Virus record (IMG/VR): IMGVR_UViG_3300044712_002117
Coordinates: 1 to 25,113 of that record
Strand: one strand, 5' to 3'
Source: a virus
Length of the DNA: 25,113 bases
Shown here: one piece after another, positions 1 to 25,113 of the stretch
Layout of the letters: every line of letters starts with the position of its first letter
How positions within the stretch are numbered: the first letter of the stretch is position 1
Notes under the pieces: generated by a model
The model's input: the letters and a program-made list of their open reading frames with translations, nothing else
What the model was told of the DNA's origin: nothing
The model's database searches: none
Program-made: the position numbers and the translations under genes

Positions 1-2
1 TT

Positions 3-629
3 TCTGCAGAAACACTTCACGAGGAACGAGCCCGCGTGGCTGTGGCGATGTTGTTTCTCGGCGGCATGCGTCCGGATGCCTTTGCCTCACTACCAGTGGC
101 AAGTGTGGATCTCCATCAAAATCGTATTCTGCAATTTCCCCAGCTGGGGGTTCACACCAAGAACAACAAAGCAGCCGTGACTTTTCTTTTGCCCATCCCA
201 GAATTGCGGACGATTGTTGAAGCCTGGGATCAGCGAGTACGAGCACTTGGGTCGGACGCGCTTTGGTATGCCACACTCAACAACGATGGCACACAGCTCA
301 CCAAGACCACGCGCGCGATCGTGGGCCGCTCCAGCGTGGTTGGTGACGATATCCGCATGTTGTGTAAAAAGGCAGGCGTCGAGTATCTTTCTCCCCACAA
401 ATTACGCCACGGTCATATTGTGCATGCGCGGAACTTGGCGCGCAACCTCGAAGAGTTCAAGGCGATCTCACAGAACGTGATGCATAACAGCATGTTGATC
501 ACCGACCAGGTTTACAGCGGTCTCATGAATAGCCAGGTGGAGAATGTGATTGCAAGATTAGGCAGTCAATCCAGCTTGCCCCAGGATGAAATCCGGCGCT
601 TGATCGAGGTTCTGCAGGGACAGCTATGA
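3..629 (+). CDS. Tyrosine recombinase (phage integrase family), 5' end outside window
   Basis: This is the C-terminal catalytic part of a tyrosine site-specific recombinase, which would integrate or excise the element. The frame is open to the left edge of the window, so the start is missing; the GTG at 36 lies inside the conserved fold and is unlikely to be the true start. Catalytic features are visible in order: the first Arg in GGMRPDA, a Lys in the TKNNKA beta-hairpin region, the HKLRHGH box (His-x-x-Arg), a His in VMHNS, and the nucleophile Tyr in QVYSGL. The spacing matches an intact enzyme. It is the only convincing plus-strand gene and converges on the last tail gene with only 8 bases between the stop codons. 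It may be the prophage's own integrase or that of a neighbouring element; the missing N-terminal arm-binding domain would help decide. Confidence 0.88.
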   Translation, partial: SAETLHEERARVAVAMLFLGGMRPDAFASLPVASVDLHQNRILQFPQLGVHTKNNKAAVTFLLPIPELRTIVEAWDQRVRALGSDALWYATLNNDGTQLTKTTRAIVGRSSVVGDDIRMLCKKAGVEYLSPHKLRHGHIVHARNLARNLEEFKAISQNVMHNSMLITDQVYSGLMNSQVENVIARLGSQSSLPQDEIRRLIEVLQGQL

Positions 630-637
630 TTGAATCT

Positions 638-925
638 CTACGGAAATGCTGACTGCACTCCAAACGAGATTTCTTCCACGGCTGTGCAGACGCCCGTGCC
701 TTCGAAGCGCACATTCCATTGCTTCTTTTCGTCAACAACAACATCTAGATGATATATGCCAGTGCTGTCTTTAACTAATTCACCATTGGTACCGAACACA
801 TATGTATCTATCTGCTTGCTCGGGTTCATGACTTTACATGTGACGGCGGTCGGGTCGGTCAGTATATTATTGACTTTGAAGTTTACGATGCAACGTACCT
901 TCTGTCCAAGTTTATAGTAATTCAT
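638..925 (-). CDS. Small phage protein of unknown function, last tail-region gene
   Basis: The protein has 95 residues, is predicted to be mostly beta-strand, and has no membrane segment or signal peptide. A stretch reading as strand-turn-strand (LVKDSTGIYHLDVVVDE) followed by WNVRFEGTG is of a kind found in small proteins at the end of phage tail modules, possibly a small immunoglobulin-like fold. I cannot name a function. Its ATG overlaps the stop of the upstream repeat protein as ATGA, and a GGAGG sits about 10 bases upstream, so it is translationally coupled to that gene and probably works with it at the tail tip. It ends 8 bases from the convergent recombinase, leaving no room for a separate terminator. 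Confidence 0.75.
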   Translation of the reverse strand: MNYYKLGQKVRCIVNFKVNNILTDPTAVTCKVMNPSKQIDTYVFGTNGELVKDSTGIYHLDVVVDEKKQWNVRFEGTGVCTAVEEISFGVQSAFP

Positions 926-2736
926 AAAGGTTCATCCTCCAGGGTCGCACTTTCGAACGCAGTGTCACTCAATACCGCCATCCATGCCGTTGTATCATCA
1001 AGCGTTGCATATTCGATAGTAGAAATATTGATCATAGCAACACCAAATTTCAGATCATTTAATCCAACACTCTCGGCGATCATTGTGGAAAGCACTGCGA
1101 TCCCAAACCGGACGGTCTCAGCAATATTATGGATATATTCCAAAGCGCCATCAAGGATTGGCAAACTTCCTGCGACTAGTTTATTAATCTGCTTTGCAAC
1201 AGTTCCGGCCCTCGCAATAATCACACCATCCAGCGACTTGCTCGCAAGCTTGATGGGTGTGCCCGATAAAGACAATGTGCCGCTCAAAGATCGATTGCTG
1301 CTCTTCTGAATACTGCCGTTGATCAGACCTATGGATCCAGCCAAAGCGACCAACCTGGTACGGGCACTATTAAGTGTGCCTATGATCGTAGTGATCGCGC
1401 CGCTCAATGACCGGTTGCTGCGCTTTACAATATCGCCGGCAATGGTCGCCAGTGCTCCGCTGGCTGAACGACTGGTTCGCTTTGCAACCGCACCGGTGAT
1501 CGTTCCAATGGAACCACTCAGCGATCGTAAATATGCCTTGGTACTGCTCAGTGTGCCAACAAGCGTGGCAACGGCTCCACCCAAAGCCCGGTTGATCTGT
1601 CTGGTGTTCGTGCCTGCGATCGTGGAGACCGCACCTGAAACAACCTTGTTGTCACGTTTGGCAAGCGTGCCGACGATCACAGAGATCGATCCGCTCAGGG
1701 AAACCAGGCGGGTGCGGGTCGCTGCAAGCACACCTACGATCGTTGCAACGGCTCCGCTTAATGCCCGGTTGGTCTGCCTGGTGCTTGTGCCTGCGATCGT
1801 AGAGACCGCACCTGAGACGATCTTGTTATCTTGTTTGCTTAACGCACCGGTGACAGTTGCAACGGCTCCACTCAAAACTTTGTTGGCACGTTTGACAAGT
1901 ACGCCGACAACCGTGGCGACCGCGCCGGCGAGTGCCCGGCTGGTTCGCTTGTTGGCTGTGCCTGCAATGGTCGCAAGCGCTCCACTCAAAATCTTGTTAT
2001 CGCGCTTCACAAGTGCGCCGGTCAATGTAGCGATCGCGCCGCTCAAAACTTTGTTATCTTGCTTGATGAGCGCACCAGTCAACGTTGATACGGCTCCGCT
2101 CACCGATTGGTTATAGGCTGTGCCTGAAGCAGGTCGCAACGCCATGACGATCGCAGCCCACGCGCGTGAGGCTCCGAAGTTGTAATCCACGGTCCCGGTC
2201 GCGCCGGCGGTTGCAAAAATGCCGTCATTCGCTTCCAGTTTCTTTCCGCCGATCTCTGCGATCTCAGTGACCAGTGCGCTGTTCTCGGTGATGGTCGTAG
2301 TGCCGGAATTGATCCCAACCGCCACGTGCAGCATGGCATTATTGGTGACGGTCGTGATACCAGTTGCGCTTGCTGAGGTAGCCGCCGCGCCATCCGAGAT
2401 GACCGGCGTCGCCTCCATTTGCGTGGACGCATCGATGCCGGTATAGGCTGTGCAGACCATCCCGGATGCGACCGAGTTGACCGAGGTGACCGTGAATGTT
2501 GCGCCTTCGGTGCCGTCCAGTTTTTTGTAGGCTGAATAGACTTTTGGGTTGCTCTGTCCTGTATTAGGACCATAAGCGGTGAAACCCGTGGGCCAGGTCA
2601 GTGTGCCGGGAGTGCCATTGAAGGCAATATCCAGGACTACCACATCGCCCGCAGCCACACTTGCCGGCTTGTTGATAGCGTGGCTGGTGGTTGCGGTAGA
2701 GTTGGCTTGCGATGTGAAATTGCCACGGGCAGCCAT
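922..2736 (-). CDS. Repeat-containing tail/fibre protein (about seventeen 19-21-residue repeats)
   Basis: The protein has 604 residues in three parts. Residues 1-205 form a beta-rich, Thr/Ala/Gly-rich domain resembling phage or surface adhesion modules. Residues about 208-534 are a tandem array of about seventeen units of 19 residues (some 21, one 18) with the consensus SGAxATxxG followed by a polar (K/R)xx(N/S)(K/R) stretch. The last ~70 residues are non-repetitive. Such short Gly-containing rungs suggest a beta-solenoid or fibrous shaft, so a tail fibre or side-tail protein is the best guess; this is inference from the repeat, not from a named family. No strong ribosome binding site precedes the ATG. 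It sits between the putative baseplate proteins and the last small gene, and overlaps the latter by four bases. Confidence 0.8.
   Translation of the reverse strand: MAARGNFTSQANSTATTSHAINKPASVAAGDVVVLDIAFNGTPGTLTWPTGFTAYGPNTGQSNPKVYSAYKKLDGTEGATFTVTSVNSVASGMVCTAYTGIDASTQMEATPVISDGAAATSASATGITTVTNNAMLHVAVGINSGTTTITENSALVTEIAEIGGKKLEANDGIFATAGATGTVDYNFGASRAWAAIVMALRPASGTAYNQSVSGAVSTLTGALIKQDNKVLSGAIATLTGALVKRDNKILSGALATIAGTANKRTSRALAGAVATVVGVLVKRANKVLSGAVATVTGALSKQDNKIVSGAVSTIAGTSTRQTNRALSGAVATIVGVLAATRTRLVSLSGSISVIVGTLAKRDNKVVSGAVSTIAGTNTRQINRALGGAVATLVGTLSSTKAYLRSLSGSIGTITGAVAKRTSRSASGALATIAGDIVKRSNRSLSGAITTIIGTLNSARTRLVALAGSIGLINGSIQKSSNRSLSGTLSLSGTPIKLASKSLDGVIIARAGTVAKQINKLVAGSLPILDGALEYIHNIAETVRFGIAVLSTMIAESVGLNDLKFGVAMINISTIEYATLDDTTAWMAVLSDTAFESATLEDEPL
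1135..2115 (-). repeat. Tandem 57-63-bp coding repeats, with three-unit super-repeats
   Basis: About seventeen imperfect units encode the shaft of the repeat protein. From unit 3 on they group in threes: a unit with the core TIAG, one with (V/I/L)VG or IIG, and one with a V(T/V)G, ITG or INGS core, the third being 21 residues in copies 2-4. This makes four consecutive blocks of 57-59 residues, so the array probably grew by duplicating three-unit blocks after the single unit had diverged. Boundaries are approximate because the terminal units are degenerate. Confidence 0.8.
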
Positions 2737-2747
2737 AGATCAGATCG

Positions 2748-3374
2748 TTATCCGCCGGCTGTGAAGGTCACGGTGTAGGTGAATTGGATCGAGTCACCGG
2801 AGACGACGTTGATCGCAGAGAACAGGGAACGGTCGAACAGGACTCCGCCGCCTGTCGCAGCTTGCGAGAAGATCCCGTGTTCAGTGATCGCGGCTGAACC
2901 GTCGAAGGTCACGGTGCCAACGGTCTGAAACGCATTTGCAGCGGATTCCGTAAGTGAGCCGGTCGCGCGGGTGCTATCCGGGTTCAGTGCGGTCGTGCTT
3001 TCGGTGACCAATGCTGTATCACCCGAGGCTTCCGCGGTTCCACCGGTGCCCACGCCGTGGTATTTCATGTTCTCGAGTTCAACTATGTTCTGCCAGGCAT
3101 CCACGATGTAACCGACGCCGACAGATGTCACGACGCGATTGGACAACACGCCGAGGTCGTGCTCCTCGCCATTGTGCTTGATGTACTTGCCGCGCAATTC
3201 GCTGGTAAATACCGCAATGCCAAAAGTGCGATTGATCAGGCACGCCAATTGCACTTGCAGCCAGCCCCACCAGAAGCCCAGGCGCAGCCGGTTGCGGACT
3301 GCGTAGGTCGAAGGGTTGAAGGCGGGTATCTTTTTGATGCCGAGATTTCCAAATAGATTCAATGTTCTGTTCAT
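2748..3374 (-). CDS. Tail-module structural protein, function unknown
   Basis: A 208-residue protein with the start set at the ATG at 3374, which has AAGGAG seven bases upstream; the longer reading from 3437 would overlap the small gene at 3386-3547 and is rejected. The central part (YHGVGTGGTAEASGDTAL, then ITEHGIFSQA) looks like a phage virion protein that recurs next to tail-fibre genes: a Gly/Thr-rich beta domain with a conserved HG(V/I) pattern. An N-terminal segment with RLGFWWGWLQVQLA is aromatic and hydrophobic but too short and interrupted to call a membrane helix. Context between fibre-like genes suggests a distal tail component. I do not recognise a named family. Confidence 0.75.
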   Translation of the reverse strand: MNRTLNLFGNLGIKKIPAFNPSTYAVRNRLRLGFWWGWLQVQLACLINRTFGIAVFTSELRGKYIKHNGEEHDLGVLSNRVVTSVGVGYIVDAWQNIVELENMKYHGVGTGGTAEASGDTALVTESTTALNPDSTRATGSLTESAANAFQTVGTVTFDGSAAITEHGIFSQAATGGGVLFDRSLFSAINVVSGDSIQFTYTVTFTAGG

Positions 3375-3385
3375 GATGATTCTCC

Positions 3386-3547
3386 TTAGGGTAATGGATT
3401 TATGTAATCCAATGGTTGATCTTGCCGCGAGTTCCATTCCTGAAACTCAATAAAATCCTTGTTCGTTTCTGCAATTGGAATAAATGCTCCATCCGTGAGA
3501 CGCAGAACACAAACTGGCAACCCTTGATCATAGATAATTTCATACAT
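3386..3547 (-). CDS. Small 53-residue phage protein (tail-fibre-associated)
   Basis: A complete frame of 53 codons runs from ATG at 3547 to TAA at 3386. It starts two bases after the stop of the upstream fibre-like gene and has a GGAG about eight bases before the ATG. Its stop overlaps the ribosome binding site of the next gene, so it fits tightly into the operon and otherwise the interval would be empty. The protein begins MYEIIYDQGL and contains FIPIAETNKDFIEFQEW; this 'I...N.D...F..W' pattern resembles the tail of small phage proteins encoded beside fibres and some fibre-assembly proteins. Function is unknown; a chaperone or small baseplate part is possible. Confidence 0.68.
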   Translation of the reverse strand: MYEIIYDQGLPVCVLRLTDGAFIPIAETNKDFIEFQEWNSRQDQPLDYINPLP

Positions 3548-3549
3548 AT

Positions 3550-4707
3550 CTATAACTCCGCATCCGCTGTAATGTGTATCTGAAACACATTGCCAATTGC
3601 CGATCCTGCATTTCCCGTCGTATTTATCAGAACTGTGTCCTGATTGCTATATGCGCCTAGAATCGTAGAACTACAATCCACACTCCCCGTTGCATCCCGC
3701 ACTTCCGCATTAGCAGCTACAGGGTTGAAGAATGTGATTGTTGGCGACACTCGCATTTGTGTTGGAAAACGGTTTGAAAGCTGATCCGTTACAGCGCCTG
3801 CCCTGATGGCAGTTTTTGAAAGCGCACCACTTTGTCCAGCGGCTTGAGCAGGCGCTACATCCTTTGGAAAAGTCGTCCAGAAGAACCGATTACATAATTG
3901 ATTCTGTACACTCAGTAACTCAGGAGTCCAGGCTTGGATTGTGGCAGCAGCGAAAAGCCCTGCTTCAGCAATTGAGAGCGTATCATTGGCTGCAAAGTCA
4001 GCATCGCTCCAGATGGCACAAATAAGATTTTTTGAATTGTTCGGCACGGTTATAGATACAGAAAAAGATTGCCAGGCGGTTGTCACGTTTTTACTTTGTG
4101 CACCAGTGACCACTGCCACATTTGTTCCCAGAGTTGGGTCTGTGCTATCGACATTAAAGGCAGTGACCAATGTGGCAGGGATCGTATCCATCGTGCCAGC
4201 ATTCTGCAGCTCTAACACAGCCATGCGAATGGTCTTTGATCCACTGGCTTTCATCTTCGCCTGAAAGATCACAGTCTTACCGCGCAATGGCACACTGTTC
4301 ACGCCTTCTACGATCTGACAAATGTGCAGCTTTCCAGCGTTTGTGATTTTTTTGAACTGTCCATAATATCGGGATGTCAAACCGCTTTCAGATGTAGCAT
4401 CCACTCGGATATATTGCACGTCGGCATTTTCGCGCGTGACACGCCAACGATCTGCTGAATATTTATTATCAGCAATCGTGGTCAGGGTTCCAGGTGCCTG
4501 GCGTTTAGCAAAATCAAAACCTCCATTAATTAGATAGTTGTACGCACTACCAAACACGCCGCCTGCTGCAATCAAAATCTCCAGCAATTTGGTGGGCGTC
4601 AGAGTTTTGATCTCATTTTCGGGCAACGCCTGACCGTCATCTCGCCCTAGCAATGTAAGGTTTCCCAGCAGGGTGCCCAACGCACCATACGAATCCCATT
4701 GTGGCAT
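3550..4707 (-). CDS. Probable tail fibre / receptor-binding protein with carbohydrate-binding-like domain
   Basis: The protein has 385 residues. After a ~55-residue N-terminus (a likely attachment segment with GTLLGNLTLLGRDDGQ), residues about 60-260 look like a jelly-roll module of the carbohydrate-binding type: the opening NGGFDFAKRQAPGT..., a tryptophan in the ADRWRV motif, then alternating strands ending in an AIWSDADF...LSIAEAGLF segment. The C-terminal part (FFWTTFPKDVAPAQ onward) resembles the distal end of phage fibres. Such modules usually bind host glycans, so receptor binding is the likely role. The ATG at 4707 is preceded by GAGGAG. It lies between a small membrane-protein gene and the 53-residue gene, with 2-12-base gaps. 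Confidence 0.75.
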   Translation of the reverse strand: MPQWDSYGALGTLLGNLTLLGRDDGQALPENEIKTLTPTKLLEILIAAGGVFGSAYNYLINGGFDFAKRQAPGTLTTIADNKYSADRWRVTRENADVQYIRVDATSESGLTSRYYGQFKKITNAGKLHICQIVEGVNSVPLRGKTVIFQAKMKASGSKTIRMAVLELQNAGTMDTIPATLVTAFNVDSTDPTLGTNVAVVTGAQSKNVTTAWQSFSVSITVPNNSKNLICAIWSDADFAANDTLSIAEAGLFAAATIQAWTPELLSVQNQLCNRFFWTTFPKDVAPAQAAGQSGALSKTAIRAGAVTDQLSNRFPTQMRVSPTITFFNPVAANAEVRDATGSVDCSSTILGAYSNQDTVLINTTGNAGSAIGNVFQIHITADAEL

Positions 4708-4719
4708 ATTAGCTCCTCG

Positions 4720-4863
4720 TCAACAGACTTGTTTCATAATATCGCACCAGATTAACCACAAAATCGGGTGCCAAAATATACAGCCAAATATCATCGTAAA
4801 AGCGATCAACCAGATCGTTGCAATAGCCAGTTGCTGCTTATGCTGTCTGAACCATCTTTTCAT
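4720..4863 (-). CDS. Small 47-residue membrane protein
   Basis: A complete 47-codon frame runs from ATG at 4863 to TGA at 4720, filling the gap between two tail genes: the upstream gene stops at 4867 and the next ATG is 12 bases downstream. The first eleven residues are basic (MKRWFRQHKQQ); residues about 12-40 form one long hydrophobic, Trp/Ile-rich helix; the tail is DIMKQVC. This is the layout of a single-pass, N-in small membrane protein. A holin-like or membrane-docking role is possible, as no other lysis gene is visible, but nothing proves it. The ribosome binding site is weak (GAG only), so coupling to the upstream gene is likely. Confidence 0.6.
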   Translation of the reverse strand: MKRWFRQHKQQLAIATIWLIAFTMIFGCIFWHPILWLIWCDIMKQVC

Positions 4864-4866
4864 GGT

Positions 4867-5487
4867 TTACTCTACATATGCCATTACAAGCAACCTGCCC
4901 GAATCAACCACATTCGGATCGGTATCTGCCTGGCATTGCAATTTGATCGTGCGTACACCAGCTGCAACACCGGAAAGCCGGTAGAAATAGGAAAGACCCT
5001 CATTTCTAAACCCCCCACCGTTTTTCTGATTATTTGGGGATGCATCAGCAGTGCCATTAATGTTGCCGCGCACGTAAAAAATACGACCAGTCGTAGCGTT
5101 GTATCCTGTAATCGTCGCGAAAATGAAGATAGTGCAGGTATACGCTAAGGTCAAATTCAATGTGGCGCCAGAGATATCAGCCCAACCGCCTGAGAAGGAT
5201 TGTCCACCGGGTGCAAAATCTGCTGAACTGGATTTGTGCAACAAACCTGGAATGTTATCTGTTGCAAGATAATCAGGCACCCCGCTCGATTTATTACGTA
5301 GAAACGAATTCACAGAGGGCTTCGCCAGCGCGCTTAAATATGCGCCAGCGGGATCGCGATAGGCAATATCACCTGCAGCGGCATATGGAAAGAGCACGCC
5401 CAAAGCAGTGCTAATTTCATTCATCTTGCTTGCGCTCACGCGTTCGCTTGCCACCCAAACTCGGGGTGTGGGCCAGGTACTAGGCAT
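4867..5487 (-). CDS. Phage tail/baseplate structural protein, unknown specific role
   Basis: The protein has 206 residues. The N-terminus (TWPTPRVWVASERVSASKMNE) matches a common opening of phage virion proteins, in which a W-x-x-(G/S)E-x-V-(T/S)ASKMN stretch precedes a hydrophobic ALGVLFPY segment. The C-terminal half (about residues 100-206) is beta-rich with a GWADISGATLNL strand and an arrangement resembling a receptor-binding head or C1q/TNF-like trimer domain; this second point is only suggested by strand pattern. The ATG has GAGGAG upstream and overlaps the preceding gene by eight bases. Its place between the distal tail protein and the fibre suggests a baseplate or fibre component. 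Confidence 0.75.
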   Translation of the reverse strand: MPSTWPTPRVWVASERVSASKMNEISTALGVLFPYAAAGDIAYRDPAGAYLSALAKPSVNSFLRNKSSGVPDYLATDNIPGLLHKSSSADFAPGGQSFSGGWADISGATLNLTLAYTCTIFIFATITGYNATTGRIFYVRGNINGTADASPNNQKNGGGFRNEGLSYFYRLSGVAAGVRTIKLQCQADTDPNVVDSGRLLVMAYVE

Positions 5488-5872
5488 TCATTACTCCTCG
5501 TTCGATGTTCTCGTTGATCAGGTCTTCAAGCGGCACACCCTGCCACCAATTGCGACCGTCGCGGGTACGCACGCGCAGGATGCGCTCGATCTCAGCTTTC
5601 TCTTCAGGGAAGATCACCTCGTAAGCCTCTCCCGCTGCAATGGCGGCTTGAAGCGTTTCCGCCCGCAACACCAGGTCTGCCACAGAGTTGAACGCACCAG
5701 CGATCCGTGGATTGGGTATAAGCGCCATCGCTAATAGATTCGGATGTTCTTCCGGGCAGACGAAGATATCACCTGGCTTCACCTCCAACGCAGACTGTAT
5801 ACCTTCCAGCAGGCACCTGGGACATTTGGCGACCCAACGAGCATAGTTATATTCAGCGTAAACTTTTTCCAT
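5480..5872 (-). CDS. Phage protein with CxxC zinc-ribbon-like N-terminus
   Basis: The protein has 130 residues. An N-terminal CPRC and, about 20 residues later, CPEEH could form a small zinc-binding knuckle (three Cys and one His). The rest is helical (NSVADLVLRAETLQAAIAAGEAYEVIFPEEKAEIERIL) and ends with RNWWQGVPLEDLINENIERGV, a 'NWW...DL..EN...G' ending that recurs in small phage tail-module proteins. The role is unknown; baseplate or assembly factor by context. It begins three bases after the distal tail gene ends and overlaps the next gene by eight bases. Confidence 0.72.
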   Translation of the reverse strand: MEKVYAEYNYARWVAKCPRCLLEGIQSALEVKPGDIFVCPEEHPNLLAMALIPNPRIAGAFNSVADLVLRAETLQAAIAAGEAYEVIFPEEKAEIERILRVRTRDGRNWWQGVPLEDLINENIERGVMNA

Positions 5873-5875
5873 AGA

Positions 5876-7483
5876 TCATCCAAATGCCAGGATGGTATTG
5901 GTGCCATCCAGGTCATCTTGTCCCAGTGTATCGAGTGTGAAAAACAATCCGCTCTCCACTTGCTGCGCCGGGGTAATAAACAAACGTTCCTCGATGTAAT
6001 TCCCGCCATTCCAGATTCTGATCTCGCGTCCAATTACGATCATCGTATAAGCGATGCCGGTCACGCTTTCGCTGACACTAATGAGCTTGCCTGGCTTGCA
6101 GACCATCAATTTGTTAAAGGAGTCATCATCCAGAACTGGCAAAAATTCCAGAGATGGCACATCGGTCACTTCGACGTCGTACCACGTCAGCAGGTTGTCG
6201 GCGATCTCTTTGCCGGTATAGTAGCTGGCATGATAGGGCAGGTCATAATCGACCTTCACTCCAGCGCCCTGTTTCACTGCACTGTCGATCGCGTTGTAAG
6301 TGATTGAGTCGTACGGATAAAGACCTTTGCCTTTGATATCCAGCTGCAGATAACCTAATGATCCACCGGTGTTTGTCAACTTGATAAACGCTGCACGGCT
6401 CCCCACGGTGAATGTGTTGAGCGCCAGAAAGGCATTCAGATTGCCAGAGCCTGACCCAGCTACCGAACTGAATACTGCCTCGGTGCCCACCACCGGCGTT
6501 TCAACTGCCACTGCCGCGATACTGCGCGAGCTGTTGCCATTCGGATCACGGAAGAACGCTACAAACTCAACGCTCTGCCCGGCTGGGATGGACAACTCTT
6601 CTGTCAACGAATACAGCACCACCACGGCAGCATCCGGGACCTGTGGATATACCGTGGTCGTCACCTGGCGCACACGTCGGTTGGCTTTACGACTGGCGCC
6701 CATATCGATTTGCTGATCCACGAATGACGCCACGGCATCGGCGGTCGTGAGTAGACTGTAGAGATCCACATAGGTGAGGATCTCGCCGCTGGTGGTTCCG
6801 CCCGTAATGAAGATGCGCGCCAGCCCGCATTGTGCTAGGCGTTGTAGAACAGCGAGCACGCTGGTCTTGCCGTCTTCCACATCGGTCAGACAGTATGGAT
6901 AGGTATAGGCGCCCACTGCCAGATCAGTTTCCACTGGCGCATCGTCCATAGCATCGACAATGGTCTGAATCACCTGATCATCCGTGACACTTTGTTGGAC
7001 TGCGATGCGCGGCATCGAGCCTTCGCGCCCTGCCACTTCGATCCAGTCAGCCACGGTCACCATCACCGTTTTGTTGCTGAGCAAGCCTGGCACAGGATCC
7101 ACGCCGATGACGCGGCCTTGTGAAAACCATTCCTTCACGGCGTCCTTGGTGATACCCACGCGCACTCGGGAGCCAATACCGAACGAATAGCGTTTCGCGC
7201 TATGGTCAGGCGAGTAGTACCCCACTACGCCGCCGCTGTTCGAATCGCTGTTGTTTACCACCAATTTGATCGTGCCCACATCCGCCACCCGGTCCTTGAT
7301 ATTGCCATTGCGTTGACCCTGGAAGATCGTGATCGGTGTTTCGGTTACAACATCCGCCTGAAAATCAACCCAACCTGTATCCAGGATCGGTGCGCCAGTC
7401 ATATCCAAGATGGGCGCACCAGTCATATCCAGGATGGGTGTACCGCAATCGATCTCGACATGGAGGGCATCAGGGACGGTCAT
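5876..7483 (-). CDS. Distal tail / baseplate hub-like protein
   Basis: A large, beta-rich protein of 535 residues immediately downstream of the tape measure, the usual place of the distal tail (Dit) or tail-associated (Tal) hub protein. After an unusual repeat-containing N-terminus (residues 15-37), residues about 50-130 (NRNGNIKDRV..., then GSRVRVGI, FSQGRVIGVDPVPG) look like the beta-barrel that such proteins use to build the ring; residues 160-280 and 400-520 contain further strand-rich domains resembling hub/baseplate folds. No peptidase or lysozyme motif is seen. Its ATG overlaps the tape-measure stop as TAATG, so the two are coupled. The assignment rests mainly on position, length and composition. 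Confidence 0.72.
   Translation of the reverse strand: MTVPDALHVEIDCGTPILDMTGAPILDMTGAPILDTGWVDFQADVVTETPITIFQGQRNGNIKDRVADVGTIKLVVNNSDSNSGGVVGYYSPDHSAKRYSFGIGSRVRVGITKDAVKEWFSQGRVIGVDPVPGLLSNKTVMVTVADWIEVAGREGSMPRIAVQQSVTDDQVIQTIVDAMDDAPVETDLAVGAYTYPYCLTDVEDGKTSVLAVLQRLAQCGLARIFITGGTTSGEILTYVDLYSLLTTADAVASFVDQQIDMGASRKANRRVRQVTTTVYPQVPDAAVVVLYSLTEELSIPAGQSVEFVAFFRDPNGNSSRSIAAVAVETPVVGTEAVFSSVAGSGSGNLNAFLALNTFTVGSRAAFIKLTNTGGSLGYLQLDIKGKGLYPYDSITYNAIDSAVKQGAGVKVDYDLPYHASYYTGKEIADNLLTWYDVEVTDVPSLEFLPVLDDDSFNKLMVCKPGKLISVSESVTGIAYTMIVIGREIRIWNGGNYIEERLFITPAQQVESGLFFTLDTLGQDDLDGTNTILAFG
7373..7441 (-). repeat. Short 24-bp in-frame tandem repeat
   Basis: Residues 15-37 of the distal tail protein consist of (T/A)PILDMTG repeated twice and then a third, partial APILDTG. 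The DNA units are nearly identical, which points to recent slippage or unequal recombination. Copy number could vary between relatives. Confidence 0.9.
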
Positions 7484-9342
7484 TACTGGGTCCTCGAAAC
7501 CATAACTTTCTCAAGGGAGTTTTGATTCGCGCGCGCGATGGTATTGGGTAAATCCGCGATCATCAAGCGGATTTCCTGCATGAGCGCCTCCCCACTGATC
7601 GCACCGGAAGTTCCAGCGCCTGTTTCTGTAGCAACACCGATAGTGCGTGGTTGCAGATCGATCCCGCTCGCGGCCGGCGAAATGGGACTCAATGCCACAG
7701 CGGCCTCGAACGCCGGTAATTTCGAGCGCGACAACTGGCTCAGCGCATCCCCGATCCCCAGCAACCCGATCTCCCACGGAGTGGGGGAACCAGGCGTCAA
7801 CCAATCCGGGAGCGAGAGACTACTGATAGAAGCAGCGAGATCGTGCAGCCAATCGACCGCACCACTGATGGCTTCGCTAATACCATCAAATGCCGGCCCA
7901 AGATGTTCTGAGAGCCAACTCGCCAATTCCTGCACAATGGGCAGCACATTGTCGCGGATCCAATTGAAACCTGTCATAAAATTCGGGATCCAAACATTCA
8001 TAACATAGGCACCAACGCCTTCTAAGGCCTTGCCCAATACAGCTCCAACTACCTCAGCCACCGCACTCAAAATCGGAAAAATGTAGGTCTGTAGAAATTG
8101 CCATACCGCTGTTAATGCCGGCAGCAGCGTATTCGTCCAGAGATTGCTTAGCCATTGGAGTGCCAGGGGTATATTGATTTGCAACCAATCCCACAACATT
8201 TGCAGCACAGGTTGTACTGTCGCCCACACTGCAGTCAGTTTCTCCTGGATGCCGCCCCAGTTATTTGTCCAGGCTTCGTAGACCAGATATGCCACAGCTG
8301 CCACAGCCGCCATCACCAATAGGATCGGAGCCATCGCAGTGACTGCCGCGATCGCAGCCGGAATGACCGTCGTATATACCCAAGCTGCAATCGCTGCACC
8401 TATTACAGATAGTGCAGCCACGATCACCCCTTGATTCTGCTCAAGCCAGCTGAAGGCATTTTGAAACCACATCACCACTTGCGGGATCCACGTTATCACC
8501 TGCTGTGCGAACGTCGCAATATTGTCTGCTAGGTTTTGTACAAAGGTGGCGACTTCCGGACGGTTGAGGTACGTTATCAAATATTGCCCAAGCATCATGA
8601 TGAGAGGCAATAAGCCTGTCCCGGCCAATTCGAGAATATTGCCCCATTGATTCTTAAGACGTTCCCACATGCCACCCGCAGTGTTGCCTGCAGCTTCAGC
8701 AGCGCCGCCCACGCTTTCATTAACTGAATCCATGATCAATGCCATTGCACCAGCCTGGTCGCCTGACTTCAACATGGTATCGATCATCTTCTCTTGTTCA
8801 TCGTTGAAGACCACGCCCGCGGCTTTGAGCTTCATCAAACCTACGCCCGGGTCTGCCAGTGCCTTACCCATCAACATTGCCGCGCTGGGTACATCCATGC
8901 CCAACCGCTGTGCCAGGTCGAGCGATAAGCGCAACGCATCCGGAAAGGCATCCTTGTTGATTTCATCAAAACGCGCCAGCACTTCACCGCCCGCTTTGAT
9001 GTTATCGTCTTCAAAACGCGTCAGCCCTTGCCAGTGATTGGCAAGCTCATCCACCATCGCGCCCGTCACGCCGGTCACATCACCGGTGTTCGCTAAAGTT
9101 GCATTGAGCTTTGCTGTGACTTCTTCAGCCGCCATCGCCTCTTCAGCAGCTTTCTCCAACAGCAAAACGCCACCGGCAGCAGCAGCTGCGGCGCCCACAC
9201 CAATGCCTGTCACAATGCCGCCGCCCAGGTTGCCGAGTTGGTCAACCACAGATTGTCCCTCGTCCATTGATTGACCGAGAGACTTCATGTATTGCTCGTT
9301 ATCGAGCGTCAAGGCAGCGACCAGCGAACTTAATTCAATCAC
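7483..9342 (-). CDS. Tail tape measure protein
   Basis: This protein of 619 residues spans the tail lumen and sets tail length. It has the expected features: an Ala/Gly-rich N-terminus with a hydrophobic stretch at about 41-62, helical segments around 65-230 (including DALRLSLDLAQRLGMDVPSAAMLMGKALADP, a motif of tape measures), hydrophobic segments at about 240-258 and 305-355, a Trp-rich helical region after 355, and a C-terminal helical tail. At about 1.5 angstroms per residue the tail would be near 90 nm. The start is GTG at 9342 with AAAGGA upstream, overlapping the chaperone frame by eight bases. Gene order (tube, chaperone pair, tape measure, distal tail) is the classic siphovirus one. 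Confidence 0.93.
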   Translation of the reverse strand: MIELSSLVAALTLDNEQYMKSLGQSMDEGQSVVDQLGNLGGGIVTGIGVGAAAAAAGGVLLLEKAAEEAMAAEEVTAKLNATLANTGDVTGVTGAMVDELANHWQGLTRFEDDNIKAGGEVLARFDEINKDAFPDALRLSLDLAQRLGMDVPSAAMLMGKALADPGVGLMKLKAAGVVFNDEQEKMIDTMLKSGDQAGAMALIMDSVNESVGGAAEAAGNTAGGMWERLKNQWGNILELAGTGLLPLIMMLGQYLITYLNRPEVATFVQNLADNIATFAQQVITWIPQVVMWFQNAFSWLEQNQGVIVAALSVIGAAIAAWVYTTVIPAAIAAVTAMAPILLVMAAVAAVAYLVYEAWTNNWGGIQEKLTAVWATVQPVLQMLWDWLQINIPLALQWLSNLWTNTLLPALTAVWQFLQTYIFPILSAVAEVVGAVLGKALEGVGAYVMNVWIPNFMTGFNWIRDNVLPIVQELASWLSEHLGPAFDGISEAISGAVDWLHDLAASISSLSLPDWLTPGSPTPWEIGLLGIGDALSQLSRSKLPAFEAAVALSPISPAASGIDLQPRTIGVATETGAGTSGAISGEALMQEIRLMIADLPNTIARANQNSLEKVMVSRTQ

Positions 9343-9670
9343 TCTGCGTTTTTCCTTTTTCGAACAGCGCCCAGCTCTTCAAGCGGCTCCATAGATCCTG
9401 CGCATTCGCGCGTTCACTTTGTTGGCTCAGCAGGAATTTTTTAGGATGCACCGCTGAAGCGCCTTTGGGCAGGTTGGCATTTCTAAACAGCGCTTCCAGT
9501 GTGGCAAAATGCATATCCTGCATTACGTTCCCGAACGGCTCAACTTTGAAGTACGCATTCCACTCAGCAAACTCTATGCTGGTCATCTCTGCCAGCATCT
9601 CATCCACGTGCAGACGTTGGAGCGCCAGGGCTAGGCGGAAGGCGAATCTTCTACCTGGGCGCTCTCGGAG
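9335..9670 (-). CDS. Tail assembly chaperone, frameshift-encoded C-terminal part (lambda gpT-like)
   Basis: This reading frame is open from the slippery site to the stop at 9335. It contains FRLALALQRLHVDEMLAEM followed by TSIEFAEWNAYFKVEPFG, the typical opening of gpT-type chaperone extensions (helix, then T-S-x-E-x-x-E/A-W and a PFG). The family-like segment starts upstream of the only candidate start, a GTG at 9607 with no ribosome binding site, which argues that it is made only as a fusion. A -1 slip at A AAA AAC gives 121 residues from the upstream frame plus 111 from this one, 232 in all. The fusion protein would bring the tape measure and tube protein together during tail assembly, as gpGT does in lambda. 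Confidence 0.85.
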   Translation of the reverse strand, partial: LRERPGRRFAFRLALALQRLHVDEMLAEMTSIEFAEWNAYFKVEPFGNVMQDMHFATLEALFRNANLPKGASAVHPKKFLLSQQSERANAQDLWSRLKSWALFEKGKTQSD

Positions 9671-9676
9671 TTTTTT
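9620..9676 (-). promoter_or_regulatory. Programmed -1 ribosomal frameshift site
   Basis: The slippery heptamer A AAA AAC lies at 9676-9670, in the exact phase needed for X XXY YYZ slippage (zero-frame codons AAA AAC, codons 120-121 of the upstream gene). Five bases later begins a stem: GAGCGCC at 9664-9658 pairs with GGCGCTC at 9626-9620, extended by AGG with CCT across one bulged C. The -1 frame has no stop until the gpT-like domain ends. The heptamer and its phase are seen directly; that the stem stimulates slippage is inference. Confidence 0.85.
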
Positions 9677-10032
9677 TCCAGTTCCTCGATCTTCTTCTTA
9701 TCGAGTCCATTCAACTTGAAAATCTCTTCAGACAAGCGGTCCACTATGATGGATGACATTTGCGCGATCTTATCCAGTTCATTCTCCTGAAAGATGCGAT
9801 TGCCTTGTTCGTCGCATATGCCCAACACACACGCCAGATAACGGATCTTCGGTGTGTCTTCGTAGTTCTTCTTGTCTTTGTAGCGTGCGCCGAGCACTTC
9901 CAATTTTCCGCGGTCGCCTGCGGAGAACGAGCGTACATAAGCAACGCCGCCAGCCTTGATCTCCGGCACAGCTACTTCCTTGATCACTGGCTTGAACGGT
10001 TGTAAAAAATCTTCACGAGTTAACTTGGTCAT
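9631..10032 (-). CDS. Tail assembly chaperone, short form (lambda gpG-like)
   Basis: The protein has 133 residues and lies between the tail tube and tape measure genes, the standard place of the G-type chaperone. The N-terminus (LTREDFLQPFKPVIKEVAVPE) followed by a VAYVRSFSAGDRGKLE segment is typical of tail assembly chaperones of the TAC type; the C-terminus is helical and Lys/Glu-rich and carries the slippery codons. The ATG has GAGGA upstream. Terminating at 9631 gives the abundant short form; the -1 slip gives the long form. It would act in the cytoplasm and not be part of the finished virion. Confidence 0.85.
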   Translation of the reverse strand: MTKLTREDFLQPFKPVIKEVAVPEIKAGGVAYVRSFSAGDRGKLEVLGARYKDKKNYEDTPKIRYLACVLGICDEQGNRIFQENELDKIAQMSSIIVDRLSEEIFKLNGLDKKKIEELEKNSESAQVEDSPSA

Positions 10033-10041
10033 GGAGTCCTC

Positions 10042-10458
10042 TTATGGCGTGATCGTCGGCGCGCCGGTCGGCTGGATCGTCACATCGCACTTGTAACCAT
10101 CTTCCTGGTCAGAAATGCGTCCGAGTTTGCTGACGTGGGCGCTGAATGCGATCGTCTCATCCGTGCCATCTGGTGCCACAACGCTCATGTTGACCGGGTT
10201 CAAACTATCGAACGCAGCCCGCACAGCGGTATGCGTCGCTTCATCTTTATCCCAGCCAAGTGTTACCTTGAACTCATTGATCTTGCGCTTGCCGGTCGCC
10301 ACCCATTTAGCGTATCCACCGGTCGCATTGTGCGGGGTCATCTCCGCCAGAAACTTTTCGAACTCTGGGATCTCTCCCTCGAGCAGGTCAACCAATGCAG
10401 TGAGCGTGCCACTAATATCGATCTTGACCGTTAAACCAAAACCACCTTTTGAAGTCAT
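10042..10458 (-). CDS. Major tail (tube) protein
   Basis: The protein has 138 residues, short for the family but with its style: an N-terminal strand with GLTVKIDISGTLTALVDLLEGEIPEF, a GKRKINEFKVTLGWDKDEATH region, and late strands NMSVVAPDGTDETIAFSAHVSKLG and YKCDVTIQPTGAPTI. Tube proteins have this mix of strands with one helix and form stacked hexameric rings. It is preceded by a strong AGGAG and is followed by the chaperone pair and tape measure, which fixes the assignment more firmly than the sequence alone. Confidence 0.82.
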   Translation of the reverse strand: MTSKGGFGLTVKIDISGTLTALVDLLEGEIPEFEKFLAEMTPHNATGGYAKWVATGKRKINEFKVTLGWDKDEATHTAVRAAFDSLNPVNMSVVAPDGTDETIAFSAHVSKLGRISDQEDGYKCDVTIQPTGAPTITP

Positions 10459-10469
10459 AACAATCTCCT

Positions 10470-10853
10470 TTACTTGCGATAATTGATCTGTAGATCGAGC
10501 CGCTGCACCGGTAGCTTTTGTGCCTCAGCCCAGTCATCATCGATGGAGCGCACGTTGCAGTAATCCACTGGCACTGTGCCCATCAAACCTTTATAACCAT
10601 GCATGGCATTCTCAATGGCATTGGCTTTCACCTTGGCATCGGCATACGGAGTTTCGCCGCCACCGGTGACCGTGATCTGAAAGCGTCCACGCACAAACCC
10701 GGTCTTGCCGCCATGCGCAAGTTGTTGACCCTGGTTCGGAATGCGCTGGTATGCCCAGCCGCTCAGGTCCTGCGGCACCACCAACGGATAGCCCTTGCCT
10801 GCACTGGGGACTTGCGCTTCGATGAAAATCACCAAGCCTTCTTCGATATCCAT
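10470..10853 (-). CDS. Tail terminator / minor tail protein
   Basis: The protein has 127 residues in the slot between the gp10-like protein and the tail tube, where siphoviruses encode the tail terminator that caps the tube and docks it to the head. The order is an N-terminal helix (MDIEEGLVIFIEAQV), a strand with GYPLVVPQDLSGWAYQRI, a central GRFQITVTGGGETPYADAKVKANAIENAMHGYKG (strand followed by the long helix typical of terminator proteins), then strands ending in VQRLDLQINY. This alpha/beta pattern fits the DUF3168-like terminator family. The ATG overlaps the upstream stop as TAATG. Confidence 0.78.
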   Translation of the reverse strand: MDIEEGLVIFIEAQVPSAGKGYPLVVPQDLSGWAYQRIPNQGQQLAHGGKTGFVRGRFQITVTGGGETPYADAKVKANAIENAMHGYKGLMGTVPVDYCNVRSIDDDWAEAQKLPVQRLDLQINYRK

Positions 10854-11332
10854 TACACAGCCTTCCGCATTTCTTCTTCGATCACATCTGCCATTGTCTG
10901 CTGCACCTCGCGACTCTTGCTTTCCATCGCTGGACGCAGGAATGGACGTGCGGCTCTGCCTGGATGTGAAACTGATCCTGTCACGATCAGCCCAGCTCTA
11001 CCCTGAAAGACCAGCGGTGCGCCGGTGATCTCATGCGGAGTCGCGCCCAGCTCAGCGAAACGGTATTGCCAGTGCTCGTTATCGGGTCCAACCTTGGCAA
11101 TCGCGTTGGTGTCTGTCACCTTATCGAGCGCTACTTCGATGTGCGGACCCGGCGCGTGTTGGTTGGCTTCATCTTTCACGATCTCTGCGCCAGCCAGCAC
11201 AGCTGCTTCCATGATCTCCTTGCGGGCGGCTTTCTCAAGCTCCTTGAGTTGACCGCGCAATTTTTTCCACGAGGCATCCGTAATGCTGAGCGACCCGCGG
11301 ATCGTTGCACCGCGTAGAGCTTTACGTGCCAT
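10853..11332 (-). CDS. HK97 gp10-like head-tail completion protein
   Basis: The protein has 159 residues and the family pattern: a helix LRGQLKELEKAARKEIMEAAVLAGAEIVKDEANQHAPG (alternating Ala/Glu, ending in the conserved APG-type turn), a central variable strand region, then a helix starting at HPGRAARPFLRPAME, where the G-x-x-A-x-P-F-(L/M)-x-P-A motif is diagnostic of HK97 gp10. It lies four genes after the head-tail connector. These proteins join head and tail; some are called minor tail or head closure proteins. The start codon is ATG, three bases after the stop of the previous gene. Confidence 0.88.
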   Translation of the reverse strand: MARKALRGATIRGSLSITDASWKKLRGQLKELEKAARKEIMEAAVLAGAEIVKDEANQHAPGPHIEVALDKVTDTNAIAKVGPDNEHWQYRFAELGATPHEITGAPLVFQGRAGLIVTGSVSHPGRAARPFLRPAMESKSREVQQTMADVIEEEMRKAV

Positions 11333-11335
11333 CGC

Positions 11336-11710
11336 CTACGGCTGTGCCCCGAGCTGCACCACGCCGAACTTCACCGAAGCATTCGAAGCTTGCAGATACA
11401 CATATCCATCGCTCTGCATCCAGCCTGCCTGCTTCAGCGGACCGATCACGCCATATTCACCTGCTGCAAATGAATATGTGGCAATATCCTTGGTGCGCCC
11501 AAAGATCGGGTCAGGTGCACTGGTCACCGTCACCGTATAAGGTGATGCGCCGGTGTTGTGCACAATGATCAGGTCATTGTCATTGGCAAGGAACTGATTT
11601 AGGTTCGAGATATCTGCCGCTGTCATCGTCAGGTCGGCGGCATCGGGGGTTGCGTAGGGCGTGCTGAGCGTGCCCAGTGCGACCTTCTTGGTTAAAGTTG
11701 TTCTTGGCAT
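11336..11710 (-). CDS. Small phage structural protein, function unknown
   Basis: The protein has 124 residues, beta-rich, with no membrane segment. It contains DLTMTAADISNLNQFLANDNDLIIVHNTGASPYTVTVTSAPDPIFGRTKDI..., a pattern (T-x-A-D...NQF...L.V.N.G.....VTV.S..D..GR..D...Y...AGE) that recurs in many phage virion proteins of uncertain role near the head-tail genes. A single jelly-roll-like or decoration domain would fit. It is placed between the duplicated-domain gene and the gp10-like gene, with three-base gaps on both sides. The ATG has GAGGAG immediately upstream. Confidence 0.7.
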   Translation of the reverse strand: MPRTTLTKKVALGTLSTPYATPDAADLTMTAADISNLNQFLANDNDLIIVHNTGASPYTVTVTSAPDPIFGRTKDIATYSFAAGEYGVIGPLKQAGWMQSDGYVYLQASNASVKFGVVQLGAQP

Positions 11711-11713
11711 ACG

Positions 11714-12061
11714 TTACTCCTCGTCCGGCTCTTCCTCAGAGACCGGCGTAAACACTAACTCATCTTGATCCAACGCCACCGCGGTCTGCGCCGCGATCAG
11801 TTGTTCCGCCAGCGCCGCATCCACTTCCAGCTCGGTGTCTCTCAAGATCACCGCGCCTTCGATCACTTCCGCGCGGGTAAATCGGACTCTCAGCATGGAT
11901 GTTCCAGTTGGCGCCGCATCTAATGCTTCGCTGGGGTCGAGCTGCACGGCGATCTGCGCTTTGATCAGTTGCTGTGCCAGGTTGTCATCCAGCTCCAGCT
12001 TGGCATCTTTCAAATAAATCGAACCCGCATGCAGTTTCGATTGAACGATCTTGACTCTCAC
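11714..12061 (-). CDS. Small protein with internal duplication
   Basis: The protein has 115 residues built from two similar halves of about 42 residues: residues 1-42 (RVKIVQSKLHAGSIYLKDA, then LELDDNLAQQLIKAQIAV) and 56-98 (RVRFTRAEVIEGAVILRDT, then LEVDAALAEQLIAAQTAV). Each half has a strand, a short (L/I)-x-D turn, a strand, and a helix ending in A(Q)xAV. An acidic tail (SEEEPDEE) follows. This half-domain resembles small phage proteins that have one copy of the motif, such as the protein at 12973-13173. The start is GTG overlapping the previous stop as GTGA. Function unknown. Confidence 0.7.
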   Translation of the reverse strand: MRVKIVQSKLHAGSIYLKDAKLELDDNLAQQLIKAQIAVQLDPSEALDAAPTGTSMLRVRFTRAEVIEGAVILRDTELEVDAALAEQLIAAQTAVALDQDELVFTPVSEEEPDEE

Positions 12062-12396
12062 TGGTTCTCCTTTCGTTTGCAGAACAATTGCAATTCCTTA
12101 TGCAAACCATTCGCATCGATCACCGCCACGATGTCATATTCCGTGCCATGCGGCTGTTCGCTGATGGACATCTTCGCTTCGATCCCCGTCCGATAACGGA
12201 TATCGAAGCGGGTCGAGACATCGGCGTATTCGGTCTTCGCTTCCACGCTTTCGCTGCCGCCCAAGTCAATCTTGTCTGCCCATACAGCAGCGACCGTGTC
12301 GCCTGTGGTGGTGCGTTCACCAAAACTGTTGCGCGGTGTCTCAGGGGGCGCCGCCGTGATCGTGATGCGGTGTCGGTACTTGCCTGCTGCGGGCAT
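12058..12396 (-). CDS. Head-tail adaptor (phage head-tail joining protein)
   Basis: The protein has 112 residues in the style of the SPP1 gp16 / head-tail joining family: an early strand KYRHRITI, a variable segment with NSFGERTTT, the conserved AAVWADKIDLGGSESVEAKTEYADVSTRFDIRYR (the W-A, then A...E..E...D...T.....R...), and a late DIVAVIDANGLHKELQLFCKR. In this family the last strand resembles I...... .....L.LLC.R. It forms the head-closure ring under the connector. It begins one base from the stop of the gp6-like connector gene, so they are coupled. Confidence 0.88.
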   Translation of the reverse strand: MPAAGKYRHRITITAAPPETPRNSFGERTTTGDTVAAVWADKIDLGGSESVEAKTEYADVSTRFDIRYRTGIEAKMSISEQPHGTEYDIVAVIDANGLHKELQLFCKRKENQ

Positions 12397-12969
12397 CTAC
12401 GCCAAACCTTCCGGTCGTTCGTTGATCAGCGCGCGCTTCGGTCCGAGTGGCACTTCATACACCTGGTAATTGTTGCCAGTGGTCGCCTCACGGTTTTCAT
12501 ACCAATGCCCGATCAGCATCAACATCGCCTGGCTCATGGTCTGTGGCACATCCGTGGGTGCATCGCCATAGCCTGCAATAAAACGTACTGCGATCGCTCC
12601 GGATGGATACAACGCCGTAGAGGGCGTGCTTCTAAAGTAGATCTTGCCCGGTTCACTGCGTGCGTCCACCTGAAAATCGGTCCACGTGGCTTCCACACCA
12701 TCTTTGTCTAGGTACTTCACTGAAACCACGGACTGCAACGGCGGACGTGGAAGCTTCAGGAAACCATCTGCGGGCCACTCGTCCAGGGTCAATTCCAACG
12801 TCTGGGTGATGAACGCCCGCCATGCCAAGCCTTCTGCTTTCTCGCGCGCGGTCGCCAGGTACATTTCCAGCAGCGCATTCTCAGTATCGAGATCGATGCG
12901 TAAATGTTCTTTGACTGTTTCCAGAGAAACAGGTTCACTTGCAGGGGGCGTGATCACGCGCAGGTTCAC
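12397..12969 (-). CDS. Head-tail connector (gp6-like)
   Basis: The protein has 190 residues with the gp6-like connector pattern: L-E-x-V-K-x-H-L-R-I-D at about residues 17-25, followed by a helix of ALLEMYLATAREKAEGLAWRAF and a T-Q-x-L-E-L-T-L-D-x-W-P segment, then the beta part (LPRPPLQSVVSVKYLDKDG) and C-terminal helix MSQAMLMLIGHWYENRE. HK97 gp6 forms the ring below the portal. The start is GTG at 12969, three bases after the previous stop; no strong Shine-Dalgarno is visible, so coupling is likely. Confidence 0.9.
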   Translation of the reverse strand: MNLRVITPPASEPVSLETVKEHLRIDLDTENALLEMYLATAREKAEGLAWRAFITQTLELTLDEWPADGFLKLPRPPLQSVVSVKYLDKDGVEATWTDFQVDARSEPGKIYFRSTPSTALYPSGAIAVRFIAGYGDAPTDVPQTMSQAMLMLIGHWYENREATTGNNYQVYEVPLGPKRALINERPEGLA

Positions 12970-12972
12970 AGA

Positions 12973-13173
12973 TTATTCCTCGGTCGATTTGGCGGTGGCG
13001 CGTTCACGCGCGGGTTTGGCAGTGGCGCGTTCTGCGAGCGTTTCACGCTTAACTTCCACGGCATACCCGCCCGCGATTAGTTCCTTGGCTTCTTTATCCG
13101 GCAGCTCGTGCACGCTGCCTGCCACGCGGACGCCAGCCGGTCCAGCGCTGGTTGTCGACATTCTGATAAACAT
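12973..13173 (-). CDS. Small phage protein between capsid and connector genes
   Basis: The protein has 66 residues. The pattern R(M/L)....AGP.GV...GSVHELPD.EA.ELIAGGYA is common in short phage proteins placed before the head-tail connector; it reads as two strands, a turn and a helix, like one half of the duplicated protein at 11714-12061. The C-terminus is basic with ATAKPARERATAKS, an Ala/Lys/Arg-rich tail that may be disordered or bind nucleic acid. AAAGGA lies eight bases upstream of the ATG. Function not known. Confidence 0.72.
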   Translation of the reverse strand: MFIRMSTTSAGPAGVRVAGSVHELPDKEAKELIAGGYAVEVKRETLAERATAKPARERATAKSTEE

Positions 13174-13189
13174 GGTTTATTCCTTTTCC

Positions 13190-13223
13190 ATTGGGGGATG
13201 CAACGTTGGCCGCATCCCCCAAT
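13190..13223 (-). promoter_or_regulatory. Strong perfect hairpin after the capsid/decoration genes
   Basis: A perfect 12-bp inverted repeat (arms ATTGGGGGATGC and its complement, 10-base spacer) fills the gap between the decoration-like gene and the next small gene. No U-tract follows on either strand, so it is not a standard intrinsic terminator. Just after the most highly needed head genes, it could protect the 3' end of the capsid mRNA or act as a partial terminator or processing site. Confidence 0.6.
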
Positions 13224-13248
13224 CCAAAATCGGTACTCTACGATCGCA

Positions 13249-13674
13249 CTACGCTGTGCCTTCCGGCTCAGAGACGTGCAGTTCAGCTTCGATGGTCGCG
13301 CCCTGGGTGGTCGGCTTCTTGTGCGCTTCATACAACAGCGCATAAATATCGCCGAGCACGGTCGTGGCGCCTGCCCGCACCACCTGTACATCCACATACC
13401 GTTCGGTGGGCTTATACAGATCGATGCAGAACGAGTTGCCGTTCGTGCCGGGGACGATCTTGGTGCCGGTCAGATCGGCGCCATCGCTCATATCAGAGAC
13501 CTGACCCTGGCGCGCCTTGGCGTAGTTACCCGCGTTCACGGTTGCGATTGACCCGAAGATCATCACGCCGTCAAAGCCTTGCGTATCGATCGGGTCGGTG
13601 GTGATCGTGCTGGTACCAGTCGCCTGTCCAGCCTTCGCCAAAATCAACTTTGTATTTTTAATTAGGTTGGTCAT
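13249..13674 (-). CDS. Probable capsid decoration / head structural protein
   Basis: A 141-residue protein; the start is placed at the ATG at 13674, which has GGAGG five bases upstream, rather than four codons earlier. It is directly downstream of the major capsid gene, the usual place of a decoration or head-stabilising protein. Beta-rich with ATGTSTITTDPIDTQGFDGVMIFGSIATVNAGNYAKARQGQVSDMSDG and a late QVVRAGATTVLGDIYALLYEA; this 'F.G......I..GN...K...Q...D' style recurs in small phage head proteins. The assignment rests on position; no named family is certain. The hairpin at 13190-13223 follows it. Confidence 0.75.
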   Translation of the reverse strand: MTNLIKNTKLILAKAGQATGTSTITTDPIDTQGFDGVMIFGSIATVNAGNYAKARQGQVSDMSDGADLTGTKIVPGTNGNSFCIDLYKPTERYVDVQVVRAGATTVLGDIYALLYEAHKKPTTQGATIEAELHVSEPEGTA

Positions 13675-13686
13675 GGATTCCTCCAA

Positions 13687-15015
13687 TTATCCGAGCTTGA
13701 CGCGCACGAAAGCTTCTTCGAGCACGGGCATCGCATCGGTTTCCAAACCGGCATGGAAGCCGATCTGGTTGGTTTCGGAATATAACTCGATCAAACGCTG
13801 GAATTCCATATCCAGCGAATCGGCGATGTGATAGAACGAGAAATCGCCGAGGATACCCACATACAGACCGGTGGTCATGGTATTGGGCGCATATTCCGAC
13901 ATGAAGATGGGCAGGTTGAGCAAACGATCGGGCTCACCGGCGCGCACACTCTCGCGCCAGATGTAATCGCCGTTGACGGCATTCTTGATCTTGGCGATCA
14001 CCTTCACAACATCACGATGGAAGAGCCATTTGGCAGTGGGCCAGTATTGCGGCTTGAGTGTGTACTTGGCATTGGTCAGACCATCGAAGGTCGGCGCCGT
14101 GGTCGTGTTGTCAGTGCTGACATCGCGACCGGTGCTGATGCCATTGACAGAGGCAGTGAATACACCCAACGGCTGGCGGGCGCCATTGCCGGTGAGGAAC
14201 CCCTTTTCCTGCGTGACGCCGAACTTATAGCGGAAGCGGTCAATGACCATGCCTTCCACATCCGGGCGTAAGCGCAGGAGTTTGCGTGAGACCTTAATAC
14301 CTTTGCGTAATGGGTTCGGGCGCAGCTCACGCTTGCCGAATGCCATCGAGCTATCGAAGGTGATGTTCTTGACTTCCGCGGTCCACTCACCATCGTCGGG
14401 ATCCGCATCGAGACTCACTTCCCCGAGTGAATCACTGCCGATCACGGGGATAACCGTCGCCCAACCGGGCTGGCGGAAGAACAGGAAGTTATCCACGGCT
14501 TTGAGCAGGCGTGCGACAAAGGCTGGCGGCGGCTTGAGATAGCCCGCGGAAATATCGGTGCTGGCATCCAGAGCGCGGCGTTCCAGTTGTGGAACTGCCA
14601 TACCACGCAGGAAGGCGCCGAAGGCATTGGCATATGCCGGGGTCATACGAGCTTGATAACGTGCCCGCACAGTCTCATCGATCTGCGGGTTTGAACGCAC
14701 TTCGCGCATTGGAGCCAGATAACGCTCGGGGATGTCTTCCAGCCCACGCATATCCTGCGCACCGCTGATGCCCATATCACCCGGATCTGATTGTGTGGAG
14801 CGGGCTTCGCTGGCGTTGAGTTCAGTCTCGGTTGCTTCGAGCTGCTCGCGCCGATCGATATCCGCTTTCAGCGTAGCCACTTCATCCATCAAGGCGTTGT
14901 AACGATTCTCTTCTTCCTGCACCATTGCCCGATGTTGGGCATCGGCAGCTTCAAGGATCGCGCGCGCTTGAGAGACCAGGTTGGCACGCTTTTGTTTAAG
15001 TTCACGTACGGTCAT
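13687..15015 (-). CDS. Major capsid protein, HK97 family
   Basis: The protein has 442 residues. Residues 1-75 are a charged coiled coil (the delta/scaffold domain), followed by a linker to about 145. Then comes the family opening ALDASTDISAGYLKPP, the helix FVARLLKAVDNFLFFRQPGWATVIPV, and the HK97-fold body with KNITFDSSMAFGKRELRPNPLRKGIKVSRKLL, TGNGARQPLGVF, and FMSEYAPNTM...GILGDFSFYHIAD near the end. The opening is where prohead-protease cleavage normally leaves the mature N-terminus, so processing near residues 130-150 is expected (inference). AAGGAG precedes the ATG. With the adjacent protease and no separate scaffold gene, the delta domain would serve as scaffold. Confidence 0.97.
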   Translation of the reverse strand: MTVRELKQKRANLVSQARAILEAADAQHRAMVQEEENRYNALMDEVATLKADIDRREQLEATETELNASEARSTQSDPGDMGISGAQDMRGLEDIPERYLAPMREVRSNPQIDETVRARYQARMTPAYANAFGAFLRGMAVPQLERRALDASTDISAGYLKPPPAFVARLLKAVDNFLFFRQPGWATVIPVIGSDSLGEVSLDADPDDGEWTAEVKNITFDSSMAFGKRELRPNPLRKGIKVSRKLLRLRPDVEGMVIDRFRYKFGVTQEKGFLTGNGARQPLGVFTASVNGISTGRDVSTDNTTTAPTFDGLTNAKYTLKPQYWPTAKWLFHRDVVKVIAKIKNAVNGDYIWRESVRAGEPDRLLNLPIFMSEYAPNTMTTGLYVGILGDFSFYHIADSLDMEFQRLIELYSETNQIGFHAGLETDAMPVLEEAFVRVKLG

Positions 15016-15030
15016 GGTATTCTCCTTAAA

Positions 15031-15801
15031 TTAATTTTCGATTTCAGCGAGTTCCAAGCGGCGGCGTAGATTGTTCATGCGTACCTGCGCAGGATCAATC
15101 TTGTCGCTCTGCTCCGGGTGACTCTCGGTCGGCGCGGAGACTGGGAATAACTGATTCAATTTGTCAATCACAGTGCGCACCAGCGCACGATCGTCGGCAG
15201 TAATACTGCCGCTTTTCGAACGCGTGATCGCCTGTGTAAGGACCGCATAATCGATCCCTGCCGCGGTCAGTGCATTGCGCACTGCCACGTACGTGTCCGG
15301 ATAGGCAGGAAAAGTAACGGGGGAAACATCGTACAACTTCACTTCCAATAATCTGCGGATCGGATAATCGTTCTCCTGCTCGATCCATTCTGTGCGGACC
15401 GCGTCGAACGCAAACGACATTTGATCCACGTCCTTGCGGCGAATCGGCTCGAGCACCATGTCATTGATCAGGGCAGTCTGCGGTGGATCGCAATCGATCA
15501 GTAGACCTTGATCGTCCTCGCTTAAACGCAGTGTGCCACTCTTCACGCGCCCCAATACGAAGTTCATGTCATGGTTCCACAAGCAACGCGCATCGCCTTC
15601 TGTGATGGTCTTGGTAAAGGCGCCTGCCTGCAGCTCTTCGTAGAATGAACTGCCGATCAAAGTGCGGTTATCGAACAGTGCGGCATGTCCTTTGATCGTC
15701 GGCGCCTTCTCGGCGCGCATCTCGACTCGTAGTTCATCGAGACTCCAGAAGCGGGTCTGCATACCGGTGGTCTCGGGGAATTGAAAGGTTTTCTTGGTCA
15801 T
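15031..15801 (-). CDS. HK97-type prohead protease
   Basis: A protein of 256 residues from ATG at 15801; this start has GGAG six bases upstream and begins two bases after the portal stop, so longer readings from 15828 or 15813 are less likely. Family marks are visible: KGHAALFD, then SFYEELQAGAFTKTI, the catalytic His in LWNHD (residue about 77), the Ser in DQMSFAF (about 129), and the C-terminal LYDVSPVTFPAYPDT. It would cut the delta domain from the capsid protein and itself inside the prohead. The C-terminal ~80 residues are Gln/Pro/charged and may be its own cleavable or scaffold part. Confidence 0.95.
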   Translation of the reverse strand: MTKKTFQFPETTGMQTRFWSLDELRVEMRAEKAPTIKGHAALFDNRTLIGSSFYEELQAGAFTKTITEGDARCLWNHDMNFVLGRVKSGTLRLSEDDQGLLIDCDPPQTALINDMVLEPIRRKDVDQMSFAFDAVRTEWIEQENDYPIRRLLEVKLYDVSPVTFPAYPDTYVAVRNALTAAGIDYAVLTQAITRSKSGSITADDRALVRTVIDKLNQLFPVSAPTESHPEQSDKIDPAQVRMNNLRRRLELAEIEN

Positions 15802-15803
15802 GG

Positions 15804-17849
15804 TTATCTCCATGCTGTGATCATGCAATCACAGCCATCGTGGGCGGGCGGATGCCCAATATCGTTATTAACTCGCAGGGGACTATCAGCACCTTCCGGC
15901 TGGTAGCTTTCACCGGAAGCAATAAAGGTTTGTTCGACGCCCACCACGGCGCCATCCAGGTTGGAACAATACGGGCAGGACTTGTTGAACGAACGCCAGC
16001 GGATCTTCACGAAGCCTGCCGCCACATACACCATGCGTGCAGTGGCATTGTTCTCACGCGTAGACTCCAGCCGTGCGATCTCATCCGCACGCACATCCTG
16101 ATATGCATCGAGTGACTCATCCAATGCAGCGATCGGGTCTTCAGTCTCCAGCGCTGCCTGGATCCGCTTGCGAACATTCTCCAAGCTGATACCGGCATGC
16201 CGTGCTGCGTACATGTTGATGTAACTACGCACGAAGCGGTCCACCTGGTCGTTGAATTGTCCATCGGTAGCATTCACTTCATCGCCTGCCACACCAGCTA
16301 CCATATCGGCATAGGCGCTCATCACCGGTGTGAATTGACGTCGCACCAGTTCCTCATGCCGCTGGTAATATTGGTTGAGCCATAGATCCATTGATTGCGC
16401 ATCGCGCTTGCCTAAGCTCTTCTTGGCGGCATCCATCACATCGCGCATCTCGCGTCGTAAGACTCTCGCCGCCGTGTCGCGGAAGACCTTGCGCTGCGAT
16501 AACATCATGCGCCTGCGTGATGCCGCTGAGCGATTGGAGCGCAACTCACGATCATCAACAGTAGCAGCAGTGGCTCGTGTCTCAATGACTGGCGCATCTG
16601 CTCCACCGAGGTATCGCAATCCAGTAGAGTTATTTCCATCAACCGGCTGACTTAATTGATCAATAGTCGCCAAGTTGAGCGGAGCGAGATACACGTCACC
16701 ACCTTTGTATGGGTTCATGTTCTCTTTTTCACGGGCTTCGTTGGGGGATAAGAAACCCGTGGTTATACCTTGCACGAAAGCGGTGTAACGAGTTGCCAGA
16801 TCTGCACGCAGCAGGGCATCCACCAGGTGTTCAGCAAAATAGGTTTTGCGTTCGGTTGGGGTTAGCAAACTGCGGGAGATCTCCTGCTCCCAACGCACGA
16901 ACCAGGGCTGCATCGTGTACTTGATAAAACGTTCCCCGAATTGTTCAACGCTGGCATACGTCGCAGCTTTATCGCTTTCCGCCAGCATATCAAGCGAGAT
17001 ACCATACAACCGCGCGATGTCGGCGGTACCATATTGCAAGATACTTAAGAGTTCGGAATCTTTGTTGTCGACCCCAAGTTTTTCAACGCTCAAACCGTCT
17101 TCCAAAATGGCAAGCCGATGAGCATTCTCCAGCCCACGATGACGCGCTTCCCAATCACCCTTGATGCGTAAATAGGCTTTGTCGCTCAACTCTTTATCGC
17201 TCTTGAGAACAATGCCTGGCTCAGCGTTGTTGCCAAAGAAACGCGCGATATATTCCTGCACAGCCATTGACATGCCGATGGAGTGACGTGACTGTTGAAT
17301 CGGACTCAATGCCCATAAGCCATTGGTGGTGAACCAGCGTATATGCAGAATGTGATCTGAGGGCAGCCCCACATCCTGACCGCCTACTGAATCGGGCAAA
17401 GTGTAGATATAAACCAGCTTGCCATTGACGCGTTCCATTCGACGGACTTTGTCAGGGTTGAGCGGCCAGAGATACTTCACCCGCCCGGCATTATCGAACT
17501 CGATCTCGGAGAGTCCATTACCACGCAATGCCACATGTCCGGTGATCGTCTGCCGATAGGTCATGGCAGTCATCTCGGGGTTGGAAACTTCTCGCAGAAT
17601 GGGATATAGGTAATAATCATGAGCGCGGGTTTGCCCACGTTCCAGGCGTTTATAGGTGATCAGCGGCAGCATTGCTTCAACGTCTGAAAGTAACCGCACG
17701 CAGGAGAGTACACTCATATTTTGCAGAGCTGTCTCAGGCGTGACTTCCACACCGCTGTTCGTGTCCCACCCATACGCAGAGCGCAGCCAGCTAGGTGGCT
17801 CACTGCTGGGATGGAAACGTTTCTGCACCATGCTTGGATTCGGTAACAC
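15804..17849 (-). CDS. Portal protein fused to a MuF-like head morphogenesis domain
   Basis: The protein has 681 residues. Residues 1 to about 400 are an HK97-type portal: VLSCVRLLSDVEAMLPL near the start, TGHVALRGNGLSEIEFD, the DHILHIRWFTTNGLWALSPIQ motif, NNAEPGIVLKSD, and the YASVEQFGERFIKYTMQPWFVRWEQEISRSLL helix. From about 440 to 681 there is a helical region ending in a MuF-type C-terminus: W-x-SFNKSCPYC-SNLDG (Cys 625, 628) and IGHPPAHDGCDC (666-675), with the Cys/His spacing of that family. Portals normally stand alone with MuF as the next gene; here both are in one frame. The start is GTG at 17849, right after the previous TAA, with GGAG nine bases upstream. Confidence 0.92.
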   Translation of the reverse strand: MLPNPSMVQKRFHPSSEPPSWLRSAYGWDTNSGVEVTPETALQNMSVLSCVRLLSDVEAMLPLITYKRLERGQTRAHDYYLYPILREVSNPEMTAMTYRQTITGHVALRGNGLSEIEFDNAGRVKYLWPLNPDKVRRMERVNGKLVYIYTLPDSVGGQDVGLPSDHILHIRWFTTNGLWALSPIQQSRHSIGMSMAVQEYIARFFGNNAEPGIVLKSDKELSDKAYLRIKGDWEARHRGLENAHRLAILEDGLSVEKLGVDNKDSELLSILQYGTADIARLYGISLDMLAESDKAATYASVEQFGERFIKYTMQPWFVRWEQEISRSLLTPTERKTYFAEHLVDALLRADLATRYTAFVQGITTGFLSPNEAREKENMNPYKGGDVYLAPLNLATIDQLSQPVDGNNSTGLRYLGGADAPVIETRATAATVDDRELRSNRSAASRRRMMLSQRKVFRDTAARVLRREMRDVMDAAKKSLGKRDAQSMDLWLNQYYQRHEELVRRQFTPVMSAYADMVAGVAGDEVNATDGQFNDQVDRFVRSYINMYAARHAGISLENVRKRIQAALETEDPIAALDESLDAYQDVRADEIARLESTRENNATARMVYVAAGFVKIRWRSFNKSCPYCSNLDGAVVGVEQTFIASGESYQPEGADSPLRVNNDIGHPPAHDGCDCMITAWR

Positions 17850-18065
17850 TTACTTCTTCTCCTTCACGGTGACCGCCAGCCAGGTGACAAAAAAGCTGGT
17901 GGCAATGTTGACTGCGGTCAGCACCGCACCCAAGACCAGGCATGCCATGCCCCAGCCGAAAACGAGCCCGACGCCCACAAACAAAAAAAGCAGCCCAGCC
18001 CAATAAGCTAGGTCGTTTCTGCTGAAACGGGCAGCGGGTTTTACTTGTGATTCCTGGACACTCAC
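17850..18065 (-). CDS. Small two-helix membrane protein
   Basis: A 71-residue protein. The start is set at the GTG at 18065, which overlaps the previous stop as GTGA and has GGAG six bases upstream; the GTG at 18077 is less likely. Two hydrophobic helices at about residues 16-33 and 36-60 (LAYWAGLLFLFVGVGLVFGW, then a helix with GAVLTAVNIATSFFVTWLAV) with a short turn, a basic N-terminus and VKEKK at the end, so both ends probably face the cytoplasm. This layout fits a class II holin, but the gene sits before the portal rather than beside an endolysin, so superinfection exclusion or a membrane anchor is also possible. Confidence 0.72.
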   Translation of the reverse strand: MSVQESQVKPAARFSRNDLAYWAGLLFLFVGVGLVFGWGMACLVLGAVLTAVNIATSFFVTWLAVTVKEKK

Positions 18066-18352
18066 GACTTGCTCCACTTCTCACGCAGTCCGAAGAAGGT
18101 CATCATTCGATTGACCACAATGCCTTCGAACTGCTTTTCAGATAAATTCGAAAACGGGAAATCGCTATTCTTGGTGATGCGGGTGGCGGTGATCAACATG
18201 CCATCCGAAACCGTCTCGATCCGTTTACGCAGGGAATGCGGCAGGGCATCCAGCGTAAAGGTAACGGTGAACGGACCTTCCTCATCGCTGAGGATATAAA
18301 CTGCCGCCAAGATCAAGGCACCGGCGATCATCAAGCCTTTGTTATTCGTCAT
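18062..18352 (-). CDS. Small membrane-anchored protein, function unknown
   Basis: A 96-residue protein from ATG at 18352, which overlaps the upstream stop as ATGA; readings from upstream would run across the preceding gene and are rejected. The N-terminus MTNNKG is followed by a hydrophobic helix (LMIAGALILAAVYIL), then a soluble, charged domain of about 70 residues with strands TVTFTLDALPHSL and a helix FEGIVVNRMMTFFGLREKWSKS. It reads as a signal-anchored protein. It is the second-to-last of four coupled small genes between the structured RNA and the portal. No family recognised. Confidence 0.7.
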   Translation of the reverse strand: MTNNKGLMIAGALILAAVYILSDEEGPFTVTFTLDALPHSLRKRIETVSDGMLITATRITKNSDFPFSNLSEKQFEGIVVNRMMTFFGLREKWSKS

Positions 18353-18705
18353 GGTTTTCCAAAGGTGATGGTGGCTGCGCCGGTCAACAAGGACCAGATC
18401 AACCCGATCATCGAAACGCCAAAGATGGTGGCAACCCAGACGCCGATCTGATACCCGAGCCACATCACATTAACCTTCTTTTTGACATCGTCCACGTCCG
18501 TAGAAAGCGTGGACATGTTTTTGCTCATGGACACATAGCCATTTTCAGCAGCGCTGACGCGATCCTTCATATTCATGATCACGGTCATCGCATCTCGCAG
18601 GACTGTGAAAGCAAAACGGAGACCGATCTTGGTCGAGAGATCGTCTTGCTCAAGTAAGTCGTCGATCTGCTGAAGCAGATTGTCGTTGCTGGATGCTGGT
18701 GCCAT
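18349..18705 (-). CDS. Coiled-coil protein with C-terminal membrane anchor (XhlA-like layout)
   Basis: The protein has 118 residues. Residues 1-75 are helical and charged, with a heptad-like stretch ending in SKNMSTLSTDVDDVKKKV; a single hydrophobic helix of about 25 residues follows (LGYQIGVWVATIFGVSMIGLIW), then a short tail. The order coiled coil, helix, short tail is like the XhlA group of lysis-associated phage proteins, though the sequence is not convincingly the same family. The ATG overlaps the upstream stop as TAATG. With its neighbours it forms a small membrane-directed module. Confidence 0.68.
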   Translation of the reverse strand: MAPASSNDNLLQQIDDLLEQDDLSTKIGLRFAFTVLRDAMTVIMNMKDRVSAAENGYVSMSKNMSTLSTDVDDVKKKVNVMWLGYQIGVWVATIFGVSMIGLIWSLLTGAATITFGKP

Positions 18706-19037
18706 TACGCTTTAAATGTCTCGATCGCACGCGCTAAATGATGAATGGCTTCAGCCAAAGCGCTCGGCACTTCTTCCAGGCTGATCACATCCACATATTC
18801 GATGCTGCCATCCGCTTCCCTCACGCGGACCCACTCAGGCTTGGTCGGGTTTTGCGGGACGAGGCGTGCGTAAGGCACACCATTGATGTTATGAATGCTG
18901 TAGGCTTGCAATTGTTTTCCCACTGCTTCTGTGCGCAACCGGATCGAGCCATCCGACTCTGCTCGCGGAGTATCTCGCACGATCAAGCCGCGCGGCTGTT
19001 TGACGATCAATAGAAATCTTGGTGCTTCTTGTGCCAT
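18705..19037 (-). CDS. Possible SH3-like domain protein, first gene of the small membrane module
   Basis: A 110-residue protein. Two adjacent ATGs at 19040 and 19037 follow AGGAG at 19047-19043; the second has the better spacing. The stretch FLLIVKQPRGLIVRDTPRAESDG..., with a later PEWVRVREADGSIEYVDV, resembles a bacterial SH3 domain (LxVRxxP, then a W-V-x-V strand), which often binds cell wall or peptides. The C-terminal ~25 residues form an amphipathic helix. It is about 18 bases downstream of the terminator of the structured RNA, so its expression probably needs read-through or an antitermination step. The SH3 assignment is tentative. Confidence 0.68.
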   Translation of the reverse strand: MAQEAPRFLLIVKQPRGLIVRDTPRAESDGSIRLRTEAVGKQLQAYSIHNINGVPYARLVPQNPTKPEWVRVREADGSIEYVDVISLEEVPSALAEAIHHLARAIETFKA

Positions 19038-19056
19038 CATTACTCCTGTTATGTGC

Positions 19057-19095
19057 AAACAAAAACGCCCGACGACTCATGTGAGTCGTCGGGCG
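19057..19095 (-). terminator. Intrinsic terminator
   Basis: A 14-bp perfect stem (arms CGCCCGACGACTCA and complement at 19066-19079 and 19082-19095, with TG at the plus-strand centre) is followed on the minus strand by GTTTTTGTTT, a U-tract. There is no U-tract on the plus side, so it works for minus-strand transcripts. It ends the small RNA and probably reads from the two-gene cassette, and lies just upstream of the first late small gene. Confidence 0.9.
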
Positions 19096-19187
19096 CATCA
19101 GTTCCGACTAGCGTCCCGGTCTACACCAGGACTGCATAAATTATATAAATGTGGCGAGCGGCTTGAGGGGGGCAAGTCGCCCACCAC
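19057..19187 (-). ncRNA. Candidate structured small RNA (about 130 nt), three hairpins
   Basis: A self-contained transcription unit. From the predicted start G19187 the RNA forms (1) a 15-bp stem, GTGGTGGGCGACTTG with 19165-19151, loop CCCCCCT; (2) after an A/U linker, a 7-bp stem GTCCTGG/CCGGGAC with a 6-base loop at 19132-19113; (3) the 14-bp terminator stem. Stem 1 contains two G-U pairs and one A-C mismatch read as minus-strand RNA; read as plus strand the wobbles become C-A mismatches, so the minus strand is the folded one. There is no open frame of useful size. I do not recognise an RNA family. Its G19187 start coincides with the first stem base, as expected for a real RNA 5' end. Confidence 0.72.
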
Positions 19188-19193
19188 AAAAAT

Positions 19194-19222
19194 AGTTTAG
19201 CATTTTGAATTTAATATGTCAA
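19194..19222 (-). promoter_or_regulatory. Promoter of the structured small RNA
   Basis: A perfect -35 TTGACA (19222-19217), a 17-base spacer, and -10 TAAACT (19199-19194; four of six consensus bases). The predicted start is six to seven bases on, at G19187, the first base of stem 1. Unlike the two promoters at 20710-20848, the spacer holds no GAAC-N4-GTTC palindrome. Confidence 0.7.
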
Positions 19223-19279
19223 TAGGGAGTTTTTAAAGGGAGTAGCTTACTTCTACTTGGACATATTGGGAATACAGTT

Positions 19280-19744
19280 CTATTTATTATCTTTTCTGGA
19301 TGTATTATGATTTTCGAACTGCAAAATCACAAAGACACTATTTGCTGTGTCATACAAAATATAAATAGCATACGAGAAGATGGCAACCAAGATTACTTCG
19401 GTAATGAAGGTCACTAATGGATAGTTCGTACTGATCAATGAACTTGATCCGATTACTTGGGTGATAAGAGCAAGAACTACTAAGGCGATTTGTTCAGCAA
19501 TAGAAGCTTTCATCTCTTTAGCCGTTCGAGAAAAATCTCCTCCAAGCTGATCTGATATTTCTCGAATTTTAGTCAACACAACACTTATTGTAGTTGTATT
19601 GATTGCCACTAATGCAATTAATAATGTAATCAAATTCTCAGACAAAAATTTTGAAATGAAATTGGATTGCAGTTGATGATCCAGCCAAGTAATCAAAATG
19701 CCAACCACAAGGAACAAACTTATATTTTTTGCGTGCTCCATCAT
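19280..19744 (-). CDS. Four-helix membrane protein of AT-rich two-gene cassette
   Basis: The protein has 154 residues. Hydrophobic helices are at about 8-22, 36-58, 83-98 and 108-131; between helices 2 and 3 is a charged cytoplasmic loop with KIREISDQLGGDFSRTAKEMKAS. The end, NHNTSRKDNK, is polar. The ATGATGG start overlaps the stop of the upstream gene as ATGA, so the two are made together. Base composition is much more AT-rich than the phage genes on either side, a sign of recent acquisition. The pair looks like a lysogenic-conversion cassette; a membrane effector of an anti-phage or superinfection-exclusion system is one possibility. No family recognised. Confidence 0.75.
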   Translation of the reverse strand: MMEHAKNISLFLVVGILITWLDHQLQSNFISKFLSENLITLLIALVAINTTTISVVLTKIREISDQLGGDFSRTAKEMKASIAEQIALVVLALITQVIGSSSLISTNYPLVTFITEVILVAIFSYAIYILYDTANSVFVILQFENHNTSRKDNK

Positions 19745-20604
19745 TGCAACATCTTCCTTAATTGATCAACCAAATCTTCCGGGATGTTCTCGCCAGTAAA
19801 ATATATCTCATCTACTTCGGTTGATTTGATACTGTCCTCTGTTTTAATTAATTTTCTCAGCCCCTTGATTTTCAGATGTACTGTTCCCCCTCCTTCCGAA
19901 GCGTAATTAACTAGACTATTAGTGAAACTGTCACTTTCTGATAATGTCAACGACTCCTTATTTGGGGCCTGCAATGAAACATTCGTATGTAGTGAATTCG
20001 TTCTGCTTTTTATTTCTCCTAAATCCAATTCTAGTCCTTTAGATATATTAGCTAAATTAGGCGCAACCATATAAAATTGCGTCTTTGTAATTCGATTAGT
20101 ATGACTTTTAACAATATTCCAAAATTCGTTCTTTACAAACGTGGGAAGTACTTCTAATGTCAATCTGTAATTACGGAGTTTGTCATTTATATTTGAGATT
20201 AGAATATTGGAAACTGTTGACGTTCTATAAAAAGCCTCTTCTTCAAGTTCTATCGCTATCATTTGGCTATTTGGATCATTATTTATAACCACATAGACGG
20301 ACGGCCAGTTGTCAATTTCCTCCTTTTCAAAATCCTTTGTAAATCTGGTCAAGCTCCTATTTGCACCAATTTTCAGAACAAAGTACCCATTAACTTCATG
20401 AAGTTGATGAGTTAGTTCTGCTCGTGGATGATGGAATTCATTTAGATTCCGAATTACATCAGCAAAAAATTCATTTTTTCTGCTCTTTAATTCTTCTAAA
20501 CTCAATATTTGCTTTTGAGGGAAAAATAGGTCTAATTGTTCTTCGACGATAGTTGGCAGTATTTGAAACCGATACAACTGGAATGTGCGGCTGGTCTTAT
20601 TCAT
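19741..20604 (-). CDS. Unrecognised protein, putative partner of the four-helix membrane protein
   Basis: A 287-residue protein from ATG at 20604 with AAGGGG about eight bases upstream; an earlier ATG at 20652 overlaps a TATAAT and has a weak site. It has no membrane segment. Residues 1-110 start FQLYRFQILPTIVEEQLDLF, with a Lys/Glu-rich helix and a VVINNDPNSQMIAIE strand-turn; residues 130-185 have NDKLRNYRLTLEVLP and FYMVAPNLANIS; residues 230-260 have NYASEGGGTVHLKIKG, like a nucleotide- or nucleic-acid-binding beta element; the end is helical. I recall this kind of protein as a stand-alone family with conserved L.RFTKDFEKEEI.NWP.V.VVINNDP but cannot name it. It is AT-rich and driven by tandem LexA-box promoters. 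Confidence 0.75.
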   Translation of the reverse strand: MNKTSRTFQLYRFQILPTIVEEQLDLFFPQKQILSLEELKSRKNEFFADVIRNLNEFHHPRAELTHQLHEVNGYFVLKIGANRSLTRFTKDFEKEEIDNWPSVYVVINNDPNSQMIAIELEEEAFYRTSTVSNILISNINDKLRNYRLTLEVLPTFVKNEFWNIVKSHTNRITKTQFYMVAPNLANISKGLELDLGEIKSRTNSLHTNVSLQAPNKESLTLSESDSFTNSLVNYASEGGGTVHLKIKGLRKLIKTEDSIKSTEVDEIYFTGENIPEDLVDQLRKMLQ

Positions 20605-20709
20605 AAGAAGCCCCTTCACGATGAAAACAATTATTGAAACACGAGTTTTCATTATATCACCGCTTTTTTAAGAGCATGCCGCGCATTGTTTAGCCAGTTA
20701 TTTAAATTT

Positions 20710-20738
20710 ACTATAACAGAATATTTGTTCTATGTCAA
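20710..20738 (-). promoter_or_regulatory. Promoter B with LexA-like operator in spacer
   Basis: -35 TTGACA (20738-20733), 17-base spacer, -10 TATAGT (20715-20710). The spacer holds AGAATATTTGTTCT at 20718-20731, a palindrome with one mismatch in its five-base arms and the core of the Gram-positive SOS box. It points at the AT-rich cassette, leaving about 100 bases of leader. Regulator (host LexA or phage repressor) is inferred. Confidence 0.75.
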
Positions 20739-20773
20739 ACAAGCTGTTATGTTTGCTTTCTCAAATATTAAAC

Positions 20774-20812
20774 GACAAACGCCGGGGTGAGGGGGGCACC
20801 CAAGCGCTTGTC
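20774..20812 (-). promoter_or_regulatory. C-loop hairpin at the 5' end of the promoter A transcript
   Basis: A 16-bp stem (GACAAGCGCTTGGGTG with 20789-20774, two G-U wobbles and one U-C mismatch in minus-strand RNA) closes a CCCCCCT loop. The first base, G20812, lies at the expected start site of promoter A. Loop and stem length match stem 1 of the small RNA at 19151-19187. It could be the start of a second small RNA or a 5' leader element of the two-gene cassette mRNA. Confidence 0.75.
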
Positions 20813-20819
20813 ATTTAGG

Positions 20820-20848
20820 ATTTTAGAACAAACGTTCTGTTTTGTCAA
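20820..20848 (-). promoter_or_regulatory. Promoter A with perfect LexA-like operator in spacer
   Basis: -35 TTGACA (20848-20843), 17-base spacer, -10 TAAAAT (20825-20820). The palindrome AGAACAAACGTTCT at 20825-20838 lies in the spacer and matches GAAC-RNRY-GTTC exactly, the Gram-positive SOS box. The promoter begins just after the end of the gene at 20857-21087 and drives the leader hairpin and probably the AT-rich cassette. Confidence 0.8.
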
Positions 20849-20856
20849 GGGTGGTT

Positions 20857-21087
20857 TTATCCTCTGACGTATTCGCCTGTGTGGTGCAGTTGGTCGCGTA
20901 TACCAGTCAGCGTCTCTGCAATACTTGCCAGATCCCCCACGTGGCACCAGTTGTGACCACCCTGACAACTGGCATCACGATCATGCTTCTGCATTCCAGC
21001 TGTGATCTGCTTCAGCAATTTTGCGATCTCGGCTTGTTTCTGCTCATATTCTTTCAGTGCATTTCGACTCTCAAGTGTGTGGTCCAT
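20857..21087 (-). CDS. Small phage protein with Cys/His motif
   Basis: A 76-residue protein from the ATG at 21087, which has AGGAG six bases upstream; upstream readings extend past this. The first 35 residues are a charged helix (ALKEYEQKQAEIAKLLKQI) and the second part carries CQGGHNWCHVGDLASIAETLTGIRDQL. The C-x3-H-x2-C-H-x-G-D motif could bind a metal, and a (H/N)-W-C-H-V-G-D core occurs in small phage proteins I have seen next to packaging genes, with no known role. It lies directly downstream of the large terminase and before promoter A. Confidence 0.72.
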   Translation of the reverse strand: MDHTLESRNALKEYEQKQAEIAKLLKQITAGMQKHDRDASCQGGHNWCHVGDLASIAETLTGIRDQLHHTGEYVRG

Positions 21088-21160
21088 AGTGGCTCCTGTT
21101 ACCTTCATTACCCCTCTCAATGCGACTAAAGTCAAGTAATTTATTAGCGAGCATTTGGGC

Positions 21161-22873
21161 TTATCCGATCATCCGCATGCCGCGCTTTTCGTAGACACTT
21201 TTAACTTCCGGATGACGTAATGCTAGGTCAATCGCCATGATCAACGCTACCATCCCGTCGATCTTTTCGCGGCTCGCAGCTTTGTCTGGCTTGATGTTCC
21301 CGGCTGGGTCCATGCGTGCGACCAGGTTATCAGCCATCCATGTGAGCACCGGGTTGTTGCCATGTCGTATCTTTTTACCAAGCACCAAACGTTCCAGCTC
21401 TTTCATGGGTGGGTTCATACTCGCGAAGCCTTGTCCAAATTGTGCCATTGTCATGCCTTTCTTTTCGAGTACCTGCACCACACGAGCTGCTCCCCAACGG
21501 TCGAAGGCGCTTTGGTCGATATCGAACATCTCGCGGTCCTTTTCGATCTGCTCGAAGATCCAGTCATAATCGATCACGTTCCCTGGCGTGGCTTCGATAT
21601 AGCCCTGCTCAACCCATTGTCGATAATGCACACCATCATCGCGGGTGCGGATCAGCATGTTATCCTCCGGGATCCAGAAGCGACAGATCACGTCAATGTA
21701 ATCATCGTCATCTGGAAAGACCATAACGAATGCTGTAATGTCTGATGTGCTTGATAAATCCAAGCCTCCATAACAAGTCATATCCTTCAGCCGCTTGGGC
21801 ATTTCCAAGGCAGGAACTTCACCTGCGCACTCACGCCAGCGGTCCATCGGCATCCACTTGATCTCGCCCTGCACCCACACATTCAACTCACGCCGTAGGA
21901 AGTTGTTGAGCGCCGCTGCCATCTGCTCGGCGCGCTTGGCTTTCATACGCAGATCCTCGATATATTTTGAGACTCCCAGGTTGGGGTTGGCTTTGATCCA
22001 CACGCTTTCATCGCGCCAATCATCCCCATCATCGAGGGTGTAGATGATGCCGAACCAGGTATCGTCTTCGAATGATCCGTCTTTCCAGCCCTCGAGTACC
22101 TTACGGGTGTATTCGTGTTTCTCATAACACACACTGCGACGGTCAATGCCAGCCGTAGTGATGGCGATGATCATTGGCTGTTCACGCGAGCCAGTCGCAG
22201 TCTCAAGCACATCCCACATCTCACGCGACTTCCAGGCATGGAGCTCATCAGCCACGACTCCGTGGACGTTAAGTCCGTCCGTAGAATCCGAGTCAGCTCC
22301 CAACGGTTCGTATTTGCTGGCGGTTGCTTCGAGATTGAGATTATCTTTATAGACCTTGATGTACTTCCGCAGCCCAGCATTTTTACGGACCATACGGATC
22401 GCTTCTTTATGCACGATGCGAGCTTGATCCCGTTTCGTCGCAGCGCTATATACTTCCGCGCCTGGTTCGCCATCTGCAAACGCCAGATACAAACCTTCAC
22501 CACTCGCCTCTGTGGATTTTCCGTTCTTCCTTGCGACCTCTTTGTAAATAACACGGAAGCGCCGCATCCCATCGGCACGCATCCAACCAAACGCCACCCA
22601 GATCGTGAATTGTTGCCACGGTTCGAGCCGGATAAAGTCACCCTTCCCACGTCCCCACTTCCCCTTGGAATGCCGGAGCATTTGAATGAAGTCGATAACG
22701 TATTGGCCTGCTGCTGCATCAAAGTAAAAACCGCGCTCATGCGCATGCTCAAGGTCGTGCACGTGACGTTCGCATGCCAGGCGCACCCACTTGCATGCGA
22801 CGATCTTGCCGTTGATTACATCCTGTGCATACTGTTCAGCAGGATGTAGAACCTCCTTCGTTGACTTTGTCAT
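21161..22873 (-). CDS. terL: Terminase large subunit
   Basis: The protein has 570 residues. N-terminal ATPase: adenine-binding region LEPWQQFTIW (about 83-92), Walker A-like VARKNGKST (113-121), Walker B GVVADELH (205-212, catalytic Glu 210), coupling motif ITTAG (238-242). C-terminal nuclease: Asp in GGLDLSS (about 372), an Asp in FDIDQSAFDRW (about 458), and Asp in REKIDGMVALIMAIDLAL (about 539). It powers DNA packaging through the portal and cuts the concatemer. The protein is of the TerL group associated with HK97-type heads and P27 small subunits. The start has no strong ribosome site and begins five bases after the small terminase stop, so coupling is likely. Confidence 0.96.
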   Translation of the reverse strand: MTKSTKEVLHPAEQYAQDVINGKIVACKWVRLACERHVHDLEHAHERGFYFDAAAGQYVIDFIQMLRHSKGKWGRGKGDFIRLEPWQQFTIWVAFGWMRADGMRRFRVIYKEVARKNGKSTEASGEGLYLAFADGEPGAEVYSAATKRDQARIVHKEAIRMVRKNAGLRKYIKVYKDNLNLEATASKYEPLGADSDSTDGLNVHGVVADELHAWKSREMWDVLETATGSREQPMIIAITTAGIDRRSVCYEKHEYTRKVLEGWKDGSFEDDTWFGIIYTLDDGDDWRDESVWIKANPNLGVSKYIEDLRMKAKRAEQMAAALNNFLRRELNVWVQGEIKWMPMDRWRECAGEVPALEMPKRLKDMTCYGGLDLSSTSDITAFVMVFPDDDDYIDVICRFWIPEDNMLIRTRDDGVHYRQWVEQGYIEATPGNVIDYDWIFEQIEKDREMFDIDQSAFDRWGAARVVQVLEKKGMTMAQFGQGFASMNPPMKELERLVLGKKIRHGNNPVLTWMADNLVARMDPAGNIKPDKAASREKIDGMVALIMAIDLALRHPEVKSVYEKRGMRMIG

Positions 22874-22878
22874 TCACG

Positions 22879-23355
22879 CTATTTCGCAACCTTCACTTTT
22901 TTGCCAAATAAAAATTCTGCCATCTCATCTTCTTCGGTGGGCGTTTCTACTTTCAATCGTGTCCGGCTCGATGGTGACATGCCGAACTCTGCATAGAATT
23001 TCATTACCTGATCCATTGAGCGCTTCTTGATCGCCACCCAGGGGTTTTGGTACATGCCGCCCAGGTCAGAGATGATCACATCACCTTGGATATGCAGCTT
23101 GTTGCACGCCTTCACATAATCTGCCCAGGCGGTGCAGCAGATCGCCAGCGCCGCACGATCGATCTTCGAGATCAACTTCAGCGCATGCAACTCCTTGGTA
23201 AGTCGTTTCCATTCTTCACGTGCCACGCCCTTCAAATGGTCGGGGCATTCTGGAATCGCAACATCTGGCTTTGGCTCCTGTTCATTCACCGCGCGTTTGC
23301 CCGGGTTCCCCTCGAGTTCTTTTATTACACTAGGCTTTGGTTTTCTGCCCCTCAC
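22879..23355 (-). CDS. terS: Terminase small subunit, P27 family (copy 1)
   Basis: A 158-residue protein with the P27 small-terminase opening RGRKPKPSVIKELEGNPGKRAVNEQEPKP, followed by P.CPDHLKG.AREEWKRL and the central YVKACNKL...NPWVAIKKRS helix, ending in FGMSPSSRTRLK. It recognises the packaging start and loads the large subunit. It starts with GTG at 23355, overlapping the methyltransferase stop as GTGA, and directly precedes TerL, the usual order. A second, similarly sized P27 gene is on the other side of the methyltransferase. Confidence 0.93.
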   Translation of the reverse strand: MRGRKPKPSVIKELEGNPGKRAVNEQEPKPDVAIPECPDHLKGVAREEWKRLTKELHALKLISKIDRAALAICCTAWADYVKACNKLHIQGDVIISDLGGMYQNPWVAIKKRSMDQVMKFYAEFGMSPSSRTRLKVETPTEEDEMAEFLFGKKVKVAK

Positions 23356-24590
23356 GTCACCTCCAAGGTGGGTTGTTCCCCAACCATCTGGGACCAGCGT
23401 TCCAGAGTGACTGCTACAAATTTCGGTTCATTGTCCATCGTGCGGCAGACTCGCCCCAATCGTTCACATGCAACCAACGTTGTCCCGGATCCTGCAAATA
23501 GATCGAGCACAATATTTCCAGGCTTGCTGGAGTTCGTCATAGATCGCTCCACCAGTTCGAGTGGTTTCATAGTGGGATGTTCCTCACTCTTTTTTGGGCG
23601 ATCAATAAACCACACGTCAGATTGTTTACGATCTTTCAATTCCTGCAGCCGCGCTGCGTCCCCATTCCAGCCGTACCACATGGGTTCGTATTGTGTGTGA
23701 TAATCTTTTCGTGACAAAACCAATTGATCCTTGCACCAGATGATGGTGCTAGACCAGTGAAATCCACGGGTCCGCAACCAGCGATCAATCAATGGCCATT
23801 CCTGGGCGCCCATCACTACATAGACTGGCGCGCCTGGCTTGCTGAATTCCATCATCAGGCCGGTAAATTTTTCGACAAAGAAATCGAAGTGCGGCCCGAG
23901 GTTGTCATTATTGATCGTGCGTACTTTGTAGCCTTGGACGTTTCCTTTTTCCACTGCACCATAATTGACATTCCAAGGCGGATCACTCCAGATCATCTCT
24001 GCGAGATCTTCTCCCATCAACCGTCGTACATTCGTTCTGATCGTTGAATCCCCACACATCAGCCGATGCTTTCCAAGCAACCAAACCTGTCCAACTTTGA
24101 CCTGCCATTTAGCGAGCAGCTCTTCAGCCAGGTCCAGCTCCGGACCGGGATCCTCCACGGTGGGATTTGTTTCTGTAGAAACACCCACCAGCTCCTCCAA
24201 TTCAGCTGGTTCGAAGCCGGTAAATAAATCACCAGTGGTGCTGGCTATCTCGCGCAATACATCTTCATCCCAACGACTGAATTCACCCACACGGTTGTCC
24301 GCAATTCCAAACGCTGCGGCTGTCATTGGGTCATCGTCCACGAAGACCACGGCCACATGACTCCAACCCAGCTCCCTCGCTGCGCGATAGGTGCCATTGC
24401 CTGCCTCGATCTTCCCATCCTGCAAGCGGTTGGCAACGATAGGCTTACGTTGCTTATAAGCTTTGAGCGAAGCCGCGATGCGTGCCACATCATGATCCAC
24501 GCGCGCGTTGGCGGGGTCTTCGTGCAGGGTTTCAATCGGTACAGCCAGTGGACACAGACTTTCGGCGATGTAAGTTAATTCTTCAGTCAT
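23352..24590 (-). CDS. ParB-domain DNA methyltransferase (N4/N6 type)
   Basis: The protein has 412 residues. Residues about 15-100 are a ParB/Srx-like N-terminal domain (AASLKAYKQRKPIVAN..., EAGNGTYRAARELGW), residues about 160-400 are an N-4 cytosine / N-6 adenine methylase: motif DPPW at 203-206, FAGSGTT at 365-371 near the C-terminus, with EHPTMKP (about 337-343), the order of the beta class. It would methylate phage or host DNA, for example to avoid host restriction or mark the packaging site. The ParB part may give site specificity. It overlaps a small terminase gene on both sides by four bases (ATGA and GTGA), so all three are translated together. No restriction partner is seen. Confidence 0.92.
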   Translation of the reverse strand: MTEELTYIAESLCPLAVPIETLHEDPANARVDHDVARIAASLKAYKQRKPIVANRLQDGKIEAGNGTYRAARELGWSHVAVVFVDDDPMTAAAFGIADNRVGEFSRWDEDVLREIASTTGDLFTGFEPAELEELVGVSTETNPTVEDPGPELDLAEELLAKWQVKVGQVWLLGKHRLMCGDSTIRTNVRRLMGEDLAEMIWSDPPWNVNYGAVEKGNVQGYKVRTINNDNLGPHFDFFVEKFTGLMMEFSKPGAPVYVVMGAQEWPLIDRWLRTRGFHWSSTIIWCKDQLVLSRKDYHTQYEPMWYGWNGDAARLQELKDRKQSDVWFIDRPKKSEEHPTMKPLELVERSMTNSSKPGNIVLDLFAGSGTTLVACERLGRVCRTMDNEPKFVAVTLERWSQMVGEQPTLEVT

Positions 24591-25063
24591 TGTCCTACTC
24601 TCACTCTCGTTCCAAATAACATGCGCTCAAGTTCTTGATCAGGATCAGTCAAGTCTGTTTTGACTCTCGATCGACTACTAGGTGTCATGCCAAACTCAGT
24701 GCCTAGTTTATTGAGTTGCTCAAGCGCGCGATTGGCAATCGATAAATATGGATTTTGAATGATGTTCCCTGCAGCGGTCTTGATGATCTCGCCCTTATCG
24801 CGGACCATCTTTTCAGCCTTCAGCCAACGTACGAAGATCACGCAATACATCGCGAGCGCATCCTTATCGATTGTCGTGATCAAGCCGAGTGGATACAGCT
24901 CTTTGACTGTCAACTTCCACTTGGCTTTTTCATCATCACTCAAATGTTCCGGCGGCCGAGGCAACACGACTCTGGGCTTTGGCTCTGCATGGTTCAGCGC
25001 GCGCTTGCCTGGGTTGCCAGCCAGCAACTTTATTGCCGTTGGTTTTGGTTTTCTTCCTTGCAT
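24587..25063 (-). CDS. terS: Terminase small subunit paralogue, P27 family (copy 2)
   Basis: A 158-residue protein, equal in length to copy 1 and similar along its whole length: GRKPKP, GNPGKRA, EPKP, LGLI (or LKLI) then ID, GMTPSSRSR (or GMSPSSRTR), and a FG(T/K)(R/K)V(R/K)V end. It is the first gene of the window in transcription order. The ATG at 25063 has AGG about nine bases upstream, behind a run of nine Gs at 25074-25066. Either copy could be the working subunit; copy 1 is next to TerL. Duplication followed by divergence, or acquisition of a second P27 gene (some HNH-linked P27 proteins exist), would both explain it. Confidence 0.9.
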   Translation of the reverse strand: MQGRKPKPTAIKLLAGNPGKRALNHAEPKPRVVLPRPPEHLSDDEKAKWKLTVKELYPLGLITTIDKDALAMYCVIFVRWLKAEKMVRDKGEIIKTAAGNIIQNPYLSIANRALEQLNKLGTEFGMTPSSRSRVKTDLTDPDQELERMLFGTRVRVGQ

Positions 25064-25113
25064 TCATGCGCCTACCCCCCCCCTACCTAATTTCGCGGGT
25101 ACGCGCGCAAAAC

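Follow-up and report, generated by a model that had tools for sequence, protein, structure and literature searches.

Detailed knowledge of late-gene antitermination comes mainly from lambdoid phages, where it is brought about by a DNA-bound protein. In lambda-type Q systems, a sigma-dependent pause occurs at a −10-like site in the early transcribed region. The RNAs recognized by the antiterminators BglG, LicT and SacY contain a small hairpin that shares sequence with the terminator 5′ arm, forms first and is considered to be held by the protein. The Q protein of phage lambda mediates late-gene antitermination at the pR′-tR′ leader through a DNA site (QBE) located between the −35 and −10 elements (PMC6606751), while the put element of phage HK022 is an RNA of about 70 nt with two stem-loops and without a terminator (PMC9378689). 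A promoter of the Gifsy-1 prophage, located next to a Q-like gene, is reported to give rise to both the short terminated small RNA IsrK and a long mRNA produced by readthrough (PMC4825925). The actinobacterial 6C RNA (RF01066) has C-rich hairpin loops and, in Corynebacterium glutamicum, has been reported to be connected with the SOS response (PMC9569102, PMC6789036).

Here we analyse a leader RNA in a 25,113-base viral record of IMG/VR (the whole stretch is called the window). We think it probable that this leader is a late-operon attenuator, similar to the lambda Q system but RNA-directed, in which an antiterminator is held by a factor. If true, it would represent an RNA-based counterpart of late-gene antitermination in phages of a little-studied phylum, the Chloroflexota, namely a compact switch that is present twice per genome and has one clear candidate partner protein.

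Structure of the leader and its position among the late genes

Late genes of the window follow the HK97-type order on the minus strand, on which all features of the window described below are also located. The gene for the terminase large subunit (TerL) is present at 21161–22873, the portal gene at 15804–17849 and the major capsid gene at 13687–15015. The operon containing the portal gene is headed by the leader (19222–19058), and its first gene (18705–19040) encodes a protein of 111 aa with no assigned function, has its own ribosome site and starts (19040) 18 nt past the end of the terminator.

Transcription of the leader is predicted to start from promoter P2 (19194–19222), which consists of a perfect −35 element TTGACA (19222–19217), a 17-nt spacer and TAAACT (19199–19194) with TG before this −10 element, and which is common to the relatives L003, L006, L008 and L010. 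The predicted 5′ end of the transcript forms a C-loop hairpin (19151–19187, the second one in the window) with the loop CCCCCCU and a covariance model score of 60.2 bits. This hairpin is followed by hairpin H1, GCAGUCCUGGU-GUAG-ACCGGGACGC (19111–19135), and by an intrinsic terminator (19058–19096) comprising a 14-bp stem (19096–19065) and a U-tract. Between H1 and the terminator lies the strand GUCGG (19104–19108), which covaries with CCGAC (19088–19092) in the 5′ arm of the terminator, so that the pairing of the latter with GUCGG and with the terminator 3′ arm is mutually exclusive. The RNA from 19187 to 19050 folds at −72.2 kcal/mol compared with a mean of −41.4 kcal/mol for shuffled sequences (z = −8.27), and none of the 200 shuffles was as good. 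No match for the leader RNA was found in Rfam at gathering scores or in permissive mode.

The structured RNA with its own promoter and terminator proposed in the preliminary description of this locus is therefore borne out by the sequence, by the z-score of the fold and by conservation above chance. The promoter and the 14-bp terminator stem with its U-tract are present as described, and two G-U pairs in the C-loop stem pair solely on the transcribed strand, as claimed. However, the C-loop stem, given as 15 bp, is in fact 14 bp long (10 + 4 bp around an A-C mismatch), and the second stem, given as 7 bp, has 8 bp plus a 2-bp extension. At the level of sequence, the element is a fusion of two conserved RNA modules, the 5′ C-loop hairpin and a 3′ module of about 80 nt containing H1, a linker and the terminator. 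The presence of two fused modules calls for a reinterpretation of the element.

The H1-terminator module is present twice in related phages

Related contigs, which are metagenomic, were gathered with the terminase and the 111-aa gene as queries. BLAST and iterated profile searches reveal that the whole region is kept by the nearest relatives only, whereas the 3′ module recurs widely, often twice per contig; it was found in about 30 related phage contigs, usually in exactly two copies. Scanning of whole contigs with a covariance model of the module (R1) places two copies in most of them, usually 6–8 kb apart and on the same (gene) strand. Gene maps show that one copy heads the operon in which HNH, TerS and TerL accompany a holin-like membrane gene, while the other heads the portal/protease/capsid operon. 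The contig of the window stops before its own first copy, and the terminase-operon leader seen in relatives would fall beyond its end. Both copies are present at the same two places in two contigs (G015 and G016) whose TerL is about 28–29% identical to that of the window and whose portal belongs to a different family. The second of these, a viral contig of 67.7 kb, contains two different terminase genes and two module pairs (L316, L317), and represents either two phages in tandem or a chimeric assembly.

Alignment of 45 copies reveals that 97.1% of the pairs are standard in the 8 bp of H1 and the 12 bp of the terminator, and that both partners have changed in 17 of the 20 pairs. Covariation is scored at 0.403, compared with 0.162 for shuffles and at most 0.116 for slid partners. 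Sequence conservation of H1, the most conserved part of the module, exceeds that of the terminator. Related loci with broken stems had been named as evidence that would speak against the RNA; instead, compensatory changes keep the stems intact, both here and in the C-loop hairpin (see below). The view of a free-standing RNA gene stands as far as its own promoter and terminator are concerned, but it is incomplete, as the module is present twice per phage and each copy is the leader of a late operon with a covarying antiterminator pairing.

A 20-base pattern of the element searched in 257 Gb of genomes matched 64 places, but the profile convincingly supports just two of these, L293 and L295. A convincing copy in a bacterial chromosome (L295) was found in a single genome, a MAG titled Candidatus Villigracilaceae (G030), where it lies on a 340-kb contig together with TerL, portal and integrase genes. 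This chromosomal copy suggests that the phages bearing the module have their hosts in the Anaerolineae (Chloroflexota). L293 comes from a MAG titled Bacteroidetes (G031; L293, L372–L374), in which one phage contig is almost the same as a part of G001 and three small contigs contain C-loops; all of these are probably mis-binned. The element was not found by blastn among the named phages in INPHARED. In one copy (L024:2800–2920), H1 and UCGG are retained, but the terminator 5′ arm has apparently been lost through a deletion between two GATG repeats; if the assembly is correct, the terminator would not be indispensable.

A competing pairing, the putative antiterminator, is conserved

In the module, a motif xUCGG is located between H1 and the terminator, and its complement CCGAx lies in the terminator 5′ arm 9–13 nt further on (mostly 10–11), a loop length found in all copies but one that was mis-parsed. 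The 5-bp pairing is complementary at all five positions in 54 of the 56 distinct copies, compared with a mean of 34.4 and a maximum of 43 in 20,000 permutations of the arms; relatedness of the sequences means that these counts overstate their independence, but the pairing types nonetheless recur in both sets of copies. Eight combinations of pairing type are present, including GUCGG:CCGAC, GUCGG:CCGGC, UUCGG:CCGAA, AUCGG:CCGAU, GACGG:CCGUC and GAUGG:CCAUC. When folding is restricted to the nascent prefix ending before the terminator 3′ arm, the median probability of the antiterminator pairing is 0.94–0.98, and it is near 0 if the 5-mer is replaced; in the finished RNA it is about 0. The module thus has two mutually exclusive conserved pairings, one of which is the terminator, as is general for attenuators. 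Its predicted anatomy is that of an antiterminator which is the first to form and gives way to the terminator unless held. The small first-forming hairpin overlapping the terminator 5′ arm is reminiscent of the BglG/LicT/SacY RNAs. However, no BglG-type protein is present, the hairpin is a different one, a separate conserved H1 stands in front of it, and the operons are late operons of phages.

This anatomy suggests how the attenuator might work. RNA polymerase would start at P2, synthesize a leader of about 130 nt and stop by default at the intrinsic terminator, so that a small RNA is released. As the terminator 5′ arm emerges, the xUCGG:CCGAx hairpin would form first and hide the base of the terminator, and a factor that holds this transient antiterminator together with H1 would allow the polymerase to enter the portal/head operon. 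Because the terminase operon begins with the same switch, a single factor could turn on both late operons together, like lambda Q at pR′-tR′. Conservation, covariation, two-copy placement, co-occurrence, competing pairing, promoters and gene order are seen in the sequence, and from these we infer transcription, readthrough, the identity of the factor and any action in trans.

The proposed attenuator resembles lambda Q in having a late promoter, a short terminated leader and the late structural genes next to it, with control expected at the level of readthrough, and also, by position only, in the small candidate regulator gene directly upstream of the first leader. Unlike lambda, each phage has two leaders instead of one, and a conserved RNA module with competing pairing is present here where Q uses the QBE DNA site. 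Terminated and readthrough forms from one phage promoter, as predicted here, are also a feature of IsrK. However, IsrK acts on the translation of its own long form and its abstract mentions no second copy (PMC4825925), and no sequence or structural match to our module was seen.

The C-loop hairpin is also present in Anaerolineae-class chromosomes

Most relatives contain one C-loop hairpin 53–124 nt upstream of the head-operon module, and further away where a cassette intervenes. The hairpin comes directly after a promoter CTTGACA-N-TAAAAT with TAGAAC-N4-(G/A)TTCTA in its spacer. Two C-loop hairpins are present in the window, separated by a 1.4-kb cassette, whereas those of the closest relatives (L003, L008, L010 and L013) are about 100 nt apart. 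The first hairpin of the window (20774–20812; 78.6 bits) is at the 5′ end of the transcript from promoter P1 (20820–20848), which comprises TTGACA (20848–20843), TAAAAT (20825–20820) and, in the spacer, a LexA-type box GAACGTTTGTTC (20837–20826). The C-loop stem consists of 96.5% standard pairs, with 13 of 14 pairs doubly changed and a covariation score of 0.710 against 0.268.

When a 14-mer of the C-loop stem was searched as an exact pattern, most matches were due to chance, and this approach was abandoned. With a covariance model of the C-loop (R2), matches of up to 70.7 bits were found in 37 of 396 sampled genomes of the class Anaerolineae (about 10%), with one to five copies each, and in a phylum-wide sample matches were almost confined to the same Anaerolineae-class genomes. 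One genome (G423) contains three copies spaced about 170 nt apart. Among the 30 host loci that were read (L340–L369), the hairpin adjoins tRNA-Arg(CCU) in 21, often lying just after it. The C-loop RNA has no match in Rfam, either in the phage stretches or in the host loci. Our analysis suggests that the C-loop hairpin is a module separate from the leader and resembles a small RNA of the host chromosome; an sRNA-like family absent from Rfam would thus be common to Anaerolineae chromosomes and their phages.

In having a loop run of at least six C and being a small chromosomal RNA, the C-loop RNA is similar to 6C RNA. The latter has two C-loop hairpins in one RNA, while here each predicted transcript contains one, and the genomes are those of the Anaerolineae class and their phages. 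RF01066 was not matched when nine host loci and two phage stretches were run through cmscan with permissive thresholds. The two RNAs are likely analogous.

The lexA genes of seven Anaerolineae-class genomes (L389–L395) have their own promoter with TTGACAC-AGAAC-N4-GTTC or a close form of it. The box GAAC-N4-GTTC just after the −35 element is the same box, in the same place, as that of the phage C-loop promoter, and this identical position makes it probable that the phage promoter is under LexA control. The accessory cassette between the two C-loop hairpins of the window (19280–20652; two genes encoding 303 aa and 154 aa) has a promoter TTGACA-N17-TATAGT (20710–20738) which, as read from the sequence, contains a LexA-like GAACAAATATTC in its spacer. 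The cassette is AT-rich, its 154-aa product is membrane-like, and neither protein has a match in Pfam, PHROGs or PADLOC. The LexA-like box and the absence of the cassette from the closest relatives indicate that it is probably an SOS-linked accessory insertion.

The preliminary description had also raised the possibility of a regulatory RNA whose C-rich loop binds G-rich sites. In this case the C-loop hairpin would be the active part, pairing in trans with G-rich targets, and H1 and the terminator would merely end and stabilize the RNA. Against a covarying stem, the loop CCCCCCU hardly varies, differing in only two of the aligned sequences (five C in L007 and L015), and the host copies look as expected of a free-standing small RNA, with a TTG.../TA..AT promoter just upstream in all 30 loci and a terminator 15–59 nt past the hairpin in 16 of them. 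However, the terminase-operon copy of the leader has no C-loop, the H1-terminator module always heads an operon, and a competing pairing is needless for a plain small RNA 3′ end. We therefore consider it unlikely as the explanation of the leader, although it may hold alongside the attenuator. In the clade of the window, the terminated RNA would begin with the fused C-loop and might additionally act in trans.

Promoters of the two copies and remaining alternatives

A put-like antitermination element for the downstream operon had been suggested earlier, and this suggestion comes close in function. The leader would then bind RNA polymerase directly and render it termination-resistant without any protein. 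As with putL and putR, two RNA elements per phage with hairpins near the transcript start are present, and those of HK022 are proposed to govern termination (PMC9378689). However, the anatomy is unlike that of put, since the second stem is here an intrinsic terminator with a U-tract. Moreover, put acts on early operons and binds RNA polymerase directly, at the β′ zinc-binding domain, whereas the module is located at the start of late operons and has a terminator at its end. No sequence similarity to put was found, and conservation of the competing pairing speaks for antitermination acting locally. A direct action of this kind on the polymerase is thus very unlikely.

The promoters of the two copies are of different kinds. 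Head-operon copies have TTGACA-N16/17-TATAAT about 15–40 nt upstream, or 57–58 nt upstream in the clade of the window, where the C-loop lies in between. Terminase-operon copies have an extended −10 element TGTATAAT without a −35 element, followed by GAAAGGAGG. A promoter score of at least 10 was obtained for 59% of the copies and for 4.6% of shuffles. Spacers differ between clades, and on inspection no DNA site common to the two kinds of promoter is evident. The transcribed module is common to both, which argues for recognition of the RNA or of DNA inside the module.

In some first copies (for example L037:3420–3470 and L026:3410–3460), GAAAGGAGG is a perfect Shine-Dalgarno-like sequence near the leader 5′ end, without a start codon at the usual distance. 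Its presence in the leader, together with the layout of a hairpin followed by an antiterminator and a terminator, which is usual for riboswitches and leader peptides, raises the question whether the attenuator senses a ligand or the ribosome and times the late genes by the state of the cell. By inspection, no conserved leader ORF has a start codon at a usable distance, and, for lack of a conserved frame, we dropped the possibility of a leader peptide whose end would fall in the H1 loop. H1 is small and without an evident multi-helix pocket, Rfam gives no match, and the module is confined to phages, all of which makes such sensing very unlikely. Ordinary unregulated insulating terminators copied between operons would fit the terminator stem being the strongest part and the likeness of the two copies, but they are hardly to be expected to have an H1 more conserved than the terminator, copies diverged with compensatory changes, promoters directly upstream and an xUCGG that co-changes with the terminator arm.

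A candidate antitermination factor

Clustering of the proteins of 15 phage records, including the Villigracilaceae prophage, yielded terminase, portal, TerS, tape measure, ParB-like and other families, along with family 9, a protein of about 95–130 aa with invariant Cys, His and Trp. It is encoded directly upstream of the first module copy, which is the position of lambda Q; the contig of the window ends before this copy, and the gene is accordingly not visible there. A profile of the family detects 25 distinct genes, 22 of which have a module downstream on the same strand (26–2046 nt away), 14 of them lying within 80 nt upstream of it. Among 396 class-mates of G030, both family 9 and a strong module match are present in G030 only.

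Family 9 has no significant match in Pfam, PHROGs, NCBIfam or PDB sequences. Its AlphaFold2 model (mean pLDDT 84.8) has no significant match in the PDB by Foldseek. Neither its sequence nor its model fold relates the family to Q, and the single viral fold match is weak (E 0.009) and carries no name. Sequence and fold searches did not link it to N, Q or any family of RNA-binding proteins, and scans with single sequences yielded nothing further. Matches to IAP repeats (E 0.002–0.01) look like common Cys/His spacing and were rejected. With one member as the tblastn query, no family 9 was found in the named phages of INPHARED. Judged from its position and co-occurrence, family 9 is the best candidate for the antitermination factor. 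As the first-copy promoters have an extended −10 element without a −35 element, they may need an activator, and this could possibly be the real role of family 9.

Taken in full, our proposal is that this undescribed Cys-containing family binds the hairpin and antiterminator in two late leaders and thereby releases both operons simultaneously, and that the phage also carries, behind a LexA-type promoter, a copy of an undescribed Anaerolineae C-loop small RNA which became fused to the leader in the clade of the window. In this complete form it is put forward tentatively, as possible rather than probable.

Weak R1 matches in other class-mates of G030 (30–39 bits) contain parts of the layout only and were not accepted as copies. 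Weak matches at L301, L302, L304, L305 and L309 combine a hairpin and a terminator with a short motif that is complementary to the arm of the latter, and possibly belong to a wider class of such switches in the Chloroflexota.

Follow-up and report, generated by a model that had tools for sequence, protein, structure and literature searches.

Gene neighborhood of the promoter pair

The window analyzed here (the whole stretch of DNA under study, a 25,113-base IMG/VR virus record) carries a packaging and head gene cluster within which a pair of promoters, hereafter P1 and P2', is located. Along the minus strand, the terminase large subunit gene (terL, 21161..22873, PF20441 and PF03354) is followed by a 92-amino-acid gene, g92 (20857..21135, minus strand), which lies directly upstream of P1 and marks the place behind terL where a hairpin RNA element (HP) is conserved. 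Further along the same strand come P2', a two-gene AT-rich cassette, a third promoter, a second hairpin, a leader-like RNA (RNA2), a 117-amino-acid gene (18705..19058) that directly follows RNA2 in the cassette-free relatives L002, L004, L007 and L008, and the portal protein gene (15804..17849, PF04860) that starts the head gene block. The most probable host belongs to the Anaerolineae, because TerL relatives occur within Anaerolineae genomes (at up to 61% identity) and HP is found only in Chloroflexota. This phage also has two terminase small subunit genes (Terminase_4, at 22879-23355 and 24587-25063, both minus strand), which flank a DNA methyltransferase whose N-terminal part is ParB-like.

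Two promoters with LexA-type boxes

P1 (20820..20848, minus strand) reads TTGACA-AAACAGAACGTTTGTTC-TAAAAT and P2' (20710..20738, minus strand) reads TTGACA-TAGAACAAATATTCTGT-TATAGT, both with a 17-nucleotide spacer and with 110 bases between the starts of their -35 elements. The original prediction had described two promoters of identical geometry pointing the same way, one with a perfect LexA-like palindrome in its spacer and the other with a one-mismatch copy, and this description holds: the window has three copies of TTGACA-N17-TANNNT, compared to 0.12 predicted from shuffled sequence, and none of 100 shuffles reached three. The third copy (19222-19194) was absent from the original list. 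The perfect box AGAACAAACGTTCT lies at 20825-20838 in P1 and the one-mismatch box AGAACAAATATTCT at 20718-20731 in P2', with the small correction that the upper (P1) box is not confined to the spacer, as it overlaps the first T of the P1 -10 hexamer.

Apart from the P1 box, the window has no exact AGAAC-N4-GTTCT (0.02 expected), and allowing one mismatch adds the P2' box alone. One could still suppose that everything here is ordinary and that the boxes are chance matches in AT-rich promoter DNA, as the window shows no excess of sites when up to two mismatches are allowed (seven in total, 7.8 expected). However, the simulated chance that a given AT-rich promoter has a box with no more than one mismatch is only ~3e-4, and a fortuitous origin is already contradicted by the comparative data below, in which the box is kept in 19 phage promoters and present at host lexA and recA, so that we consider it barely credible.

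The probable LexA box of Anaerolineae

LexA-repressed promoters of the Gram-positive type, with GAAC-N4-GTTC as operator, are known from Bacillus subtilis and mycobacteria (PMC3323433). The same box was found at the host genes where the original prediction had proposed to look for it. Among nine Anaerolineae genomes in which lexA was identified (reached via TerL or HP loci), seven have an exact GAAC-N4-GTTC inside the -35/-10 spacer of the lexA promoter, for example TTGACA-C-AGAACAAGCGTTCG-GT-TATCAT, and the register of P2' (TTGACA-T-AGAACAAATATTCT-GT-TATAGT) equals that of this host promoter. The recA promoters carry a one-mismatch box (GAAC-N4-GTGC or GTAC) in the promoter core in 6/7 genomes, and these substitutions, AGCAC or AGTAC when read on the other strand, also occur in phage P1 boxes. 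At large, exact GAAC-N4-GTTC occurs 10 times in 836 kb of host DNA; as there is no general enrichment, the lexA and recA boxes represent specific sites. A scan of seven hosts with the pattern TTGACA-N4-GAAC-N4-GTTC returned no lexA matches, because the host box sits closer to the -35 element.

Our literature search found no experiment on this host LexA. The predicted SOS box of the Anaerolineae, a large and hardly studied bacterial class, is derived here from sequence, together with its apparent use by phages of that class. The phage promoters resemble the Gram-positive LexA promoters in the palindrome and its spacing, in the overlap of the box with the promoter core and in the presence of the box at host lexA and recA, and differ from them in that the host belongs to the Chloroflexota and that P1 drives a structured RNA. 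At two host loci (L144 and L193), a LexA-boxed promoter (TTGACG-AAAGAACATTTGTTCTGT-TATTAT), belonging to a small gene, comes directly after the host hairpin.

Conservation of the P1 box in sister phages

A TerL scan provided 80 relatives, and in those with P1 the promoter is at the same place, close behind the 92-amino-acid gene that follows terL. All 19 distinct phage P1 promoters (defined by TTGACA and TAAAAT) have a box with either no mismatch (4 cases) or exactly one (15 cases), a criterion that only ~8.5e-5 of random AT-rich spacers would pass; one additional copy has TTGAAA instead of TTGACA. The changes fall at fixed places of the box, giving the half-sites AGCAC, AGTAC, AGAAA or ATTCT. 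Perfect boxes occur exactly once in 9 of 18 phage records and never more often, and a reversed control pattern not at all. A few relatives (L012, L042, L082, L083 and L106) have HP behind a box-less promoter.

Taken together, the promoters of the host SOS genes and the sister phages argue that P1 is very likely under LexA control, as the original prediction had proposed for the pair, and the single mismatch in 15 of the 19 phage boxes suggests that repression may be weak. The boxes could instead be operators of a LexA-resembling phage repressor, as phages such as GIL01 encode LexA-like regulators (PMC6182141) and the window is incomplete, with the repressor region outside it. Against such a repressor, the box matches the host lexA and recA promoters down to minor variants, and sister phage records hold at most one perfect box each where repressor regions usually hold several operators; we therefore regard a phage-encoded repressor as improbable, and host LexA as the probable ligand.

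The original prediction had further placed the pair in control of the AT-rich cassette rather than of a packaging gene, which is only partly upheld. P2' is indeed the cassette's own promoter. P1, by contrast, belongs to the conserved hairpin RNA and is not mainly a cassette promoter, because HP holds the same place in sister phages that lack the cassette. As to packaging genes, in several sister phages (L101, L108 and similar) a LexA-boxed promoter is followed by a different start hairpin and a ~200-amino-acid gene heading the terminase block, so that SOS control of packaging genes is possible in this phage group. Considering all phages of this kind (L099-L106, L108, L110 and L082), the apex of this other start hairpin is mostly GCGGGCCCGC, and the ~200-amino-acid gene at the head of the terminase block follows in several of them. 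Since different start hairpins stand behind LexA-boxed promoters, the combination of an SOS promoter and a start hairpin appears to be a habit of this phage group.

A covarying hairpin behind P1, probably an RNA

The sequence right behind P1, GACAAGCGCTTGGGTGCCCCCCTCACCCCGGCGTTTGTC, is predicted to fold into a hairpin of -29 kcal/mol (z -7.3). This element, HP (20777..20818, minus strand), consists of a stem with the apex UGCCCCCCUCA followed by UUUAA, and the predicted transcription start lies at its foot; the corresponding covariance model matches positions 20764-20818 with 70.3 bits. The apex of 11 nucleotides (UG-CCCCCCU-CA) is fixed, and the stem varies by compensatory changes. Searching for this apex recovered 21 viral stretches and, among 84,980 bacterial and archaeal genomes, 113 stretches, 112 of which are in Chloroflexota records. 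Two of these stretches, L221 (Tabrizicola, outside Chloroflexota) and L203 (inside), have no stem and were rejected as chance matches. HP is thus kept in at least 111 Chloroflexota genome stretches, as well as at the same place in sister phages.

Across an alignment of 70 copies (A1), both partners have changed in 11 of 16 pairs, a covariation reached by 0 of 500 shuffles, and 96.7% of cells are paired compared to 81.6% in shuffles. The invariance of the apex in this alignment is partly built in, as the search pattern required it, and the model-based matches serve as the independent test: covariance-model matches beyond the reach of the pattern retain UGCCCCCCUCA although the base pairs beneath it differ (GG/CC, GA/TC, GT/AT). 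On the P1-transcribed strand, G-U pairs are frequent and A-C mismatches, their counterpart on the other strand, are rare, which points to an RNA of that strand. HP is very likely a functional RNA.

The hairpin might alternatively act as DNA, either as a mobile palindrome or as a protein-binding cruciform, with the promoter being incidental. There are several copies per genome, sometimes in tandem, as a DNA element could have, yet the promoter position is fixed, the G-U pairs are confined to one strand, and no common flanking sequence extends beyond promoter and hairpin. The first two of these observations led us to reject a mobile DNA element, and a role as DNA in general seems very improbable. 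HP was likewise rejected as a known Rfam RNA: none of the 4227 covariance models of Rfam 15 matched it at the gathering cut-off, a permissive search gave chance-level matches only, and literature searches returned no description of the element. A family spread over about a hundred genomes is therefore missing from Rfam, and it is tied here to a phage SOS box.

HP copies in host chromosomes

HP-bearing genomes have approximately one to six copies each (a few of the matches listed are opposite-strand readings of a hairpin already counted), and HP was present in 20 of 298 evenly drawn Anaerolineae genomes. The promoters in front of host copies differ in type (TTGCA...TAnTAATATT) and lack a LexA box, which suggests that the host RNA is not SOS-controlled in the way of phage P1. 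A promoter-like score of at least 8 of 12 at the right distance was obtained for 88% of 113 host copies vs. 31% of shuffles. The gene after the host hairpin is convergent in 62/114 cases, and an intrinsic terminator follows within 200 nucleotides in 37/116 cases (98/1130 in random control windows). With a promoter predicted for most copies, a next gene that is often convergent and a terminator in about a third, the host element fits a short stand-alone RNA, while some hosts (L115 and L222) have HP within the 5' leader of a gene, which fits a role in cis.

Tandem copies of HP within a few hundred bases were observed at eight loci (L120, L123, L130, L149, L157, L175, L198 and L214). The gene recN is near the host hairpin in 33 of 113 loci (e.g., L124, L126 and L160), in three arrangements: convergent at ~100 nucleotides, in the same orientation and upstream of HP, or ~2 kb off. 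No LexA box was seen in those 250-nucleotide stretches upstream of recN that could be examined; recN was consequently rejected as an SOS link for host HP and is reported as synteny only.

A third promoter, a second hairpin and a leader-like RNA

The third promoter (TTGACATATTAAATTCAAAATGCTAAACT, 19194..19222, minus strand) has no LexA box and is near-identical in L002, L004 and L008. At its predicted start lies a second hairpin (19151..19187, minus strand) with the apex UGCCCCCCUCA on a different stem, which the HP model matches weakly (E 0.0018). It is followed by RNA2 (19061..19135, minus strand; fold z -7.4), which has a 5' hairpin, a strong intrinsic terminator and, in addition, an alternative pairing that covaries. 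The covarying pairing (xCGG with CCGx) excludes the terminator stem, from which we infer that RNA2 is an attenuator-like late leader; no Rfam match was found for RNA2 of L010 or of the window.

In the cargo-free relatives (L002, L004, L007 and L008), the order is HP, promoter, a hairpin of the same apex on another stem, RNA2 and the 117-amino-acid gene. The window repeats the promoter-hairpin-RNA2 series at 19222-19061, separated from HP by a 1.5-kb AT-rich segment that contains P2' and two genes, and other relatives (L032, L041 and L089) have other genes at this place. As different genes are found there among relatives, the interval between HP and RNA2 is best described as a cargo site. Several phages (with second copies in L012, L016, L023, L029, L030 and L042) have RNA2 twice, once before the terminase block and once before the portal block. 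A comparable arrangement, in which late genes are preceded by a promoter, a short structured leader and a terminator, exists in the HK022 put sites and the late leader of lambda (pR'-tR'). The third promoter and RNA2 resemble it in layout and are not known to be related to it in sequence.

These surroundings invite another reading of the phage hairpin, namely that HP is a cis-acting 5' leader which stabilizes the P1 transcript or permits read-through of the RNA2 terminator into the head genes, in which case it would be similar in place to the HK022 put sites. HP is at the predicted start of the transcript, RNA2 with its strong terminator follows in most sister phages, a different hairpin stands directly behind the LexA-boxed promoters that head the terminase block, and in a few hosts HP closely precedes a gene, all of which would suit a leader. 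Most hosts, however, have a convergent gene after HP, often with a terminator ~30 nucleotides on, where read-through or mRNA stability would be useless, and the phages have a second promoter in the interval from HP to RNA2. We thus consider a leader function possible but rather unlikely.

A putative SOS-induced regulatory RNA

Overall, the explanation that best fits these observations, and one that we regard as reasonably likely, is that P1 is the SOS promoter of an Anaerolineae temperate phage which makes HP as a regulatory RNA acting in trans, with the cassette being raised by SOS as well. HP accordingly looks like an SOS-induced regulatory RNA. The promoter, box, hairpin, covariation and conservation come from sequence comparison, and LexA binding, induction and action in trans are deduced from them as follows. 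Host LexA occupying the -35/-10 spacer would silence P1 in the lysogen; upon DNA damage LexA would be removed and P1 would fire, giving a transcript that begins with the HP hairpin. The C-rich apex would allow this RNA to act in trans, whether by base pairing to G-rich sites or by contacting the partner that the host RNA uses, while P2', with its weaker LexA-type box, would drive the cassette, probably also raised under SOS conditions.

That the phage copy would be an SOS-induced trans-acting RNA is drawn from the occurrence of the same hairpin behind separate, non-SOS host promoters, often as a stand-alone unit; for action in trans taken by itself, we see the chances as evenly balanced. A scan for apex targets, using the G-rich Shine-Dalgarno-like GAGGGGGG before ATG, gave 79 sites vs. 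40 for the reversed pattern, a control that ignores purine-rich ribosome sites; an anti-Shine-Dalgarno role of the apex was set aside since this enrichment rests on an unsuitable control. It is tempting to speculate, with roughly equal chances of being right or wrong, that an RNA family with an invariant UGCCCCCCUCA apex and a varying stem is native to Anaerolineales, was taken up by temperate phages under LexA control, and is produced in a burst at induction. If so, the phage would mimic a host RNA regulator, boost it or titrate it when the lytic switch occurs. Were HP to act in trans, it would also provide a defined regulator for bacteria for which our literature search returned no small RNA, and an instance in which a phage has borrowed a host RNA for use at induction.

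Short phage RNAs under LexA control have a precedent in the OOP RNA of lambda, which is antisense to cII. HP differs from OOP in that it is not antisense to a neighboring gene and has relatives in host chromosomes. A close parallel for the promoter itself is GIL01 of Bacillus thuringiensis (PMC4551915, PMC6182141), in which host LexA boxes also lie in a phage promoter and phage transcription is SOS-controlled, but the P1 promoter of GIL01 governs early genes, with LexA acting jointly with the phage protein gp7, whereas here a hairpin RNA comes first and the surroundings are a late gene cluster.

The AT-rich two-gene cassette

The cassette comprises gene A (19741..20604, minus strand), of ~287 amino acids from its likely start at 20604 (303 from 20652), and gene B (19280..19744, minus strand), of 154 amino acids, which overlaps the end of gene A and has several hydrophobic segments (membrane segments judged by eye). 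Gene A gave no match beyond chance against Pfam, PHROG, PADLOC, NCBIfam and PDB, and AlphaFold models of it reached a pLDDT of 37 and 41, too low for fold comparison. No known family was found for gene B, and no gene A relative in 396 Anaerolineae genomes, an empty answer being weak in that search.

A ~290-amino-acid protein followed by a small membrane-like protein on a prophage recalls exclusion systems of the RexAB type (PMC11077077, PMC12894663), but gene A has no sequence match to solved RexA (PDB sequences) or to PADLOC and Pfam models, and a RexAB-like exclusion role is a guess by analogy. SOS control of the cassette through P2', suggested by its one-mismatch box, appears moderately likely.

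Homologous gene pairs that match the cassette in size and order were found next to the integrase in an E. coli prophage located at icd (present in 32 of 5426 genomes, with gene A at 25% identity), and also in a Vibrio tailless phage, with relatives of gene B being recognizable by position and size rather than by sequence. Gene order and size are thus kept in three unrelated elements, and by this comparison the cassette is a mobile two-gene module inserted between HP and RNA2 with P2' as its own promoter. In these other elements the module (~298 plus 154-161 amino acids) occupies positions 4752-6087 (L294) and 6001-7336 (L296) of the E. coli icd prophage stretches, and 2178-3543 of the Vibrio phage PQ189321.

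Follow-up and report, generated by a model that had tools for sequence, protein, structure and literature searches.

A promoter-linked hairpin RNA family with a CCCCCCU loop in Anaerolineales and their phages

Two short hairpins, H2 and H1, encoded on the minus strand of a 25,113-nucleotide viral sequence (IMG/VR record IMGVR_UViG_3300044712_002117, positions 1 to 25,113; hereafter the window) belong, as we can say with near certainty, to a conserved RNA hairpin family. This family of tiny C-loop RNAs, in which a promoter is followed at once by one hairpin, is so far undescribed. It is mainly a host small RNA of the bacterial order Anaerolineales, very probably encoded by stand-alone genes and not by leaders, and the phage copies are a subset of it. 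As to what the hairpins do, the explanation that we favour, with only modest confidence, is that H2 and H1 are very short regulatory RNA genes whose C-rich loop pairs with G-tracts.

H2 lies at 20774..20812, where the minus strand (20812 to 20774) reads GACAAGCGCUUGGGUG-CCCCCCU-CACCCCGGCGUUUGUC. It starts at the predicted +1, and its assignment is based on its fold, on its match to the family (A1/R1) and on covariation. It folds into 15 pairs with one U·C mismatch below the CCCCCCU loop (-22.8 kcal/mol, z -5.4). Its sister H1 (19151..19187, minus strand, read from 19187 to 19151) has 14 pairs, an A·C mismatch and the same loop (-20.0 kcal/mol, z -4.0), and contains a 19-mer core that is found exactly elsewhere. 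The first-pass annotation of this DNA, which had noticed two hairpins with a common loop, was thus right about their existence and position; the stems of 16 and 15 bp that it gave are real but one pair too long each, the mismatch having been counted as a pair. Its count of two minus-strand G·U pairs per hairpin also holds, and the plus strands fold less well (-18.2 kcal/mol for H2 and -17.9 for H1). The contig contains only two copies of the 11-mer that H1 and H2 share, and none of its reversed control pattern. Both hairpins begin 6-7 nt past the -10 box of a near-consensus promoter, i.e. at or near the +1 of TTGACA promoters, as had been proposed: TTGACA-17-TAAAAT for H2 (20820..20848, minus strand), with relatives having the same distance between -10 box and loop, and TTGACA-17-TAAACT for H1 (19194..19222, minus strand), which has a TG before the -10 box and is without a LexA box. 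On the 3′ side, H2 is followed by an A/U-rich tail, GUUUAAUAUUU (20763..20773, minus strand), the probable 3′ end of a short RNA, since positions 2-4 past the stem are T-rich in phage and host copies alike and the sequences diverge beyond about 6 nt; H2's own U-tract is weak (GUUUAAUAUUU only). We infer an RNA of about 45 nt that would consist of one hairpin with its loop exposed.

Chance is excluded as the origin of these hairpins because they recur. The H1 19-mer core has exact matches in 12 other viral contigs, most of them directly behind a -10 box and with arms that are quite different yet still pair. A search for a promoter followed by TGCCCCCCTCA, in which the distance between the -10 box and the core was allowed to range over 10-38 nt, returned 58 viral contigs, as well as 42 contigs from a set of 84,980 species of bacteria and archaea. 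At 90 of the 95 sites this distance was 19-23 nt, which puts +1 at the foot of the stem. Chloroflexota is the label of 39 of the 42 genome contigs; nearly all of these are Anaerolineales, and they include the isolate Leptolinea tardivitalis, a genome with five copies. Of the three exceptions, L112 (a Bacteroidetes MAG) and L119 (a Bacteroidota MAG) are near letter-for-letter copies of phage L072 and Leptolinea L133 and are probably misbinned, and the site in L125 (Oscillospiraceae) is not a hairpin. Dropping the promoter from the motif was of no use, the matches to the 17-mer GGTTG-C6T-CAACC being mostly chance occurrences inside genes, and a blastn comparison with GenBank phages and plasmids gave no useful match. 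In sum about 100 promoter-linked copies, with sigma70-type promoters and hairpins of 14-17 bp, were obtained, so that the further hairpins at transcript 5′ ends which the first-pass annotation had anticipated do exist. The same phages contain a second class of promoter-proximal hairpins of 17-18 bp (L034 at 5968, minus strand; L046 at 9106, plus; L005 at 1845, minus; L064 at 3979, plus), with the palindromic apical sequences TGCGGGCCCGCA, ATGGGCGCCCAT and GCGGGTGCCCGC; these may represent a sister RNA, dimerising through kissing loops. Another arrangement is seen in L004 (1880-2400), where a noncoding phage segment of about 500 nt that also holds tRNA-like T-arm sequences has four C6U hairpins, not all behind promoters, and looks like a multi-hairpin RNA.

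The pattern of substitutions indicates that it is the RNA which is under selection. In 61 non-redundant copies, standard pairs occupy 93.3% of the pair cells, compared to 57.1% when the partners are shuffled and 35-44% when they are slid, and 355 pair cells are changed on both sides where 111 are expected. Leaving aside pair 5 (counted from the loop), G·U combinations on the RNA strand (87) far outnumber A·C combinations (11), and it follows that the minus-strand RNA is the selected form. The CCCCCCU loop is present in all 61 aligned copies. Since the first searches fixed the core, a second scan demanded only a promoter and CCCCCC: the 25 hits that form a hairpin all have the loop CCCCCCT closed by a G-C pair, and the pair next to it is U-A in 23 cases and C-G in 2. 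Drift of the loop, to C5U, UC6U, C7U and C8, is seen among weak matches to a covariance model. The earlier proposal of a selected RNA motif instead of a copied DNA repeat is therefore well supported, pairing being kept in varied arms far above the level of the shuffled and slid controls, and the loop and its closing pair being fixed even where the scan did not prescribe them.

Selection at the level of the DNA, i.e. a recombination or insertion site or a cruciform protein site that would mark a slot for accessory (moron) genes between terminase and portal, is very improbable: the slot does house variable cassettes, the one in the window lying exactly between H2 and H1 and missing in contig L007, but the strand-specific tolerance of G·U (87 versus 11), on which we rejected a transposon or insertion-site reading, the placement strictly at the promoter +1 and the stand-alone host copies at conserved chromosomal loci all speak against it.

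In the hosts, a covariance model of the hairpin (match threshold E <= 1e-6) finds it in 75 of 101 genomes sampled from the order to which L. tardivitalis belongs, in as many as 7 copies per genome, and in 8 of 120 genomes sampled evenly from the class. Of 81 genomes from the family, 77 contain the bare 11-mer, as a rule in 2-6 copies (reversed control, 0-1). The host copies are intergenic and often in tandem (L098, L102, L104, L107, L127, L135). The gene downstream of them is oriented at random (26 opposite to the hairpin and 23 in its direction), which argues that the host copies are not leaders. Some copies are intrinsic terminators in their own right, with the hairpin followed by T7-9 (L378, L380, L382, L384, L390); overall, at least five T among the 8 nt past the stem are seen in 29 of 96 host and 20 of 62 phage copies, and in both groups only a short A/U-rich tail is kept past the stem. 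One host locus, adjoining ftsK and/or a convergent class-V aminotransferase gene, is common to seven genomes, some of them distant, which argues for vertical inheritance. As a clue to function the conserved neighbours gave no lead, ftsK and the aminotransferase gene being found at one host locus and the others varying. The hairpin RNA is thus a multi-copy, intergenic and partly vertically inherited gene family of Anaerolineales. Own promoter, intergenic position and independence of the direction of the next gene are all found in the host copies, which, judging from these sequence features, are very probably stand-alone small RNA genes.

The phage copies occupy a fixed place. When the window proteins are mapped onto other contigs, the order is TerS1, methyltransferase, TerS2, TerL, (a 92-aa gene), hairpin, accessory genes and portal. 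The invariant neighbours of the hairpin slot are TerL upstream (21161..22873, minus strand) and the portal protein downstream (15804..17849, minus strand), and the arrangement is kept even where TerL identity is as low as 28-33%. Upstream of this slot, window positions 22879-25063 encode a fusion of a ParB-like protein and a DNA methyltransferase, flanked by two small terminase subunits that are paralogues (tblastn identity about 43%), an order kept in many relatives. The spacer of the H2 promoter contains a LexA/SOS-type operator, AGAACGTTTGTTCT (20825..20838, minus strand), a box that is also present in other phage hairpin promoters and in host lexA promoters. It occurs in 15 of 53 phage hairpin promoters, H2 included, and in 0 of 44 host hairpin promoters (0.2% expected). 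The AGAACN4GTTC box (core GAACN4GTTC) is located directly behind TTGACA in the lexA promoters of six out of seven Anaerolineales genomes, and the H2 operator is of the same type and at the same position. In L395-L400 GAACN4GTTC stands immediately after the TTGACA of the lexA promoters, and it is effectively the order's LexA box. As H2 and the lexA promoters share this box, the phage RNA is probably SOS-induced; we regard SOS control through the predicted H2 promoter operator as likely.

Between H2 and H1 the window has a two-gene cassette (19280..20652, minus strand) for a soluble 303-aa protein and a 154-aa membrane protein, neither of which belongs to a family in Pfam, PHROG, NCBIfam or PADLOC; it is a candidate moron or defence gene cassette. 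It has a promoter of its own, TTGACA-17-TATAGT (20710..20738, minus strand), with the LexA-type box AGAACAAATATTCT at 20718-20731. In L007, which is without the cassette, the H1 promoter is found directly 3′ of H2. H1 is followed by a second stem-loop, GUCCUGGUGUAGACCGGGAC (19111..19135, minus strand; kept in L006, L007, L009 and L010), and by a strong intrinsic terminator with a 14-bp stem and a T tail (19065..19096, minus strand), at which the H1 transcript would end after about 123 nt. The H1 RNA would thereby be longer and terminated, with three hairpins of which the one at its 5′ end has the CCCCCCU loop. This transcript (19065-19187, minus strand), with its several stem-loops and its strong terminator just before a 117-aa gene, contains GUCGG/CCGAC stretches for which an alternative pairing is possible, as in an attenuator.

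That the loop has a partner is a fair inference, and there is circumstantial support for an RNA, i.e. a G-tract, in this role. The exact complement of CCCCCCU is AGGGGGG, and in the window a candidate target, G9 preceded by A (25075..25083, minus strand; AGGGGGGGGG), is found 12 nt before the start of the first terminase small-subunit gene, TerS1 (24587..25063, minus strand; PF05119, phrog_83), whose leader thus includes the tract. AGGGGGG is kept before TerS1 in all 19 close relatives, as an unbroken AG7-10 in 17 and as AG6TG3-4 in two. The hairpin is present in all 14 of the unbroken-tract relatives that could be assessed, the other three being short contigs that need not reach the slot; in the two relatives with a broken tract the slot is present and the hairpin absent. 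This co-occurrence is suggestive, though the phages concerned are related to one another. AGGGGGG shows no general excess in the hairpin phages overall. The tract may instead be kept for packaging, for it is situated about 30 nt from what is apparently the cos end: the right end of the window (25083-25113) reads GTTTTGCGCGCG... on the minus strand, contigs L233 and L221 begin with the window's last base, others of the set L221, L222, L223, L227 and L233 start a few bases on from it, and the phage genome probably has its physical cos end here.

The mechanism that we propose is the following. Transcription would end behind the hairpin, which would double as terminator, and the paired 5′ end would make the RNA stable. 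The exposed C-rich loop would pair with G-tracts (AGGGGGG) beside ribosome-binding sites, lowering or tuning translation; that such pairing is the main mode of action seems to us somewhat more probable than the contrary. SOS induction would switch on the phage copy, which would add to the host pool or compete with it; its likely phage target would be the tract AGGGGGGG immediately ahead of the gene for the small terminase subunit. That TerS1 is the real target is possible but doubtful. A little more doubtful is the complete scenario, in which Anaerolineales phages carry an SOS-controlled copy of a minimal small RNA (about 45 nt, near-universal in the host order) that, acting on a G-tract of variable length next to cos, would adjust how strongly their own small terminase subunit is translated and would also feed into a host regulon of C-loop and G-tract.

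The main rival to loop pairing with G-tracts is a protein partner. The CCCCCCU loop, the fixed closing pairs and an R·Y pair five below it would then form the site of a C-binding host RNA-binding protein, which the multi-copy RNAs would titrate or recruit in the manner of a CsrB-like sponge and which the phage copies would divert. CsrB/RsmZ-type sponge RNAs have repeated identical hairpin loops on variable stems, with GGA loops and many of them per RNA, whereas most of the genes here have a single C6U hairpin, for which no binding protein is known. What favours a protein is above all the fifth pair from the loop, which in 71 of 71 copies is G-C, G·U or A·C and never A-U, C-G or U-A, the A·C accompanying the sub-type GACNUG...CANGCC; such a restriction is superfluous for simple loop pairing and a protein contact would explain it. 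The nearly fixed U-A/G-C closing pairs, the several copies per genome, the tandem pairs and the four hairpins in one noncoding stretch of L004 point the same way, as do the host genomes, in 12 of which AGGGGGG 3-15 nt before ATG is in no clear excess (384 occurrences versus 307 of the reversed pattern). Nevertheless we consider a protein partner unlikely: there is no candidate protein, the loop variants C5U, UC6U, C7U and C8 agree at least equally with pairing by C content, and the presence of the hairpin correlates with the TerS1 G-tract.

Another possibility, less probable again, is a cis-acting element, i.e. a leader hairpin at the 5′ end that would stabilise or attenuate the transcript of a downstream phage gene, as a stability stem or a promoter-proximal terminator. 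In the phages the downstream ORFs indeed tend to have the direction of the hairpin (43 out of 58), and the series of H1, second stem-loop and strong terminator before the 117-aa gene is attenuator-like. But a stability stem or a terminator needs no fixed loop sequence, many host copies end immediately in an intrinsic terminator, and a new promoter-like sequence comes right behind the hairpin in 33 of 61 phage copies. For the hosts, the random direction of the next gene rules out a leader or attenuator.

Pairing of a C-rich loop with G-tracts has precedents in other bacteria. In Helicobacter pylori, the C-rich loop in the terminator hairpin of RepG finds its pairing partner in a G-repeat of variable length within a 5′ UTR (PMC8295292). 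The hairpins described here may resemble RepG in having a C-rich loop in a terminator, as several host copies clearly do, and the G-repeat that RepG targets resembles the AG7-10 tract before TerS1; however, RepG is longer, has an extra stem-loop, belongs to another phylum and is not phage-borne, whereas here there is one hairpin and its target is a candidate. In Actinobacteria, the C-rich terminator loop of B11/6C binds G-tracks near ribosome sites (PMC12395582). The 6C RNAs (RF01066; PMC4046766, PMC12395582) have loops of about six C, and a loop of six or more C is found here as well, but they consist of two C-rich stem-loops in an RNA of about 100 nt from Actinomycetales, in contrast to the single C6U hairpin behind each promoter here, separate promoters being present for H1 and H2. 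The RF01066 model had no match in the window, in 17 carrier loci or in 10 carrier genomes (E<=1), the Corynebacterium glutamicum control being positive. sX13 of Xanthomonas acts, without Hfq, through exposed C-rich loops, one of them UCCCCCU, and its mRNA targets have G-rich motifs close to their start codons (PMC3771888); it has three stem-loops in one RNA and no sequence or taxonomic link to the C6U hairpins. The Chloroflexi-1 RNA (RF01698, PMC2864571) is a candidate structured RNA from the same phylum, but it is listed only for Chloroflexus aggregans and gave no gathering-score match at the hairpins. More generally, none of the 4227 families of Rfam 15 reached its gathering score at the hairpins when compared with the window and the carrier loci, only neighbouring tRNAs being found, and a search of the open-licence PMC literature found no paper on this hairpin family. 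By analogy, then, the hairpin RNA would work like RepG and 6C, yet be a member of neither.

The existence of an order-wide RNA family that is missing from Rfam concerns bacteria in which hardly any riboregulation has been studied. With a promoter, one hairpin and a loop that would be its active part, the gene has about the smallest architecture possible for a regulatory RNA. The one fixed spot that it occupies in very diverse phages, together with a LexA operator that is absent from host copies, points to the capture of a host riboregulator by phages. With this family, the pairing of C-rich loops with G-tracts, a mechanism known from RepG and 6C RNA, may also be put to the test in a simple setting.
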